Below are positions 1 to 64,000 of a DNA stretch of 64,000 nucleotides, one piece after another. The position numbers were made by a program, and so were the translations under genes. Numbering within the stretch: position 1 is the stretch's first letter; every line of letters begins with the position of its first letter. Below the pieces are notes generated by a model. It was given only the letters and a program-made list of their open reading frames with translations. It ran no database searches and had not been told where the DNA came from. The DNA is taken from assembly GCF_003024195.1 (NCBI RefSeq), contig NZ_KZ679041.1, positions 62,001-126,000 on the forward strand. The letters run 5' to 3'. The DNA comes from Streptomyces dioscori (GTDB lineage Bacteria > Actinomycetota > Actinomycetes > Streptomycetales > Streptomycetaceae).

Positions 1-1
1 G

Positions 2-3315
<3,314 letters not shown>

Positions 3316-4176
3316 TCAGCCCTTGATGCCGGTCTGCGCGACCCCCTGCACCAGCCAGCGCTGGAGGAACAGGAACACGAGCACCAGGGGCAGGATGGAC
3401 ACTGCGGTGGCCATGAAGATCAGATGGAAGTTGACGGTCTGATTCGTCATGTACGAGGAGAGCGCGACCTGCACGGTCCACGCCTCCTGGTCCTGGCCGA
3501 TGACCAGGGGCCACAGGAAGGCGTTCCAGCCGCTGATGAAGGTGATGGTCGCGATCGCGGCGAAGAAGTTCAGCGAGTTGGGCACGACGATGCGCCAGTA
3601 CGCACCCCAGTACCCGAGCCCGTCCACGCGCGCCGCCTCCTCCAGTTCTTTGGGGAACCCCAGGAAGTACTGCCGGAACAGGAAGCAGGTGAAACCACTG
3701 AAGAGCCCCGGAACGATGAGACCTTGCATACTCGACACCCAGCCGAGCGACGAGACGAGCACGAAGCTCGGCACGAAGGTGACGGCGGCCGGCACCATCA
3801 GGGTCACCAGGACCGCGTAGAAGATCTTGTTCGCGTGCCGGTAGGGGATCCGGGCGAGGCCGTAGCCAGCGAGCGAGCAGACCAGCAGCGTGCCGACGGT
3901 GTGCAGGATCCCGACGACCGCCGAGTTCCCGAGGGAGCGGCCGAACGGGACCGTCGGGTCGTCGAACAGCTCCGTGACATTGCCCCACTGGACGGTGGAG
4001 GGGAACCACTGCCAGTTCTCGCCGGTGATCTCGGCGTCCGTGGACAGGGCGTTGCGGACGATGAGGTAGAAGGGGACGAGGAAGAGCAGGGCGCAGACGG
4101 CGGTGGCGAAGTAGAGGCCGGCGGAGCCGAGTACACCTCGTCGGCCGCGCCTGCGGGTCGGTACGACGGTCGTCAC
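3316..4176 (-). CDS. Sugar ABC transporter permease, MalG type
   Basis: This 286-residue integral membrane protein has six predicted helices. Its cytoplasmic EAA loop (EAARVDGLGYWGAYWRIV) docks the ATPase in the binding-protein-dependent CUT1 family. The C-terminus ends in the usual GIKG of MalG-like permeases. I chose GTG at 4176 because it overlaps the stop of the upstream permease in a GTGA tetranucleotide, a sign of translational coupling. The frame stays open much further upstream, but that part only mirrors the other permease gene. No ATPase gene is present in the operon; Streptomyces often uses the shared MsiK ATPase for such importers, so that is the likely partner. Confidence 0.93.
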   Translation of the reverse strand: MTTVVPTRRRGRRGVLGSAGLYFATAVCALLFLVPFYLIVRNALSTDAEITGENWQWFPSTVQWGNVTELFDDPTVPFGRSLGNSAVVGILHTVGTLLVCSLAGYGLARIPYRHANKIFYAVLVTLMVPAAVTFVPSFVLVSSLGWVSSMQGLIVPGLFSGFTCFLFRQYFLGFPKELEEAARVDGLGYWGAYWRIVVPNSLNFFAAIATITFISGWNAFLWPLVIGQDQEAWTVQVALSSYMTNQTVNFHLIFMATAVSILPLVLVFLFLQRWLVQGVAQTGIKG

Positions 4177-5117
4177 CTGGCGTCCTCCCCCTTTCCGAAG
4201 CCCAGGAACCTGCCCTGGAGCAGGGTCACCATGCAGATCAGCAGGGTCAGGATGACCGCGCCCGCGCTGCCGGCACCGTAGTCCTGGTCGTCGCCCAGCG
4301 CCGTGTAGTACAGCTCGACGAGCGGCGGGCGCCCCCAGGTCGTCTTCGCGAGCAGATTGAAGAACTCGTCGAACGCCTGGTACGCGGCCACGAGCAGCAG
4401 CAGGATCACGGCCGTGGAGGTGGCCCGCAGCTGGGGCAGGGTGATGTGGCGGAAGGTCTGCCAGCCGGGCCTGGCGCCGTCGATCGCGGCGGCCTCGTAC
4501 AGCACGGGCGGGATGTTCTGCAGGGCCGCCAGGAACAGGATCATGTAGAAACCGGCCTGGAGCCACAGGCGCACGGTGACGATGACCAGCCAGTACCAGG
4601 GCGGGTTCGGGTCGGCCAGCCAGGCGATGTTCTCGACGCCGAACCAGCCGAGGACGGTGTTCATCATGCCGAAGCGGACGCCGCTGAAGACGGACATCTT
4701 CCAGATCAGCGAGGCGGCGACGAAACTGCACGCCGTCGGCAGGAAGAAGACCGACCGGAAGAACGCCTTCATGAAGCGCAGCCGGTGCACCATCAGGGCC
4801 AGGCCCAGCGAGAGGGCCCAGGTGACCGGCACGATGATCGCGGCGAAGACGGTGAAGGTGACCAGCGAACCGGTGAAGTCGCCGTTCGTCAGCATCAGCT
4901 TGTAGTTGTCGAAGCCGATGAACTTGTCGGGTGTGACCGTGTAGCGCGCTTCGAAGAAGCTGAGCCAGGCGCTCCACCCGATGGGGATGTAGACGAAGAC
5001 CACCAGGCCGACGAGGAACGGGCCCGTGAAGATCCAGAAGCTGAGCGTGCTGCCTCGCACGCCCTTGCGCGTGCTCGAAGTGCTCGGGGTGGTCGGGGTG
5101 CTCGGGGTGCTCGACAT
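4173..5117 (-). CDS. Sugar ABC transporter permease, MalF type
   Basis: This 314-residue membrane permease is the first of the pair. The N-terminus is a Ser/Thr/Pro tract (MSSTPSTPTTPSTSSTRK) made of in-frame 9-bp repeats, followed by the first helix (about 25-48). The EAA loop is seen as EAAAIDGARPGWQTFRHI. It forms the translocation pore with the MalG-type protein encoded immediately downstream (4-bp overlap). The gene starts 20 nt after the binding protein gene ends. The role is import of an oligosaccharide, probably a beta-galactoside because LacZ is cotranscribed. Confidence 0.93.
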   Translation of the reverse strand: MSSTPSTPTTPSTSSTRKGVRGSTLSFWIFTGPFLVGLVVFVYIPIGWSAWLSFFEARYTVTPDKFIGFDNYKLMLTNGDFTGSLVTFTVFAAIIVPVTWALSLGLALMVHRLRFMKAFFRSVFFLPTACSFVAASLIWKMSVFSGVRFGMMNTVLGWFGVENIAWLADPNPPWYWLVIVTVRLWLQAGFYMILFLAALQNIPPVLYEAAAIDGARPGWQTFRHITLPQLRATSTAVILLLLVAAYQAFDEFFNLLAKTTWGRPPLVELYYTALGDDQDYGAGSAGAVILTLLICMVTLLQGRFLGFGKGEDAR

Positions 5118-5137
5118 GGCGCTGTCCGTCCGCCGGC

Positions 5138-6403
5138 CTATCCGAACAGCTTCTTGAGTTCGCGGTTGACCTTCACGTCCGCCGCGTCGAGGGCCTTCTC
5201 CGGGTCCATGCCCTTGCGGACCGAGTTGGCGATCACTTCCTCCAGCGCCGTGATCATCGCCTGGGTCCAGGAGATGTTGTCGAAGCGGCCGTAGTCGGTG
5301 AAGAGCTTGACGCCCTCGGCGGGCAGCCCCGACTTGAGCTTGGTGGCGGACGCGGCGAGCGACTTACGCGGCGGTATGTGGAAGCCGTAGCTGAGCGCCC
5401 AGTCCTCCTGGTACTTCTTCTGGTCGATCCACAGCCACTTGACGTACTCCTTGGCCAGATCGACGTTCTTTCCCTTGGCGTTCACGAACATCGACCAACC
5501 GCCGTTGTAGACAGCGGGTTTGGCGCCCGAGGCGGCCGAGGGGAAGGGGAAGATGCCGAGGTCGTCGCCGAGGGCCTTCTGCATCACGGGCATGGCCCAC
5601 ATACCGCACCACTGGATCGCGGTGAGCCCCTGGACCAGGGCCGAGGGGTCCCAGTAGTCGGCGGGCGCGTCCAGGAGCAGATGCCCGCTGGTGAACATCC
5701 TGCGGTACGTCTTCAGCGCCGCGGCCACGTCGTCGGTGTGGTACGCGATCTCGTTCCTGTCGTTCAGCTGGTCGGCGCCGGCCGCCCAGACCAGGGCGTA
5801 GTTCGTCGACACCATGTTGTTGCCGAGGAACAGGCCCTTCACCTTGTCGGTGGTGAGCTTGTCCGCCGCCTCGGCCAGCTCGTCTAGGGTCTGCGGCACC
5901 CCGATACCGGCCTTCTCCAGCAGCGACTTGCGGTAGAAGAAGAACTGCGGGTCGTCGATCATCCGGACGCCGTAGACCTTGCCGTCGACGGTGTGCGACT
6001 TTATGTCCGCCGGATTGAAGTCGTCCTTGACCGGTCCGAGGATGTCGTCCAGCGGCGCCACCTGACCGCTCTTGATCAGCTGGAGCTGGGGGTGGAACTC
6101 GAAGACGTCCGGGGCGTTGTCGGTGAGCAGCGACGAGAACAGCTTGCTCTCGAAGTTGTTGCCGGTGATCCACTGGGTGGTCACCCGGGCCTCGTCGTAG
6201 GCCTTGGCGTAGCGCTTGATCGCCTCCTGCGTACCGGCCTCGCCGTACGCGTGGAAGTACTGCACGAGGCTCTTGCCCGAACTGCCGCCGCCCTCACGGC
6301 CGGTGTTGCCGCCGCAGGCGGCCAGCGGACCGAGGGCGGCGAGGCCCGCGGCGGCCCGCAGTACGGAACGACGATCCCAGTTACTGCTGCTCAGTGCCGA
6401 CAT
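5138..6403 (-). CDS. Sugar-binding lipoprotein of the ABC importer
   Basis: This 421-residue extracellular solute-binding protein belongs to family 1 (MalE/CUT1 type). The signal sequence has a twin-arginine-like DRRSVLR (R11, R12), a hydrophobic stretch and a lipobox LAAC with the lipidated C30, followed by a Gly/Ser linker, so it is probably exported by Tat and anchored to the membrane. The mature part has the usual two-lobe pattern, including a NAKGKNVDLAKEYVKWLW segment typical of these proteins. It is the first gene of the operon with the two permeases and lacZ. The upstream 262 nt contain the presumed promoter and repeats that may be the repressor target. Confidence 0.94.
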   Translation of the reverse strand: MSALSSSNWDRRSVLRAAAGLAALGPLAACGGNTGREGGGSSGKSLVQYFHAYGEAGTQEAIKRYAKAYDEARVTTQWITGNNFESKLFSSLLTDNAPDVFEFHPQLQLIKSGQVAPLDDILGPVKDDFNPADIKSHTVDGKVYGVRMIDDPQFFFYRKSLLEKAGIGVPQTLDELAEAADKLTTDKVKGLFLGNNMVSTNYALVWAAGADQLNDRNEIAYHTDDVAAALKTYRRMFTSGHLLLDAPADYWDPSALVQGLTAIQWCGMWAMPVMQKALGDDLGIFPFPSAASGAKPAVYNGGWSMFVNAKGKNVDLAKEYVKWLWIDQKKYQEDWALSYGFHIPPRKSLAASATKLKSGLPAEGVKLFTDYGRFDNISWTQAMITALEEVIANSVRKGMDPEKALDAADVKVNRELKKLFG

Positions 6404-6483
6404 GGTGACGTCCTTGTCTCTTGTCCGGCTGTGATCCCAGTAAGGCTGCGGCTCGAAATCGCTGTGGGGTGCGGGACGTTAAC

Positions 6484-6530
6484 CTTCGGCTAATGCTTCG
6501 GCAAGGGGTTGGACGAAGCCTGTTCGAAGC
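6484..6530. promoter_or_regulatory. Candidate operator repeats upstream of the sugar operon
   Basis: The intergenic region between the ROK gene end and the binding protein start holds CTTCGG at 6484 and 6496, GCTTCG at 6495-6500, and CGAAGC at 6514-6519 and 6525-6530. GCTTCG and the first CGAAGC form an inverted repeat with a 13-nt spacer; the two CGAAGC copies are 11 bp apart, one helical turn. This is a plausible binding site for the ROK repressor encoded next door. Function is inferred; I cannot place -35/-10 boxes with confidence. Confidence 0.4.
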
Positions 6531-6665
6531 GTTGTGAGGCGTCCGGGATGCCGGACGCAAAGGTGTGTAGGCCATGCATCAATGGCCCGGGTGCCGCTGT
6601 TCCCCGCCGTACGGGCCGATTCGGACCGGCCGGATGTGTACCGCCGTTGCAGACGCACACGGCCG

Positions 6666-7958
6666 TCACGACGTCGGTGCGGTACGGCTCCTCGTGGGCG
6701 CGGTGGGACGCGGCGCGGTGGCCCCGCCGCCCGGGGACCGGTCGGGGCTCACGGACTTCGAGGGCTTCGGGCCCGCCGAGGTGAGGGTTCCTTCGAGTGC
6801 GAACGTCGCCGCGCCCAGGCAGACCGGGTCCGTGGGAATGGGGGACAGGACGATCTCGGTGCCGGCCAGCGGCCGCTTCAGCGCACGCCGTGCCACGGCC
6901 TCGCGCACCTCCCGCAGCAACGGCTCGCCGAGCGCTGCCGCTACCCAGCTGCTGAGCACGACCACCTCGGGGTTGAGGAGGTTCACCAGGTCGGCGATGG
7001 CGGCGCCGAGACAACGCGCGGTCTCCCGGACCACCTCGACGGCCACCGGGTCCCGCTCGGCGACCGCACGGGCGAGCGCGTCGATCGTGGCCGTCTGGTC
7101 CTCGGGGTGCAGCAGCGCGCTGTCGGGGCTCGACTCCCGCAGGTTCAGCATGATGCCGGGCGCCCCGACGTATGTCTCCACGCATCCGCGGTTGCCGCAG
7201 TGGCACAGCCGACCGTCGAGTACGAGGGTGGTGTGGCCCCACTCGCCCGCGCTGTTGCTGACCCCGCGGTGCAGCCCGCCGCCCAGGATCAGACCGGCGC
7301 CGACGCCCGTACCGAGGTTCACCACCACGGCGTCCCCGCGCCCGCGCGCCGCCCCGAACCACAGCTCGGCGACCGCGCAGGCACGCAGCGGATTGTCCAG
7401 ATAGAGGGGGTACGCGATCTGCTCCGCGAGCAGGTCCAGCAGCGGCACGTCGTGCCAGTCCCAGTTCGGCGCGTACTCCGACACGCCGGCCTCGCGGTCC
7501 ACCTGCCCCGGCACGCTGACGCCCACCCCGAGGACGCGCGCGCCCTCGATACCGGCCTGCGCGACCACCGAGCCGACGGCCGAGGCGACATGCCCGACGA
7601 CCTGCTCCGGACGGATCTCCCCTGGGCGCATGTCCTCGTCGGCACGGGCCAGCACGTCCAGCGCGAGATCGAACAGCTCGACACGGACGTACGTCTCCGC
7701 GATGTCGACGCCGATGAGCGCGCCCCCGGACGCGTTGACGGCGACGAGTCCCCGCGGGCGGCCACCCGCGGAGTCCTCGAAGCCGACCTCGGTGAGCATC
7801 CCGAGATCGAGCAGCTCACCGACGAGTGTGGCGACCGTGGCGACGCTCAGCCCGGTCGCGGCGGCCAGCTCCTGCCGGGAGGTGGGGGAGCGGGCGATGA
7901 TCTGGCGCAGCACCCCGTAGCGGTTCGCGGTGCGGATGTCGCGTGAAGTGCGCTTCAC
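6666..7958 (-). CDS. ROK family transcriptional repressor
   Basis: This 430-residue protein has an N-terminal winged helix (about 10-70: TSRQELAAATGLSVATVATL) followed by a ROK (repressor, ORF, kinase) sugar-kinase-like domain. Visible hallmarks are the glycine-rich NLGTGVGAGLILGG, the GEWGH metal-ligand region and the zinc-binding CHCGNRGCVE. Such proteins sense free or phosphorylated sugars and repress neighbouring carbohydrate operons. The start is GTG at 7958, preceded by GAGGGGG at a 9-nt spacing; the frame is open further upstream but lacks family similarity. It precedes the binding protein-permease-lacZ operon on the same strand, so it is the probable regulator. The last 40 or so residues are a low-complexity Ser/Pro/Arg tail. 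Confidence 0.92.
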   Translation of the reverse strand: MKRTSRDIRTANRYGVLRQIIARSPTSRQELAAATGLSVATVATLVGELLDLGMLTEVGFEDSAGGRPRGLVAVNASGGALIGVDIAETYVRVELFDLALDVLARADEDMRPGEIRPEQVVGHVASAVGSVVAQAGIEGARVLGVGVSVPGQVDREAGVSEYAPNWDWHDVPLLDLLAEQIAYPLYLDNPLRACAVAELWFGAARGRGDAVVVNLGTGVGAGLILGGGLHRGVSNSAGEWGHTTLVLDGRLCHCGNRGCVETYVGAPGIMLNLRESSPDSALLHPEDQTATIDALARAVAERDPVAVEVVRETARCLGAAIADLVNLLNPEVVVLSSWVAAALGEPLLREVREAVARRALKRPLAGTEIVLSPIPTDPVCLGAATFALEGTLTSAGPKPSKSVSPDRSPGGGATAPRPTAPTRSRTAPTS

Positions 7959-8301
7959 CAGAACGTGCCCCCTCGATCCCTCCACCCACGGTCGGCGAAC
8001 GGCCGGCCCGTGGCGGAACCCGACGGCCCCGGCGCCGCGCAAGGCTATGACCGCCGCGCCCTTTCGACAACCCCTTAGGAAAGGGGCTTTACAAAGTCCA
8101 GGACGCGGGTGAGTTCCCGCGATGCTCCTGCCGGGCCGTGAGCGCGGGTTCCTGGCCGAGTCGCGTCCGCTCATCGTCCCGGTGCTCACGGCCGAGGGCG
8201 CCGGCCACCCCCGCACGGAGAACACCTTCCGCCAGGTGGCGGCCGGTGAGATCACCGCGGCTCACCGGACGGGGCGACGGTCCCGGGCAGGAAGGCGCCG
8301 C
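7959..8301. other. Intergenic region upstream of the ROK gene with a small hairpin
   Basis: No convincing gene is present. It contains the ROK promoter region and a perfect 6-bp inverted repeat CCCCTT-AGGA-AAGGGG at 8071-8086, followed by CTTTACAAAG. This could be an autoregulatory operator or a short terminator for the aldO transcript that ends at 8302. I see no clear promoter hexamers. Confidence 0.35.
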
Positions 8302-9549
<1,248 letters not shown>

Positions 9550-9600
9550 TCACTCCTCCCGAAAGTCCTCCCCGGAACCTACCTTTCCGTGACCTGCGAT

Positions 9601-9806
9601 GTCGTCTGCGGGCCGGTGGGGGCGGGCCGCGCAGTTCCCCGCGCCCCTAAAGGACGAAAGGCAGGGGGCGCAGCCCCGCCTTTCAGGGGCGCGGGGAACT
9701 GCGCGATCAGCCCCCACCGGCCCGCAGACGACGAACGAGGACCGGGGCGCAGCCCGCCCTCATAGGGGCGCGGGGAACTGCGCGGCTCGCCCCCACCGGC
9801 CCGCAG
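9601..9806. repeat. Dispersed Streptomyces repeat, three copies, two forming a large inverted repeat
   Basis: A unit of about 50 bp with core GCGCAGTTCCCCGCGCCCCT plus a neighbouring CCGGTGGGGGC block occurs in one orientation at about 9601-9655, in the opposite orientation at about 9680-9732, and again at about 9757-9806. The first two copies face each other, so 9601-9732 can fold into a very long hairpin whose ends are GTCGTCTGCGGGCC and its complement. It lies in the 362-nt region between the divergent aldO and radical SAM genes. Related copies are at 32.38, 41.43-41.87 kb and inside the gene at 20.36 kb. Confidence 0.85.
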
Positions 9807-9908
9807 GTCACCACGACCGGCAAGGGGGACCCGGCACGGGCGGGCCCGGAGGCGGGGCATACCGTGAGGAGTCGAACACCGCAGCCGGAAGCACGCGAGG
9901 AGGACGGG

Positions 9909-11264
9909 ATGGGCAGCCGAACCGCGCTGGTCGAGGACCTGATGGAAAGGTTCCCGCACGTACCGCGAGAGGCAGTCTTCAAGGAAGACCTGCTCCGCGG
10001 GGGCGTGGCCTTCGACGACTCCGCACTCAGCGACAACGAGGGCGGCGACGTCAAACCGAAGTCCTACTTCATCTTCTCCTTCGACCACGGCACCCTCCCC
10101 GAGCTGGGCGAGGCAGCCCTGCGCCGCCCGCCGGAGGAGATCATCCTCACCGGCGGCCCGTACGACCTGCGCCGGACCGTCGTGTCGGTCCGCGTGAACC
10201 CGTCCTCGCCCTACCGTGTCGCCGCGAGCCCCGACGGCATGCTCGGGCTGTACCTCGACGGGAAGCGCATCTCGGACGTCGGGGTGCCGCCGATGCCGGA
10301 GTACTACCGGCACAAGCTCTCCAACGGGAAGTCCGTCATGGAGGTGGCTCCGACGATCCAGTGGGGCTACCTGATCTACCTGACGGTGTTCCGCGTCTGC
10401 CAGTACTTCGGCGCCAAGGAGGAGTGCCAGTACTGCGACATCAACCACAACTGGCGCCAGCAGAAGGCGGCGGGCCGCCCGTACACCGGGGTGAAGGACG
10501 TCGACGAGGTCCTGGAGGCGCTGGAGATCATCGACCGGTACGACACGGCGAAGACGTCCACCGCGTACACGCTGACCGGCGGCGCGATCACCTCCAAGCT
10601 GCAGGGCCGCGACGAGGCCGACTTCTACGGCATGTACGCCAAGGCCATCGAGGAGCACTTCCCGGGGCGCTGGATCGGCAAGGTCGTCGCGCAGGCGCTG
10701 CCGAAGGACGACGTGCAGCGCTTCAAGGACTACGGCGTGCAGATCTACCACCCCAACTACGAGGTGTGGGACGAGTACCTGTTCAAGATGTACTGCCCCG
10801 GCAAGGAGCGGTACGTCGGCCGCGACGAGTGGCACAAGCGCATCCTCGACTCGGCGGAGGTCTTCGGGGCGCGCAATGTGATCCCCAACTTCGTGGCGGG
10901 TGTCGAGATGGCCGAGCCCTTCGGGTTCACGACGGTCGACGAGGCGATCGCGTCCACGACGGAGGGGCTGCGGTTCTTCATGTCGCAGGGCATCACGCCC
11001 CGCTTCACCACCTGGTGCCCCGAGCCGACGACTCCGCTGGGCAAGGCCAACCCGAACGGCGCGCCGCTGGAGTACCACATCCGGCTGCTGGAGTCCTACC
11101 GGGCGACGATGGATGAATTCGGGCTCTCCTCGCCGCCCGGATACGGCCCGCCCGGACCCGGTAACGCGGTGTTCTCGGTCAGCTCCTTCATGGACAGCCT
11201 CCCGGCGAACGCTCCGGTGGGCCAGGAGAAGGAAGCGGGTACGGACGAGGTGCCCGTGGCCTGA
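9909..11264 (+). CDS. Orphan radical SAM protein with CX8CX2C cluster motif
   Basis: This 451-residue protein starts at ATG 9909, with AGGAGG six bases upstream. The probable [4Fe-4S] ligands are C164, C173 and C176 in FRVCQYFGAKEECQYCDINHN, that is CX8CX2C rather than the usual CX3CX2C. The CDINHNW stretch after the last cysteine and the later LTGGAI, GKVVAQALP and NFVAGVEMA segments fit a TIM-barrel radical SAM fold (GGE-like motif, strands 2-5). An N-terminal region of about 150 residues precedes the cluster site. There is no peptide substrate gene or partner next to it, so the substrate is unknown. It is transcribed alone and divergently from aldO. Confidence 0.75.
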   Translation: MGSRTALVEDLMERFPHVPREAVFKEDLLRGGVAFDDSALSDNEGGDVKPKSYFIFSFDHGTLPELGEAALRRPPEEIILTGGPYDLRRTVVSVRVNPSSPYRVAASPDGMLGLYLDGKRISDVGVPPMPEYYRHKLSNGKSVMEVAPTIQWGYLIYLTVFRVCQYFGAKEECQYCDINHNWRQQKAAGRPYTGVKDVDEVLEALEIIDRYDTAKTSTAYTLTGGAITSKLQGRDEADFYGMYAKAIEEHFPGRWIGKVVAQALPKDDVQRFKDYGVQIYHPNYEVWDEYLFKMYCPGKERYVGRDEWHKRILDSAEVFGARNVIPNFVAGVEMAEPFGFTTVDEAIASTTEGLRFFMSQGITPRFTTWCPEPTTPLGKANPNGAPLEYHIRLLESYRATMDEFGLSSPPGYGPPGPGNAVFSVSSFMDSLPANAPVGQEKEAGTDEVPVA

Positions 11265-11271
11265 GCCACAG

Positions 11272-11304
11272 GTGGTCGGCAGATGGTCGGCAGATGGTCG
11301 GCAG
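11272..11304. repeat. 11-bp tandem repeat
   Basis: Three copies of ATGGTCGGCAG (the first diverged as GTGGTCGGCAG) follow the radical SAM stop codon directly. It is probably replication slippage; no function is evident. Confidence 0.7.
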
Positions 11305-11457
11305 GGGCGAAGAGCGGGCCGAGGGGCTGGTGGGGACGTACGTCTGAGGCCGACGGGCCTGGTGGGGCATGCGACCGGCGGTAACCGGATTTGGCGGTGC
11401 CGCTTGTCAGTTGTGCAGGAAGCGTGAAAAACTCGCCCGGTCGCGAGACGTCCCCGT

Positions 11458-11484
11458 CAACTCCCGTATTAAACGGGTGAGTTG
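11458..11484. promoter_or_regulatory. Palindrome upstream of the CBM2 membrane protein gene
   Basis: CAACTCCCGT and ACGGGTGAGTTG form an interrupted inverted repeat around ATTAA, 24 nt before the next start codon. It is AT-richer than its surroundings. It could be an operator overlapping the promoter or a hairpin in the leader. The position suggests control of the gene at 11508. Confidence 0.45.
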
Positions 11485-11507
11485 ACCCCACTTGAACCCC
11501 CATCTGG

Positions 11508-13058
11508 ATGCAGGTGAAACCCCCACCCATGCCAGACCTGCCGACCCCTCAGGACGCCGCCGAGGCAACCTTGTTCTCGGAGTGCTGGGACGCGGTTCTT
11601 TCCTACGCCGACCTCTGCACCGGCGGCTCCGCCGACGCACGCCCCCTGGCCTCCGAGGCCTTCTCCCGCGGCATACGCGAAGCGCGCGCCGCGGAGGCCG
11701 AGACCGGCGGCAAGAGCTTCGGACGCCGGGCGCGTTCGCCCCGGCTGCCCCGCATACCGCTCCTCCTGACCGCCGTACGACAGACGACCATCGCCTGGGA
11801 GGCCCAGGGGATCGGTGACCGGCTCGTACCCGAACTGCGGCTGTGGCTCAACTCCGAGCAGGCCGAACGCTTCACCGGCCCGCCCCTGCACCGGCCGCTC
11901 GCCCTGCGCGGGCTGCGGGACATGCAGGAACCGGACGCCGCGCTCCTGTGGCTGACCGAGGTCGAGGCCATGCCGACGGCCGCGGTGGCCCGCCGGCTCG
12001 GCCTCGACCCGGCCGGCGTCACCGAGGAACTGCAGCAGGTGCGCGGGGTGTTCCGCGACCGCTGCCACCGCAACCACCTCGACACCCCGCTCTCCGAGGA
12101 GTGCCGCAGTTACGCCCGCCTGCTCGACGCGGTCACCCGCTCGCCCGCCGCCGACGTGCCGGACGACCTGTCGCGGCACCTGGCCCGCTGCGTCGAGTGC
12201 GCGGAGGCCGCCGCCTGTCTCAAGCACAGCGGGGGCGGGCTGCCCTCCGCGCTCGCGGGCGGAGTGATCGGCTGGGGCGGGCTCGCCTACCTCGAACGGC
12301 GGCGCAGGGCCGTCGAGTCGGGGCTCAGCCGCAGCGCGGCCGACGACACGGAGGAAGCCGCCGCCTGGATGAAGGAGAGCGGCGACGGCCGGGCCCGGAT
12401 CGGACGCGCCGGCCTGCTGGCCGCGGCCGCCGGAGTCTCCCTCCTCGCACTCGTCGTGACCCTGGTGCCCTTCGGCTCGGGGGACGACGGCACCGAGACC
12501 GCCGCGGAGTCGGCGGAGCGGCGGCCCGTGGGGGAGCAGGTGCCCTCGTTCGGCGGTCTGCCGTCCGACGCCGGCTCCGGGTCGCTGGGCGAGTCGACCT
12601 CGTCCACGGCGTCCCCGAAGACGCCGAAGTCCAGCGCCGGGGAGGGTGCCGGTACGGGGTCGAAGTCGGAGAAGGAGGCCCAGGGCGACTCCTCGTCCTC
12701 CGCCGAGGAGGACGGCGCCGCGCCCAACCCCAGCGAGCCCGCCGTCTGCCACGCCCGGTACGACCTGGTCAGCGAGTGGCCGGACGGCTTCCAGGCCACC
12801 GTCACCGTCAAGTCCGACTATGCCCTCGACACCTGGCGCGTCGGCTGGACCTTCCGCGACGGCCAGAAGATGACACAGATGTGGGACGGCAGCTTCGACC
12901 AGAAGGGCTCCCGCGTGACCGCGAGCGCCGCCGACTACAACAAGTCCGTCGCCGCGGGCGGCTCACTCGCCGTGGGCTTCCTGGCGTCATGGCGCGACGG
13001 GAACTCGGCACCGGTCGACTTCACGTTGAACGGACGCAGCTGCACGCACTCCAGCTGA
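11508..13058 (+). CDS. Membrane protein: sigma-like / zinc anti-sigma-like region, TM helix and extracellular CBM2
   Basis: This 516-residue protein has an unusual order. Residues about 15-190 resemble an ECF-sigma layout, ending in an HTH-like LTEVEAMPTAAVARRLGLD segment. Residues about 195-235 hold the zinc anti-sigma motif H224-x3-C228-x2-C231 (RHLARCVECAE). A single TM helix follows at about 301-321, then a Ser/Lys/Glu/Gly linker (325-410) and a C-terminal family 2 carbohydrate-binding module (about 413-513) with the paired C414/C512 and aromatic W424, W443, W459 and W495. The inferred role is sensing cellulose or chitin outside and signalling to the cytoplasm. ATG 11508 is used, but no strong ribosome site is visible; ATG 11529 is an alternative. 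Proteins of this plan exist in Streptomyces, but I know no assigned function. Confidence 0.75.
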   Translation: MQVKPPPMPDLPTPQDAAEATLFSECWDAVLSYADLCTGGSADARPLASEAFSRGIREARAAEAETGGKSFGRRARSPRLPRIPLLLTAVRQTTIAWEAQGIGDRLVPELRLWLNSEQAERFTGPPLHRPLALRGLRDMQEPDAALLWLTEVEAMPTAAVARRLGLDPAGVTEELQQVRGVFRDRCHRNHLDTPLSEECRSYARLLDAVTRSPAADVPDDLSRHLARCVECAEAAACLKHSGGGLPSALAGGVIGWGGLAYLERRRRAVESGLSRSAADDTEEAAAWMKESGDGRARIGRAGLLAAAAGVSLLALVVTLVPFGSGDDGTETAAESAERRPVGEQVPSFGGLPSDAGSGSLGESTSSTASPKTPKSSAGEGAGTGSKSEKEAQGDSSSSAEEDGAAPNPSEPAVCHARYDLVSEWPDGFQATVTVKSDYALDTWRVGWTFRDGQKMTQMWDGSFDQKGSRVTASAADYNKSVAAGGSLAVGFLASWRDGNSAPVDFTLNGRSCTHSS

Positions 13059-13179
13059 GGCGTACGAGGCTGGGCCGAGCCGAGCGGCGGGGCCGACCGG
13101 GGTGGAAAAACCGGTTGGCCCCGTCGCGCGAGCGGGCTAGGGTCGCCTTGTTCGAGCGGCGGCAGCAGTGCGCCGCCGA

Positions 13180-13220
13180 TGTCGTACCGATGGTGTCGTG
13201 CCACCGGTGTCGTACCGATG
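13180..13220. repeat. Direct repeat in the leader of the rsgA unit
   Basis: TGTCGTACCGATG occurs at 13180-13192 and again at 13208-13220, 28 bp apart, just before the ribosome site of the small leader ORF. Its meaning is unknown; it might be a regulator site. Confidence 0.45.
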
Positions 13221-13240
13221 TGATCAGGGAGGTGTGAACG

Positions 13241-13312
13241 ATGGCTGTCTTGGCGATGGGCGCTGCCCGCATCCGGAAGTGCATCGAATCCACCTCTGTG
13301 GTCACCGGCTGA
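13241..13312 (+). CDS. Small 23-codon leader ORF in frame with rsgA
   Basis: ATG 13241 is preceded by an excellent Shine-Dalgarno AGGGAGGTG (13226-13234) at 6 nt. It encodes MAVLAMGAARIRKCIESTSV followed by VTG and stops at TGA 13310-13312. It lies in the same frame as rsgA, whose first start codon (TTG 13373) follows 60 nt later with no other stop in between. It could be a leader peptide that controls rsgA by coupling or attenuation, or the N-terminus of a TGA-readthrough form of RsgA. No known family is recognised; whether it is translated is inferred from the ribosome site alone. Confidence 0.5.
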   Translation: MAVLAMGAARIRKCIESTSVVTG

Positions 13313-13372
13313 CAACCTTCTTCTCCGCGCCCGAGTGCGCGCGGCCGGGGCCACCCTTCGAAGGGTCACCCC

Positions 13373-14503
13373 TTGTCTTTCTCCTCTTCACCCCTTTCCT
13401 CCTCCTCTGCTTCCGTGTCGTCCGGCCATCCGCTGGCGCCCTACGGCTGGGACGACGAGTGGGCTGCCGCGTTCGCGCCGCATCGGGAGCGCGGGCTCGT
13501 CCCCGGGCGGGTCGTCCGCGTCGACCGCGGGCAGTGCGATGTCGTCACCGCTGACGGGCTCGTGCGGGTCGACACCGAGTTCGTGACGCCGCACGACCCG
13601 CTCCGGGTCATCTGCACCGGGGACTGGGCCGTCGTCGACCCCGGCGGGGACCCCCGCTATGTACAGACGTATCTGCCGCGGCGTACCGCCTTCGTGCGGT
13701 CGGCCTCCTCCAAGCGGTCGGAGGGCCAGATCCTCGCCGCCAACGTGGACTTCGCGATCATCGCGGTGTCGCTGGCAGTGGAGCTGGACCTCGGCCGGAT
13801 CGAGCGGTTCCTGGCGCTTGCCTGGGAGTCCGGGGCCCAGCCGCTGGTCGTGCTGACCAAGGCCGACCTCGTGCCGGACCCGGTGGGCCTCGCGTACCTC
13901 GTGCAGGACGTCGAGACCGCGGCGCCCGGCGTACAGGTGCTGGCGGTCAGCTCCACGGACGGGGACGGGCTCGACGTGCTCGGCGCCGTCGTGTCCGGCG
14001 GCACCTCCGTGCTGCTCGGCCAGTCCGGAGCGGGCAAGTCGACGCTCGCCAACGCCTTGCTCGGGGAGGACGTCATGGCCGTCCAGGCGGCGCGTGACGT
14101 CGACGGCAAAGGCCGGCACACGACCACGACCCGGAATCTCCTGGTGCTGCCGGGCGGTGGCGTACTGATCGACACCCCCGGCCTGCGCGGGGTCGGGCTC
14201 TTCGACGCCGGTGTCGGTGTGGGGCAGGTCTTCGCGGAGATCGAGGAGCTGGCCCAGGGCTGCCGGTTCCTCGACTGCGCGCACGTGGCCGAACCCGGGT
14301 GCGCGGTGCTGGCCGCGCTCGAATCCGGGGTGCTGCCCGAGCGGCGGCTCGACAGCTACCGCAAGCTCCTGCGCGAGAACCAGCGGATCGTGGCCAAGAC
14401 CGACGCCCGCGTCCGCAACGAACTGCGGCGGGAGTGGAAGCGCCGGGGTGCCGAGGGGCGGGCCGCGATGGAGGCCAAGCGCGGCAACCGGGCCTGGCAG
14501 TGA
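13373..14503 (+). CDS. rsgA: Ribosome small subunit-dependent GTPase RsgA
   Basis: This 376-residue circularly permuted GTPase assists late 30S subunit maturation. The motif order G4-G1-G3 is visible: TKAD (162-165), GQSGAGKST (216-224) and DTPG (267-270), with an OB-fold before (about 40-105) and a zinc finger after (C297, C302, H304, C310). The GRHTTTTR switch region is present. Streptomyces usually has two RsgA paralogues; the GWDDEWAAAFAPHRERGLVPGRV type N-terminal OB region places this with the second. The start is TTG 13373 behind a weak GAAGGG; GTG 13415 is an alternative. The first 17 residues are almost all Ser. The gene is preceded by the small ORF with a far better ribosome site. 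Confidence 0.93.
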   Translation: MSFSSSPLSSSSASVSSGHPLAPYGWDDEWAAAFAPHRERGLVPGRVVRVDRGQCDVVTADGLVRVDTEFVTPHDPLRVICTGDWAVVDPGGDPRYVQTYLPRRTAFVRSASSKRSEGQILAANVDFAIIAVSLAVELDLGRIERFLALAWESGAQPLVVLTKADLVPDPVGLAYLVQDVETAAPGVQVLAVSSTDGDGLDVLGAVVSGGTSVLLGQSGAGKSTLANALLGEDVMAVQAARDVDGKGRHTTTTRNLLVLPGGGVLIDTPGLRGVGLFDAGVGVGQVFAEIEELAQGCRFLDCAHVAEPGCAVLAALESGVLPERRLDSYRKLLRENQRIVAKTDARVRNELRREWKRRGAEGRAAMEAKRGNRAWQ

Positions 14504-14545
14504 ACAGGGCCCGGCAGTGACCAGGGCCCGGCACTGAGCTGTGCA

Positions 14546-14569
14546 GGGGTGGGCGGGCGCGCCCACCCC
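14546..14569 (+). terminator. Hairpin terminator after rsgA
   Basis: GGGGTGGGC and GCCCACCCC are perfect 9-bp arms around a 6-nt loop, 43 nt downstream of the rsgA stop. There is no U tract, as is common in Streptomyces. Confidence 0.7.
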
Positions 14570-14645
14570 ATGGCCCGCCGGGCACCGGGAACGTGGCGTC
14601 CGAAATCCGCCAGCCCGCAGGTCGGCGCGGGCGCAGACTGGAAGG

Positions 14646-16082
14646 GTGATTGACGAGGAGACGGGATACGGAGCCGTACGCAGCCGGGACGCCCGGTTCG
14701 ACGGGGCGTTCTTCTTCGCCGTGCGGACGACGGGCATCTACTGCCGCCCCAGCTGCCCGGCGGTGACGCCGAAGCGGCAGAACGTGCGCTACTACGCCAC
14801 GGCCGCCGCCGCGCAGGGTTCCGGGTTCCGGGCCTGCCGCCGGTGCCGCCCGGACGCCGCGCCCGGGTCCGCCGAGTGGAACGTACGCGCCGACGTCGTG
14901 GGCCGTGCGATGCGGATGATCGGCGACGGGGTCGTCGACCGCGAGGGCGTCGCCGGGCTCGCGGTACGGCTCGGCTACAGCGCCCGCCAGGTGCAGCGGC
15001 AGCTCACGGCGGAACTCGGCGCGGGACCCGTGGCACTCGCCCGCGCCCAGCGGGCCCACACCGCACGGGTGCTCCTGCAGACCACCGAACTGCCCGTCAC
15101 CGAGATCGCGTTCGCGGCCGGCTTCGCGAGCGTGCGCCAGTTCAACGACACGATCCGGACCGTGTACGCGGCCACACCGACCGGGCTGCGCACCGCCGCG
15201 CCCCGCGGTGGCACGCGACCGGTGTCCACCTCCTCCGCGCCCACCCCTTCCGCGGGCGTCCCGCTGCGCCTCGCCCACCGCGGCCCGTACCAGGCCGCCG
15301 CCGTCTTCGACCTGCTCGGCGCCGAGGCCGTACCGGGCATCGAGGAGGTGACGGGCGACCCCGGGTCCCGTACCTACCGGCGGACCCTGCGGCTGCCCTA
15401 CGGGACGGGGATCGCCGCCGTCGGGGAGCGGCCGGCGGACGCGTCCGCCCACAGCGGCGGCTGGCTCGACGCCCGGCTGCATCTCACCGACCTGCGCGAC
15501 CTCACCACCGCCGTGCAGCGGCTGCGCCGCCTCTTCGACCTCGACGCCGACCCGTACGCGATCGACGAGCGGCTCGGCACGGACCCGCGGCTCGCCCCGC
15601 TGGTCGCCGCCAGGCCGGGACTGCGCTCGCCCGGCGCGGCCGATCCGGAGGAACTGGCCGTACGCGCGCTCGTCGGCCCCCGCGAGGCCGGGCGGCTCGT
15701 GCGGGCGTACGGGAAGGCGCTGGACTCGCCCTGCGGGACGCTCACGCACGTCTTTCCCGAGCCCGCCTCCCTCGTGGAGGCCGGCAACGACGGCGGTACG
15801 GGCGGCACCCTGGCCGCCCTCGCCGCGGCTCTCGACGGCGGCGGCCTGCGGCTCGACCCGGGCGCCGACCGGGAGGCGGCGCGGGCCGCACTGAACGCCC
15901 TGCCCGGCCTCGACGCCCACGTCGTGGCCGTCATCCGTACCCGTGCGCTCGGCGACCCCGACGTGGGCCCGCCAGGAGCGCCGGTCCCCGACACCTGGCG
16001 GCCGTGGCGTTCCTACGCCCTGCGGTACCTCGAAGCGGCTGCCCGACCGGAAACAACCCAGCCGGAAGGCGAAGACAAGTGA
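14646..16082 (+). CDS. Ada-type methylation sensor fused to an AlkA-like glycosylase domain (degenerate)
   Basis: This 478-residue protein begins at GTG 14646. The Ada N-terminal zinc domain has all four cysteines (C33, C37, C64, C67; C33 would accept methyl from phosphotriesters). An AraC-type double HTH follows (about 85-185), then AlkA_N (about 203-320) and an HhH-GPD region (about 335-465). This is the usual actinobacterial activator/repair fusion. The HhH-GPD part is short: after LPGLDAHVVAVIRTRALGD the segment that normally carries the catalytic aspartate is missing and the sequence jumps to TWRPWRSYALRYL, and the usual GQQVS stretch is also reduced. Regulation of alkylation response remains likely, glycosylase activity doubtful. 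It overlaps the methyltransferase gene by 4 bp. Confidence 0.88.
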   Translation: MIDEETGYGAVRSRDARFDGAFFFAVRTTGIYCRPSCPAVTPKRQNVRYYATAAAAQGSGFRACRRCRPDAAPGSAEWNVRADVVGRAMRMIGDGVVDREGVAGLAVRLGYSARQVQRQLTAELGAGPVALARAQRAHTARVLLQTTELPVTEIAFAAGFASVRQFNDTIRTVYAATPTGLRTAAPRGGTRPVSTSSAPTPSAGVPLRLAHRGPYQAAAVFDLLGAEAVPGIEEVTGDPGSRTYRRTLRLPYGTGIAAVGERPADASAHSGGWLDARLHLTDLRDLTTAVQRLRRLFDLDADPYAIDERLGTDPRLAPLVAARPGLRSPGAADPEELAVRALVGPREAGRLVRAYGKALDSPCGTLTHVFPEPASLVEAGNDGGTGGTLAALAAALDGGGLRLDPGADREAARAALNALPGLDAHVVAVIRTRALGDPDVGPPGAPVPDTWRPWRSYALRYLEAAARPETTQPEGEDK

Positions 16083-16558
16083 CCACGTACCACACCTCCC
16101 TCGACAGCCCCGTCGGTGAACTCCTGCTCACCGCCGACGAGTCCGGAGCGCTGACCTCCCTGTCCGTGCCCGGTCAGAAGGGCGGACGCACGGTCGGGCC
16201 CGACTGGCGGCACGCGCCGGAGCTCTTCACGGAGGCCGAGCGGCAGCTCGCCGCGTACTTCGCCGGTGAACTCACCGAATTCCGGTTGCCGTTGCGCACG
16301 AGCGGCACCGAGTTCCGCGAGAAGGTCTGGGACGCCCTCGACTCCGTCCCCTACGGGAAGACCACCACGTACGGCGAGATCGCCGCGCGCATCGGCGCCT
16401 CGCGCATCGCCGTACGGGCCGTCGGCGGAGCGATCGGCGCCAATCCGCTGCTGATCGTCCGCCCGTGCCATCGCGTGATCGGCGCCGACGGGTCCCTCAC
16501 CGGGTACGCGGGCGGGCTGGCCCGCAAGGTCCAGCTCCTCACCCTCGAAGGCCGCTGA
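16079..16558 (+). CDS. ogt: Methylated-DNA--protein-cysteine methyltransferase
   Basis: This 159-residue suicide enzyme transfers alkyl groups from O6-alkylguanine to its own cysteine. The active site IVRPCHRVIG is intact, as are the helix-turn-helix region FREKVWDALDSVPYGKTTTY (arginine finger nearby) and the N-terminal ribonuclease-like domain. GTG 16079 overlaps the upstream Ada-AlkA stop in GTGA, so the two are coupled in an adaptive-response operon. Length is normal for the family. Confidence 0.96.
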   Translation: MTTYHTSLDSPVGELLLTADESGALTSLSVPGQKGGRTVGPDWRHAPELFTEAERQLAAYFAGELTEFRLPLRTSGTEFREKVWDALDSVPYGKTTTYGEIAARIGASRIAVRAVGGAIGANPLLIVRPCHRVIGADGSLTGYAGGLARKVQLLTLEGR

Positions 16559-16560
16559 AG

Positions 16561-16583
16561 GGCCGCCCCCCCCGGGGGGGGCC
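16561..16583. terminator. Bidirectional GC hairpin between convergent genes
   Basis: A run of eight C followed directly by eight G (16566-16581), flanked by GGCC and CC, lies in the 24-nt gap between the ogt stop and the PPOX gene stop. It can form a stem in either strand and is the likely shared terminator. Homopolymer length may be uncertain. Confidence 0.55.
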
Positions 16584-16951
16584 TACTCCTCCAGACCCCA
16601 GCTGTGGATCCGCCGGGGATGGACGCGGATCAGCTCCTCGCTGAAGTGCGGGCCCAACTCGTGCGGTCCGGTCAGGAGTTCGGCCTCCCCACGGATGTCC
16701 ACTCCGCGCACCTTCCAGGGCCGCAGGCTGACGATGTCGTCGATGACGAGACCGACCTTCGGATTCTTCTGGAGGTTGCGCCACTTCTTGGTGGTTCCCA
16801 TGGCATAGCCGCCGATGAGGATCGTCCCGTCGTCCTGCGGGAAGAAGCCGACGGGGTTCGCCTGCGGCTGGCCGTGCTGGTCGACGGTGGCGAGGCGGCC
16901 CAGCCGCTGGGATTTTAGGTACGCCCGTTCGGCTTCACTGAATGCGGTCAT
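16583..16951 (-). CDS. PPOX-class (pyridoxamine 5'-phosphate oxidase fold) F420- or flavin-binding protein
   Basis: This 122-residue split-barrel protein starts with MTAFSEAERAYLKSQRLGRL and contains GRLATVDQHGQPQANPVGF and the KVGLVIDDI strand typical of small PPOX/FDOR proteins of actinobacteria, many of which use coenzyme F420 and have names such as TIGR03618-like. The GTTKKWRNLQKNPKV segment carries basic residues suited to phosphate binding. ATG 16951 is the first start matching the family N-terminus; the open frame extends far upstream in non-homologous sequence. It is a single gene; substrate unknown. Confidence 0.85.
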   Translation of the reverse strand: MTAFSEAERAYLKSQRLGRLATVDQHGQPQANPVGFFPQDDGTILIGGYAMGTTKKWRNLQKNPKVGLVIDDIVSLRPWKVRGVDIRGEAELLTGPHELGPHFSEELIRVHPRRIHSWGLEE

Positions 16952-17062
16952 GTCAGCAGCCAAACACGGTTTTCCCGCCCTCCGCACCGGATCCTGACCC
17001 CGGGCCCCGGCACCTGTACCCGCGGGCCCCATTCGGGCTCCGTCGGTGGAAGGCAGGAACGC

Positions 17063-18355
17063 ATGGTCGAGGTCGGACGAGTCGCGGTCGGACGAAGAGA
17101 CGCCTGCCGGGCCCTGACCGCCGTGGCCGGCGCGCTGGTGCTCACGCTGACGGGCACGGCCGTGGCCCACGGAGGCCCCCCGGCCACCGCCGACCGCGCG
17201 GGCACGCGCGCCGCGCCCCGGCACTGGACCGGCACCTGGGAGGCCGCCGCCTCCGGCACCGCGGCCCCGCTCCCCGGCGCCTCGATCCGCAACGTCGTCC
17301 GCACGAGCGTCGGCGGTACGGCCGTCCGCGTACGCATCTCCAACCGGCTCGGCACCCTGCCGCTGGTGCTCGGCGCGGCCACTCTCGCCAAACAGCGGCC
17401 GAACGCGCCCAAGAGCCCCGGCGCCGTATCCGGCACCATGCGCACCCTCACCTTCGGCGGCCGGAAGAAGATCACCGTGCCGGCCGGCAAGGACGTCGTC
17501 AGCGACCCCCTCACCCTGAGCGTGCCCGCCGCCACGAACCTCCTCGTCACCCTCCACACCCCCGGCGACTCGGGCCCCGCGACCTACCACCGCGACGCGC
17601 TGCAGACCAACTTCCTCGCCCTGGACGGCAATCGGGCCACGGAGGTGAGCGGCGCGGCCTACAAGGCCACGACCACCTTCTGGTACTACGTGACCGGCGT
17701 CGACGTACTCCGTCCGCAGGCCCCCGGCAGCGTGGTCACGCTCGGCGACTCCCTCACCGACGGCTCCGGCTCCACACCGAGCGCCAACCGCCGCTGGCCC
17801 GACCGGCTCGCCGAACGGCTCCGCGCCCTGCCGGCCGAGCGGCGGCAGGGCGTACTGAACGCGGGTGTCGCCGGGAACCGGCTGCTGCTCGAAGGGCGCG
17901 GGCCCAGCGCGCTCGCCCGGTTCGACGCCGATGTGCTCTCCCGCACCGGGGTGCGCACGCTGATCGTGTGGGAGGGCGTCAACGACATCAAGAGCGCGCC
18001 GAACCAGACCGACCCGGCCGCCCTCGGAGCCGCGTACCGCGAGATCGTCCGGCGCGCCCACGCCCGAGGGATCCGGGTCGTCGGCGCCACCATCACCCCG
18101 TTCGGCGGCCACGGCAGCCACACGGCGGCCCGCGAGCGCGTACGCCGGTCGGTCAACCAGCTCATCCGCACCGGCGGGCTCTTCGACGCGGTCGCCGACT
18201 TCGACGCCGTGGTCCGCGACCCGTCCCGGCCGGACCGGATGCGGGCCGCCTACGATCCCGGGGACCACCTCCACTTCAACGACACGGGCATGCGCGCGCT
18301 GGCCGACAGCATCGACCTCACCGACCTCACCGACCTCGCCGACCGCTCCCGGTGA
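17063..18355 (+). CDS. Secreted SGNH/GDSL hydrolase
   Basis: This 430-residue protein has an N-terminal signal peptide (basic MVEVGRVAVGRR, hydrophobic about 17-35, possible cleavage after VAHG). Block I is VTLGDSLTDG (nucleophile S230), block II GVAGNRLL, block III WEGVNDI with its Gly/Asn oxyanion residues, and block V DHLHFND with D401 and H404. A beta-rich N-terminal domain (about 50-215) precedes the esterase domain, as in Streptomyces secreted GDSL lipases/esterases of this length. Start ATG 17063 follows GGAAGGCAGGAA. The tail has a small LTDLTDL repeat. It probably acts on esters of extracellular carbohydrates or lipids; substrate not deducible. Confidence 0.9.
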   Translation: MVEVGRVAVGRRDACRALTAVAGALVLTLTGTAVAHGGPPATADRAGTRAAPRHWTGTWEAAASGTAAPLPGASIRNVVRTSVGGTAVRVRISNRLGTLPLVLGAATLAKQRPNAPKSPGAVSGTMRTLTFGGRKKITVPAGKDVVSDPLTLSVPAATNLLVTLHTPGDSGPATYHRDALQTNFLALDGNRATEVSGAAYKATTTFWYYVTGVDVLRPQAPGSVVTLGDSLTDGSGSTPSANRRWPDRLAERLRALPAERRQGVLNAGVAGNRLLLEGRGPSALARFDADVLSRTGVRTLIVWEGVNDIKSAPNQTDPAALGAAYREIVRRAHARGIRVVGATITPFGGHGSHTAARERVRRSVNQLIRTGGLFDAVADFDAVVRDPSRPDRMRAAYDPGDHLHFNDTGMRALADSIDLTDLTDLADRSR

Positions 18356-18360
18356 CGCGG

Positions 18361-18843
18361 TCAGCCCCAGATGACGGCTCCCAGCCACGCCCCCGCGATC
18401 AGCAGACAGGCGAACAGCTCCACCAGCACGCTGGTCCCGCCCTGCCGCATCACCCTGCGCGTGGAGGCCAGTGCGTCCCCATGGCCGCCGAGCCGCAGCC
18501 GTTCGGAGAGGTAGGCGCCACCGACATAGCCGGGTATCGCGCCGAGCACCGGCACGACGAAGAAACCGAGCAGCGCCCCGACGCCCGCGTACACCGCCAT
18601 TCGGGGGGTGGCACCGCTCGCTCGCAGCCGGCGCGGCGGCAGCCACCAGCGGATCACCCGGGCCACGAGGAGAACGGCGGTGGCGCCCACCAGCACACCC
18701 CAGGAGAGCGCCCGGGGATCCTCGAACGCCCACCACAGGACCGCGGCCCACACGAGCCACGACCCCGGCGCGCCCGGCACCAGCACCCCGCTCAGGCCGA
18801 GCAGCAGCACCACACCGACCAGCAGGAGTTCCCACGCTCCCAT
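18361..18843 (-). CDS. DUF456 membrane protein
   Basis: This 160-residue integral membrane protein has four to five hydrophobic segments (about 5-45, 50-65, 80-105, 137-158). The PGAPGSWLVW, GVGALLGFFVVPVLGAIPGY and VGGAYLSER segments match the DUF456 family, which is small, widespread and of unknown function. It ends 5 nt from the stop of the convergent SGNH hydrolase gene. No operon partner is evident. Confidence 0.85.
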   Translation of the reverse strand: MGAWELLLVGVVLLLGLSGVLVPGAPGSWLVWAAVLWWAFEDPRALSWGVLVGATAVLLVARVIRWWLPPRRLRASGATPRMAVYAGVGALLGFFVVPVLGAIPGYVGGAYLSERLRLGGHGDALASTRRVMRQGGTSVLVELFACLLIAGAWLGAVIWG

Positions 18844-18903
18844 CTGCCCAGGGTGCCCCAGGACGGGGGAACCCGCAGGTCAGCCCCCGGCCGGTAGCGC
18901 GGT

Positions 18904-19929
18904 CTAGCCCTGCTCGCCCCGGGCCACCCAGCCCTTCTCGTACGTGTGCCAGCCGAGCTGGAGACGGGTCGTCACGCCCGTCAGCTCCATCAGCCGCTTC
19001 ACCCGGCGCTGCACGGTCCGCAGCCCCAGGTCGAGCTGTTTGGCGACGCTCGCGTCGGTCAGCCCGGCCAGGAGCAGGGAGAGGATCTCCAGGTCGGTGC
19101 CGTCCGGCCCGTCCCGCTCCTCCTCGACGACAGGGGCGGGCCCGCCGGGCGTCGCGCGCACACCGAGGCGCAAGGGCAACGCGTCCCGCCACACCGACTC
19201 GAACAGACCCGACAGCGATTCGAGCAGCCCGCTCGCGTGGACCACGAGCGCGGCGGGCTCCAGGGCCTGCGAGGTCAGCGGCACCATGGCGAGGGCCCGG
19301 TCGACGATCACCAGCTTGGTCGGCACCTCGTCCACGACCCGTACGCGCTCGTCACGGCCGAGGGCCGCGGACAGTTCGGCGATACCGTCCGGCAGGTGCA
19401 GGACCGACCGCTCGACGACCACGCGGTAGCGGACGCCCCGGTCGGCGGCCTGCTCCTCCGCGTCGTTGTCCGTCCCCGAGACGACGACGGGGTTGCCGGT
19501 GACCAGGGCGCACACCTCGTCGCTCGCGCCGAGCTGGAGCTGCAGGAAACGCTGGGCGACCGCGGCGGCGCCGGTCACCACCTCCACCAGGTCCACGGCG
19601 GCGGGTTCGGTGGCCTGCGCGCGGTACTCCTCGGCGAGCAGCGCCGCCGTCAGCTCGGCCTGGTCCAGTTCGTGGCGCCGCTGGGTGAGCAGCGCGCCGA
19701 GCGCGACGCCGGGCGGCGCGGCGACCCAGCGGCCGGAGCGCGCCGACGACTGGGCGGCCAGCCCGTGCCGCTCCAGTCTGCGCAGCGCGCGTTCCGTGTC
19801 GTGCTCGCCGAGCGTGAGCCGCCGTGCGAGATCGGGCACGTCGGCGGCGCCCACGGACACCAGGGCCCGGTACGCGGACTCGTGCGTGTCGTCCAGTCCC
19901 AGTGCTGCCAGACCTGTCGTTGCGAGCAT
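18904..19929 (-). CDS. LuxR-type regulator with TrmB-like N-terminus
   Basis: This 341-residue regulator has an N-terminal winged-helix-like region (about 8-60: ESAYRALVSVGAADVPDLAR) of the TrmB kind, a middle domain without recognised ligand motif, and a C-terminal LuxR HTH (about 275-335: TDASVAKQLDLGLRTVQRRV). The class is common in Streptomyces. ATG 19929 is chosen because GGGAGGGG sits 9 nt upstream; an ATG at 19953 in the same frame has no such site. It is divergent from the PP2C-like gene. Target genes are not evident. Confidence 0.85.
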   Translation of the reverse strand: MLATTGLAALGLDDTHESAYRALVSVGAADVPDLARRLTLGEHDTERALRRLERHGLAAQSSARSGRWVAAPPGVALGALLTQRRHELDQAELTAALLAEEYRAQATEPAAVDLVEVVTGAAAVAQRFLQLQLGASDEVCALVTGNPVVVSGTDNDAEEQAADRGVRYRVVVERSVLHLPDGIAELSAALGRDERVRVVDEVPTKLVIVDRALAMVPLTSQALEPAALVVHASGLLESLSGLFESVWRDALPLRLGVRATPGGPAPVVEEERDGPDGTDLEILSLLLAGLTDASVAKQLDLGLRTVQRRVKRLMELTGVTTRLQLGWHTYEKGWVARGEQG

Positions 19930-20361
19930 GCGGCGCCGCCCCTCCCCGAACACCGGCCGTGGCGGAAAACGGCCACGGCGTAAAACCGCCTCGGCACATC
20001 ATCGCCGTACGGTCCGTGTCTCTGCCAAGGTGGCGCGGGGACGGTACGGGGCACCGGCCCCCGCGTGGACCGGCGAGGACCGGCCATCGACCGGGAGAAC
20101 GGCACTCAGGCGGATATCCCGGACGCCAGGTGGAACCCGTCCGGTGCATCCTGTGCACCCTGCGCACGGGGTGCGCACAGCCCGGCCTCAGGTGGGCAGG
20201 TCACACTCGGGGCCGGAGCGGCCGGTTCCGTGAGGGATCCGGTCATACAGGCGCCGTCGGGTGGTTCTCCCGTGGGGGGTGGGACTGCCCGGCGGTCCCG
20301 TATCGCTGGTTTTTCCCGATGCCCCGTTTTCATCCGGCCTCAGCGGTGGACAATTACGGGC
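19930..20361. other. Divergent intergenic region (LuxR / PP2C-like)
   Basis: This 432-nt region holds both promoters. A hairpin CCGTGGC-N8-GCCACGG lies at 19957-19978 near the LuxR start. Close to the PP2C-like start is GGACAATTACGGGC directly before ATG, a possible -10-like GACAAT that would make the transcript leaderless. No gene with coding character is visible. Confidence 0.3.
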
Positions 20362-22560
20362 ATGAGCCAGCAGGGGGAGAGGCCGACCGGTCAGCAGGAC
20401 GACTGGTGGGGACAGCTGTACGACGACTCCACGGGAGACACCGGCCCGGCGCCCGCACCGGACTCCCTGGACGACCGCTTCGCCTCGGCGACCGACACAC
20501 TGGGCACACCACCCACCCAGACCCCCGGCGTCCCCCCGCCCCGCGAGGAGCGCAAAGAAAACCACGCCCCCGAGCCCCATCAGGGCCGCAGGGAACGGCG
20601 CGACCAGCCCCCACGACCGGCACCCGACACACAACCGGGCGGTACGCCCCCGACCGGCTCGGCGGGCCCGAGCAGCGGTCGTGCAGACGGGCCCGGTCAG
20701 GGGCGCGGGGAACGGCGCGACCAGCCCCCACGACCGGCACCCGACGCACAACCGGGCGGTACGCCCCCGACCGGCTCGTCGGGCCCGAGCAGCGGTCGTG
20801 CAGACGGGCCCGGTCAGGGGCGCGGGGAACGGCGCGGCCAACCCCCACGACCCGCACCCGACGCACAACCGGGCGGTACCCCCACGGACGGCCCCGCGGG
20901 CCCGAGCAGCGGTCGCGCAGACGGGCCCCGTGAGGGGCGCGGGGAACGGCGCGGCCAACCCCCACGACCCGCACCCGACACACAATCCGGCGGTACGCCC
21001 CCACCCTGGTGGCCCCCGAACACCCCCGTAGCGGAAACCCGGCCGAACCCCACAGGCCCCCGCGCCGCGGACCCCCGCACCCCCGCCGAAGCCGGAGGCT
21101 CAGGCTCAGGCTCAGAGACAGACCCCCTGTGGCGCAGCGGACTGCAGCGTCAGCGCGCCCCGTGGGAGGCCCCTCCCGCGAGCCCCCCGGGCCCGACCAC
21201 CTTCCAGCAGGGCCAGGGCCAGGCCATGTCCACGGAGGTTCCCCCGCCCGCCGCGGAGTCGGAGCCGCAGGCGCCGACGCGCGCGGAGGCTACGGACCCC
21301 GGCAGCCGTCCCCCCACCTGGCCCCAGGCCCCCGGCGGCCCCCCGACCATCGGGCCCCCACCCACCGTGGGCACCCCACCCGTCCGCCCCGACACCCTGC
21401 TCGACGTCCCCGTCGGCAAGCCGTCCGGCCAGGGCTACCGGGGCGATCAGCCAGATCAGCCAGATCAGCCAGGTCAGCCAGATCAGTCAGATCTGCCCGA
21501 GCGGCCCGCCCTCCGCGTGCCCGAAACCCCCACCCCCGTCGACCACGTCGGCTCCGGCCCGCCCACCTACGACGCCGAACCCACCGCGCTTCCGCCCGCC
21601 GACCCGGACGACCTCGACGACCTCGTGGCCGACACCGTGCTGGACGGGGCGTCGTACGGGACGTACACCCTGCGTGCCGTGTCCGTGCGCGGGGACTCCG
21701 CCCGGTTCCGGGGCGAGCCCCGCAGGGACTCCCTGCTCACCGCCCGTTTCGGTACGGGCGACGACGCGCTCGTCCTGGTGGCCATGGCGACCGGCGCCCG
21801 CGCCACCCCCGACGCCCACCGTGCCGCCGCCGAGGCCTGCCAGTGGATCGGCAGGGCGGTGGGCCGCAGCCACGCCCGGCTGGCCGAGGACATCAGGGCA
21901 GCCAGGCGCGGCGACCTGAAGTCGGGCCTGCACCGCCTCACCGACCGCAGCCTCGGCAGACTGCGGGCCGGCGCGGTCGAGCGGGGCGTGGAGCCCGAGG
22001 AGTACACCGCGAGCCTGCGCTGCCTGCTCCTGCCCGCCGACCCCGAGTGCCGTACCCGCGTCTTCTTCGGCGTCGGAGCGGGCGGCCTCTTCCGGCTGCG
22101 GGACGGGGAGTGGCAGGACATCGAACCGCGCGTCGCCGACACCACGGGCGAGGCGGTCGTCGGCTTCGGATCGCTGCCTCACGGGACAGCCCACGGGACC
22201 CCGCACGGGACCCCCCACGAGCCACCGCGCGACGCACCCCACGAGACGCCCGACGGCGACCGTCTCACCATGGACCTGAACATCACCACACCCCCCAGCC
22301 CGTACGAGCCGGCCCCCGAGCCGCCGCCCCGCGACCCCTTCCGTTTCCGCGCCTCCGTCGCCCGCCCGGGCGACACGCTCCTGCTGTGCAGCGGCGGGCT
22401 CGCCGAACCCCTGCGCGGCGAGCCGCGTCTGGTCGAACACCTCACCTCCCGCTGGTCGGGAGGCGAGCCGCCGGGCGTCGCCGCGTTCCTCGCGGACAGC
22501 ACGGTGCGGGTCAAGGGGTACGCCGACGACCGGACGGCCGCCGCCGTTTGGGAGGCGTAA
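20362..22560 (+). CDS. PP2C-like phosphatase-fold protein with long Pro-rich repeat N-terminus
   Basis: This 732-residue protein starts at ATG 20362 (MSQQGERPTG), with no clear Shine-Dalgarno. Residues 1-410 are disordered, rich in Pro, Gly, Arg and Thr, and include four 39-residue repeats (about 74-213) with GRGERRDQPPRPAPDAQPGG and PSSGRADGP blocks. A short DQP repeat (about 362-376) is made of 9-bp units. The C-terminal domain (about 415-732) has RGDSARFRGEPRRDSLLTAR and RPGDTLLLCSGGLAEPL, the pattern of actinobacterial PP2C-like serine/threonine phosphatases. Most metal-binding aspartates of active PP2C are not obvious, so it may be a degenerate regulator. An HGTPHGTPHE low-complexity insert interrupts the domain. 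Confidence 0.75.
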   Translation: MSQQGERPTGQQDDWWGQLYDDSTGDTGPAPAPDSLDDRFASATDTLGTPPTQTPGVPPPREERKENHAPEPHQGRRERRDQPPRPAPDTQPGGTPPTGSAGPSSGRADGPGQGRGERRDQPPRPAPDAQPGGTPPTGSSGPSSGRADGPGQGRGERRGQPPRPAPDAQPGGTPTDGPAGPSSGRADGPREGRGERRGQPPRPAPDTQSGGTPPPWWPPNTPVAETRPNPTGPRAADPRTPAEAGGSGSGSETDPLWRSGLQRQRAPWEAPPASPPGPTTFQQGQGQAMSTEVPPPAAESEPQAPTRAEATDPGSRPPTWPQAPGGPPTIGPPPTVGTPPVRPDTLLDVPVGKPSGQGYRGDQPDQPDQPGQPDQSDLPERPALRVPETPTPVDHVGSGPPTYDAEPTALPPADPDDLDDLVADTVLDGASYGTYTLRAVSVRGDSARFRGEPRRDSLLTARFGTGDDALVLVAMATGARATPDAHRAAAEACQWIGRAVGRSHARLAEDIRAARRGDLKSGLHRLTDRSLGRLRAGAVERGVEPEEYTASLRCLLLPADPECRTRVFFGVGAGGLFRLRDGEWQDIEPRVADTTGEAVVGFGSLPHGTAHGTPHGTPHEPPRDAPHETPDGDRLTMDLNITTPPSPYEPAPEPPPRDPFRFRASVARPGDTLLLCSGGLAEPLRGEPRLVEHLTSRWSGGEPPGVAAFLADSTVRVKGYADDRTAAAVWEA
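20583..21001 (+). repeat. 117-bp tandem repeat inside a coding sequence
   Basis: The units start at 20583, 20700, 20817 and 20934, exactly 117 bp apart (39 codons); the fourth is partial. Each contains GGGGCGCGGGGAACGGCGCG then CCAGCCCCCACGACC or a variant, which is the same sequence as the dispersed intergenic repeat of this genome in its opposite reading. The frame is preserved in all copies. Confidence 0.92.
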
Positions 22561-22645
22561 CCGCGCCCGCTGTGAACAGATGGGACCTGAGGGGATCCCG
22601 TGACAGCGATCGTCAGAGCGATCGACAGCAAAGGGCGTGTGACTC

Positions 22646-24388
22646 ATGGCCAAGCAGAACGTCGCCGAGCAGTTCATCGACATCCTCGTCCGCGCCGGTG
22701 TCAAACGCCTGTACGGAGTCGTCGGCGACAGCCTCAACCCGGTCGTCGACGCGATCCGGCGCAACTCCGCCATCGACTGGATCCATGTCCGGCACGAGGA
22801 GACGGCGGCGTTCGCGGCGGGCGCCGAGGCCCAGATCACCGGCAGTCTCGCCGCCTGCGCGGGCTCCTGCGGCCCGGGGAACCTGCACCTCATCAACGGC
22901 CTGTACGACGCCCACCGCTCCATGGCTCCCGTGCTCGCCCTCGCCTCGCACATCCCGTCCAGCGAGATCGGCCTCGGCTTCTTCCAGGAGACCCACCCCG
23001 ACCAGCTGTTCCGTGAGTGCAGCCACTACAGCGAGATGATCTCCAATCCGCAGCAGATGCCCCGCCTCCTGCAGACCGCCATCCAGCACGCGGTCGGCCA
23101 GGGCGGCGTGAGCGTCGTGACGCTGCCCGGCGACATCGCCGACCAGCCCGCCCCGGACAAGGCCGCCGAGACCGCCCTCGTCACCTCCCGGCCCACCGTG
23201 CGCCCGGGTGACACCGAGATCGACAAGCTCGCCGCGATGATCGACGAGGCCGACAGGGTCACGCTCTTCTGCGGCAGCGGGACGGCGGGTGCGCACGCCG
23301 AGGTGATGGAGTTCGCCGAGAAGATCAAGTCCCCGGTCGGGCACGCCCTGCGGGGCAAGGAATGGATCCAGTACGACAACCCGTACGACGTCGGCATGAG
23401 CGGACTCCTCGGGTACGGCGCCGCCTACGAGGCGACCCACGAGTGCGACCTGCTGATCCTGCTGGGCACCGACTTCCCGTACAACGCCTTCCTCCCCGAC
23501 GACGTCAAGATCGCCCAGGTCGACGTACGCCCCGAGCGGCTCGGGCGTCGTTCGAAGCTTGACCTCGCGGTGTGGGGCGATGTGAAGGAGACCCTGCGCT
23601 GTCTCACCCCGAGGGTGAGCCCCAAGACCAACCGCCGCTTCCTCGACAAGATGCTCAAGAAACACTCCGCGGCGCTCGACGGCGTCGTGAAGGCCTACAC
23701 CCGCAAGGTCGACAAGCACGTCCCGATCCACCCGGAGTACGTGGCCTCCGTCCTCGACGAACTCGCCGACGACGACGCCGTGTTCACCGTCGACACCGGC
23801 ATGTGCAACGTGTGGGCGGCCCGCTACATCACCCCCAACGGCCGCCGCCGCATCATCGGTTCCTTCTCGCACGGCTCCATGGCGAACGCCCTGCCGCAGG
23901 CCATCGGCGCGCAGTTCACCGACCGTGGCCGCCAGGTCGTCTCGATGTCGGGCGACGGCGGATTCTCCATGCTGATGGGCGACTTCCTCACGCTCGTCCA
24001 GTACGACCTGCCGGTGAAGGTCGTCCTCTTCAACAACTCCTCGCTCGGCATGGTCGAACTGGAGATGATGGTCGGCGGGCTGCCTGCGTACGGCACGAGC
24101 AACAAGAACCCCGACTTCGCCGCCGTCGCTCGGGCCTGCGGCGCCTACGGCGTACGCGTCGAGAAGCCCAAGGAGCTGGCGGGCGCCCTGAAGGACGCCT
24201 TCAAGCACAAGGGCCCCGCCCTCATCGACGTCGTCACCGACCCGAACGCCCTGTCCATCCCGCCGAAGATCAGCAAGGAGATGGTGACGGGCTTCGCCCT
24301 GTCGGCGTCCAAGATCGTCCTCGACGGGGGAGTGGGCCGCATGGCGCAGATGGCCCGCTCGAACCTGCGTAACGTGCCCCGGCCGTAG
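22646..24388 (+). CDS. poxB: Pyruvate dehydrogenase (quinone) / ThDP-dependent PoxB-like enzyme
   Basis: This 580-residue ThDP enzyme decarboxylates pyruvate to acetate and passes electrons to quinone through FAD, in E. coli PoxB terms. Visible are the catalytic glutamate E51 in VRHEETAAF, the FAD-domain region (about 190-330), and the ThDP motif beginning SGDGGFSMLMGDFL (about 434) and ending in LFNNSSLGM. The FFQETHP segment is typical of PoxB/pyruvate oxidase. Length matches (572 in E. coli). The C-terminal membrane-binding peptide is not obviously conserved. A good start is ATG 22646, 85 nt after the PP2C-like gene; the two need not be cotranscribed. Confidence 0.93.
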   Translation: MAKQNVAEQFIDILVRAGVKRLYGVVGDSLNPVVDAIRRNSAIDWIHVRHEETAAFAAGAEAQITGSLAACAGSCGPGNLHLINGLYDAHRSMAPVLALASHIPSSEIGLGFFQETHPDQLFRECSHYSEMISNPQQMPRLLQTAIQHAVGQGGVSVVTLPGDIADQPAPDKAAETALVTSRPTVRPGDTEIDKLAAMIDEADRVTLFCGSGTAGAHAEVMEFAEKIKSPVGHALRGKEWIQYDNPYDVGMSGLLGYGAAYEATHECDLLILLGTDFPYNAFLPDDVKIAQVDVRPERLGRRSKLDLAVWGDVKETLRCLTPRVSPKTNRRFLDKMLKKHSAALDGVVKAYTRKVDKHVPIHPEYVASVLDELADDDAVFTVDTGMCNVWAARYITPNGRRRIIGSFSHGSMANALPQAIGAQFTDRGRQVVSMSGDGGFSMLMGDFLTLVQYDLPVKVVLFNNSSLGMVELEMMVGGLPAYGTSNKNPDFAAVARACGAYGVRVEKPKELAGALKDAFKHKGPALIDVVTDPNALSIPPKISKEMVTGFALSASKIVLDGGVGRMAQMARSNLRNVPRP

Positions 24389-24432
24389 GCGACGTGCGAT
24401 GTGCGCCGTGCGACGGATCGCGGCTCCGGTCG

Positions 24433-25854
24433 TCAGTCGGCGGGGACCCACTTGCGCTCCGAGCCCTCCGTTCCGTACCAGTAACGCGGCAGGCCCTTGA
24501 TGGCGCTCGTACGGAACGGACGGCCGTGGTCGTCGATGCGGGCCGTGCCGGTCCGGCCCTCTGAGGACCAGTCCAGCTCCAGGTACCAGTCGCAGCCGCA
24601 GTTCTCCGTCTGCGCGGTGACGAGCAGGACCTCCGGGTCCGAGGCCGACACCCGGTAGGGCATCCGCACGGCCGGGATCGGCGTGCCGGTGTCGTTGCCG
24701 GGTACCGCGCGGGCGATCGGGCGGTCCTTGTCCAGGTCGACGGCGAAGGAGCGCGGGGTGATCGAACCGCCGCAGCCCTGGTCCATGGCGTACACCGTGC
24801 CGGGATCGGGGGCGGTACGGCCGACCACCCGGACCCGCAGATCCGTCAGGACGACGGCGGTGGAGGTCCGGCCCTGTACGGAGATCTCGACATTGGTCTC
24901 CCGCCCGTGCACCGCGCCCTGGGTCGCGGCCCAGGTCCCGGCGTCCTGCGGGGCGGGCGGCGGCGGGACCTGCCCCGGGTCCTTGCGGATGACGTAGTCG
25001 TGGCCGCAGCCGAGCTTCCAGGCCTGCGAGTTGGCGGTCCAGGTGAGGGGCGCGGAGACGCTTCCGCCGCCGTTGGTCTTCTGCTTCCCCTTGGTGCCCT
25101 CGGTGCCCTTCGAGCTCGAAGGCGCTCCGTCACCGGGGGACTTGGACGCCTTGCCCTTGGCGCCGGACGAGGGTGAGGCGCCGCTCCCGCTGGGGGACGG
25201 GCTCGTCGACGGGCGGTGGCGGGTGTCCGAGGTGGCCGTCGTGGGGGACGGTCGGACGGTTCCGGAGGCGCCGTCGGAGGACCGGTCGCCGGAGAGGGCC
25301 GACAGGCTGCCCAGCATGAGAAGCAGCGCGGACGCCGCCGCGACGGTGACGGTGATCCGCCGCCGGTACCAGGCGGGGCGGGGGTGTGGCACTCCGACTC
25401 CGGCTCCAACTCCGGCTCCGACTTCGGCTCCGGTGGCGGGGACGGCGTCGGACACGAGGCCGTCGTCGGTGGGGTCCGCCTTACTCGCGGAATGCGGCTC
25501 GTCCGGCTCGTCCGGCCCGTCCGACTCGCTCGGCTGCGGTCCGTCGTCCTCCGTCGGGTCCGGGGCCGGGCTCTCGGACGGACCGGGCGTACGGGGCCGC
25601 TGCCGGGCCGCGACCGCGAGGATCCACCGGCGGTGCAGTTCGAGCCGTTCGTCCGGGGTCGCCCCGCACAGTACGGCGAACCGCTCCACGGGTGCGAAGT
25701 CGAGCGGCACCGCGTCGCCCGCGCAGTAGCGGTGCAGCGTCGAGGTGTTCATGTTCACCCGGCGCGCCAGGGCACCGTAACTGCGGTCCGTCCGCGCCTT
25801 CAGACGTCTCAGCAGTGCCGCGAACTCCTCGACGTCCTCGTCCCGAGTCGACAC
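24433..25854 (-). CDS. Transmembrane XRE-type regulator with extracellular domain
   Basis: This 473-residue protein starts at GTG 25854 behind GGGGGAA. Residues 7-65 are an HTH of the XRE/Cro type (YGALARRVNMNTSTLHRYC). An acidic Pro/Ser/Asp linker follows, then basic RRR and a single TM helix (about 167-187), a Ser/Pro/Lys/Gly-rich external linker (190-265) and a C-terminal domain (about 266-473) with several Cys (GCGHDYVIR, DQGCGG, ENCGCDWYL). HTH inside and globular domain outside suggest a one-component sensor responding to an envelope signal. This architecture is frequent in Streptomyces, but the ligand is unknown. It is divergent from two secreted protein genes, convergent with poxB. 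Confidence 0.85.
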   Translation of the reverse strand: MSTRDEDVEEFAALLRRLKARTDRSYGALARRVNMNTSTLHRYCAGDAVPLDFAPVERFAVLCGATPDERLELHRRWILAVAARQRPRTPGPSESPAPDPTEDDGPQPSESDGPDEPDEPHSASKADPTDDGLVSDAVPATGAEVGAGVGAGVGVPHPRPAWYRRRITVTVAAASALLLMLGSLSALSGDRSSDGASGTVRPSPTTATSDTRHRPSTSPSPSGSGASPSSGAKGKASKSPGDGAPSSSKGTEGTKGKQKTNGGGSVSAPLTWTANSQAWKLGCGHDYVIRKDPGQVPPPPAPQDAGTWAATQGAVHGRETNVEISVQGRTSTAVVLTDLRVRVVGRTAPDPGTVYAMDQGCGGSITPRSFAVDLDKDRPIARAVPGNDTGTPIPAVRMPYRVSASDPEVLLVTAQTENCGCDWYLELDWSSEGRTGTARIDDHGRPFRTSAIKGLPRYWYGTEGSERKWVPAD

Positions 25855-26187
25855 CGTTCCCCCGTACTGGTCGTCCGTACTGGTCGTCGCCCCGGCCGAG
25901 GGGCCTGTCCCGGCCCGGGACGAGCATCCCAGGCACTCCATATACCTGCACGTCAGGAGGGATGGGATGGTTCCACGGTGGTGGAAACGGCGTCTCCTGT
26001 TGCGTACGCCCCGAGTGACGGCTGATGCTTCTGGTGTCGCACCGACCGCCGCCGGACCGACCAGCCGGCGGCAGCCCACGACGGGCCCTCGCGACACCAC
26101 CCACCACTTGTGCAGGCGATTCGCCATGCACGCGGAACGACCGTGCGCACAGATCGTGCAGGCATACAGACCACAGGGGGACATCCA
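25855..26187. other. Divergent promoter region of the TM-XRE gene and secreted protein genes
   Basis: This 333-nt region carries CGTACTGGTCGTC twice in tandem (about 25863-25890), close to the XRE start, and an AT-rich TATACCT/TATATG stretch near 25939 that may be a -10 box. GTGCAGGCATACAGACC lies before the 26188 gene. No coding sequence is supported. The tandem repeat could be a regulator site. Confidence 0.35.
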
Positions 26188-26832
26188 ATGAGCAAGCGCA
26201 CCCGAGGCGTGGCGTTCACCGCACTCGCCGCCGCGGCCCTCGCCGTCGGTACGGTACTCGCCGGCCCGGCCGGTGCCGTCGTGAACACCTCGGCACCCGT
26301 CTCGGTGACGTCGAGCGGCACACCCAAGTTCCTGTCGGCCGCCCAGCTGCCGCCGCACCCCTCCTCCGCCTGGACGGCGGGCAAGGTCACGCCCGGTGTT
26401 CCCGACGAGCTGGTGTTCTGCCTGGAGGACGCGCTGCCGGGCTACGACTCCTCGTACCGGGACTTCCGTACCGACCTGGAGACCAACGCCCAGCAGCTGA
26501 CGATCGTCGTCGGCAGCAACGCGAAGGCCGATGCCCTCGCCAAGCGGCTGAACAAGGAGATCAAGGCCTGCGCGGCCAAGGCGGAGCAGGCCGACCCCGA
26601 GGTCGAGGCCACCCTGAAGGACTACGGCACGCTGCCGGTCGAAGAGGGTGCCCACGTCTACGGGGTGCACACCGGTACCACGTGGGGCGCCACCGACATC
26701 AACCTCTACTCGGTCGGCCGGGACGGCCGGGCCGTCACCGTCGTGAAGTGGGGACAGATGGGCGACTTCTCCGACGCGCCCGTGAAGGCCTTCAAGAAGA
26801 CCACGACCACCGCGGTCAACAAGCTCTACTGA
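26188..26832 (+). CDS. Secreted protein of unknown function
   Basis: This 214-residue protein has a clear Sec signal peptide (MSKRTRGVAFTALAAAALAV, cleavage likely after AGA near residue 32). The mature part is globular, with two Cys (about 73 and 130) that may form a disulfide and an alternating pattern ending in VVKWGQMGDFSDAPVKAFK. It loosely recalls PknH-type extracellular sensor domains, but I cannot assign it. ATG 26188 follows CAGGGGG. It is divergent from the TM-XRE gene, so a functional link with that external domain is possible. Confidence 0.75.
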   Translation: MSKRTRGVAFTALAAAALAVGTVLAGPAGAVVNTSAPVSVTSSGTPKFLSAAQLPPHPSSAWTAGKVTPGVPDELVFCLEDALPGYDSSYRDFRTDLETNAQQLTIVVGSNAKADALAKRLNKEIKACAAKAEQADPEVEATLKDYGTLPVEEGAHVYGVHTGTTWGATDINLYSVGRDGRAVTVVKWGQMGDFSDAPVKAFKKTTTTAVNKLY

Positions 26833-26845
26833 CCGCCACCTGAGC

Positions 26846-26887
26846 CGGGGCCGCCCTCACGCGACGGGGGTCGAGAGGGCGGCCCCG
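26846..26887 (+). terminator. Hairpin after the first secreted protein gene
   Basis: CGGGGCCGCCCTC (26846-26858) and GAGGGCGGCCCCG (26875-26887) are perfect 13-bp arms around a 16-nt loop, 14 nt past the stop. It probably ends the 26188 transcript before the next gene. Confidence 0.7.
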
Positions 26888-26954
26888 ATCGGTGCGACCG
26901 ACCATCGCGCCGGACATGACCTGAGATCAGCATCAGAACGGGGAGCACGGACCG

Positions 26955-27491
26955 ATGAACAGCAGCAACAGCAACAACAGCAACGCCACCGGCACCACCG
27001 CACACCGGCGGGGACGCCGTGCCGCCCTGATCGCCGGCCTCGTCGCCGCGACCGCACTGCCGCTCGCGATCACCGCGTCGGCCGAGGCGACCTCGGCCGG
27101 GACGACGGCGCGGACCGCCGCGCTCCGCCCGGTCAGCGGGCAGCCGTCGAACTCGGTGACCCGGATCGCCGACTTCTACGGCGCGTACATCGACGCGCAG
27201 GCCGGGCCGGGCGAGGGCGGGAACCTGGTCACCGAGCTGCGGAAGTACTACGTCGACGCCGACTACCTCACGGAACTTGAGGCCTGGGAGGACGAGAACC
27301 ACGCGGACGGCGTCCTGCGGGCCCAGAACGTGCCGGCGAAGTGGACGGTCACCGACAACGGCAAGGCGGACCACTCCGAAGCGGTCGTGACGATGACCTG
27401 GGGGGACAGGACCACGACCAGGCTCGTCGTCGACATGAACCGTGACCACGAGATCATCCACATCGGGGACAAGGGGATCGCCGGCAAGTAG
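26955..27491 (+). CDS. Small secreted protein of unknown function
   Basis: This 178-residue protein begins with an Asn/Ser run (MNSSNSNNSNATG), then basic residues and a hydrophobic segment (RAALIAGLVAATALPLAITA) ending in a likely signal cleavage site near ASAEA. The mature domain (about 60-178) contains TRIADFYGAYIDA and VVDMNRDHEIIHIGDKG; no family was recognised, and there is no Cys. ATG 26955 follows GGGGAGC. It has its own leader after a terminator, so it may be transcribed separately from the 26188 gene. Confidence 0.7.
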   Translation: MNSSNSNNSNATGTTAHRRGRRAALIAGLVAATALPLAITASAEATSAGTTARTAALRPVSGQPSNSVTRIADFYGAYIDAQAGPGEGGNLVTELRKYYVDADYLTELEAWEDENHADGVLRAQNVPAKWTVTDNGKADHSEAVVTMTWGDRTTTRLVVDMNRDHEIIHIGDKGIAGK

Positions 27492-28120
27492 GCGCAAGGG
27501 GATCGGCGGCAAGCAGGCGAAGTAGCGGCCGCGGAAGGCCGACTCGCGCAAGGCCGACTCGCGTACGGCCGGTGCGGCAGATGGCTGTCGGCGGATGGAC
27601 CGAGCGCCCACGACCGTTCCGCCAGCCGGAGACATCGGAGCGAAGCGGTGTGCGCCCGTCCGGTACACCGCTGCCCGGCGCGGCAGCTGGACAGCGTCGT
27701 CCCCCGGGCGGGGCCCGTCTCCGGCGCCCGGGGCGCGACCGGCGCGGGCGGGCGTCGGCGGGACAGCGGCACCACGTTCGGCGGTCCGCCCGCCGCGGAC
27801 CGTCCACCGGTCGACCGGGGCCCTCCGCCTCACCAGTGCGTTCTCCGGCCGTCTCGGCGGGGGGCGTACGCGATCCGCCGCGCGACCCGCGCCGACCGGT
27901 GTGTGCCGCGCTCGCCCCGCCCACCGCCTCTCGCCGTCGGCGGGGCCTTTCCGAAGGCTTCGCGGGTGTGATCCACCGCCGGCCGGCCCACGTCGTACGG
28001 CCGTCAACGACTCACGTACGGCCAGTTATTGAGGAATCGACATGACTGCCTGGTTTCCCGGCGGGGCATGCATTCCGTGAACGTGTTCGAGCAGGAGGGG
28101 TACCGAGAGCGGCGGGGGTC
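27492..28120. other. 629-nt region without a supported gene
   Basis: It starts with an imperfect duplication of the preceding gene's 3' end (GGCAAG...TAGGCGCAAGGGGATCGGCGGCAAG) and a short repeat GCCGACTCGCG. Open frames on both strands here are Arg/Pro-rich, lack ribosome sites and look like by-products of GC bias. It probably contains the promoter for the ATPase gene at 28121; nothing else can be supported. Confidence 0.3.
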
Positions 28121-28678
28121 ATGAAGAGGTATGCGCGAGGAGGCGGTCCCGTCTTATCCGGGGCCTTCTCGGCGGAGACGGTGAATTCGGCCACGACCGT
28201 GGAGGACACGGCGAACACGGCGGAGATCGCGTTCGATCAGCAAGGTCTTCAACAAGGTCTTCAACAAAACCTTCAGGAAGGTCTTCAGGAAGGCTTTTCG
28301 CATCTCAGGCGCAGGCTCCGGCGCTGCGATCTCCGGGCCGTGCCCGAGGTCCGCAGGGCGCTGCGTGAGCTGCTCGCCCACTGGGGGAGGCCCGGCAGGT
28401 CCGAGACGGCGGAACTGCTCACCAGCGAGATCGTGACCAACGCGCTCGTCCACACCGATCAGGAGGCGCTGTTCACAGCGACCGTCGGCCCGCGCGGACT
28501 GCGGGTGGAGGTGCGGGACTTCGAGGGACGCAGGCCGAGGCTGCGGATACCGAACGCGGACGAGGGCACGCACGGCAGGGGTCTGATCCTGGTGCAGTCG
28601 CTCGCCGACGCGTGGGGCGTACGCATGCACGGGGTGGGGAAGGCGGTGTGGTTCGAACTGGATGGGGGCGCGGCATGA
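28121..28678 (+). CDS. RsbW-like ATP-binding protein (anti-sigma kinase family)
   Basis: This 185-residue protein has a C-terminal GHKL ATPase domain (about 65-182): N box SEIVTNALVH, G1 VRDFEGR, G2 GTHGRGLILVQSL. This is the HATPase_c_2 family abundant in Streptomyces; relatives act as anti-sigma kinases or regulators. The N-terminal 60 residues are not part of the domain and contain a QQGLQQGLQQNLQEGLQEGF run encoded by five 12-bp units (28241-28300), AT-richer than its surroundings. ATG 28121 has only a weak GGCGGGGG upstream. There is no cognate sigma or antagonist gene beside it. A perfect hairpin overlaps its end. Confidence 0.85.
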   Translation: MKRYARGGGPVLSGAFSAETVNSATTVEDTANTAEIAFDQQGLQQGLQQNLQEGLQEGFSHLRRRLRRCDLRAVPEVRRALRELLAHWGRPGRSETAELLTSEIVTNALVHTDQEALFTATVGPRGLRVEVRDFEGRRPRLRIPNADEGTHGRGLILVQSLADAWGVRMHGVGKAVWFELDGGAA

Positions 28679-28698
28679 GATGCCGCGCCCCCATCCAG
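28658..28698. terminator. Perfect 19-bp hairpin between convergent genes
   Basis: CTGGATGGGGGCGCGGCAT (28658-28676) and its exact complement (28680-28698) flank a GAG loop. The first arm is the 3' end of the ATPase gene including its stop. It can terminate both this gene and the convergent DUF2637 gene. Confidence 0.85.
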
Positions 28699-28730
28699 AG
28701 TCGAGGCCGTTGAGAAGCCCCGGGTCCCGC

Positions 28731-29762
28731 TCAGCCGAACTGCTGCTCCAGGTCCTTCAGCTTGCGCTCAAGGGAATCGAGTCGAGGGAGGGCCATTGTG
28801 TCGTCCTCCGCGGTGAGATCGACTGTCCCCGAGTCCCCGCTTCGTCGGACCGGCTGCAACGAGGGTCGGGCGCGTGAAGGTAGTTCCGGCGTTGATATGG
28901 CAGGCTCCGAAGCGACCTGGGTGGCCGCTTGGGCCGGCTGGAGTTCCGCCTGACGGCCACCACGGCCGAGGGCGCCGCGGTGACCGCGGGTGATCGCCTT
29001 GATGCGGGCGCGGTCCAGCTTCTCCTGGTCGCGCCGGCGCAGGCGGTTCTGCTCCTTCTCGCGCTTGTCCTCGCGCACTTCCTCGACGGCCTCGTCCAGG
29101 CTGCGCACGTTCTCAAGGAGCATCAGCGACCAGGCGCCGTACGTCTCACGAGGGGCGCGCAGCCACCGTACGATCCGGATCTGGGGCAGCGGCCGGGGCA
29201 CCAGGCCCTGCTCACGCAGAGCGGCGCGACGGGTCTGCTTCAGCGCGCGGTCGAACAGGACTGCGGCCGACAGGGACATGCCGGCGAAGAAGTGCGGAGC
29301 GCCCGCGTGGCCGAGGCCCCGGGGGGCGTGCACCCAGTTGAACCAGGCGGCGGCGGCCGCGAACGTCCACACGAGTATGCGGGAGCCGAGCGCCGCGTCA
29401 CCGTGGCTGGCCTCGCGCACCGCGAGCACGGAGCAGAACATGGCCGCGCCGTCCAGGCCGAACGGCACCAGGTACTGCCAGCCGCCGGACAGGTTCAGAT
29501 TCTGCTCGCCGAAGCCGACCAGGCCGTGGAAGGAGAGTGCGGCGGCGACCGCGGCGCAGCAGAACAGCAGGACGTAGGAGGCGGTGCCGTAGACGGCCTC
29601 CTTGCGCCTGCGGCGTTCCTCGGTGCGCTCCCACGAGTCCTCGGCGTGGGTCTTCTCCCCGGCGCGCTTGCCACGCGCGAGCACCGCAACCGCCGCCAGC
29701 AGGCCCAGGAGCAGCACGGCGCCGGGTAGCAGCCAGTTCAGCGATATGTCGGTCAGTCTCAT
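28731..29762 (-). CDS. DUF2637 membrane protein
   Basis: This 343-residue protein starts at ATG 29762 behind AAGGGA. It has an N-terminal helix (about 7-30), then helices at about 58-80, 95-115 and 125-175 within the DUF2637 domain (ASYVLLFCCAAVAAALSFHG, FGLDGAAMFCSVLAVREAS). The cytoplasmic C-terminal half (about 200-343) is charged, with coiled-coil tendency (AVEEVREDKREKEQNRLRRR). DUF2637 proteins occur on Streptomyces chromosomes and mobile elements, some annotated as spread (Spd) proteins; the biochemical role is unknown. Here no other transfer gene is near, so a core chromosomal copy is more likely. Confidence 0.8.
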   Translation of the reverse strand: MRLTDISLNWLLPGAVLLLGLLAAVAVLARGKRAGEKTHAEDSWERTEERRRRKEAVYGTASYVLLFCCAAVAAALSFHGLVGFGEQNLNLSGGWQYLVPFGLDGAAMFCSVLAVREASHGDAALGSRILVWTFAAAAAWFNWVHAPRGLGHAGAPHFFAGMSLSAAVLFDRALKQTRRAALREQGLVPRPLPQIRIVRWLRAPRETYGAWSLMLLENVRSLDEAVEEVREDKREKEQNRLRRRDQEKLDRARIKAITRGHRGALGRGGRQAELQPAQAATQVASEPAISTPELPSRARPSLQPVRRSGDSGTVDLTAEDDTMALPRLDSLERKLKDLEQQFG

Positions 29763-30083
29763 CTGGGGTCCCTTGCATTGGGATAGGGCGTAACGCCCGT
29801 CATAGTGGCCCAATCCCGCGGGTCCTCAGGGGGTTTCGGGGCAAGAGGCCGCCAAGAGAGTGCAAGGGGATGCGCGTGGGCGGCATTCTCCTCGAACTGC
29901 CGCTTGAGGAGCGGGAGTTGAGTTCGAGTTAGATTACCCGTACGGGTGGTTCCACGGAAAGTTCCTGCGCCAAGTGAGGATATTGTGAACCAGCCGTGAC
30001 CTCAGTGCCCGCGTCCATGGCAAAGAACCCGGGACCAGGCCGAGTTGATCTTACTGGACGCGGAAGGTGATCTCGCGCGGGGC
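29763..30083. other. 321-nt intergenic region with a 12-bp perfect palindrome
   Basis: It holds the promoter of the DUF2637 gene. ACCCGTACGGGT at 29936-29947 is a perfect palindrome next to AGATT and is a candidate regulator site or part of a terminator for the FhuF-like gene ending at 30084. A TTCGAGT stretch nearby is not part of a tRNA. No gene found. Confidence 0.35.
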
Positions 30084-31034
30084 TCAGGCCGCCGCCGCGG
30101 CCGTCTCCGCCGCCTCCGCCGATCGGGCCGCTTCCGCTGCGTGGGCCGTCTCCGCGGCCGGGGCGGTCTCCGCCGTCCGGGCCGTCTCGGCCGTTTCGGC
30201 CGACTGGGCCGTCAGTTTCGCGATGCGCACGGCCTCGGTGTTGCGGGGGCAGTTGGCGCAGGTGTCCTCGGCGTCGAGGGTGTAGTAGAAGCAGCAACTG
30301 GCCCGGTCCCGGGTGGGCAGGCACTCGCCGTTCGAACCGGTCACCTCACGGAAGCCGGCCGTACCGACGTACGGCTTGACGGTGCCGGGGAACAGCTGCT
30401 CCAGCTCCCGCGTCGCGCGCTCCTGCTCGCCGAGCAGGCCGGCGACGTAATGAAGGCTCTCGACGACCTCGTCGGTGGCCATGGCCCACAGGGCGCGGCC
30501 CCGGCGCCTCATCCGCGGGCCGAAACCGCTCAGGACCGGCTCCAGATGCTCGGCGACGGAGGCCCGCACCTCGGCGCGCAGAGCCTCTTCGTCCCGGACG
30601 ACGCGGGCGCCGGGCAGTGTGGCCGCCGGGTCGTCCGGCAGGCAGGCGAACTCGCCGACCCGCACCGCGATACGGCCGGGCATGCGCTGGAAGGTGACGT
30701 CCTGTACGGGGAATCGGGGGACGCGGCGCAGCACGAACCACGGAACCGTGATCAGCAGACAGGCCGGCCAGGCGTACCGGTGCAGACCGAAGCTGGCGAT
30801 GACGTCCGGGCGGGCCCGCCGGCCGTGGTCGGCGAGCACCTGCTCGTCGTCCCACGCGAGATAGGTCTCGAACTCGGGTCCCGCCTCCGCGAGCCTCGCG
30901 ACCCCGACCCGCCCGTCGCCCGTCGGGGCGGGTTCGCCGGGGGCGAGCTCCGTCACACCCAGGGCCGGGAACACCTCGGTCATCCGCGTGTACGCCTCGG
31001 TGAGGGCCGAGCGGGCCGGGGCCGGAGCGGACAT
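30084..31034 (-). CDS. FhuF-like ferric siderophore reductase ([2Fe-2S] C-terminal domain)
   Basis: This 316-residue cytoplasmic protein ends its conserved part with CCFYYTLDAEDTCANCPR, the CC-x10-C-x2-C pattern that binds the unusual [2Fe-2S] cluster of FhuF-type reductases. These release iron from imported ferric siderophores. The N-terminal region (about 10-240) matches the IucA/FhuF-like fold of Streptomyces proteins. The last 45 residues are an Ala/Glu/Thr tail (AETAETARTAETAP) made of in-frame 9-bp repeats. ATG 31034 is used. An iron-box palindrome lies 27 nt upstream, so expression should rise in iron limitation. It is divergent from the GntR gene. Confidence 0.85.
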   Translation of the reverse strand: MSAPAPARSALTEAYTRMTEVFPALGVTELAPGEPAPTGDGRVGVARLAEAGPEFETYLAWDDEQVLADHGRRARPDVIASFGLHRYAWPACLLITVPWFVLRRVPRFPVQDVTFQRMPGRIAVRVGEFACLPDDPAATLPGARVVRDEEALRAEVRASVAEHLEPVLSGFGPRMRRRGRALWAMATDEVVESLHYVAGLLGEQERATRELEQLFPGTVKPYVGTAGFREVTGSNGECLPTRDRASCCFYYTLDAEDTCANCPRNTEAVRIAKLTAQSAETAETARTAETAPAAETAHAAEAARSAEAAETAAAAA

Positions 31035-31060
31035 GCGGGGACCCCGTTTCTCGATCTTCG

Positions 31061-31079
31061 ACAGGTAAGGCTTACCTTA
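31061..31079. promoter_or_regulatory. Iron box (DmdR/IdeR-type operator)
   Basis: ACAGGTAAGGCTTACCTTA matches the actinobacterial iron-box consensus TTAGGTTAGGCTAACCTAA at 14 of 19 positions and keeps its dyad symmetry. It lies between the FhuF-like start (31034) and the GntR start (31190), placed to block the FhuF-like promoter when Fe2+-bound DmdR is present. Confidence 0.8.
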
Positions 31080-31189
31080 CCCGATAGGGTCGAGGTTTAC
31101 CCTGTTCTGTCGGGGTCACGACGGACCCACCCGACATGGCCACCCGCACACCCACCACCAGCGCCGGCGCCAGCCCGGAGGAGGCTCCC

Positions 31190-32335
31190 GTGGAGAAGAC
31201 CGGTTCGCGTGGTCAGTCCGAGGGTGCTGCCCTGCGGGTGCCGCCGCAGGGACGCTCGGAGAGCCGTGGCGGCGGCAGTGGTGGCGGTACGTGGCAGCCA
31301 GGGGCCGGTCGGGGCGAGGCCTCCCGGGGCGGCCCCGCTGCCGTGACTCCGGCGGCTCCCGCCGCTCCCGTCGCGCACGCGGCCCGCGGTGAGCACACCC
31401 ACAGCGAGACTCCGATCCCCCAGCCGCGGGTGACGCGCGAGGGCGTACCGGACGCCCATGCGACCTCGGCTTCGACCTCGACCTCGGCTTCGGCTTCGGC
31501 CTTGGCGTCGGGAGTCCTGGGTGGTCCCGGGCGCGCCCCGGCATCAAGCGGAGCGCCGGGGGCTTCCGGCGCTGCCGAAGTCCCGGAGGCCCTGGGTGGG
31601 CCGGGCGCCACCGGTGACCGCGGTACGCCGTCGGGGCGCCGTGTGCCCGATGCCCGTACGGCCTCGGTCGGCCCCGTGTCCGGGCCCGTCTTCGCCGTCG
31701 CGGCTCCTCGGCCCGTGATTCAGCGGGTCTCCGTCCGCGGGCAGGTTCTTGACGCGTTGCGGTCCGCCCTCGTCGCCGGTGACCTCGCGCCCGGTGAGGT
31801 CTACTCCGCCCCCGCGCTCGGCGAACGCTTCGGTGTGTCGGCGACCCCCGTACGCGAGGCGATGCAGCAGCTCGCGAACGAGGGCGCGGTCGAGGTCGTG
31901 CCGAACCGCGGCTTCCGTGTGATCCGGCGCGGGGCCCGTGAACTGGCCGAGCTGGCCGAGATCCGGGCCCTCGTCGAGATGCCGGTGATGCTGCGGCTGA
32001 CCCGTACGGTGGCTGCGCCCTGCTGGGCGGAGCTGCGGCCGCTCGCCGACGCGACCGTGGCTGTGGCGGGCACCGGTGATCTCGCGCGCTACGCCGAGTC
32101 CGACCGGGCCTTTCACTCGGCGGTGCTTGCCTTGTCGGGCAACCGTCAGTTGGTGCAGCTCGCGGACGACCTCCACCGTCGTGCCCAGTGGCCGATGGCC
32201 GGGGCGCCCGGTCGGCGTCCGCGTGCCGACCTTCTCGCTGATGCGGCTCAGCACACGGCGTTGCTGGACGCGTTGTCCGACTCGGACGTTTCGGCTGCGC
32301 AGGCGTTGATACGGGAGCACTTCGCGGGCGTGTAG
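31190..32335 (+). CDS. GntR family regulator (FCD type) with disordered N-terminus
   Basis: This 381-residue regulator begins at GTG 31190 with GGAGGAGG (31177-31184) five bases upstream; an ATG at 31136 lacks a site. Residues 1-175 are low complexity (Gly, Ser, Pro, Ala; SASTSTSASASALAS) and unusual for the family. The winged helix is at about 185-250 (SVRGQVLDALRSALVAGDLA, GVSATPVREAMQQLANEGAV) followed by an FCD ligand domain to the end. It is divergent from the FhuF-like gene and might also feel the shared iron box, but no effector can be deduced. Confidence 0.87.
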   Translation: MEKTGSRGQSEGAALRVPPQGRSESRGGGSGGGTWQPGAGRGEASRGGPAAVTPAAPAAPVAHAARGEHTHSETPIPQPRVTREGVPDAHATSASTSTSASASALASGVLGGPGRAPASSGAPGASGAAEVPEALGGPGATGDRGTPSGRRVPDARTASVGPVSGPVFAVAAPRPVIQRVSVRGQVLDALRSALVAGDLAPGEVYSAPALGERFGVSATPVREAMQQLANEGAVEVVPNRGFRVIRRGARELAELAEIRALVEMPVMLRLTRTVAAPCWAELRPLADATVAVAGTGDLARYAESDRAFHSAVLALSGNRQLVQLADDLHRRAQWPMAGAPGRRPRADLLADAAQHTALLDALSDSDVSAAQALIREHFAGV

Positions 32336-32661
32336 CGGGTCCCCTCCGGGGGCGAGGGTGGGGTCGGGGTCGGGGTGTCGTTCGTCTGCGGGCCCGGTGG
32401 GGGCTGGTCGCGCAGTTCCCCGCGCCCCTAAAGGACGGCGGGTCTGCGTGTGCGGCGCTTGGAAGAGCTGGCGGGTCCGTGTGACCCGTACCCCTAAAGG
32501 ACGGCGGGTCCGCGTGTGCGGGGCCCGGAAGAGACGGCGGGTCCGTGTGCCCCGCGCCTCTGAAAGACGCCGGGTCCGCGTGTCCGGCCCCGCCCCGAAG
32601 AGGCAGCGGGGCTCTGTCGGGTCCGTGTGGGCCGTGCCCTAAGCGGTTGCGGGCGTGGGTG
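32336..32661. repeat. Intergenic region with dispersed repeat and 66-bp tandem units
   Basis: At about 32382-32440 lies a copy of the genome-wide repeat (GCGCAGTTCCCCGCGCCCCT, followed by AAAGGACG). Its end is then amplified: CCCCTAAAGGACGGCGGGTC starts at 32425 and 32491, and a diverged version (CCTCTGAAAGACGCCGGGTC) at 32557, so the period is 66 bp. The intervening GTGTGCGG and GGGTCCGTGTG blocks repeat too. Located between convergent GntR and TPR genes; likely noncoding. Confidence 0.85.
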
Positions 32662-33435
32662 TCATGCCGTGGCCGCAGGGGGCGTCAGTTGGTCCGCCAG
32701 CCATGTGGGTACTCCTCCCAGGAGTTTGAACAGGCGGCCCGCCTCCGCCCGGAGTCGGGCCGCCTCCGGTTCGGTCTCCGCGTCGGCGAGGGACGCCAGC
32801 GCCGGAGCCGTACCCACCAGGTAGCCCAACTCCTCACGGATGCGCAGGGATTCGGCGAAGCCGTGCCGCGCCTCCGCCAGCTCGCCCTCGCGCAGCGCGA
32901 GTCCCGCGAGGTGGCGCCAGGTGAAGGACAGCAGCAGCGGGTCGTCGTGCGCGGTGGCGCCCGCGTGGGCCCGGCGATAGGCCGCGCGCGCGGACTGCGG
33001 CGAGTGCGCCAGGTTCTCCGCGAGCAGCCCGCGCCTGAAGTCCAGCAGCGCCCGCCCCTTGGCGCCCGGCGCGATCAGGGCCGCCGCCCGGCCGAGCGCG
33101 GCCCGTGCCTCGTCGGCGCGGTCGCGGACCGCGAGCAGCGTGGACGCGTACGCGAGCTGCCCGCGCTCGCACGCCGCCGCCCCCCGCTCGTCGTCGCTCT
33201 GGGCCAGCGCCTCCGCCGTACGCAGCGCGTCCTCCGCCTCCGCCCAGCCCTGCTCGGTGTAGAGGCAGCGTTCGACGAGGAGTGACGCTCTCTGGAGAGC
33301 CGCCGATGCCGTGTTCGGTTCCAGGAGGGCCGCCGCGTCGGCCCAGCAGGCGCGTGAACGCAACCGCCATACCGCGGTCTGGAGTGGATCGTCCCCTGCA
33401 GCAGTTCCGTAACCAGACATGGCGGGATACGCCAC
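32662..33435 (-). CDS. TPR-like helical repeat protein
   Basis: This protein of about 257 residues is almost entirely alpha-helical, with helix pairs resembling tetratricopeptide repeats (WAEAEDALRTAEALAQ, ADEARAALGRAAALIA, SARAAYRRAHAGA, LAEARHGFAESLRIREELG). It probably acts as a protein-binding scaffold. The start is uncertain: GTG 33435 has GGGGAGGG at about 4 nt; ATG 33420 and GTG 33453 are alternatives. There is no signal peptide. The family occurs in actinomycetes without assigned function. Confidence 0.75.
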   Translation of the reverse strand: MAYPAMSGYGTAAGDDPLQTAVWRLRSRACWADAAALLEPNTASAALQRASLLVERCLYTEQGWAEAEDALRTAEALAQSDDERGAAACERGQLAYASTLLAVRDRADEARAALGRAAALIAPGAKGRALLDFRRGLLAENLAHSPQSARAAYRRAHAGATAHDDPLLLSFTWRHLAGLALREGELAEARHGFAESLRIREELGYLVGTAPALASLADAETEPEAARLRAEAGRLFKLLGGVPTWLADQLTPPAATA

Positions 33436-33625
33436 GTTGCCCTCCCCGAGCACGCCATTGAGCTGTTGAGTGGTGGCGGCATCTCAGCACGAATCAGCGC
33501 GCCCGGCCAAGGGGGTGGGTGAAGGATTTCACAAAGTCGTGGGGCGGAGAAGAGACTTGACGCCCGTCCAGGGCTCCCGATCACACCCCGACGGCGATGG
33601 CCGCGCCGCCCGCAGCGCTGTGACC

Positions 33626-35383
33626 TCAGCTCATCCGCAGCGCGAGGAAGAAGTCCAGCTTGTCCTCAAGGCGGGAAAGATCTCGGCCCGTCAACTGCTC
33701 GATACGCCCGACCCGATAGCGCAGCGTGTTGACGTGCAGATGCAGCCGGGCCGCGCAGCGCGTCCAGGACCCGTCGCAGTCGAGGAACGCCTCCAGCGTC
33801 GGGATCAGCTCGGCGCGGTGCCGCCGGTCGTACTCGCGGAGCGGGTCCAGCAGCCGCGCCGTGAAGGCGCGGCGTACGTCGTCCGGCACGAAGGGCAGCA
33901 GCAGTACGTGCGACGCCAGCTCCTGGTGGCCCGCCGCGCACACCCGCCCGGGCCTGGCCGCGGCCACCCGGCGTGCGTGCCGTGCCTCCTCCAGGGCGCC
34001 GCGCAGGCCCTCCGCCGAGTGCACGGCCGCGCTGACGCCCAGCGTGAGCCGCCCGTCGCCGTCGAGCCCGGCCGACAGCGGCTCGCGTACGGCCGCCAGG
34101 ATCGCGTCGGCGAGCAGGCCCGTCTCCGAGCCGTCGTGCTCCGAGGAGACGGCGGGCAGCGGGACGAGCGCGACGGCCTCGTCACCCGTGTGGGCGACCG
34201 CGATCCGGTCCGACGGCTCAGGGCCCGACGACAGCGGGTCGACGAGGATCTCCTCCAGGAGCGCCTGCGCCACCGGACCGCCCGCCAGTGCGCCCGCCGG
34301 CGCGCCCGCGGGCCCCTCGGCGCGTCTTCCCCCGGCGGCGGACTCGGCCGGGAATCCCGCGGGCCCGCCCTTCACCTCGTCCCATTCGACTCGCGCGACC
34401 ACGACCTGCCAGTGCGGGGCCGCGCCCAGCCCCGGCAGCAGCACGGGCGCCGCGACCCGCAGCCGCGCCGCGATCTCAGCGGGCGCGGCACCGGTCTGCA
34501 CCAGCTCAAGCACCTCCTGCGCGAGCCTGCGCCGCACGGTGCGCGCCGCGTCCCGGCGCTCCCGCTCCACGGCGATCAGCTGCGTCACGCCCTCCAGCAG
34601 GTCGAGCCGCTCCTCCGGCCAGTCCCCGGCGTCCGCCTCGACCGCGAGCAGCCACTCCGACAGCACCGTCTCGCGTACGTCCCGGGCACCCGCCGCCGTA
34701 CCGCGTCCGCCGCCGCGGACCGGGAACAGGGAATACGTGGCCGGGCCCACCGTCACCCGGTGCGGGCCGCGCCGGCCCGTGCGGACGGCCGCCAGGTGCT
34801 CACCGGCCAGGGTGGTGCACACATGGGCGGGCAGCTCGGTCTCCGCGAGCCGTGAGCCCGCGATCAGGCGCCCGGCGGGGGAGAGCACCCAGGCCCGCAG
34901 GTCCAGGTCGGAGCCCAGCAGGTCCAGGACCACGTCCGGGCCGCCGCCCGCCGGCCCGGAGGTCATCATCCGGCGGTGCCGGTCCACCACGGCCGCCAGG
35001 TCCCCGGCGCGCTCGCCCGACACCTGCCGCACGACGTGCTCGGTGATCGTCGCGAAGGCCACCGACTCGTTGACGGCGAACAGCGGCAGCCGGTGCTGCG
35101 CGCAGGCCGCCACCAGATCGTCCGGGACCGGGCCCAGCTCGGCCTCGCCCGCGGCCAGTGCCGTGACCCCGGCGCCCGCGAGGAGCCGTACGAAGGGCTC
35201 GGAGTCGGCCGGGCCACGACGCCAGGCGAGACCGGTGAGGACCAACTCACCGCCCGACAGATAGCGACTCGGGTCCCGCAGGTCCGTGGTCATCACGCCA
35301 CGCACCGTCCGGTCCAGCTCGTCCTGGCCGCCGAGCAGCCGCAGGCCCAGCGCGTCCGTGTCCAGCAGTGCGCGCAGCCGCAT
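33626..35383 (-). CDS. pucR: PucR-type transcriptional regulator of purine catabolism
   Basis: This 585-residue protein has an N-terminal PucR domain (about 1-125, beginning MRLRALLDTDALGLRLLGG), a middle GGDEF-like/CdaR region and a C-terminal PucR HTH (about 525-575: LHLHVNTLRYRVGRIEQLTG). In Bacillus, PucR controls purine degradation. Here it is divergent from the xanthine dehydrogenase operon at 35753, which supports that role. The Ala/Gly/Pro-rich stretch at about 345-370 (PAGAPAGALAGG) looks like an expanded linker. Confidence 0.92.
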   Translation of the reverse strand: MRLRALLDTDALGLRLLGGQDELDRTVRGVMTTDLRDPSRYLSGGELVLTGLAWRRGPADSEPFVRLLAGAGVTALAAGEAELGPVPDDLVAACAQHRLPLFAVNESVAFATITEHVVRQVSGERAGDLAAVVDRHRRMMTSGPAGGGPDVVLDLLGSDLDLRAWVLSPAGRLIAGSRLAETELPAHVCTTLAGEHLAAVRTGRRGPHRVTVGPATYSLFPVRGGGRGTAAGARDVRETVLSEWLLAVEADAGDWPEERLDLLEGVTQLIAVERERRDAARTVRRRLAQEVLELVQTGAAPAEIAARLRVAAPVLLPGLGAAPHWQVVVARVEWDEVKGGPAGFPAESAAGGRRAEGPAGAPAGALAGGPVAQALLEEILVDPLSSGPEPSDRIAVAHTGDEAVALVPLPAVSSEHDGSETGLLADAILAAVREPLSAGLDGDGRLTLGVSAAVHSAEGLRGALEEARHARRVAAARPGRVCAAGHQELASHVLLLPFVPDDVRRAFTARLLDPLREYDRRHRAELIPTLEAFLDCDGSWTRCAARLHLHVNTLRYRVGRIEQLTGRDLSRLEDKLDFFLALRMS

Positions 35384-35752
35384 CTCGTCGCCGCCGTTCT
35401 GTCTCGAAAAATTACGATGGATGGGGAACCGATGGAGGAGGTCGAACCGATGAAGGGGAGAGAGGAAGAGGACGGAGGAGGACTCATTCCGGCCGGTGGC
35501 CGGCGCGCAGCGGGCTGCGTCTGACGTTTCCCGGGGAAAGCCAAGAGGTTACTGATGACTTCCGTTCATACGAATCTACAAGATGCGCGCCCTGGCCAGC
35601 CAACTCCTTCATGGTTTCGGTGACTGACCCCGTTGGTGGAACGGGCTGTGTACTGACTCCCATCCACGTGAACACCTCATGAACGAGCCTGGGCCGCCGC
35701 ACACGATCTGGCTTGATCAGCACCATCAACGAGACGAAGAAGAGAGCCGGTC
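35384..35752. promoter_or_regulatory. Divergent promoter region of pucR and the xanthine dehydrogenase operon
   Basis: This 369-nt region includes TTTCCCGGGGAAA (35526-35538), a near-perfect palindrome, and direct repeats of AACCGATG around 35428-35452. A 24-codon ORF with a GGAGGAGG site starts at ATG 35450, but it is acidic and Gly-rich and I give it little weight. A regulator such as PucR would be expected to bind here; the precise site is unknown. Confidence 0.45.
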
Positions 35753-36643
35753 ATGGACTTCCTTCGCCCCGCCAGCTGGGAGGAAGCGCTCGCCGCGAAG
35801 GCAGCGCATCCCACAGCTGTGCCGATTGCGGGTGGCACCGACGTGATGGTCGAGATCAACTTCGACCACCGCCGGCCCGAGTACCTGCTGGACCTCAACC
35901 GCATCGGCGAGCTGGACGACTGGGAGGTCGGCGAGGAGTCGGTCCGCCTGGGCGCCTCGGTCCCCTACTCGGCGATCATGGACAACCTGCGCGGCGAGCT
36001 GCCCGGCCTGGCCCTGGCCTCCCACACCGTGGCCTCCCCGCAGATCCGCAACCGCGGGGGAGTCGGCGGCAACCTCGGCACCGCCTCCCCGGCCGGTGAC
36101 GCCCACCCCGCCCTCCTCGCGGCGGGCGCCGAGGTCGAGGCCGAGTCCGTCCGGGGCTCCCGGCTGATCCCGATCGACGCCTTCTACACCGGGGTGAAGC
36201 GCAACGCGCTCGCCCCCGACGAGCTGATCCGCGCCGTCCACATCAAGAAGGCGGACGGCCCGCAGCAGTACTCCAAGGTCGGCACCCGCAACGCCATGGT
36301 GATCGCGGTCTGCGCCTTCGGCCTCGCCCTGCACCCCGCCACCCGCACGGTCCGCACCGGCATCGGCTCGGCCGCGCCCACGCCCGTCCGGGCCAAGGCG
36401 GCGGAGGAATTCCTGAACGCGGCGCTCGAAGAGGGCGGCTTCTGGGACAACGGCAAGATCATCACCCCGTCGGTGGCCAAGCAGTTCGCCGAGCTGTGCT
36501 CCGGCGCCTGCAATCCCATCGACGACGTCCGGGGCACCGCGAGCTACCGCCGCCACGCGGTGGGCATCATGGCCCGCCGCACGCTGACCTGGACCTGGGA
36601 GTCGTACCGCGGCACCGCCGCCCGCACGGAGGGAGTCGCGTAA
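35753..36643 (+). CDS. Xanthine dehydrogenase FAD-binding subunit
   Basis: This 296-residue CoxM/CutM-type flavin subunit has the PCMH-type FAD domain: IAGGTDVMVEIN near the N-terminus and IRNRGGVGGNLGTASPAGD, the pyrophosphate-binding loop, at about 100-118, then the C-terminal CO_deh_flav domain. It passes electrons from the [2Fe-2S] subunit to NAD+ in oxidation of hypoxanthine/xanthine to urate. First gene of a three-subunit operon; its TAA stop overlaps the next ATG by one base. ATG 35753 is supported by AAGAGAG upstream. Confidence 0.95.
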   Translation: MDFLRPASWEEALAAKAAHPTAVPIAGGTDVMVEINFDHRRPEYLLDLNRIGELDDWEVGEESVRLGASVPYSAIMDNLRGELPGLALASHTVASPQIRNRGGVGGNLGTASPAGDAHPALLAAGAEVEAESVRGSRLIPIDAFYTGVKRNALAPDELIRAVHIKKADGPQQYSKVGTRNAMVIAVCAFGLALHPATRTVRTGIGSAAPTPVRAKAAEEFLNAALEEGGFWDNGKIITPSVAKQFAELCSGACNPIDDVRGTASYRRHAVGIMARRTLTWTWESYRGTAARTEGVA

Positions 36644-37254
36644 TGCGCGTCAGTTTCACGGTCAACGGCCGTCCGCAGGAAGCCGACGACGTGTGGGAGG
36701 GCGAGTCCCTGCTGTACGTGCTGAGGGAACGGATGGGCCTGCCGGGCTCGAAGAACGCCTGCGAGCAGGGCGAGTGCGGCTCCTGCACGGTCCGCCTGGA
36801 CAACGTTCCGGTGTGTTCCTGTCTGGTCGCGGCCGGGCAGGTCGAGGGCCGGGACGTCGTCACGGTCGAGGGCCTGGCGGACTTCGCCAAGCAGCGCGAG
36901 CAGCACGGCGGCTGCGCCTCCGAGGCCTCCGGAGCGTCCGCGGGCCCCGGCGCCTGCGGTACGCCCCTGGACGCGGCCAAGCGCTGGGAGGCGCGGCCCT
37001 CCGACTCACAGACCGGCGAGGGCGCCGAACTCGCCCCCATCCAGCAGGCGTTCATCGACGCCGGAGCCGTCCAGTGCGGCTTCTGCACCCCCGGCCTGCT
37101 GGTCGCGGCCGACGAGATGCTGGAGCGCAACCCCACCCCGACCGACGCGGACATCCGCGAGGCGCTCTCGGGCAACCTCTGCCGCTGCACCGGCTACGAG
37201 AAGATCATGGACGCGGTCCGCCTGGCGGCCGCCCGTCAGGGAGAGGCGGTCTGA
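36643..37254 (+). CDS. Xanthine dehydrogenase [2Fe-2S] subunit
   Basis: This 203-residue subunit carries two iron-sulphur clusters: a plant-ferredoxin-type one with C40, C45, C48 and C60 (CEQGECGSC), and a helical one with C145, C148, C180 and C182 (CGFC...LCRC). Typical relatives have about 160-170 residues; here residues about 84-125 form an extra segment between the cluster domains containing two more Cys (C91, C105) and many Gly/Ala/Ser. The gene sits between the flavin and molybdenum subunits and overlaps the former. Confidence 0.95.
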   Translation: MRVSFTVNGRPQEADDVWEGESLLYVLRERMGLPGSKNACEQGECGSCTVRLDNVPVCSCLVAAGQVEGRDVVTVEGLADFAKQREQHGGCASEASGASAGPGACGTPLDAAKRWEARPSDSQTGEGAELAPIQQAFIDAGAVQCGFCTPGLLVAADEMLERNPTPTDADIREALSGNLCRCTGYEKIMDAVRLAAARQGEAV

Positions 37255-37256
37255 CG

Positions 37257-39680
37257 ATGGCTACCGACACCACTGCCGACGGGGCCCGCGCCACCGCTCC
37301 CGTCGGTACTCCCACGAAGGTCACCCAGGGTTCACGGACCAAGGGCGGCATCGGCGAGTCCACGCTGCGCCCGGACGGCACCCTCAAGGTCACCGGCGAG
37401 TTCGCCTACTCGTCCGACATGTGGCACGAAGACATGCTGTGGGGCCAGATCCTGCGCTCCACGGTCGCGCACGCCGAGATCGTCTCCCTCGACACCGGCG
37501 AGGCCCTCGCGACACCCGGCGTCTACGCGGTCCTGACGTACGACGACCTGCCGACCGCCGTGAAGAACTACGGCCTGGAGATCCAGGACACCCCGGTACT
37601 GGCCCACGGCCGGGTACGCCACCACGGCGAGCCCGTCGCGATCGTCGCCGCCGACCACCCCGAGACCGCCCGCCGCGCCGCCGCCAAGATCAAGGTGGAG
37701 TACCGGGAGCTGCCGGTCGTCACGGACGAGGCCTCGGCCACCGCGCCGGACGCCCCGCTGATCCACGAGGGCCGCGACGACCACCACATCGGCCATGTCG
37801 CCCACCCGAACATCGTGCACCGCCAGCCCATCGTCCGCGGCGACGTCGAGGCGGCCCGCGACCGCGCGGACTTCGTCGTCGAGGGCGAGTACACCTTCGG
37901 CATGCAGGACCAGGCGTTCCTCGGCCCCGAGTCGGGCCTCGCCGTACCCGCCGAGGACGGCGGCGTGGACCTCTACGTGGCCACCCAGTGGCTGCACTCC
38001 GACCTGCGCCAGATCGCCCCCGTCCTCGGTCTGCCCGAGGACAAGGTGCGGATGACGCTCTCCGGGGTCGGCGGCGCCTTCGGAGGCCGCGAGGACCTGT
38101 CCATGCAGATCCACGCCTGTCTGCTGGCCCTCCGCACGGGCAAACCGGTCAAGATCGTCTACAACCGCTTCGAGTCCTTCTTCGGCCACGTCCACCGCCA
38201 CCCCGCCAAGCTCCACTACGAGCACGGGGCGACGAAGGACGGGAAGCTGACCCACATGAAGTGCCGGATCGTCCTGGACGGCGGCGCGTACGCCTCCGCG
38301 TCCCCGGCGGTCGTCGGCAACGCGGCATCCCTGGCGGTCGGCCCGTACGTCCTCGAAGACGTCGACATCGAAGCCATCGCCCTCTACTCCAACAACCCGC
38401 CCTGCGGCGCCATGCGCGGCTTCGGCGCGGTCCAGGCGTGCTTCGCCTACGAGGCGCAGATGGACAAGCTCGCCGACGCGGTCGGCATGGACCGGGTCGA
38501 GTTCCGGCAGCTCAACGCCATGTCCCAGGGCACGCTGATGCCCACCGGGCAGCCCGTCGACTCACCCGCCCCGGTCGCCGAACTCCTGCGCCGCGTCAAG
38601 GCGATGCCCATGCCGCCGGAGCAGCAGTGGCTCGCGGCCGGCGAGGCGGCGGACGTCCGCCAGCTCCCCGGCGGCCTCTCCAACACCACCCACGGCGAAG
38701 GAGTCGTACGGGGCGTCGGCTACGCGGTCGGCATCAAGAACGTCGGCTTCTCCGAAGGCTTCGACGACTACTCGACCGCCAAGGTCCGTATGGAGGTCGT
38801 CGGCGGCGAACCCGTCGCGACCGTCCACACCGCCATGGCGGAGGTCGGCCAGGGCGGGGTCACCGTCCACGCGCAGATCGCCCGCACCGAGCTGGGCGTC
38901 GCCCAGGTGACGATCCAGCCGGCGGACACGCAGGTGGGCTCGGCCGGTTCGACCTCGGCATCCCGCCAGACGTACGTCACCGGCGGAGCCGTCAAGAACG
39001 CGTGCGAACTGGTCCGCGAGAAGGTCCTGGAGATCGGCCGCCGCAAGCTCGGTACGTACCACCCGGCCTGGGCGAGTGCCGAACTGCTCCTGGAGGGCGG
39101 CAAGGTCGTCACCGACGGCGGCGAGGTCCTGGCCGACCTGGTCGACGTCCTCGAAGACGAGGCCGTCGAGGTCGAGGAGGAGTGGCGGCACCGGCCGACC
39201 GAGGCCTTCGACCTGCGCACCGGACAGGGCAACGGCCACGTGCAGTACTCGTTCGCCGCCCACCGCGCGGTCGTCGAGGTGGACACCGAACTGGGCCTGG
39301 TGAAGGTCATCGAACTGGCCTGCGCGCAGGATGTCGGCAAGGCGCTCAACCCGCTGTCCGTCATCGGCCAGATCCAGGGCGGTACGACACAGGGCCTGGG
39401 CATCGCGGTGATGGAGGAGATCATCGTCGACCCCGTCACGGCGAAGGTCAGGAACCCCTCCTTCACCGACTACCTCATCCCCACGATCCTCGACACGCCG
39501 ACCATCCCCGTCGACGTGCTCGAACTCGCCGACGACCACGCGCCGTACGGGCTCCGTGGCATCGGCGAGGCCCCGACCCTGTCGTCGACCCCGGCCGTCC
39601 TCGCGGCCATCCGCAACGCGACGGGCCTGGACCTCAACAGGACGCCGGTCCGCCCGGAACACCTGACGGGCATGGCGTAG
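37257..39680 (+). CDS. Xanthine dehydrogenase molybdopterin-binding subunit
   Basis: This 807-residue catalytic subunit binds the molybdenum cofactor. Visible landmarks are GGAFGGRED (about 271), the AMRGFGAVQ loop (about 384), QGGVTVHAQIARTELG (about 535) and GIGEAP with the catalytic base E771 near the C-terminus. Length fits XdhB-type large subunits (about 770-800). ATG 37257 lies 3 nt after the previous stop. With the FAD and [2Fe-2S] subunits it forms a heterotrimer that converts hypoxanthine and xanthine to urate. The maturation factor XdhC lies downstream. Confidence 0.95.
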   Translation: MATDTTADGARATAPVGTPTKVTQGSRTKGGIGESTLRPDGTLKVTGEFAYSSDMWHEDMLWGQILRSTVAHAEIVSLDTGEALATPGVYAVLTYDDLPTAVKNYGLEIQDTPVLAHGRVRHHGEPVAIVAADHPETARRAAAKIKVEYRELPVVTDEASATAPDAPLIHEGRDDHHIGHVAHPNIVHRQPIVRGDVEAARDRADFVVEGEYTFGMQDQAFLGPESGLAVPAEDGGVDLYVATQWLHSDLRQIAPVLGLPEDKVRMTLSGVGGAFGGREDLSMQIHACLLALRTGKPVKIVYNRFESFFGHVHRHPAKLHYEHGATKDGKLTHMKCRIVLDGGAYASASPAVVGNAASLAVGPYVLEDVDIEAIALYSNNPPCGAMRGFGAVQACFAYEAQMDKLADAVGMDRVEFRQLNAMSQGTLMPTGQPVDSPAPVAELLRRVKAMPMPPEQQWLAAGEAADVRQLPGGLSNTTHGEGVVRGVGYAVGIKNVGFSEGFDDYSTAKVRMEVVGGEPVATVHTAMAEVGQGGVTVHAQIARTELGVAQVTIQPADTQVGSAGSTSASRQTYVTGGAVKNACELVREKVLEIGRRKLGTYHPAWASAELLLEGGKVVTDGGEVLADLVDVLEDEAVEVEEEWRHRPTEAFDLRTGQGNGHVQYSFAAHRAVVEVDTELGLVKVIELACAQDVGKALNPLSVIGQIQGGTTQGLGIAVMEEIIVDPVTAKVRNPSFTDYLIPTILDTPTIPVDVLELADDHAPYGLRGIGEAPTLSSTPAVLAAIRNATGLDLNRTPVRPEHLTGMA

Positions 39681-39689
39681 TCGCCTGCC

Positions 39690-39770
39690 GCCGTTCCTGT
39701 GGGCAGGCGTTCCGCTGGGGGCCCAGGCCCTTAAGGCACTGGGGGAGGAACGGGTGGGCACAGGAACGGC
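39690..39770 (+). terminator. Long-range inverted repeat after the dehydrogenase operon
   Basis: GCCGTTCCTGTG (39690-39701) pairs with CACAGGAACGGC (39759-39770); the interior holds further pairing such as GGGGGCCCAGGCCC. It lies directly after the last subunit gene, so a terminator or processing hairpin before the permease gene is likely. Confidence 0.55.
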
Positions 39771-39939
39771 CACCCGGCGCCGGGCGACCGTACATCCCAC
39801 GGCACCCGGTCCCCGGCAACCGCACAAGTACAGCACCGCGTCTCGTCTCGGGCCGTCCCCCGGGTCGTGCACCTTCCCAAAACCCGCGCGAGCAGAAAGC
39901 AAGCCGCGGGTGCCCCTATGAACCTTGGGAGAAGGCACC

Positions 39940-41397
39940 ATGACCCAGCAGTCACTGGAGCCCAGGACCACCGCCGACGACGCGGGTGAAGGAACCCGCG
40001 TCCCGGCCGGCCGGTCCTGGCTCGACCGCTACTTCCACATTTCCCTGCGGGGAAGCACGGTCGCGCGTGAGATGCGCGGCGGCGTCACGACCTTCATGGC
40101 CATGGCGTACATCCTCCTCCTCAACCCCCTGATCCTGTCCGGCAAGGACGCGGCGGGGAACACGCTCGGTCAGCAGGCACTCATCACCGCGACCGCGTTC
40201 GCGGCGGCCTTCACCACACTCCTGATGGGCTTCTTCGGCAAGGTGCCGCTGGCCCTCGCCGCGGGACTGTCCGTCTCGGGCGTTCTCTCCTCGCAGGTCG
40301 CGCCCCAGATGACCTGGCCGCAGGCCATGGGCATGTGCGTGATGTACGGCGTGGTGATCATGTTGCTCGTGGTCACCGGACTACGCGAGATGATCATGAA
40401 CGCGATCCCGCTGGCGCTGAAACACGCGATCACGATGGGCATCGGGCTGTTCATCGCGCTCATCGGCCTGGTGAAGGCGGGCTTCGTCCACCAGGGCAAG
40501 GCGACCCCGGTCTCGCTCGGCGCGACGGGTGAACTGGCGGGCTGGCCCGTGCTGTTGTTCGCCGTCACGCTGCTCGCCATCTTCATGCTCCAGGCCCGCG
40601 GCATCCCCGGCGCGATCCTGATCGGCATAGTCGGCGGCACCGTACTCGCCGTCGTCCTCAACGCGCTCGACGTGATCGATCCGAAGCAGTGGGCGAGTGG
40701 TGCCCCCGAACTGCACGGCAGTGCGGTGTCGATGCCCGACTTCTCGATCTTCGGTGACGTCGAGTTCGGCGGGTGGGGCTCGGTCGGGGCGATGACGGTC
40801 GGCATGATCGTGTTCACGCTCGTGCTCGCCGGGTTCTTCGACGCGATGGCCACGATCATCGGTGTCGGCACGGAGGCGGGCCTCGCCGACGACAAGGGCC
40901 GGATGCCGGGCCTGTCCAAGGCGCTGTTCATCGACGGGGCGGGCGGTGCGATCGGCGGCGTCGCGGGCGCCTCCGGCCAGACGGTGTTCGTGGAGTCCGC
41001 GACGGGGGTCGGCGAGGGCGCCCGAACGGGGCTGTCCTCGGTCGTCACGGGGCTGTTCTTCGCGGCCTGCCTCTTCTTCACCCCGCTGACGGCGATCGTC
41101 CCCGGGGAGGTCGCGGCGGCGGCGCTGGTGGTCATCGGCGCCATGATGATGATGAACGCCCGCCATGTGGACTGGGCCGACCGCGCCACGGCGATCCCGG
41201 TCTTCCTGACCGTCGTGATCATGCCGTTCACGTACTCCATCACGGCGGGGGTCGCGGCCGGGGTCATCAGTTACGTCGCCATCAAGATCGCGCAGGGCAG
41301 GGCGCGGGAGGTAGGAGCCTTCATGTGGGGCTTGACGGCCATCTTCCTGATCTTCTTCGCCCTGAGCCCGATAGAAAGCTGGATGGGCATCCACTAG
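39940..41397 (+). CDS. NCS2 (AzgA/PbuG-like) purine permease
   Basis: This 485-residue membrane protein has about 12-14 hydrophobic segments. GGVTTFMAMAYILLLNPLIL near the N-terminus and the FFDAMATIIGVGTEAGL and ASGQTVFVESATGVGEGART stretches are signatures of the AzgA/PbuG branch, which imports adenine, hypoxanthine or guanine with protons. ATG 39940 follows GGGAGAAGG. Its place between xanthine dehydrogenase genes and xdhC indicates supply of purine substrates. The C-terminus ends in IESWMGIH. Confidence 0.93.
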   Translation: MTQQSLEPRTTADDAGEGTRVPAGRSWLDRYFHISLRGSTVAREMRGGVTTFMAMAYILLLNPLILSGKDAAGNTLGQQALITATAFAAAFTTLLMGFFGKVPLALAAGLSVSGVLSSQVAPQMTWPQAMGMCVMYGVVIMLLVVTGLREMIMNAIPLALKHAITMGIGLFIALIGLVKAGFVHQGKATPVSLGATGELAGWPVLLFAVTLLAIFMLQARGIPGAILIGIVGGTVLAVVLNALDVIDPKQWASGAPELHGSAVSMPDFSIFGDVEFGGWGSVGAMTVGMIVFTLVLAGFFDAMATIIGVGTEAGLADDKGRMPGLSKALFIDGAGGAIGGVAGASGQTVFVESATGVGEGARTGLSSVVTGLFFAACLFFTPLTAIVPGEVAAAALVVIGAMMMMNARHVDWADRATAIPVFLTVVIMPFTYSITAGVAAGVISYVAIKIAQGRAREVGAFMWGLTAIFLIFFALSPIESWMGIH

Positions 41398-41429
41398 GCG
41401 CGCGGCTAGGCGCTCAGCTGAGGGCGCCG

Positions 41430-41872
41430 GTGATTCAACCTGCGCCCCGGTGGGGGCTGGCCGCGCAGTTCCCCGCGCCCCTGAAGACCAAAAGCCGGGC
41501 CGCAGATCACGACGGAGCCCTACGGCTGCCCGCCACTGCCCGCGCCGGTCGACAGGCGTTCCGCAGGGCGCCCCTCAAGGGGCGCGGGGAACGGCGCGCC
41601 CGGCCCCCACCGGGCCGCAGGTGACGAACCGCCGTCTGGCGGGCGGCCACACTGCCTGAGCCGGGCGAGAGGCGTTCCGCAGGGCGCCCCTCAAGGGGCG
41701 CGGGGAACGGCGCGCCCGGCCCCCACCGGGCCGCAGATCACGACGGAGCCCTACGGCTGCCCGCCACTGCCCGCGCCGGTCGACAGGCGTTCCGCAGGGC
41801 GCCCCTCAAGGGGCGCGGGGAACGGCGCGCCCGGCCCCCACCGGGCCGCAGGCGACGAACCGCCGTCTGGCT
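41430..41872. repeat. Cluster of dispersed repeats with about 120-bp duplicated block
   Basis: The 569-nt gap 41398-41966 holds one copy of the genome-wide repeat in one orientation (about 41437-41485) and three in the other, each with CCCCTCAAGGGGCGCGGGGA plus ACGGCGCGCCCGG and CCCCCACCGGGCCGCAG. The block starting CGCAGATCACGACGGAGCCC at 41501 recurs at 41732, and the two stay identical for about 120 bp before one mismatch. Each unit contains the small palindrome CCCCTCAAGGGG. Noncoding. Confidence 0.88.
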
Positions 41873-41966
41873 GCCCGCCACTGCCCGCGCCGGGCGAGAA
41901 AGGCCCAGCACCGCCCCGGCCACAACGCACCCGCACGGAAAACCCGCAGGGAAAAGGAGACCGAGA

Positions 41967-43118
41967 ATGCTGGACATTGCCGAAAACCTGCAGCGGTGGG
42001 TGGCGGACGGCCGCGACTTCGCCGTGGCCACCGTCGTGGCCGTAGGCGGAAGCGCGCCAAGACCCCCCGGCGCAGCCCTCGCCGTGGACGCCGCCGGCAC
42101 GGCAATCGGCTCGGTCTCCGGCGGCTGTGTCGAAGGCGCGGTCTACGACCTGTGCCAACAGGCGCTGAAAGACGGCCGGCCCCTCATCGAACGCTTCGGG
42201 TACAGCGACGACGACGCCTTCGCCGTTGGCCTGACCTGCGGCGGCATCATCGACATCCTGGTGACCCCGGTGCACACCTCCTCCCCGCTGCGCGAGGTGC
42301 TCACGTCCGCGATCACCGCCGCCGCCGGCCACAGGCCGGCGGCCCTCGCCCGCATCGTCCGCGGCCCGGCGGAACTACAGGGCCGCGCCCTCCTCGTACA
42401 CCCCGACGCCGCGCACGAGGGCGGCTTCGGCGCGCACCCCGGACTGGACCGCACCGTGGCGCAGGAGGCGCGCGCCTTCCTGGACGCGGGCCGCACCGGC
42501 ACCCTGGAGATCGGCGCGCAGGGCTCCCGCTGCGGAGCACCGCTCACCGTGCTGGTCGAGTCCTCGGCCCCGCCGCCCCGGATGATCGTCTTCGGGGCGA
42601 TCGACTTCGCCTCGGCGCTGGTCCGCGTCGGCACGTTCCTCGGCTACCGCGTGACGGTCTGCGACGCGCGCCCGGTCTTCGCGACGGCCGCGCGTTTCCC
42701 CGAGGCGGACGAGATCGTCGTCGAGTGGCCGCACACCTACCTGGAGCGCACGGAGGTCGACGCGCGTACGGTGCTGTGCGTCCTGACCCACGACGCCAAG
42801 TTCGACGTACCGCTCCTCGCGCTCGCGCTGCGGCTGCCGGTCGCGTACGTGGGGGCGATGGGCTCCCGCCGCACGCACCTCGACCGCAATGAACGGCTCC
42901 GCGAAGTGGGCGTGAACGAGGGGGAGTTGGCCAGGCTGCGGTCGCCGATCGGCCTCGACCTCGGAGCCCGTACGCCAGAGGAGACCGCCCTGTCCATCGC
43001 CGCGGAGATCGTGGCGACCCGGCGGGGCGGGAGCGGGGTGCCGCTGACCGGGGCGCACACGCCGATCCACCATGAGGTGTCCTCGACGCCGGCACGCCGC
43101 ATCGGAGCGATGGCCTGA
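41967..43118 (+). CDS. xdhC: XdhC/CoxI family molybdenum cofactor insertion protein
   Basis: This 383-residue protein has an N-terminal XdhC_CoxI domain (ATVVAVGGSAPRPPGAALAV, SVSGGCVEGAVYD, CGGIIDIL) and a C-terminal Rossmann domain (MIVFGAIDFASALVRVG; VAYVGAMGSRRT). XdhC binds and sulphurates Moco and hands it to xanthine dehydrogenase. It lies downstream of the dehydrogenase and permease genes, separated from the permease by the repeat cluster, so it may have its own promoter. A good ribosome site GAAAAGGAGA precedes ATG 41967. Confidence 0.94.
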   Translation: MLDIAENLQRWVADGRDFAVATVVAVGGSAPRPPGAALAVDAAGTAIGSVSGGCVEGAVYDLCQQALKDGRPLIERFGYSDDDAFAVGLTCGGIIDILVTPVHTSSPLREVLTSAITAAAGHRPAALARIVRGPAELQGRALLVHPDAAHEGGFGAHPGLDRTVAQEARAFLDAGRTGTLEIGAQGSRCGAPLTVLVESSAPPPRMIVFGAIDFASALVRVGTFLGYRVTVCDARPVFATAARFPEADEIVVEWPHTYLERTEVDARTVLCVLTHDAKFDVPLLALALRLPVAYVGAMGSRRTHLDRNERLREVGVNEGELARLRSPIGLDLGARTPEETALSIAAEIVATRRGGSGVPLTGAHTPIHHEVSSTPARRIGAMA

Positions 43119-43157
43119 CCCCCCGACCCGACCCGGCACGCGGCGCGGGGCGGGGCG

Positions 43158-43817
43158 TCAGAGATGGGCGAGCAGCCGTTCCAGCGGAGGCGGCGTCCGG
43201 TCGAGGTCCAGGTTCGCGACGAGTTCCTGTGCGTACTGGGCCTTGCGGCCGGCGTGCGTACCCATGAAGCGGTGGAGGTGCTGCTCCACGGTCCACCCCC
43301 GTTGGGCGGGCTGGTTCTGGAGGGTGCGGAAGGCGCGCAACTCGCCTTGTTCCTGCACCACTTGCTGGATGGCGTCGGCGCCCAGGGAACGGATCAGCTC
43401 GTCCTCCAGGTCCGCGTGGCACAGAAAGAACCCGAGCGACTCCAGCCCGTCGGCGGTCAGGTCGGAGCCGATCCCGGCCCGCTCAAGCGCGCGCCGGAAG
43501 AACCTCTCCTCGGCCGCGTCGCACAGCCCGGCGAGCCGCACGTCGAGCCCCTGCGGCCCGCACAGGTCCACGAACCTCCCGACGCTCATCGCGCCCCCGA
43601 GCGGCACCACGGAGACCCCCTCCTGGTCGAGGTCCCGGCCGTGCCGGGCGGCCAGCACCTCGACGGCGACCTGGTCGCTGCCTCCTTCGACGAGTACGAC
43701 CGTACGCAGCCCGGCGCCGGCCGCGGCCTCCCGCGCGCTCGCGCCCGCTTCCGCCGCCCCCGTGCCGCCGGCCGCCCACCGGACGACTGCCTGACGGAAC
43801 CGCCCCATGTCGTTCAT
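43158..43817 (-). CDS. Stand-alone TOPRIM-domain protein
   Basis: This 219-residue protein has a TOPRIM-like core: VVLVEGGSDQVAVEVLA with the motif glutamate E44, followed by AGLCDAAEE where D100 and an acidic neighbour (E103) take the place of the DxD motif. This matches OLD-type TOPRIM domains, but without the ABC ATPase that OLD nucleases carry. The C-terminal part is helical with FFLCHADLEDELIRSLG. ATG 43817 is chosen (MND MGRFRQ); ATG 43808 is possible. Nuclease or nucleotidyl-transfer activity is inferred from the fold only. Confidence 0.8.
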   Translation of the reverse strand: MNDMGRFRQAVVRWAAGGTGAAEAGASAREAAAGAGLRTVVLVEGGSDQVAVEVLAARHGRDLDQEGVSVVPLGGAMSVGRFVDLCGPQGLDVRLAGLCDAAEERFFRRALERAGIGSDLTADGLESLGFFLCHADLEDELIRSLGADAIQQVVQEQGELRAFRTLQNQPAQRGWTVEQHLHRFMGTHAGRKAQYAQELVANLDLDRTPPPLERLLAHL

Positions 43818-43954
43818 GGGTCCCAGTCTCGCAATTCCGGGCGGACTCGTTCCACAGACTTTTGCCGGGGCGCATCGCGGAAGCCTCATGGCGGTCGGCG
43901 GGGAACGCGCTTCGGGGCCGGGGAGAAGGCGCCGGGGGAGGGGCCCGGTGACCG

Positions 43955-45073
43955 TCAGCCGGGCAGGGTGAGGGCGAAAGTGCCCGACTCGGCGAGCGCG
44001 CGCAGGAATTCGGGCGCCGCGAAGGCCTCCGCGGGAGCCAGTACGCCCGTCTTCGCCGGTCCCTCCCCGCCCGCCAGCCGCAGCGCGGCCTCGACCGAGA
44101 CGACAGCCCCGGCCCGCCAGATGTCCCGGCCCCGGACATGGGCGTTGCGGCCGCCACCGGCGGCACCGGTGACCTGGACCGCGACGGTGAACTCGGTCTT
44201 CGCGCGCTCCTGCGGACTCACGTCCACGCTGCTGAAGATCTGCTCCTCCTCGAAGGTGGCGGCGGTCAGCTGGACCTCCACGGCCCGCGCCGGAACATGG
44301 CGTGGGACCGTGACGACCTCGCCCGAGGGGAAGGGCACGATCGTCGTACGTGGTCCGACGGGCGGCGGGAACGGGAAGACCGCGTTGCGGATCTCCACGG
44401 GCCCCACCCGCTGTGCCCCGTCCACGAAGCCGATGCGGTCGATCTCGCCGATCAGCAGGTTGGCGGTGTTCATGGCGCCCTGGGTCATGCGCCAGCCCGT
44501 GACCGCGTACCCGACGGTCACCTTGTCCGCATCGGGCAGCCCCGCCGCTGCCGCCGCGGCCAGCAGGTCGCCCAGTCCGCCGTAGAAGCTCATCTGCGGT
44601 ACGAGGACCGCTCCGGTGCGCTGGGCGGTGGCCTGGAGGGAGTCGAAGAGGTACTTCACATGGTGCGGCTCGATCGCGTGGTCCACGTACGCGGTGCCGG
44701 TCTCCGCGGCGGCGGTGGCGACCGGTTCCCCCGTCGTGGTGAACGGTCCCGCGCAGTGGATGACCACGTCGGCGGCCTCGGCGAGCGCGCGCAGGGCGGG
44801 AGGGTCGTCGAGGGGCGTGTGCCGGACGCTGACGAGATCCGGGGTCGCGAGTTCGGTGGCGACCGCGTGCAGGGCCCGTTCGTCGCGTCCGGAGAGGATC
44901 ACGTGCTGCCGCCGGGCGAGCAGTTCGGCGGTGACGACCCTTCCGGTGTGCCCGGTGGCGCCGTAGACCGCGAAGAGGGGTGCCTCTCGTGCCGTTGCGT
45001 GTGCTGTTGAGGGTGCCGTCGCGGGTGTCGTCGTGGATGCCGTTGTCGGTTCCGGTGTTGCCTGTGCCGTCAT
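43955..45073 (-). CDS. Saccharopine dehydrogenase-like NAD(P)-binding protein
   Basis: This 372-residue protein begins MTAQATPEPT and has a Thr/Ala/Pro-rich N-terminus of about 28 residues, then the nucleotide-binding FAVYGATGHTGRVVTAELLA, typical of the saccharopine dehydrogenase/trans-acting enoyl reductase-like group. HCAGPFTTTGEPV and YVDHAIEPHHV are other conserved stretches. The frame allows an ATG at 45091, but that codon lies inside the upstream operator palindrome, so ATG 45073 is more likely. It is divergent from a TetR gene and presumably repressed by it. Substrate unknown. Confidence 0.85.
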   Translation of the reverse strand: MTAQATPEPTTASTTTPATAPSTAHATAREAPLFAVYGATGHTGRVVTAELLARRQHVILSGRDERALHAVATELATPDLVSVRHTPLDDPPALRALAEAADVVIHCAGPFTTTGEPVATAAAETGTAYVDHAIEPHHVKYLFDSLQATAQRTGAVLVPQMSFYGGLGDLLAAAAAAGLPDADKVTVGYAVTGWRMTQGAMNTANLLIGEIDRIGFVDGAQRVGPVEIRNAVFPFPPPVGPRTTIVPFPSGEVVTVPRHVPARAVEVQLTAATFEEEQIFSSVDVSPQERAKTEFTVAVQVTGAAGGGRNAHVRGRDIWRAGAVVSVEAALRLAGGEGPAKTGVLAPAEAFAAPEFLRALAESGTFALTLPG

Positions 45074-45088
45074 GGCGAGGCCCACTTC

Positions 45089-45138
45089 CATACCGAGGGT
45101 ATGTAATCGGATCGGCTAAGTTACGTACCCGCGGTATG
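45089..45138. promoter_or_regulatory. Two 15-bp palindromic TetR operators
   Basis: CATACCGAGGGTATG (45089-45103, perfect dyad around GAG) and CGTACCCGCGGTATG (45124-45138) share the pattern CRTACC-N3-GGTATG and are exactly 35 bp apart. They sit in the divergent promoter of the dehydrogenase and tetR genes, with AT-rich GTAATCGGATCGGCTAAG between them. The TetR protein is the obvious ligand, controlling both genes. Confidence 0.75.
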
Positions 45139-45154
45139 CCTGTCAAGGGAGTTG

Positions 45155-45763
45155 ATGAACCGGATGGTCCGACGGACCCAGGCCGAACGATCCGGCGCGA
45201 CCACGTCCCAACTGGTCGACGCCGCGACGGAGTTGTTCGGCAGCCACGGTTTCGCGGGTGCGCCTCTCGACGCCGTCGCGGCCAGGGCGGGGGTCACCAA
45301 GGGGGCCGCGTACCACCACTTCCCGGGCGGCAAGGCGGCCCTGTTCCACGCCGTCTTCGTACGCCATCAGGAACTGCTCGCGGAAGCGCTGTTCCGGGCC
45401 GGAGCCGCCGCACCCGACCCGCGCGCGGCACTCCGCGCGGGCGCCCGCACGTTCCTCGAACACTGCCTCGACCCGGGCTTCCAGCGTGTCGTGCTCCTCG
45501 ACGGCCCGTCCGTCCTCGGCTGGGAGACGGTGCGCGAGATCGAGTACGAGCACGCTCTGCGCGTCCTGCGCGAGGCCATGGAACACGCGGTGCGCGAGGC
45601 GGGCGGAACACCCGACGCGGCCCTGACGGCCCGCTGCCAGCTCGTCTTCGGGGCCCTGTGCGAGGGAGGCATGCTGCTGGCCCGCGCGACGGACCCGGAG
45701 GCGATGCTGGAGGTGGTGGCGGCGGAGGCGCTGAGACTCCTGGGTGACGAGACTCCCACGTGA
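45155..45763 (+). CDS. TetR family repressor
   Basis: This 202-residue regulator has an N-terminal TetR HTH (about 12-58: LVDAATELFGSHGFAGAPLD, GVTKGAAYHHFPGGKAALF) and a helical ligand domain. Starts at TTG 45152, ATG 45155 and ATG 45164 are possible around AAGGGAG; 45155 is chosen on spacing. It is divergent from the saccharopine dehydrogenase-like gene, and two matching palindromes in between indicate joint autoregulation. The ligand is unknown. Confidence 0.92.
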   Translation: MNRMVRRTQAERSGATTSQLVDAATELFGSHGFAGAPLDAVAARAGVTKGAAYHHFPGGKAALFHAVFVRHQELLAEALFRAGAAAPDPRAALRAGARTFLEHCLDPGFQRVVLLDGPSVLGWETVREIEYEHALRVLREAMEHAVREAGGTPDAALTARCQLVFGALCEGGMLLARATDPEAMLEVVAAEALRLLGDETPT

Positions 45764-45792
45764 CCGGTGGTGCGTGAAGCCTGACCGGTCAC
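45760..45792. terminator. Inverted repeat between convergent tetR and SRPBCC genes
   Basis: GTGACCGGT (45760-45768) and ACCGGTCAC (45784-45792) are perfect 9-bp arms around 15 nt. The first arm overlaps the tetR stop codon. Probable shared terminator. Confidence 0.6.
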
Positions 45793-45814
45793 GGGTGGCC
45801 GGCGGGCTCCGCTC

Positions 45815-46255
45815 TCAGGGGTGTGCCAGCAGTTGGTCCACCGCCCGTCCGAACATCCACCGGCCGGCCCGCCCCAGCACGGGGTCGAAGACGCGCGGCA
45901 CCCCTCGTACTCCCAACTCCTCCCGCCACAGCACCTGCGAGCCGCCGCCCGCCGTCGGGCGTACCTCGATCTCGGCCCACCCGACGACAAGGCCGCCGCG
46001 TTTGACGAGCCTGCACAGTCCGGGCGTGCGATCCCGGGGCGGCCGCCAGACGACGACCTCCATACGGTCGTCGAACGCCACCGGCCCCACCCCGGTACGC
46101 GCCACGAACACCGTGCCCGCCCCACGCGGCGGCAACGTGACGACCCGGACCCGCGTCAACGGCACCACATCGGCATGCCGCTCCCACAGAGTGAGCCGCC
46201 GCCACGCCTCGTCGGCGTCCAGGGTGGTGTCCCGACACACAAGAAAGAGAGCCAT
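45815..46255 (-). CDS. SRPBCC (START-like) domain protein
   Basis: This 146-residue protein starts at ATG 46255 (MALFLVCRDTTLDADEAWRR). The whole sequence fits the SRPBCC helix-grip fold: an N-terminal strand, a helix with DADEAWRRLTLWERH, strands such as VVTLPPRGAGTVFVART and WRPPRDRTPGL, and a final long helix RAGRWMFGRAVDQLL. The family binds hydrophobic ligands in a deep cavity; no ligand can be named. The frame continues upstream without similarity. It is convergent with tetR. Confidence 0.8.
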   Translation of the reverse strand: MALFLVCRDTTLDADEAWRRLTLWERHADVVPLTRVRVVTLPPRGAGTVFVARTGVGPVAFDDRMEVVVWRPPRDRTPGLCRLVKRGGLVVGWAEIEVRPTAGGGSQVLWREELGVRGVPRVFDPVLGRAGRWMFGRAVDQLLAHP

Positions 46256-46354
46256 CCCTGGATCGTATGCACACAGCTGCGACAAACATGCCGTTGTCGC
46301 CGGTCGCCGGTCGCCGGTCGCCGGTCGCCAGCCGTAGCCGCAGCCGCAGTCGCC

Positions 46355-47818
46355 TCAGACGTCCAGCAGATCCCGTACCCGAACCGGCACCCCCGTCACG
46401 AACGACTCGTTCGCCGCGAGCCCCGTCACGAGCGACTTCGCCCCGTCGTGCGCGTCCGCCGCCCGGTCCAGCGGGTCCGGGGTGGTGCGGCGGGGGCCGA
46501 ACAGGTCCTGCAGCATCCGTACGTCGCCGCCGCCGTGCCCGCCCTCACCGGTCGGCACCTTCACCTCGCGCGGCCGTTCCCAGTGCCGGCGCAGCAGCAG
46601 TTCTGTGCGGCCTGCCTCGTCGTCCACCTCGGCGCCGTGCAGGACCGCGCTCGCGCCTCCGGTCCGTACGCCGGTGTGCGCTTCGGCGCCGGCGTCGGTA
46701 CGTATCTCAGGGCGCGACCACGTCGACTCCTCGACGAGCAGTTCGAGGCGGCCCTCGCTTCCGTTGAACGCGACGCGATAGCCCTCCCAGGGGGCGTACG
46801 CCGTGAGGTGGTAGGTCAGGGACGCCCCGGACGCATACCGCACGAGGACCGCCATGTCGTCCTCGATGGTCACGCCGGGCCCGAAGACGTTCTGGTCGCG
46901 GTGGTAGCCGTCCTCGCCCTCGGCGTCCAGGTACAGCGCCCTGAGCACGGGCGAGTCCGCCAGGTGTACGGCGAAGGGGTCGCCCGCGGCGGACGGGGAG
47001 CCGTGGGCGCGGGCGTAGGGCCTGGCCAGCCCGCGCCGCCCGCCCGCCTCGTCGCCGTAGAAGAAGAGGCCGCCCTGGGCGAAGACGGTCTCCGGTTCGG
47101 TGCTCAGCCACCAGTTCACCAGGTCGAAGTGGTGGGTCGACTTGTGGACCATGAGGCCGCCGGAGTTCGCCTTGTCGCGGTGCCAGCGCCGGAAGTAGTC
47201 CGCGCCGTGCCGCAGATCGAGCAGCCACTCGAAGTGCACCGAGCCGACCTCGCCGATCTCCCCGGCCGCGATGAGTTCCCGTACGGCCGAATGCACCGGG
47301 TTGTAGCGGTAGTTGAAGGCCACCCGCACCTCGCGGCCGGAGCGCTGCCGGGCCGCCAGGATGCGGCGGGCGCGGTCGGCGTCGGTCGTCATCGGTTTCT
47401 CCGTGACCACGTCGCAGCCCGCGTCCAGGGCGCGCACGATGTAGTCGTCGTGGGTCCGGTCGACGCTGGACACGACCACGAGATCCACCCGCTCGCGCCG
47501 CAGCATCAGGTCGAAGTCCTCGGCCGCGTACGCCGGTACGGGTTCGCGGCCGGGGTGGTCGGCCGTGAGCCAGCCGTTGTGGACCGCCATCCGGTGCGCG
47601 TTGACGTCGCAGAATCCGACGAGGTCGACACGGTCCGCGTACGGCCCGGCCAGCGCCTGCGTGAACAGCCGGGCACGGGCGCCCAGGCCCACCACGGCAC
47701 AGCGGCGACGCGAAGCGGAACCGGACCGGGCCTCCACGTGAGGGTCCGTGCAGGCGTTTGTGCAGCCGTCGGTGCAAGCGTCGGCGCAGGCGTCCGTGCA
47801 GGGGGCTTGTTCTGACAT
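46355..47818 (-). CDS. Gfo/Idh/MocA family oxidoreductase with Cys-repeat N-terminus
   Basis: This 487-residue NAD(P)-dependent oxidoreductase has a Rossmann domain (CAVVGLGARARLF at about 40-52; VVVSSVDRTHDDY) and the catalytic lysine motif EKPMTTD, with the C-terminal alpha/beta domain afterwards (HFEWLLDLRHG, HKSTHHFDLVNWWL). The first 26 residues are an odd CTDACADACTDGCTNAC run: five Cys (7, 11, 15, 19, 23) every fourth residue, encoded by five 12-bp units at 47744-47803. Start ATG 47818 with AGGG nine bases upstream; other starts further up lack a site. Divergent from the sugar ABC operon; it probably converts the imported sugar. Confidence 0.9.
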   Translation of the reverse strand: MSEQAPCTDACADACTDGCTNACTDPHVEARSGSASRRRCAVVGLGARARLFTQALAGPYADRVDLVGFCDVNAHRMAVHNGWLTADHPGREPVPAYAAEDFDLMLRRERVDLVVVSSVDRTHDDYIVRALDAGCDVVTEKPMTTDADRARRILAARQRSGREVRVAFNYRYNPVHSAVRELIAAGEIGEVGSVHFEWLLDLRHGADYFRRWHRDKANSGGLMVHKSTHHFDLVNWWLSTEPETVFAQGGLFFYGDEAGGRRGLARPYARAHGSPSAAGDPFAVHLADSPVLRALYLDAEGEDGYHRDQNVFGPGVTIEDDMAVLVRYASGASLTYHLTAYAPWEGYRVAFNGSEGRLELLVEESTWSRPEIRTDAGAEAHTGVRTGGASAVLHGAEVDDEAGRTELLLRRHWERPREVKVPTGEGGHGGGDVRMLQDLFGPRRTTPDPLDRAADAHDGAKSLVTGLAANESFVTGVPVRVRDLLDV

Positions 47819-47851
47819 CAGGACCATCCCTAGGGTCATCGGGTAGGGGGT

Positions 47852-47863
47852 GGAAGCGCTTTC
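47852..47863. promoter_or_regulatory. LacI-type operator
   Basis: GGAAGCGCTTTC is a near-perfect palindrome centred on GCGC, matching the LacI/GalR family consensus (TGGAAGCGCTTCCA) with one asymmetric base. It lies between the divergent oxidoreductase start (47818) and binding protein start (47886), placed to control both. No lacI-like gene is in the window, so the repressor is encoded elsewhere. Confidence 0.75.
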
Positions 47864-47885
47864 TAACGAATGAGGTGACCCACTC

Positions 47886-49187
47886 ATGCCCGGAAACAGG
47901 ACAAGGAAGTCCTGGCGGTCGCGCATCGCCGCGGCCACGGCGCTGCTGGTGTCCTGCTCGCTCCTCACCGCCTGCTCGGGGCCGGACGGGGCGGGCGGCG
48001 ACGGCGGCAAGGTGGTCCTGCGCTACACCTGGTGGGGCAATCCGGACCGGGCGGCCAGAACCCAGGAGGCCGTCGACCTCTTCGAGAAGAAGCACCCGGA
48101 GATCGAGGTGCAGACGTCGTTCTCCGGTTACGACGCCTACAAGCAGAAGCTGGCCACCCAGGCGGCGGGCGGCGACGCCCCCGACGTCATGCAGCTCGAC
48201 TACCGCATGATCGACCAGTACGCGTCCGGAGGCGTCCTGCTGGACTTCGCCGAGCAGCGCTCCGTGCTGGACACCGGCGAGTTCGACGCGGGCCTCCTCG
48301 CCACCGGCAAGGTCGACGGCAAGCAGTACGCGATCCCGCAGGCCCGCGGCACCGAGACCGTGGTGTACGACACCGCACAGTGGAAGAAGTCCGGTGTCAC
48401 CCTGCCGCGCGAGGGCTGGACCTGGAGCGAATGGGCCGACGCCATGCGGGAGTTGGCCGAACGGACCGGCAAGCCCGGCGCCACCGACCCCGGGCAGAGC
48501 GAGGACGCCTTCGAGGTCTGGCTGCGCGGCCGGGGCAAGAGCCTCTACACCGAGGACCGCAGGCTCGGCTTCACCGTCGACGACCTGACCCACTGGTGGA
48601 CCTTCGCCGACAAGCTCCGCAGGGAGGGCGCAGTCTCGCCCGCCGAGCAGACCACCCAGCTCGACGGCACGGTCGAGAACACCCCGCTCGGACGCGGCAG
48701 GGCGATCTCCGACAGCAACTGGGACGCGCCCTCAAGCGGGTTCGTCGCCCTCGTACCCGACGGGGTCACCCTCGCGCCGATGCCGTCCGGCGAGGACGGC
48801 ACACCGGGCCAGTACTTCAAACCCTCGATGTTCATGGGCGTCGCCGCCGACGCGGGCCACCCGGAGGAGTCCGTGCAGCTCGTCGACTTCATGCTGAACG
48901 ACCCGGACGCCGCGAAGATCCTCGGCGCCACCCGCGGCATCCCCGTCAACGAGACCCTCCGCGAATCGATCGCCCCCGGGCTCAAGGACTTCGACAGGAC
49001 GGTCTACGACTACCAGGCGTCCCTGGAAGGAGACCTCGACGCCCCTCCCCAGGCCCCGCCCTCGGGGGACAGCGCGCTGCAGACCACCTTCCAGCGGGAC
49101 TACGACCAGGTGTCGTACGAGCGGATGTCGCCCCGCGAGGCGGCCGAGGACTACGTCACCGAGGCGAAGGCGGAGCTGAGGTCATGA
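47886..49187 (+). CDS. Sugar-binding lipoprotein of a second CUT1 ABC importer
   Basis: This 433-residue family 1 solute-binding protein has a Sec-type lipoprotein signal peptide (basic MPGNRTRKSWRSR, hydrophobic segment, lipobox LLTAC with C30). The mature protein starts KVVLRYTWWGNPDRA, a usual start for sugar-binding proteins, and contains RGTETVVYD and the MFMGVAADAGHPEE segment. ATG 47886 follows GAGGTG. It is first in a four-gene operon with two permeases and a DUF624 protein, joined by ATGA overlaps. The substrate is unknown; the Gfo/Idh/MocA gene suggests an inositol- or aminosugar-like or plant-derived sugar. Confidence 0.94.
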   Translation: MPGNRTRKSWRSRIAAATALLVSCSLLTACSGPDGAGGDGGKVVLRYTWWGNPDRAARTQEAVDLFEKKHPEIEVQTSFSGYDAYKQKLATQAAGGDAPDVMQLDYRMIDQYASGGVLLDFAEQRSVLDTGEFDAGLLATGKVDGKQYAIPQARGTETVVYDTAQWKKSGVTLPREGWTWSEWADAMRELAERTGKPGATDPGQSEDAFEVWLRGRGKSLYTEDRRLGFTVDDLTHWWTFADKLRREGAVSPAEQTTQLDGTVENTPLGRGRAISDSNWDAPSSGFVALVPDGVTLAPMPSGEDGTPGQYFKPSMFMGVAADAGHPEESVQLVDFMLNDPDAAKILGATRGIPVNETLRESIAPGLKDFDRTVYDYQASLEGDLDAPPQAPPSGDSALQTTFQRDYDQVSYERMSPREAAEDYVTEAKAELRS

Positions 49188-50125
49188 CCACCACCACCGA
49201 CACTCCCGTGACCGCCCCCGCCGCGAGGACCACTCCCGCGAAACGGCCGGGCGGACGTCAACGCGAGGGCGCCGCCTGGGTGTTCCTCTCCCCATGGGTA
49301 CTCGGCGCCGCCGTGCTCACCCTGCTCCCGATGGCCGTCTCGCTCTATCTCTCCTTCACCGACTACGACTTGTTCAACCCGCCCCGCTGGGTGGGCCTGC
49401 GCAACTACACGCAGATGTTCACCGAGGATCCGCGCTACTGGCGTTCGGTCGGCGCGACCCTCACCTACGTCGTCATCGCCGTCCCCCTCCAACTCGGCAT
49501 CGCCCTCGTCGTCGCGCTCGGCCTCAAGTCCATGCGACGCGGCCGGGGTTTCTACCGCTCGGCGTTCTACGCGCCCTCCCTGCTCGGCGCCTCCATGTCC
49601 ATCGCGCTCGTGTGGCGGGCCCTCTTCAACGACGGCGGTACGGTCGACAACCTGCTCGGCACCGGCGGCTGGGTCAACCGGCCCGGCTGGGCGCTGTTCG
49701 CCGTCGCCCTGCTGACGGTGTGGCAGTTCGGTGCCCCCATGGTCATCTTCCTCGCCGGACTCCAGCAGATCCCCACCGAGCTGTACGAGGCCGCGTCCGT
49801 GGACGGGGCGAGCCGGTGGCGGCAGTTCCTGTCCATCACCGTGCCCATGCTCTCCCCGGTGATCTTCTTCAACCTGGTGCTCCAGACCATCCAGGCGTTC
49901 CAGGTCTTCACCCCCGCCTTCGCGGTGAGCGGCGGCAAGGGCGGGCCCGCCGACTCGACGCTCTTCTACACCCTCTACCTCTACGACCGCGGCTTCGTCG
50001 CCTCGCACATGGGCTACGCCTCCGCGATGGCCTGGGTCCTGCTGATCGTCATCGGCGCCGTCACGGCGGTGCTGTTCCGCACGTCCCGCACCTGGGTCTT
50101 CTACGCGTCCGAGGGGGACCGATGA
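49184..50125 (+). CDS. Sugar ABC transporter permease, MalF type (second importer)
   Basis: This 313-residue permease has six predicted helices and the EAA loop EAASVDGASRWRQFLSITVP that contacts the ATPase. The N-terminus is Thr/Pro/Ala-rich (MTTTTDTPVTAPAARTTPAK). ATG 49184 overlaps the binding protein stop in ATGA. There is no ATPase gene in the cluster; MsiK-like sharing is likely, as for the lac locus. Confidence 0.94.
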   Translation: MTTTTDTPVTAPAARTTPAKRPGGRQREGAAWVFLSPWVLGAAVLTLLPMAVSLYLSFTDYDLFNPPRWVGLRNYTQMFTEDPRYWRSVGATLTYVVIAVPLQLGIALVVALGLKSMRRGRGFYRSAFYAPSLLGASMSIALVWRALFNDGGTVDNLLGTGGWVNRPGWALFAVALLTVWQFGAPMVIFLAGLQQIPTELYEAASVDGASRWRQFLSITVPMLSPVIFFNLVLQTIQAFQVFTPAFAVSGGKGGPADSTLFYTLYLYDRGFVASHMGYASAMAWVLLIVIGAVTAVLFRTSRTWVFYASEGDR

Positions 50126-51030
50126 CCACCTCGACCACCCCGACCGGTCCGAGCGCCGCGACCGACACGAGTGCGGCAACCGCCGCGGTGCGCAAGCCGG
50201 TTGCCCGGCGCCGCGTCGCCCTGCACCTCGGCGCCCTGGCCGCGCTCCTCGTCATGCTTTACCCGCTGGCCTGGCTGCTCGCGACCTCGCTCAAGCCCGC
50301 CGACGAGGTGATCGCCAGCCTCGACCTGCTGCCCGGCAGCCTGGAATGGTCCAACTACTCGACCGCCCTCGACGGGGTGAACGACGTCTCCGTGTGGCGG
50401 CTGCTCAGCAACTCGCTGCTCATCGCGGGCGGCGCGGTCGTCGGCAACGTACTCAGCTGCTCCCTGGCCGCGTACGCCTTCGCCCGGCTGCGGTTCCGCT
50501 TCCGCGGGCCGCTGTTCGCCTTCATGATCGCGACGATCATGCTGCCGCACCACGCCGTGCTGATCCCGCAGTACATCATCTTCAACCAGCTCGGCATGGT
50601 GAACACCTACTGGCCGCTGATCCTGCCCAAGTTCCTCGCCACGGAGGCGTTCTTCGTCTTTCTCATCGTGCAGTTCATGCGAGGGCTGCCGCGCGAACTG
50701 GAGGAGGCGGCGCGCATCGACGGCTGCGGGCCGTTCCGCAGCTTCTTCCTCGTCATCCTGCCGCTGACCCGGCCCGCCCTCATCACCACCGCGATCTTCA
50801 CGTTCATCTGGACCTGGAACGACTTCTTCACCCAGCTGATCTACCTCTTCTCACCGGAGAAGTTCACGCTCACGCTGGCCCTGCGGTCGTTCGTGGACGC
50901 GTCGAGCACCTCGGCCTTCGGCCCGATGTTCGCGATGTCGGTGATCGCCCTGCTGCCGATCGTGCTGTTCTTCCTCGCCTTCCAGCGCTTCCTGGTCGAA
51001 GGCATGGCGAACTCCGGGATCAAGGGATGA
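50122..51030 (+). CDS. Sugar ABC transporter permease, MalG type (second importer)
   Basis: This 302-residue partner permease has six helices and the EAA loop EAARIDGCGPFRSFFLVIL, and ends in the family GIKG. ATG 50122 overlaps the MalF-type gene by 4 bp, and its own stop overlaps the next gene by 4 bp. It completes the pore of the second sugar importer. Confidence 0.94.
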   Translation: MTTSTTPTGPSAATDTSAATAAVRKPVARRRVALHLGALAALLVMLYPLAWLLATSLKPADEVIASLDLLPGSLEWSNYSTALDGVNDVSVWRLLSNSLLIAGGAVVGNVLSCSLAAYAFARLRFRFRGPLFAFMIATIMLPHHAVLIPQYIIFNQLGMVNTYWPLILPKFLATEAFFVFLIVQFMRGLPRELEEAARIDGCGPFRSFFLVILPLTRPALITTAIFTFIWTWNDFFTQLIYLFSPEKFTLTLALRSFVDASSTSAFGPMFAMSVIALLPIVLFFLAFQRFLVEGMANSGIKG

Positions 51031-51662
51031 GCGGGACCCGAGGCGCGGGCGGCGGACAGGCCCGGGAGACGGGCGAGATCTTCGGGCCGCGCATGACGTT
51101 GTTCGCGGACGTGCTGAGCGTGGGCGTGTGCACGGCCCTCGCGTCGCTGCCGGTCGTCACCCTGCCCGCCGCGCTGTCGACGGCGTGCGCGGTCCTGCGC
51201 GGCGCCCGCGAGGACCGACCGGCCACGGCGGGACGGTACTTGGCGACCCTGCGACGACGGCTGCGCCCCGGTGACCTCGCGGCCGGAGCGCTGGCCGTGG
51301 CCGGTGTCCTGCTGCTCTGGGCGGACCTGACCCTGGCCCGCGCCGGCCTGCCCGGAGCCCCGCTGTTCGCGGTCGTCGCCGCGGCGATCGGCGGGTACGC
51401 GGCTGTCGTCGGCCTGCGCGCCTGCGGGCGCCCCGAGTCGCTCACGGACTGGCGGGCGGCGGTGACCGGCGCCGCCCGGGACTCCGTCAGGGACGCGGGC
51501 GGCAGCGGCCTTGTCCTCCTCGCCCTCGCGGCGGCCCTGATGTGCGCGTGGATGCTGCTGCCGCTGGCGTTCCTGGCCCCGGGGCCCCTGGCGATGGCAC
51601 TGACGGCGGTGGACGTACGGATGCCGACACGGGTGGAGACACGGGTGGAGACGTCTCCGTAG
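51027..51662 (+). CDS. DUF624 (YesL-like) membrane protein
   Basis: This 211-residue protein has four to five membrane segments (about 24-50, 86-107, 110-125, 155-185). The start FGPRMTLFADVLSVGVCTALASLPV fits DUF624/YesL, a family nearly always encoded next to sugar ABC permeases; its function is unknown. It begins at ATG 51027, overlapping the MalG-type stop (ATGA), so it belongs to the operon. The C-terminus has a TRVETRVET duplication. Confidence 0.8.
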   Translation: MSGTRGAGGGQARETGEIFGPRMTLFADVLSVGVCTALASLPVVTLPAALSTACAVLRGAREDRPATAGRYLATLRRRLRPGDLAAGALAVAGVLLLWADLTLARAGLPGAPLFAVVAAAIGGYAAVVGLRACGRPESLTDWRAAVTGAARDSVRDAGGSGLVLLALAAALMCAWMLLPLAFLAPGPLAMALTAVDVRMPTRVETRVETSP

Positions 51663-51815
51663 GGCGGAGTCCGCGCGGACGTCGGTTCGGACAGGGGTGG
51701 AGTTCCGGGCCCGCCCTGTGTTCTGGATCACGCGTCGCGTGTTGAGGGTGGGACGGGGGCAATTCCCGTACCTCACCACGACGCACGCGCGACGAATGCG
51801 AGGATGAGGCCCGTC

Positions 51816-52607
51816 ATGACTGCTGGGTGGGGTGTGCGCACGGTACGGGCCGCGGTGTTCGCGGTCGTCTGTGTGCTGCTCGCCGCCCTCGGCCACGTAC
51901 TGATGTCCGGTGCCCCGGTGGCCTGGTGGACGATGGCCGCCGGGACCGTGGCGACGGGCGGTGCGGGCTGGTGCCTGGCCGGCCGGGAGCGCGGACTCCC
52001 GCTGATCGTGTCGGTGGTGGTCGTCACTCAGGGACTGCTCCACTGGTCGTTCTCGCTCGCACAGTCGATGGCGGGGGCGGCCGTGGGGCCGGTGGCGTCC
52101 GGCCGGGGGACGGGCTCGCCGCACATGTCCTCCATGGACGCCATGGATGCCACGAACATGTCGGCCACGAACATGTCGGTCGCGGACATGGGGTCCATGT
52201 CGTCGATGGGGCACATGGGTTCCGGACACATGGCTGTGGACCACATGGGCGCTGCGCACATAGGTGCCGGGCACATGGGCGCGGGCCACATGGGCTCGGA
52301 TGCCATGAGTCTGCCGGTGCACGCCATGGACGGAACGTCTTCCCTCGGCATGCTCGCCGCCCACCTGTTGGCCGCGCTGCTGTGCGGACTGTGGCTGGCG
52401 TACGGCGAACGCGCCGCCTTCCGCATCCTGCGCGCGGTCGCCGGACGACTGGTCACCCCCCTGCGACTGCTGCTCGCGCTGCCCACGCCCCCGCACCGCC
52501 CGCGTATCCGCGTCCGCCGTGGTTCCTCCGACCGTTCGCCGCGGCGACTCCTTCTCGTCCACGCCATCACTTCTCGGGGTCCGCCCGTGGGATCCGCTGC
52601 CAGTTGA
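51816..52607 (+). CDS. Met/His-rich membrane protein, possible copper-binding
   Basis: This 263-residue protein begins at ATG 51816 (MTAGWGVRTVRAA), preceded by GATGAGG at 6 nt. TM helices lie at about 12-30, 35-50 and 55-75, and another at about 180-200. Between them (about 100-170) is a loop packed with Met and His (HMGSGHMAVDHMGAAHIGAG) in a roughly five-residue rhythm. Such loops bind Cu(I)/Ag(I) in the periplasm in other proteins. The basic C-terminus (about 215-263) is low complexity. The ECF sigma gene follows 177 nt downstream on the same strand. Metal binding is an inference from composition. Confidence 0.65.
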   Translation: MTAGWGVRTVRAAVFAVVCVLLAALGHVLMSGAPVAWWTMAAGTVATGGAGWCLAGRERGLPLIVSVVVVTQGLLHWSFSLAQSMAGAAVGPVASGRGTGSPHMSSMDAMDATNMSATNMSVADMGSMSSMGHMGSGHMAVDHMGAAHIGAGHMGAGHMGSDAMSLPVHAMDGTSSLGMLAAHLLAALLCGLWLAYGERAAFRILRAVAGRLVTPLRLLLALPTPPHRPRIRVRRGSSDRSPRRLLLVHAITSRGPPVGSAAS

Positions 52608-52784
52608 GACAGCCGGATCCCCGAGGCGTCGTCATACGCGCCTCGGGCGTCGGCCGTACCTCCGTGTACGGCCGCACCCCCTCGCCGGACCGACGCGCGA
52701 GCGCGCCAGGCGTACACGCCAGGCGAACGCACGATGCGTACGCGCCGTCGGCCCGGATCACGGATGACCCGAGAAGGACACCTG

Positions 52785-53549
52785 GTGATCACTCCTGCCC
52801 CGCCCGTCCCACGCGACGGAAGCAACAGCGGCAATATCGGCGACGCAAGCGACAGAAGCGACGCAAGCAATACAAGCAATGCAAGCGACGCAAGCGACGC
52901 AAGTGGCGCGAGCGACAGAAGCGATGCACGCATGGGAAGCAACGGAAGCCGCAGTGGTGGTGAGACGGCGGCCTCCGTCGACGAGTCGATAACCGCGTGG
53001 GCGCTGGCCGCCCGGGGCGGCGACCCGGACGCCGTCGAGCGTTTCGTGCGTGCCCTGCACCGTGACGTCGTGCGCTATGTCGCGTACCTCTCCGCCGACC
53101 CCCAGGCCGCCGACGACCTGGCCCAGGACACGTTCCTGCGGGCGCTCGGCAGCCTGCACAGGTTCGAGGGCCGCTGTTCGGCCCGCACCTGGCTGCTGGC
53201 CATCGCGCGCCGTGCCGTGGTCGACAGCCTGCGGTACGCCGCCGCCCGGCCGCGCCTGTCCGACGTACCGGACTGGCGGCTGGCGGTCGAACGGGCCCAG
53301 CCGCGCGGCCTGCCCGGTTTCGACGACGGGGTCGTGCTCCTCGATCTGCTGGCCGCGCTGCCGGACGAGCGCCGTGAGGCGTTCGTGCTCACGCAGCTGA
53401 TGGGGCTGCCCTATGCGGAGGCGGCCGCGCTCAGCGGCTGCCCCGTGGGAACGGTCCGATCCAGGGTGGCCCGCGCCCGAGCCACCCTCATGGACCTGCT
53501 CGCAGAAACCGACCCGCTCACCACCGCGCCCGCAGCCCTGGCTGCTTGA
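52785..53549 (+). CDS. ECF sigma factor
   Basis: This 254-residue protein contains sigma region 2 (about 70-135: RFVRALHRDVVRYVAYLSAD, DDLAQDTFLRALGSLHRFEG) and region 4 (about 180-235: LPYAEAAALSGCPVGTVRSR). The N-terminal 60 residues are Ser/Asp/Ala/Asn-rich, encoded by in-frame 9-bp repeats (GCAAGCGAC) around 52830-52935. GTG 52785 is chosen with GAGAAGG upstream; ATG 52764 is possible. No anti-sigma gene is adjacent; the upstream Met/His-rich membrane protein is the natural candidate partner or target, which is an inference. A 17-bp-stem terminator follows. Confidence 0.9.
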   Translation: MITPAPPVPRDGSNSGNIGDASDRSDASNTSNASDASDASGASDRSDARMGSNGSRSGGETAASVDESITAWALAARGGDPDAVERFVRALHRDVVRYVAYLSADPQAADDLAQDTFLRALGSLHRFEGRCSARTWLLAIARRAVVDSLRYAAARPRLSDVPDWRLAVERAQPRGLPGFDDGVVLLDLLAALPDERREAFVLTQLMGLPYAEAAALSGCPVGTVRSRVARARATLMDLLAETDPLTTAPAALAA

Positions 53550-53577
53550 CGAAGCGTCCGTAGCTGATGGAAAGGGA

Positions 53578-53616
53578 TGAGGGGGGTGCCGGCAACCGGT
53601 GCCGGCACCCCCCTCA
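53578..53616. terminator. Perfect 17-bp hairpin between convergent genes
   Basis: TGAGGGGGGTGCCGGCA (53578-53594) and its exact complement (53600-53616) enclose ACCGG. It lies between the sigma factor stop (53549) and the membrane protein stop (53629) and can serve both. Confidence 0.9.
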
Positions 53617-53628
53617 CCCCCGGGTGGC

Positions 53629-55059
53629 TCACACCGTGAGCTTGATCGCTTCGAGCCAGAGGCCATTGTTGTGGGTGCCGGCGTAGGTGAAGTCGAACCC
53701 GGACCCGGGGTCGTCGCACTCCAGGCCGAGCCAGGCGTCGTTGTGGACATGGGCGGTCTGGCAGACGCTGCTGCCGCCTCCGACGTTGATGGTGAGCCCC
53801 AACATGTTCGGGGCGTCCTTCTTCGTGCTGCCGACGTAGTTGTCGATACCGTCGGCGGCGCCCGACCACGGGTCGGGGAAGTGCCCCTCGCCGTTGGTGG
53901 AACCGGGGTTGTGGACGAAGGCGGCGCTGCTGGTGCCCTTGGTCCCGGACACGGCGATGTTGACGGCCTTGACCGGCGTCTCCTCGCCCACGGTGCCGGC
54001 CGTCTCGCCGTCGCACACGGCGTCGGTCCACCCCTTGCCGGACACATAGGCGCGGTAGCAGATGTGCCGTCCGGTCGGATCCTGAGCGGCGAGTTTCTGG
54101 ACGGCGGTCGCCGCGGTCCGCTCCGGGGCCTTGGTCTCCTTGTCCTCGGACCCGCCGCCCCCTGCTCCGGCCGCGGTTCCGCCAGGCTTCTGTGTCTCGG
54201 TGGCGGCGGGGGGTGGAGTGGGGACGGAGGAGGGGGCTTTCGGCGCTTCGGGAGTCGGTGAGAGGGAGGGAGCCAGGGTGCTGATGCCGGCCTCCTGGAT
54301 CTTCTCCGTGGCGGAGCTGCGGACGCTGGGCTTGTACGCGATCCACAGCATCACGAAGGTGAGGGCGAGCGCCATGAAGATGCCGAGGAAGGTGGCGAGC
54401 CAGCGCGGCAGGAAACTCCGCTGGACGTACGTGCCCTCGACGTCCATCGGGTCCACACCGGACCGTTGCAGGGCGAGGGTGTACGGCCGGGACTCCTTCG
54501 AGCCGAACCAGATGATCTGGCGCGGCTTCAGCGTCGTCTTCACGAACGCCGCACGCCCCGGCTCGATCTGTACGTTCGCCGGGTGGATGTCGTACGAGAG
54601 CTGGTCGCCGTTGTCGCTGCCGCTGACCGACGCCGTCAGCTTCGTATTGCCCAGGTTGTCCACGGCCAGCTTCGGACGTCCCCGGAAACGCCCCTTCACG
54701 GTCGGTGGCACCAACTCCGCGCGCACCTCCGTGAACGGAGTGATCGTCAGATTGCCCTCGGGAACCGTCGTCGCATCAGGATGCTCGGTCGGCGTGATCC
54801 TGACCGCGTACGGATTGGGGCCCGCCGTCGCATCGGGCGTACGCGGCGGTGCGAAGGAGACCTCCACGGAACCCGTCGTCCCCGGATACAACCGCAGCAC
54901 CTGCGGTTCCACCCTCGCCCACGGCGCCAGCGGACCGACCGCCTCGAAGCGGTACTCGTCCACCACGTCACCGGTGTTGCGAAGACGCAGCCGCACCGTC
55001 GTACTGCCACCCGGGTCCACGGTCGCGGAGGCGGGCTCCAGAGAAGTCCAAAGGCTCAC
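53629..55059 (-). CDS. Ig-like/TM/ChW-repeat membrane protein
   Basis: This 476-residue protein starts MSLWTSLEPASATVDPGGST, with no signal peptide. Residues 1-210 form two Ig-like beta-sandwich modules (COG1470-like), a single TM helix is at about 219-241, and a Pro/Ser/Gly/Lys linker follows (250-330). The C-terminal region (about 331-476) has ChW-type repeats: ICYRAYVSGKGWTDAVCDGE with W344, and AHVHNDAWLG then AGTHNNGLWLEAIKLTV with W443 and W468, resembling the clostridial hydrophobic-with-W repeats. Some Streptomyces annotate such proteins as hydrolytic, but I see no catalytic motif. Probable envelope binding or scaffold role. Confidence 0.7.
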   Translation of the reverse strand: MSLWTSLEPASATVDPGGSTTVRLRLRNTGDVVDEYRFEAVGPLAPWARVEPQVLRLYPGTTGSVEVSFAPPRTPDATAGPNPYAVRITPTEHPDATTVPEGNLTITPFTEVRAELVPPTVKGRFRGRPKLAVDNLGNTKLTASVSGSDNGDQLSYDIHPANVQIEPGRAAFVKTTLKPRQIIWFGSKESRPYTLALQRSGVDPMDVEGTYVQRSFLPRWLATFLGIFMALALTFVMLWIAYKPSVRSSATEKIQEAGISTLAPSLSPTPEAPKAPSSVPTPPPAATETQKPGGTAAGAGGGGSEDKETKAPERTAATAVQKLAAQDPTGRHICYRAYVSGKGWTDAVCDGETAGTVGEETPVKAVNIAVSGTKGTSSAAFVHNPGSTNGEGHFPDPWSGAADGIDNYVGSTKKDAPNMLGLTINVGGGSSVCQTAHVHNDAWLGLECDDPGSGFDFTYAGTHNNGLWLEAIKLTV

Positions 55060-55342
55060 TCTCGGACGTTAGACGCGACGCGGGTGCCGAGTCAGGAAGC
55101 GGCGGGGCAGGGCGGATGCCCTTGAGGACGCGCCCGGCTGCCCCCGCACCGGTGGCCAGGCGAAAGACGCGTGGCAGTCCTGACCAAAGTCAGGGCGGAT
55201 GCCAGCCAGGGCGCCGTACACCGGCGCGGAAGCTGAATTCCGAGGTGAGGACCTTGCTCCAGGTGTAGGTATCGGTGGAGGTGTCTACTGGGGCTCGGTG
55301 GGCGGGTGGCGAATCGGATGTCCTGCGGGCGTTGGTCGCTGG

Positions 55343-56158
55343 TCAGGCGGTGGTGTCGAAGGATGCGAGCAGAGCCAGGGCCTCAGCCGAGGGCGTGCCG
55401 GGCTCGGCGTGCAGGAGCATCGTCTCCAGCTCGGTGGCGCCGACGACCTGGAACTTTTCGACCATGAGTTCCAGGGGGCCGACCAGCGGGTGGCGTACTC
55501 GGAATGTGACGCCCTTGGCCGAGCGCACGTCATGGCGTCCCCACAGATGGCGGAAGCGGTCGCTCTTGACCGATAGCTCCCCGATCAGGGCGTGCAGCCG
55601 CTCGTCACCTGTGTCGGCGCCTGTCTGGGCCCGCAGATGAGCCACGGCGACGGCCGTGTACCGCTCCCAGTCGGTGTGGTACTCGCGTGCCGCCCGGTCG
55701 GTGAACAGTACGCGCAGCCGGTTCACCCCCGGCACCAGGTCCGGTGACAGAGTCCGGGCCAGCCGGTTCGCGGCCAGTACGTCGCTGTACTTGTTGAAAA
55801 CGAGGGCGGGCACGTTGAGCGTTCGCAGCAGCGCGTCGAGGCCGGGCGGCACGTGCTCGACGGGCCGGCCGCGGCCGCGGCGCGGTTTCGGAGCCGCGAG
55901 CGACATCAAGTACGCCGTGCTCTCCGCGTCGAGCTGGAGCACGGCGGCCAGCGCGTCGAGCACCTGGGCCGAGGGGTTGCGGTCGCGGCCCTGTTCCAGG
56001 CGCAGGTAGTACTCGACGCTGATGCCGGCGAGCGTGGCCACCTCCTCGCGCCGCAGCCCTGGTACTCGGCGCGTCCCGTGTCCGGGTGCCAGGCCGGCCT
56101 CGGCGGGAGTGACCAGTTCGCGCCGCGCGCGCAGGAAATCCCCGAGAGCGTTGTCCAC
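55343..56158 (-). CDS. XRE/MmyB-type transcriptional regulator
   Basis: This 271-residue regulator starts at GTG 56158. Residues 10-75 are an HTH (RRVPGLRREEVATLAGISVE, YYLRLEQGRD), with the MmyB-like ligand-binding domain thereafter (LDALLRTLNVPALVFNKYSD, AREYHTDWERY). Streptomyces genomes carry many such regulators, each beside a short-chain dehydrogenase, exactly as here with the divergent SDR gene. On its own strand, TACGCT lies 7 nt before GTG, so the mRNA could be leaderless. Confidence 0.93.
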   Translation of the reverse strand: MDNALGDFLRARRELVTPAEAGLAPGHGTRRVPGLRREEVATLAGISVEYYLRLEQGRDRNPSAQVLDALAAVLQLDAESTAYLMSLAAPKPRRGRGRPVEHVPPGLDALLRTLNVPALVFNKYSDVLAANRLARTLSPDLVPGVNRLRVLFTDRAAREYHTDWERYTAVAVAHLRAQTGADTGDERLHALIGELSVKSDRFRHLWGRHDVRSAKGVTFRVRHPLVGPLELMVEKFQVVGATELETMLLHAEPGTPSAEALALLASFDTTA

Positions 56159-56169
56159 CAGGCAAGCGT

Positions 56170-56198
56170 AGGGTCTCCCGCGCGTCGCAGGGTGTCCC
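56170..56198. promoter_or_regulatory. Direct repeat in the XRE/SDR divergent promoter
   Basis: AGGGTCTCCC (56170-56179) and AGGGTGTCCC (56189-56198) form a direct repeat 19 bp apart between the divergent starts. It may be the binding site of the MmyB-type regulator or contain promoter elements (TACGCT on the minus strand). Confidence 0.4.
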
Positions 56199-56259
56199 TC
56201 TCACTACCAGGACCACCACCACCTGGAAGGGCCGGGCGGCACCCGTGAAGATCGGCGGC

Positions 56260-57093
56260 ATGACGACACAGACATGGTTCATCACCGGAGTCAACAGCGG
56301 TTTCGGGCGAGAGCTGGCCCAGCAGCTGCTCGCCCGCGGCGACCGCGTCGCCGGCACGGTCCGGCGGGAGGGCTCGGTCGACGATCTGCGGGCCGAGTAC
56401 GGGGACCGCTTCTGGCTCGGTCACCTCGACATCACCGACCTGCCGAAGGTCCGGGAGGTCGTGGACGCCGCTTTCACCGATCTCGGCCGTATCGACGTGG
56501 TGGTCGGCAACGCCGGCTACGGCTTCTTCGGCGCGGCCGAGGAACTCACCGACGACGAGGTCGTCCACCAGATCACCACCAATCTGCTCGGCTCGATCCA
56601 GACCGCCCGGGCCGCGCTGCCGCACCTGCGCGCACAGGGCGGCGGCCGGCTGATCCAGATCTCCTCGGTGGCCGGGCTGGCGGCGCACGCCGGCGCCTCG
56701 CTCTACCACGCGGGAAAGTGGGGGATCGAAGGGTTCATGGAGGCCCTCGCCCAAGAGGTCGCCCCGTTCGGGATCGGTGTCACCCTCGTCGAGCCGGGCG
56801 GTGCCCGCACCGCGTTCTCGCGCGGCAGCCTGCGTATGGGCGAACCACTGACGGCCTACGACGGGACGCCGGCCGCGCTCGTACGCCAGTTCAAGAAGAC
56901 TGCCGTCCCGGTCATCGGTGACCCGGTACGGATCGCCGCCCGCGTCATCGCCAGTGCGGCGCAGCAGCCCGCACCCCTCAGGGTCGTGCTCGGCAGCGAC
57001 TCCTACCAGGCGGTCACCGGGGCGCTGCGCCAACGCCTGCAGCAGGTGGAGGGCCAGAAGGACACCGCCGCGGAGACGGACGCCACCGCCTGA
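56260..57093 (+). CDS. Short-chain dehydrogenase/reductase
   Basis: This 277-residue classical SDR has the cofactor loop TGVNSGFG, the NAGYG strand, the catalytic S135/S136 with Y149 and K153 (YHAGK), and the VEPGGARTAF stretch after strand 6. The loop lacks an Arg pair, so the cofactor preference is uncertain. ATG 56260 (MTTQTWFITG) is chosen; GTG 56245 in frame is possible. It is divergent from the MmyB-type regulator, a common Streptomyces pairing in which the regulator senses a substrate. Confidence 0.93.
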   Translation: MTTQTWFITGVNSGFGRELAQQLLARGDRVAGTVRREGSVDDLRAEYGDRFWLGHLDITDLPKVREVVDAAFTDLGRIDVVVGNAGYGFFGAAEELTDDEVVHQITTNLLGSIQTARAALPHLRAQGGGRLIQISSVAGLAAHAGASLYHAGKWGIEGFMEALAQEVAPFGIGVTLVEPGGARTAFSRGSLRMGEPLTAYDGTPAALVRQFKKTAVPVIGDPVRIAARVIASAAQQPAPLRVVLGSDSYQAVTGALRQRLQQVEGQKDTAAETDATA

Positions 57094-57807
57094 CCTCGCC
57101 GGATCGGGATCCCCGAACCGACTACCTGCCGACGGCCAGGCCGACCAGCGTGTCACAGGCCTCGTCGACCAGGCCGGCGGCGAAGAGGCGTCGGGCGTGC
57201 CGGAGGTCGGCCCGGGCTGCCCGTGCAGACAGTGGTGTGGTCGGTACCGGCTGTCATACGGACGACAGCGTCAAGGATCTGCCGTCCGCGATCCGCGACT
57301 GCGGCCGCTCGGTGCGCAACATCTCCGGCCGCACCGCCCGCGCGCAGGAGAAACGGGACCACGCCGGACGCCGGGTCAGGAGCAGCGACTCCGTCTCTCG
57401 TTCGGGCTGGCGCGCGCAGGGGCGGAAATCGGGCACACCACACGATTGTCTGCCGCCTATCAAAGGGCCGAAGCGGGGTTGAGGTATGCCCTTGGTTTCA
57501 GTAAGCGGGGTGATCCGGCGCTGTGGCAGTGGGGTGTGCCTGGCTTCGAGTGCACGGGCGGCGGCAAGGTGTCAGGGACTGCGGGGGGTCATCGGGGTGA
57601 GGCACGACATCTGGCGCGTTGGACGTCCTTCCGCTTGTGGATGGCGGAACTGTTTCCTGCGGGAGAGACGCGCTGGCGGGTCGGCGCGAAAGGTGGATTG
57701 CCGTCGCTTTCGAACGGCAGTAGAAGGATGTGCAGTACTCCACGTTGCGGCCGCGGCGTTCTGACAGGCACTACAGCGCAGCTTCGAGAGAGGCCGGGTG
57801 ATCCAGA
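57094..57807. other. 714-nt region with possible gene remnant
   Basis: No complete gene is supported. Open frames on the plus strand are short and broken. A minus-strand remnant is listed separately (57122-57443). The second half (57480-57807) is less GC-rich than the surroundings, with no coding signal, and leads to the protease gene. Confidence 0.35.
57122..57443 (-). pseudogene. Possible frameshifted remnant of a helical regulator-like gene
   Basis: On the minus strand, the frame ending at TAG 57122-57124 encodes ARADLRHARRLFAAGLVDEA followed by CDTLVGLAVGR, which looks like a genuine helical C-terminus. About 40 codons upstream it hits a stop, but a neighbouring frame continues with VADRGRQILDAVVRMTAGTD. 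Together they suggest one gene broken by a frameshift. I cannot name the family; it could be chance. Confidence 0.3.
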
Positions 57808-58740
57808 ATGCCGCAAGATCCACACAGTGCTGTGTCGAGTGAATCCACCTACGGTGCAGGGCTGTTGGCCCCCGAGCAGGAGGCGGTCCTGCAGCCTGCC
57901 TCACAGGGGACCCAGGGCGACACGCAGCAGGCGACAGGGGAGGGTCTGGAGCAGGTTGAGGGCTACCGGCGCCCCGAGCACTACGCACCGGAGGCATGGT
58001 CGGCCCCCAGTCAGCCGTTCCCCGACATCGGCGAAGCGTCCTTCGGCGCCCCTCCGCCTCTGCCGGAGACGGTGCACGGACCCGACGACCGCGTACAGAT
58101 CACTGACACCAGTGTGTATCCGTGGCGGGTCCACTGCTACCTGCTCATCACCACCCGCGACAACGTCCGCTACCAGGGCACCGGCTGGCTCATAGGACCG
58201 CACACCATCGCCACCGCGGGCCATGTGGTGTACATCAAGGGCAGTGGTGTGGCGGCCCGGGACGGCTGGGCCCAGAGCATCCAGGTCATGCCCGGACGCA
58301 ACGGTGCGTCGCTGCCGTTCGGCAGCATCACCTGCACCAACTTCCGGTCCGTGACCGGCTGGACGGACAACGGCGACGAGAACTTCGACTACGGCGCCAT
58401 CATCACACCCTCCGACATCGGCTCCACCGTGGGCTGGTTCGGCTTCGGCGTCTGGTCGGACTCCGACCTGCTCAAAACCACCGGCAACATCGCCGGATAC
58501 CCGGGCGACAAAGCGGCCGGAACCCTCTGGTACGCCGCGCGCGGCATCGACTCCGTCGCCGCTCGCAAGGTGTACTACGACATAGACACCGCCGGCGGCC
58601 AGAGCGGCAGCTCCGTCTACCGAGTCGACAACAGCGATCGCTTCGGCTTCGCCATCCATGCCTACGGCGGAGCCCGCGTGAACTCCGGCACCAGGTTCAC
58701 CACACCCGTCTACAACAACTACGTGACCTGGAAGGCGTAG
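57808..58740 (+). CDS. V8-like (S1B) serine protease lacking a signal peptide
   Basis: This 310-residue protein has a trypsin-fold glutamyl endopeptidase domain from about residue 95. The triad is visible: H139 in ATAGHVV, D194 in NFDYGAII and S266 in GGQSGSSVY. The first 95 residues are Gln/Glu/Pro-rich and have no hydrophobic segment, so there is no Sec signal, unlike most V8-type enzymes. It may be exported by another route or act inside the cell. ATG 57808 has a weak site. The small gene at 58751 follows after 10 nt and is likely cotranscribed. Confidence 0.88.
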   Translation: MPQDPHSAVSSESTYGAGLLAPEQEAVLQPASQGTQGDTQQATGEGLEQVEGYRRPEHYAPEAWSAPSQPFPDIGEASFGAPPPLPETVHGPDDRVQITDTSVYPWRVHCYLLITTRDNVRYQGTGWLIGPHTIATAGHVVYIKGSGVAARDGWAQSIQVMPGRNGASLPFGSITCTNFRSVTGWTDNGDENFDYGAIITPSDIGSTVGWFGFGVWSDSDLLKTTGNIAGYPGDKAAGTLWYAARGIDSVAARKVYYDIDTAGGQSGSSVYRVDNSDRFGFAIHAYGGARVNSGTRFTTPVYNNYVTWKA

Positions 58741-58750
58741 AGAAGATCCA

Positions 58751-59053
58751 GTGAGCAGCAGCCAAGCAGTGGAAATCACCGGCACCGTACGCGACACCTC
58801 AGGGAAACCGGTGGAGGGCGCCCACGTCGTGTTCACCGACGGTCCCCGGCCACTGCCGGACATCGCTGCCGTCACCAACGACATGGGCGCGTTCTCACTC
58901 AGCGCGCCCATGCCCGGCAACTACACCCTCACCTGCCGGGCCGACACTCTCCAAGGCCCGTACAGCACCGCAGAAGCCGCCGTGCATGTGGCCGCACCAA
59001 CAGGCACGGCAACCTCCGCCCATGTAGAACTGACCATTACAGCGCGCCCCTGA
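58751..59053 (+). CDS. Carboxypeptidase regulatory-like (transthyretin-like) beta-sandwich protein
   Basis: This 100-residue single-domain protein starts at GTG 58751 with AGAAG upstream. It reads ITGTVRDTSGKPVEGAHVVF, then TNDMGAFSLSAPMPGNYTL and a final strand, the CarboxypepD_reg-like pattern of a small Ig/transthyretin fold. There is no signal peptide and no second domain. It is encoded 10 nt after the protease gene, so it may be an adaptor, inhibitor or substrate-recognition partner of that protease. That role is inferred from linkage. Confidence 0.8.
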   Translation: MSSSQAVEITGTVRDTSGKPVEGAHVVFTDGPRPLPDIAAVTNDMGAFSLSAPMPGNYTLTCRADTLQGPYSTAEAAVHVAAPTGTATSAHVELTITARP

Positions 59054-59250
59054 CCGGCCATCATCCACGCAGGCCCGGTATGTCACGGGCTGCCTCCGCC
59101 GTCACGCCGCGGCCCACGCCGCCGACGACCGATGGAGGATCGCAGGCCGTCCAGCTGGTCCTGTCCCACACCGAGAAGCAGGAGCGGGTCAATCCGGGTG
59201 CAGGCCGAGACGATCAACGGCTCGATACGGGGCCCCGGTTGGGCGAGTCC

Positions 59251-60453
59251 TCAGCTCCGTGCACGGGGTCCGGGGAATGCGTGGGTGCGTGCGAGGAACA
59301 CGACGATCACTGTGAAGACGACGAGGACCGCAACCGCGATCATGAGCGACGCGGATCCGAGGCCGGCCAGGAGGATGCCGCCGATCAGGCCGCCGAGTCC
59401 GATGCCGCCGTTCCACATCGTGACCATCAACGGCTGGGCGGCGTCGGCGTGTTCGCGCGACGCTGTCATCAGTGCCCCCTGGAACAGGGTCGCGGCCCCG
59501 CCGAACGCGAGTCCCCATGCGGTCACCGCGACGTGGTCCACGACCACGTTCCTGGACCAGAGGGTCAGTGCCACCGCCGCCGCGGCGAAGAACACCGTGC
59601 TGAGGATGACAAGAAGCCGGTGGTGCCGGTCGACGAACACACCGGTGAGCCAGATGCTCAGGACCGAGGCGATACCGAAGGTGAGCAGGATCCACTGCAC
59701 CTGGTCCGCGAGCCCGACTCCCGCCAGCACGGGCGCGATGTACGTGTAGAGGATGGTGTGAGCGAGCACGTACACGCCCGTGACGGCCAGGATGGTGCGA
59801 AGCCCTCCGATGCGCAGGAGGTGGCGAAGGGGCAACCGCTCGGCGGCCTCCTGGCCGGGGACGTTCGGCAGCTTCCACATCGCCCAGGCGATGAGCAGCC
59901 CGCTCAGCACCGACATGAGGCCGAAGGTCACCTGCCAGCCCACCATCTGACCGAGGAACGCTCCGATGGGAACCCCCAGGGCGAGCGCGACGGGCGTACC
60001 GGCGAAAGCGAAGGCCATGGCCCTGCCCTTCAACGCGTCCGGAGCTATGCGCTGCGCGTAGCCGCCGAGGATGCTCCACGTGACACCGGACGCCGCGCCC
60101 GCGACGAACCGCGCCACCATCGTGACCGTGTAGTCGACGGAGATGGCCGTGCCGAGGTTGGCGATGAGGAATCCGATGAGCGCGACGACGAGGAGGTGTC
60201 GTCTGGGCCAGTTCGTCGTGGCGACCGCCACGGGGATCGCCGTGAGCATCGTGGCGACGGCGTAGATGGTCACTGTCTGCCCGGCCATCGATTCGGAAAC
60301 ACCGAGCGCACGGCTCATCTCGGGGAGCACCCCCGCGGGCAGGGCCTCGGTGAGCGTGGTGATGAAACCTGCTGTGAAGAGCGCGACGAGAGCCGCGACG
60401 GGGAGGCGCTCCTCTCTCCGCGCATGTGGGATCGCGTCCTGAACCTTGGTCAT
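59251..60453 (-). CDS. MFS transporter (DHA1-type efflux)
   Basis: This 400-residue transporter has twelve hydrophobic helices. The start is ATG 60453 (MTKVQDAIPHARREERLPVA), with GGGAGGAAG upstream. Conserved parts include the loop 2-3 region NWPRRHLLVVALIGF and VARFVAGAASGVTWSILGGY, as in drug and arabinose/sugar efflux DHA1 proteins. It is transcribed away from two 20-bp palindromes and a UTR hairpin; a MerR gene lies upstream. Substrate not deducible; efflux of a toxic compound sensed by MerR is likely. Confidence 0.9.
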   Translation of the reverse strand: MTKVQDAIPHARREERLPVAALVALFTAGFITTLTEALPAGVLPEMSRALGVSESMAGQTVTIYAVATMLTAIPVAVATTNWPRRHLLVVALIGFLIANLGTAISVDYTVTMVARFVAGAASGVTWSILGGYAQRIAPDALKGRAMAFAFAGTPVALALGVPIGAFLGQMVGWQVTFGLMSVLSGLLIAWAMWKLPNVPGQEAAERLPLRHLLRIGGLRTILAVTGVYVLAHTILYTYIAPVLAGVGLADQVQWILLTFGIASVLSIWLTGVFVDRHHRLLVILSTVFFAAAAVALTLWSRNVVVDHVAVTAWGLAFGGAATLFQGALMTASREHADAAQPLMVTMWNGGIGLGGLIGGILLAGLGSASLMIAVAVLVVFTVIVVFLARTHAFPGPRARS

Positions 60454-60497
60454 TTCTGCTTCCTCCCGGCAGGCCGGAGCCGAAGCTCGACGGCCTG

Positions 60498-60546
60498 CCA
60501 CGTTTCGGTGCACCGCATTTGCGTGCACCGCGTTTGCGGAACGTGG
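60498..60546 (-). promoter_or_regulatory. 5' UTR hairpin with abutting 15-bp direct repeats (MFS gene)
   Basis: CCACGTT (60498-60504) and AACGTGG (60540-60546) form an inverted repeat. Between them GTGCACCGCATTTGC (60508-60522) and GTGCACCGCGTTTGC (60523-60537) are direct repeats lying end to end. The element lies in the leader of the MFS gene and could be an attenuator or a further regulator site. Confidence 0.45.
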
Positions 60547-60558
60547 AGGATCCTGCAA

Positions 60559-60641
60559 CTTTGACATCAATGTGAAGGCAAACAGCGCCACCGGCGGCTC
60601 TTCGGAGGGGTGGACGGCTTGCCTTCTCATTGATGTGAAGG
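60559..60641. promoter_or_regulatory. Two 20-bp palindromes, candidate MerR operators
   Basis: CTTTGACATCAATGTGAAGG (60559-60578) and CCTTCTCATTGATGTGAAGG (60622-60641) are both imperfect dyads sharing the CATCAATG/CATTGATG core and the GTGAAGG arm, 63 bp apart. They lie upstream of the MFS gene. Such long dyads fit MerR-type operators, which span the promoter spacer; the MerR gene at 60986 is the likely source. Confidence 0.6.
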
Positions 60642-60715
60642 TGTGAACGTGGGTCGCGCGCCGCCGGTCCGAGCGAACGACGAGCCGGCCGCATCCGTCC
60701 ACCGAGTGACCGCTG

Positions 60716-60960
60716 TTGAACTGGAGAGTGGTGGAGGAGTTCCGTGCGTTGACCGTTCCCGTGCAGCTGATCGTGGGGGAGCGGGATCGCCTCGTCCCGT
60801 CGTCGTCCACCGATCAACTGGCCTCGCTCGCCGGTGAGGTGACGATCAGTCGTCTATCCGGCAGTGGACACCTTCCCTGTCTGGAGGATCCGGCGACGTC
60901 CAACCGTGTGCTCGATGAGTTCGTGCACGGGCAGGATGGGTTCGTGCACGGTCAGGAGGC
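60716..60960 (+). pseudogene. Truncated alpha/beta hydrolase (C-terminal fragment only)
   Basis: The fragment VPVQLIVGERDRLVPSSSTD and ISRLSGSGHLPCLEDPATS is the end of an alpha/beta hydrolase: the catalytic Asp in ERDRLV and His in SGHLPCLE. The nucleophile half is absent; before it the frame has no similarity and the region is filled by the MFS promoter. After the fragment the frame runs on into repeats (TCGTGCACGG-CAGG three times, 60921-60985) without a natural end. A decayed remnant, probably deleted at its 5' side by rearrangement. Confidence 0.6.
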
Positions 60961-60985
60961 ATCGGCGCCTGACCTTCGTGCACGG

Positions 60986-61360
60986 TCAGGCGGCATCGGC
61001 GGACGACGCACCCCGGGACACAGCGCTCAGGTAGTCGTCCAGAGCGTTCAGGTTCCGTGTCAGGACGGTGACGCGCTCCCGCAGCCGGTCCCGTTCTGCT
61101 GCGATCCGGCGAACGAAATCGGGGTCGCCGTACTGAGAACACGCGGCGGCGGCCAAGCACGGGAGGACCTCACGGATGATCTCGGTGGTCAGCCCCGCCC
61201 CCAACAGACCGCGAATCTGCCCGACCCTCTCCACGGCCGCCTCTTCGTAGCACCGGTAGCCGTTCTCCTCACGACGCGGGGCGAGGAGACCCTGCTCTTC
61301 GTAGTAACGCAGAAGACGGGTGGACACACCGACCCGCTCCGAAAGCTCCTTGATCCTCAT
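60986..61360 (-). CDS. MerR family regulator
   Basis: This 124-residue MerR protein has the N-terminal winged helix MRIKELSERVGVSTRLLRYY and the EEQGLLAPRREENGYRCY wing, then a coiled-coil dimerisation helix (PDFVRRIAAERDRLRERVTV). The C-terminal effector part is short and has two Cys (in LPCLAAAACS) that may be a metal or redox site, but are not in a classical arrangement. It lies upstream of the MFS gene on the same strand, beyond a hydrolase remnant, and probably binds the palindromes at 60559-60641. Confidence 0.88.
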   Translation of the reverse strand: MRIKELSERVGVSTRLLRYYEEQGLLAPRREENGYRCYEEAAVERVGQIRGLLGAGLTTEIIREVLPCLAAAACSQYGDPDFVRRIAAERDRLRERVTVLTRNLNALDDYLSAVSRGASSADAA

Positions 61361-61416
61361 CCTCGCCCCTGCGGTTGAACGTCACACGTCGGCCGGCATC
61401 GGCCTCGCCTTCAACA

Positions 61417-61434
61417 TTACCGAAAGTTCGGTAA
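61417..61434. promoter_or_regulatory. TetR operator upstream of tetR
   Basis: TTACCGAAAGTTCGGTAA is a palindrome with arms TTACCGAA and TTCGGTAA around AG, ending 9 nt before the TetR start. A nearly identical site precedes the DsrE gene at 62305. Autoregulation by the encoded repressor is the likely function. Confidence 0.85.
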
Positions 61435-61443
61435 CATTGAAGA

Positions 61444-62010
61444 ATGGCGCGTCCCCCCTCCATCGGCGAGGCTCAACTACTCGACCTGCTCATGCCCGTC
61501 TTCCGGGAGAAGGGCTTCGAAGGAGCCCTGATCGGCGACCTCTCGGCGGCCTCGGGCCTGCAGCGGGCGAGCCTTTACCACCGGTTCCCCGCCGGCAAGG
61601 AAGGGATCGCGGAGGCGGTCCTCACTGCCGTGGGCGAGCGTTTCCTGTGGATCCTGGAACCGCTGCGGACGGAGTCCGACGTCTCGCAGGGGATGGACGA
61701 GACCGCTCGCCGGCTGAGTGACTTCTACGGGGCGGGGGCGTTGTCGTGCGTCCTCGACACCATGACGCTGGCGGGCGCTCCGGAGAAGGTTCGCGAGCAC
61801 GCCCGCTCGCTCGCCGTGACGTGGATCGAGGCGATGGCCGAAGCCGCGCAGCGCGCGGGTCGGGGCCCCGATGACGCGCGGCGCGTCGCCAAAGACGTGT
61901 TCCTGCGGATCGAGGGTGCCTTGGTGCTCGCCCGGGTGCTGGGTGACACGGAGCCCTTCACAGCGGCAGTGGCCCTTCTGCCGACCCTTCTGGCGCCCCA
62001 GCGGGACTAG
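61444..62010 (+). CDS. TetR/AcrR family repressor
   Basis: This 188-residue regulator has the TetR HTH (about 9-53: LLDLLMPVFREKGFEGALIG, GLQRASLYHRFPAGKEGIAE) and a helical C-terminal domain (SCVLDTMTLAGAPEKVREHA), in the TetR_C_33-like subgroup close to LmrA/YxaF. The start codon is 9 nt after an 18-bp palindrome. The same palindrome precedes the DsrE-family gene at 62367, so it forms a two-site regulon with it. The ligand is unknown. Confidence 0.92.
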   Translation: MARPPSIGEAQLLDLLMPVFREKGFEGALIGDLSAASGLQRASLYHRFPAGKEGIAEAVLTAVGERFLWILEPLRTESDVSQGMDETARRLSDFYGAGALSCVLDTMTLAGAPEKVREHARSLAVTWIEAMAEAAQRAGRGPDDARRVAKDVFLRIEGALVLARVLGDTEPFTAAVALLPTLLAPQRD

Positions 62011-62366
62011 GTCTTGTCCGAGCGGGGCCGGAAGCCGAGCGCCGATGTTCGCGGGATTCCGGCGCGGGCTTTCCTCCCGTAGCCCCTCGGCAGCTGCCGC
62101 ACGGTGGCCGCCCATGCGTTGGCCGCTCATCCACTGGCCGCTCATCCACTGGCCGCCCATGCGCTGATGTCGATGGGCGGCCTGTGAGTCGTGCACGGCT
62201 GCCCCTGCGGGCGCTGGCCGCTCTCCACCGAACGCGCCGCAAGAGCTGAGCCCAGGAACGCGACACACGCCTTCACGAATGTGGCGCAGGACACTTTTGC
62301 AAAGTTACCGAACGTACGGTAAAAATGAAGTCGTCCACCTCGTACGACCTTTGAGGAGCGTGTGCA
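62011..62366. other. Region between tetR and the DsrE gene with second operator
   Basis: This 356-nt region contains a 15-bp tandem repeat TGGCCGCTCATCCAC (about 62119-62160) and, at 62305-62322, TTACCGAACGTACGGTAA, the second copy of the TetR operator (arms TTACCG/CGGTAA), 45 nt before the DsrE start. No gene is supported in it. Confidence 0.7.
62305..62322. promoter_or_regulatory. TetR operator upstream of the DsrE-like gene
   Basis: TTACCGAACGTACGGTAA differs from the site at 61417 only in the centre and keeps its outer six-base arms. It lies in the promoter region of the DsrE-like gene. Confidence 0.85.
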
Positions 62367-62747
62367 ATGAGCAGCAAGACCGCAGTCGTGGTGTTGTCCG
62401 ACCCGTCGACCGGTACTGACGAAGCGCTGGGGCGGGTCTTCGACGCCCTCGCCACTGCCTGGGAGTTCGCGCAGGAAGGCGAGGCGCTGGTGCTGTTCCA
62501 GGGAACCGGCACGCGCTGGCCCGCCGTGCTGGCCGACTCGGATCACCCCGCCCACGAGCTCTACACGGCGGTGAAGAAGCAGGTTGCCACGGTGGCCTCC
62601 TCGGGCTGCACGACCGTCTTCGGCGCGAACAAGGGCATCGAGGACGAGGGGATCAAGCAGATCGGCCAGAACCAGGCGCCCGGCACCCCGGGCGTCGCGA
62701 GCATCCGGGAACTGGTGGAGTCCGGCTACCGGATCCTGACCTTCTGA
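62367..62747 (+). CDS. DsrE-like small protein
   Basis: This 126-residue protein has the alpha/beta flavodoxin-like pattern of the DsrE/DsrF family: MSSKTAVVVLSDPSTGTDEA, a helix, GEALVLFQGTGTRWP and a later SSGCTTVFGANKGIE segment with Cys at a typical active-site place. Members handle sulphur or small-molecule signals; the specific role is unknown. ATG 62367 follows TTGAGGAGC. It has a TetR operator upstream and is probably induced when the TetR ligand appears. Confidence 0.85.
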   Translation: MSSKTAVVVLSDPSTGTDEALGRVFDALATAWEFAQEGEALVLFQGTGTRWPAVLADSDHPAHELYTAVKKQVATVASSGCTTVFGANKGIEDEGIKQIGQNQAPGTPGVASIRELVESGYRILTF

Positions 62748-63141
62748 TGCCACGGAGCCTTCCGCCGCTCATGGAGCGCGGCAGAGCGGTGTGAACCTCC
62801 GGGAGGGACCGGAATGGCCGGAATGGCCGGAACGGGTGGAGGGCTTCGGTCGATCGCCCAGCCCGACCCATGTGGGGGAAGGGCATGCTCCCTTGCTGTC
62901 GGTGGCCGTCCCGCACGCTGCGGGACGGCCACCGGAACGGTTCCCTCGGTCCCTCAGTCCCTCGGTCCCTCGGTCCCTTGGGCAAGGCTCCGCGAAGGTG
63001 CCGGCGATGCGAGACGAGGCGGCCGGATGCCGGATCCGTGCGACGACCGCCCAGGACGCCCTCTACGCCGCATGACGTGGGGCGCGGCGTAGTACATCCC
63101 TCCGGCCTGTGCCCTCGCATCCACGACCACCAGGAGTCTTG
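62748..63141. other. Region between the DsrE-like and OYE genes
   Basis: This 394-nt region contains a perfect 14-bp hairpin at 62901-62933 and an 8-bp tandem repeat CCCTCGGT (four units, one diverged) at 62943-62974, plus a short GGAATGGCC repeat near 62811. No gene; it may contain the promoter of the oxidoreductase gene. Confidence 0.45.
62901..62933 (+). terminator. Terminator hairpin after the DsrE-like gene
   Basis: GGTGGCCGTCCCGC (62901-62914) and its complement (62920-62933) pair perfectly around ACGCT. No U tract. Confidence 0.8.
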
Positions 63142-64000
63142 ATGTCAGTCTCAGATCTGTTCAATCCGCTCACCCTTTCGCACGGCCCTGCCATGCGAAA
63201 TCGGTTCATGCTGGCGCCGCTCACCAATCAGCAGAGTGAACACGACGGTTCCGCGTCCGCAATCGATCAGGAGTGGATCAGGCAGCTCGCGCAAGGTGAT
63301 TACGCCTTGATCCAGACCGCTGCCGCCACCGTCGAACCCGGCGCCAAGGCATTCGTGCGCCAGCTCGGAATCCACAGTGATGAGCATCTTCCCGGCCTGG
63401 CCGAAATGGCCGTTTCGCTCCGGCAAGGAGGGGCCCTGTCGGCAGTGCAGTTGCACCACGCCGGCCACCGCGCCCGTCCGGAACTGGGAGGCGTTCCGGC
63501 TCCGGCTTCCAGCGACACGGTGCCGGGTGTCAAAGCACTCGCAACGGAACAGGTGGAGGGCATCCGCGACAGCTTCATCGCTGCGGCGGTCAGGGCCGAG
63601 AAGGCGGGATTCGACGGCGTCTCCGTGCACGGCGCTTTCGGATGGATCCTGTCAGAGTTCATGTCCCCCCTGCTCAACAACCGTACGGACAAATACGGCG
63701 GAAATACCGAGAACCGAGCACGCCTCACCATCGAGGTGATCGAAGGGATTCGCCAGGCGTGCGGTCCCGAATTCCAGATCGGATGGCGTCTGTCGGTCGA
63801 GCGTTACGGGCTGCGTCTGGCGGAACTGCGCGAGATCGTCACCGAGATCCTTGATCAGGAATTGATCGATTACCTCGATCTTGCCCTGTGGGACTCCGCG
63901 CAGATCGTGCAGGAGGGGGAGTTCCGTGGAAAGACGATGCTCAGCGTCTTCACGGACCTTCCCCGAAAGGGTGTGCGCGTGGGGGCCGCGGGAAAGGTCA
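63142..64000 (+). CDS. Old Yellow Enzyme-like NADH:flavin oxidoreductase (3' truncated by window)
   Basis: The first 286 residues are present; the gene runs past the window. It starts at ATG 63142 with CAGGAG. MSVSDLFNPLTLSHGPAMRN and the MLAPLTNQQ loop open the OYE TIM barrel; VQLHHAGHRA and VHGAFGWILSEFMSPLLNNR with RTDKYGGNTENRARL are FMN/substrate-binding parts of the family. OYE enzymes reduce activated alkenes with NAD(P)H. The third positions contain more A/T than neighbours (for example AAT, CTT, GAT), a possible sign of transfer. Confidence 0.93.
   Translation, partial: MSVSDLFNPLTLSHGPAMRNRFMLAPLTNQQSEHDGSASAIDQEWIRQLAQGDYALIQTAAATVEPGAKAFVRQLGIHSDEHLPGLAEMAVSLRQGGALSAVQLHHAGHRARPELGGVPAPASSDTVPGVKALATEQVEGIRDSFIAAAVRAEKAGFDGVSVHGAFGWILSEFMSPLLNNRTDKYGGNTENRARLTIEVIEGIRQACGPEFQIGWRLSVERYGLRLAELREIVTEILDQELIDYLDLALWDSAQIVQEGEFRGKTMLSVFTDLPRKGVRVGAAGKV

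What the first reader, a model, noticed from the sequence alone, without database searches (positions are those of the whole stretch)
11508..13058. Fusion of sigma-like, zinc anti-sigma-like, TM and extracellular CBM2 regions
Seen: one polypeptide joins a region with an ECF-sigma-like layout, an HX3CX2C anti-sigma-like motif (H224, C228, C231), one TM helix and a C-terminal family 2 carbohydrate-binding module. Known: CBM2 modules bind cellulose or chitin and normally belong to secreted enzymes; HX3CX2C is the ZAS anti-sigma motif. Inference: it could be a membrane-bound transcription factor released when the CBM detects polysaccharide, as an alternative to separate sigma and anti-sigma proteins.
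Basis: partly seen in the sequence, partly recalled or inferred. Interest (0 to 1): 0.72.

Follow-up and report, generated by a model that had tools for sequence, protein, structure and literature searches.

The report
Cellulose-binding membrane protein with degenerate sigma
A conserved soil-bacterium surface protein joins an outside sugar-binding domain to an inside part descended from a gene-switching sigma factor, but that part seems to have lost the features needed to switch genes on directly, so it may work as a decoy or sensor.

Summary
Window 11508-13058 (+; probable start 11529) encodes one protein with a sigma2/sigma4-derived region, a complete CHCC ZAS ligand set (C199, H224, C228, C231), one N-in/C-out TM helix and an extracellular CBM2 (Pfam E 4.6e-26). 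It is not chance: 60 of 150 genomes of the window's genus (Streptomyces by its named relatives) carry an orthologue. The architecture, and the idea of proteolytic release, are already in print for ECF52 (SCO4117) and ECF53. What appears new: this protein lies in a clade (99/94) with ricin-lectin paralogues, outside the sampled ECF52 rows. In that clade the sigma2.2 DAED motif, the sigma2.3 aromatic residue and the positive charge of regions 2.3-2.4 and of the sigma4.2 recognition helix are lost or reduced, while the domain stays under purifying selection. My best reading: a membrane polysaccharide sensor whose sigma half is now a sigma mimic (pseudo-sigma) held against its own ZAS, rather than a latent promoter-recognising sigma factor. 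The anatomy is well supported; the mechanism is inferred (about 0.45). Novelty: new variant of a known kind.

The parts
11508..13058 (+). ORF of 516 aa, the whole protein; probable true start at 11529 (M8)
   Evidence: start by conservation of MPDLP and of an upstream AGGAG in most orthologues
11562..11813 (+). sigma2-like region (residues about 19-102), short of the first ECF helix; DAED-equivalent is DARP, the region 2.3 aromatic position is Leu
11898..12083 (+). sigma4-like region (residues about 131-192) with acidic recognition helix AGVTEELQQVRG
12084..12227 (+). ZAS-type zinc anti-sigma segment, residues 193-240, ligands C199, H224, C228, C231
   Evidence: invariant in 74 sequences; CHCC pattern found in 20 of 20 fetched paralogues
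12237..12317 (+). juxtamembrane segment GLPSALAGGVIGWGGLAYLERRRRAVE, the most conserved block; hydropathy 1.17, followed by four Arg, probably not a TM
   Evidence: 88% of residues 246-270 invariant in 28 sequences
12411..12467 (+). transmembrane helix, residues 302-320, N-in/C-out
12474..12746 (+). variable Ser/Gly/Glu-rich extracellular linker, residues 323-413
   Evidence: dN/dS 0.56 for residues 323-410, the highest of eight regions
12747..13043 (+). CBM2, residues 414-512, with aromatic residues W424, W459, Y477
11403..11430 (+). conserved upstream element CTTGTCAGTTGTGnnGGAAnCGTGAAAA, single copy in the genome at up to 3 mismatches
11458..11484 (+). conserved dyad CAACTC-N15-GAGTTG between that element and the start codon

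Best explanation
A single-pass membrane sensor descended from an ECF52-like sigma/ZAS/TM/sugar-binding fusion. The extracellular CBM2 binds an insoluble polysaccharide (cellulose or chitin). Inside, the former sigma2-sigma4 pair no longer has what is needed to bind core RNA polymerase and promoter DNA well; it is kept as a folded sigma mimic that occupies the protein's own ZAS. Ligand binding or proteolysis would loosen this internal pair, so that either the ZAS captures, or the mimic displaces, partners of another sigma/anti-sigma pair in trans. Shown: ancestry, ZAS ligands, predicted topology, CBM2, loss of contact features, purifying selection. Inferred: polysaccharide binding, internal sigma-ZAS docking, mimicry, release.
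For: Sigma ancestry with controls (BLAST of the sigma part to ECF52 E 1e-6 and to a lectin paralogue 2e-13). ZAS CHCC invariant in 74. DAED acids lost: 0 acidic in 64 and 1 in 12 of 76 orthologues read, against 2-3 in 18 of 18 ECFs and 2 in 13 of 13 ECF52 rows. Region 2.3 position: Trp in 17 of 18 ECFs, Tyr in 13 of 13 ECF52 rows, Leu or Phe in 12 of 12 CBM2 rows; recognition helix net charge (12 residues) -2 to 0 in the 75 of 77 orthologues read, against +2 to +4 in ECFs and +2 in ECF52; regions 2.3-2.4 mean +0.08 against +3.72 and +2.85. Purifying selection, pooled over 7 near orthologues: dN/dS 0.26 (sigma2-like), 0.14 (sigma4-like), 0.13 (ZAS), against 0.56 in the linker. Tree: degenerate members in one clade, intact members outside it, 99/94. 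Three CBM2 aromatic residues invariant. The DAED acids serve contact with beta', and ECF43 sigmas without them are inactive until phosphorylated (PMC8999054 section 12). Sigma mimicry exists (PhyR; passage of PMC8999054).
Against: No trans partner was found: none of 80 loci of this class and none of 18 lectin-class loci gave a tblastn hit to 18 ECF sigmas within the flanks held. The mimic function itself is not shown. Models are of low confidence (pLDDT 62.0 and 60.9) and ZAS docking was not examined. The Glu after the DAED motif (sigma70 E407-equivalent, recalled numbering) is kept (Glu 11, Asp 1 of 12 rows), so core binding may be weakened rather than lost. The charge ranges of regions 2.3-2.4 just touch (ECF +1 to +6; CBM2 -1 to +1; lectin -2 to +2), and charge is only a proxy for DNA contact. 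The tree is rooted on long branches, about which the tool warns, and the ECF52 plus intact-lectin pairing is weak (64/35).
Confidence: 0.45

Rival explanations
1. A working membrane-tethered ECF sigma factor of the ECF52/ECF53 type with unusual promoter recognition: the CBM2 senses polysaccharide, proteolysis removes the ZAS, and the released sigma switches on genes.
For: Same architecture as the ECF52-type protein of the same genome (L011); model published for ECF52/53; sigma core under purifying selection; Glu after the DAED position kept.
Against: DAED acids, region 2.3 aromatic residue and basic charge of both DNA-facing segments lost or reduced across orthologues; outside the sampled ECF52 clade; Pfam sigma models not reached.
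Confidence: 0.22
2. A sigma factor activated by phosphorylation, as ECF43/EcfP: Ser/Thr near the lost DAED motif supplies the negative charge when a kinase acts.
For: ECF43 lacks DAED and is activated by phosphorylation; Thr lies in the motif position in many orthologues (AATQ in 23 of 76); SCO4117 was found phosphorylated (passage).
Against: The DNA-facing segments are also degenerate, which phosphorylation at sigma2.2 would not mend; in the window copy the motif is DARP, without Ser/Thr; no Ser/Thr kinase among the seven neighbours run against NCBIfam or Pfam, an incomplete look.
Confidence: 0.08
3. A ZAS anti-sigma factor or docking protein for a distant sigma, the sigma-like part being only a scaffold; or a surface adhesin with cytoplasmic anchor and no regulatory role.
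For: ZAS ligands invariant; conserved CBM2 aromatic residues would anchor hyphae to polymer.
Against: The sigma4-like part is as constrained as the ZAS (dN/dS 0.14 and 0.13), more than expected for a dispensable scaffold.
Confidence: 0.2

Closest known systems
ECF52 group (SCO4117 of S. coelicolor; own-genome relative L011, assigned by architecture)
   Same: Order sigma2, sigma4, zinc finger, TM, linker, carbohydrate-binding domain; detectable homology.
   Different: CBM2 instead of NPCBM; linker not markedly proline-rich; sigma contact features lost; separate clade.
ECF53 and ECF48 groups
   Same: Described as sigma fused to a zinc finger and TM; some ECF52 and ECF53 proteins with carbohydrate-binding or glycosyl hydrolase domains (passages of PMC8999054 and PMC10766802).
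   Different: No reference sequence or model was at hand, so membership is untested.
PhyR sigma-like domain (sigma mimicry of NepR)
   Same: A sigma-derived domain that works by binding an anti-sigma factor (passage of PMC8999054); appears among weak fold matches (9by5, 9cb6, 3t0y).
   Different: PhyR is a response regulator acting on a separate NepR; here mimic and ZAS would be in one membrane chain.
ECF43 / EcfP
   Same: Lacks the DAED motif.
   Different: No TM, ZAS or CBM mentioned in the section read; activated by a kinase encoded nearby.
IutY (ECF243)
   Same: Sigma and membrane anti-sigma in one chain, activated by regulated proteolysis (passage).
   Different: Iron-siderophore surface signalling in Pseudomonas putida; the truncated sigma is active.

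Membership tests
ECF sigma factor | sigma2 and sigma4 domains by homology | tested here: met
   hhalign E 8.3e-6 (probability 83.5) to 18 ECFs, controls 0.36 or worse; but Pfam thresholds not reached and no sigma among PDB profile hits
ECF sigma factor | acidic DAED-type motif in sigma2.2 for beta' contact | tested here: not met
   0 acidic in 64 and 1 in 12 of 76 orthologues; DARP here
ECF sigma factor | basic sigma4.2 recognition helix and basic 2.3-2.4 region | tested here: not met
   net charge -2 to 0 (helix) and -1 to +1 (2.3-2.4), against +2 to +4 and +1 to +6 in 18 ECFs
ECF sigma factor | binds core RNA polymerase and directs promoter initiation | not testable with these tools
   needs experiment
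ECF52 | zinc finger, TM, carbohydrate-binding domain after sigma | tested here: met
ECF52 | groups with ECF52 in a tree | tested here: not met
   lies in the lectin + CBM2 clade, 99/94, outside the 13 ECF52 rows; rows sampled near the own-genome copy
ECF52 | proline-rich extracellular extension | tested here: not met
   in the window copy residues 323-413 hold few Pro and are Ser/Gly/Glu-rich, read directly; some orthologues hold more Pro
ECF53 | sequence relation to ECF53 reference | not tested
   no ECF53 sequence or model at hand
ZAS anti-sigma domain | C(H)-x24-H-x3-C-x2-C ligands (motif recalled) | tested here: met
   C199, H224, C228, C231 invariant in 74
ZAS anti-sigma domain | match to Pfam zf-HC2 | tested here: not met
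   no hit listed up to E 10; the ECF52-type relative does match
ZAS anti-sigma domain | zinc binding and sigma inhibition | not testable with these tools
   needs experiment
CBM2 | Pfam PF00553 over its cut-off, full length | tested here: met
   91.5 bits, cut-off 24, positions 1-101 of 101
CBM2 | surface aromatic triad (positions recalled from Cex CBM2a) | tested here: met
   W424, W459, Y477 invariant in 74, register from alignment to 1exg
PhyR-type sigma mimic | sigma-like domain that binds an anti-sigma factor instead of RNA polymerase | not testable with these tools
   inference

The most novel reading that the evidence does not exclude
A clade of Streptomyces membrane sensors (CBM2 and ricin-lectin types, four in this genome) in which a sigma factor has been turned into a pseudo-sigma, covalently joined to its own anti-sigma domain and to an extracellular glycan receptor: a membrane-bound sigma-mimic signalling family distinct from both one-component sigma factors and separate sigma/anti-sigma pairs.
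Probability: 0.4. Interest if true: 0.72.

Novelty: new variant of a known kind. Interest (0 to 1): 0.48.

Why it matters
How streptomycetes sense insoluble polymers such as cellulose and chitin at the cell surface is, to my knowledge, poorly understood. A conserved receptor with an outward CBM2 and an inward sigma-derived domain is a direct candidate. If the sigma half is a mimic, it shows how a sigma factor can be recycled into an inhibitor or decoy, and it warns against counting such proteins as ECF sigma factors. A plasmid homologue of the CBM2 type is annotated only as 'cellulose binding domain-containing protein', so the sigma ancestry can be missed.

Tried and rejected
Chance or wrong frame: rejected, since orthologues occur in 60 of 150 genomes of the genus, the own one included (56 with a match below E 1e-100 and 4 in split matches: G096, G055, G069, G003; counted by eye), with low dN/dS. 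Outside the genus the N-terminal part gave only weak matches (best E 1.9e-11).

CBM2 in the cytoplasm through a second TM at residues 244-262: rejected. Hydropathy is 1.17 there (orthologue mean 1.28), four Arg follow, and charge around the later TM is N-in/C-out in 76 of 76 rows measured (L109 skipped as truncated).

Functional link to the upstream radical SAM gene: a relative of it is present in 80 of 80 loci, and it lies upstream on the same strand in 65 of the 65 with full flanks, the only ones whose position I checked. But in 61 genomes 14 of 32 with the radical SAM gene lack this protein, while 18 of 19 with this protein (two of these by split matches) have it (counted by eye), so I read it as shared genomic context.

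A neighbouring true sigma as trans partner: two lectin paralogues in this genome lie near one (an ECF41-like and a group 3 type, names by my own reading). Elsewhere 0 of 18 lectin loci (about 2 kb flanks) and 0 of 80 CBM2 loci (up to 6 kb, 15 of them cut short) gave a hit (at E 1e-8, at E 1e-3). The control found the L009 neighbour at E 3.9e-43, but the 18 ECF queries did not find L010's group 3 sigma, so that type was looked for with one query only; one of the two extra queries was cut out of frame by my mistake and tested nothing.

RNA hairpin in the leader: the dyad is conserved and cells paired exceed most shuffles (12 of 500 as high), but covariation does not clearly (45 of 500 as high) and pairs or types with change are lower than in shuffles (487 and 495 of 500 as high). 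The dyad pattern has 12 places in the genome, against 2 for the backward control; of the 10 places read, about 7 seem to lie in coding sequence or rRNA, judged by eye from open frames and codon G+C, so I claim no regulon. That all 12 have spacers of 15-16 although 10-18 were allowed is unexplained.

Structure: models are weak (pLDDT 62.0 and 60.9). Foldseek gave no match at E 0.001; the best six rows are ECF sigmas (SigG1 E 0.042), the seventh is a transposase. VIA-align Z to ECF sigma2 is 6.5 at most, below the level the tool treats as safe for helical folds. The fold is supportive only. In the Pfam scan of 74 orthologues MarR_2 (9 members, best E 0.0022) was hit more often than sigma region 4 (7, best 0.027); all are below threshold.

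Literature: the paper search found no paper on the CBM2 or lectin class beyond the ECF52/53 papers (listings). Read as passages: PMC5826349, PMC8999054 (section 12 in full), PMC10766802. Huang 2015, Pinto and Mascher 2016 and Casas-Pastor 2021 were not read.

Limits of the samples: one search kept the best 80 of 274 relatives. and the trees used 12 of 77 orthologues; 18 of the 60 sigma2 matches of the genome (30 had loci; 12 of these, group 1-3 types by my reading, dropped); 12 of 28 ECF52 loci that a text pattern caught plus the own copy, which duplicates one of them (L181); and 3 own plus 20 hand-picked paralogues, of which 2 proved CBM2 type. Pfam was run on 10 of these 20: 7 lectin, 2 CBM2, and one (L231) without a sensor domain. 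The lectin group is not one clade: L010's copy stands apart, and the CBM2 orthologues are one clade in only 54% of bootstraps once L242 is added (92%). Rows left out of A2: L086, L087, L097, L150 (start pattern missed), L109, L110, L114. Two first extractions were wrong and redone: (orientation; redone in 27, which missed 2 of 30) and the ECF part (frame; redone in 63).

Full report
What is there. Window 11508-13058 on the + strand encodes 516 residues. Pfam finds CBM2 at 414-512 (E 4.6e-26) and otherwise only a sub-threshold sigma region 4 match (E 0.22). The start is probably residue 8, because orthologues begin at MPDLP, most with AGGAG before it. Residues 302-320 form the only strong TM, N-in/C-out by charge in 76 of 76 orthologues measured, so the CBM2 is outside. 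The CBM2 aligns to Cex CBM2a (1exg), and W424, W459 and Y477, which occupy the positions of its ligand-binding tryptophans as I recall them, are invariant.

Is the sigma part real? By profile-profile comparison, yes. The orthologue profile matches 13 ECF52 rows at E 8.5e-10, 21 lectin-class rows at 1.4e-24, and 18 ordinary ECF sigmas of the same genome at 8.3e-6 over 151 columns from sigma2 to sigma4; six controls gave 0.36 to 0.57. BLAST links it to ECF52 at about 1e-6 and to a lectin paralogue at 2e-13, which in turn matches ECF52 at 2e-16. Against this: no sigma chain among PDB profile hits up to E 5, MarR_2 hit more orthologues than sigma region 4 in Pfam, both below threshold, and structure models are weak and only supportive.

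Relatives. Orthologues occur in 60 of 150 genomes of the genus, and 80 named Streptomyces loci, the best of 274, were fetched. The same genome holds an ECF52-type protein (intact sigma2, zf-HC2, NPCBM) and three ricin-lectin paralogues with the same core. Plasmid-borne relatives of S. goshikiensis and Streptomyces sp. NBC_01001 combine intact sigma2 and sigma4 with ricin lectin. In the tree, ECF52 and these two intact lectin forms lie outside a clade (99/94) of degenerate lectin and CBM2 proteins; the 15 CBM2 rows group together (100/100) (similar, 99/96 and 100/99). The root lies on long branches, a caution the tool gives.

What was lost. The DAED-equivalent of sigma2.2 holds no acidic residue in 64 and one in 12 of 76 orthologues; ECFs hold 2-3 (18 of 18) and ECF52 rows 2 (13 of 13). 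The review PMC8999054 (section 12 read) states that these acids contact beta' and that ECF43 sigmas, which lack them, are activated by phosphorylation. The region 2.3 position, Trp in 17 of 18 ECFs and Tyr in 13 of 13 ECF52 rows, is Leu or Phe in 12 of 12 CBM2 rows. The recognition helix carries -2 to 0 net charge in the 75 of 77 orthologues read, against +2 to +4 in ECFs and +2 in ECF52; regions 2.3-2.4 average +0.08 against +3.72 and +2.85, with ranges that just touch. The Glu after the DAED position is kept, which speaks against complete loss. The sigma4-like part (dN/dS 0.14) is nevertheless as constrained as the ZAS (0.13), and far more than the linker (0.56), pooled over seven near orthologues.

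How it may work. The outside CBM2 and the inside ZAS are conserved, and the sigma part is conserved but stripped of most contacts. The simplest account is a sensor in which a sigma mimic is held by the ZAS, and ligand or cleavage changes what either half binds in trans. The steps after ligand binding are inference. The rival, a working released sigma, is the published model for ECF52/53 (passages of PMC5826349, PMC8999054 and PMC10766802 read). Even for SCO4117 the protein could not be overproduced to test its interaction with the proposed promoter motif.

Surroundings. A radical SAM gene (NCBIfam variant_rSAM) is present in 80 of 80 loci and lies upstream in the 65 of 65 checked for position, but it is commoner than this gene. 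An upstream element with one copy in the genome and a dyad suggest dedicated regulation of the gene.

Verdict. Observation confirmed; interpretation partly supported and, as a general architecture, already in print; the degenerate sigma clade is the part I did not find described in the searches named in Tried and rejected.

Noticed in passing
L009:1449-3593, L009:9238-12228, L010:1351-2877: Three ricin-B lectin paralogues in the same genome with the same degenerate sigma-like core and HX3CX2C motif.
   Followed up: yes
L243:3878-5563, L244:3878-5509: Plasmid-borne proteins with intact sigma2 and sigma4, ZAS motif and a ricin lectin, annotated as sigma-70 family; possibly like the intact ancestor of the lectin class.
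   Followed up: partly
window 11403-11430 and 11458-11484: Strongly conserved upstream element, single copy in the genome, followed by a CAACTC-N15-GAGTTG dyad before the start codon; no known promoter class recognised.
   Followed up: partly
own genome, 12 places of CAACTC-N15/16-GAGTTG: All 12 palindromes have spacers of 15-16 although 10-18 were allowed; backward control gave 2. Unexplained, perhaps a quirk of the search.
   Followed up: partly
window 12237-12317: Juxtamembrane motif GVIGWGGLAYLERRRR, the most conserved block of the protein; its G-W core recurs in most of the paralogues of this genome; function unknown.
   Followed up: no
window 9909-11264: Radical SAM protein of NCBIfam NF045502 with no Pfam hit at E 1e-4, upstream of the CBM2 protein in the 65 loci checked for position.
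   Followed up: partly
L221:1501-1527: Near-perfect palindrome CAACTCCCTTGGAAAGCAAGGGAGTTG between a LacI-type regulator and an aminotransferase-like gene (names by my reading), very like the dyad of the S. scabiei orthologue.
   Followed up: no
L010:3139-4062 and L010:932-1345: A lectin paralogue lies between a sigma factor of group 3 type and an ATPase-type anti-sigma-like ORF (names by my reading).
   Followed up: no
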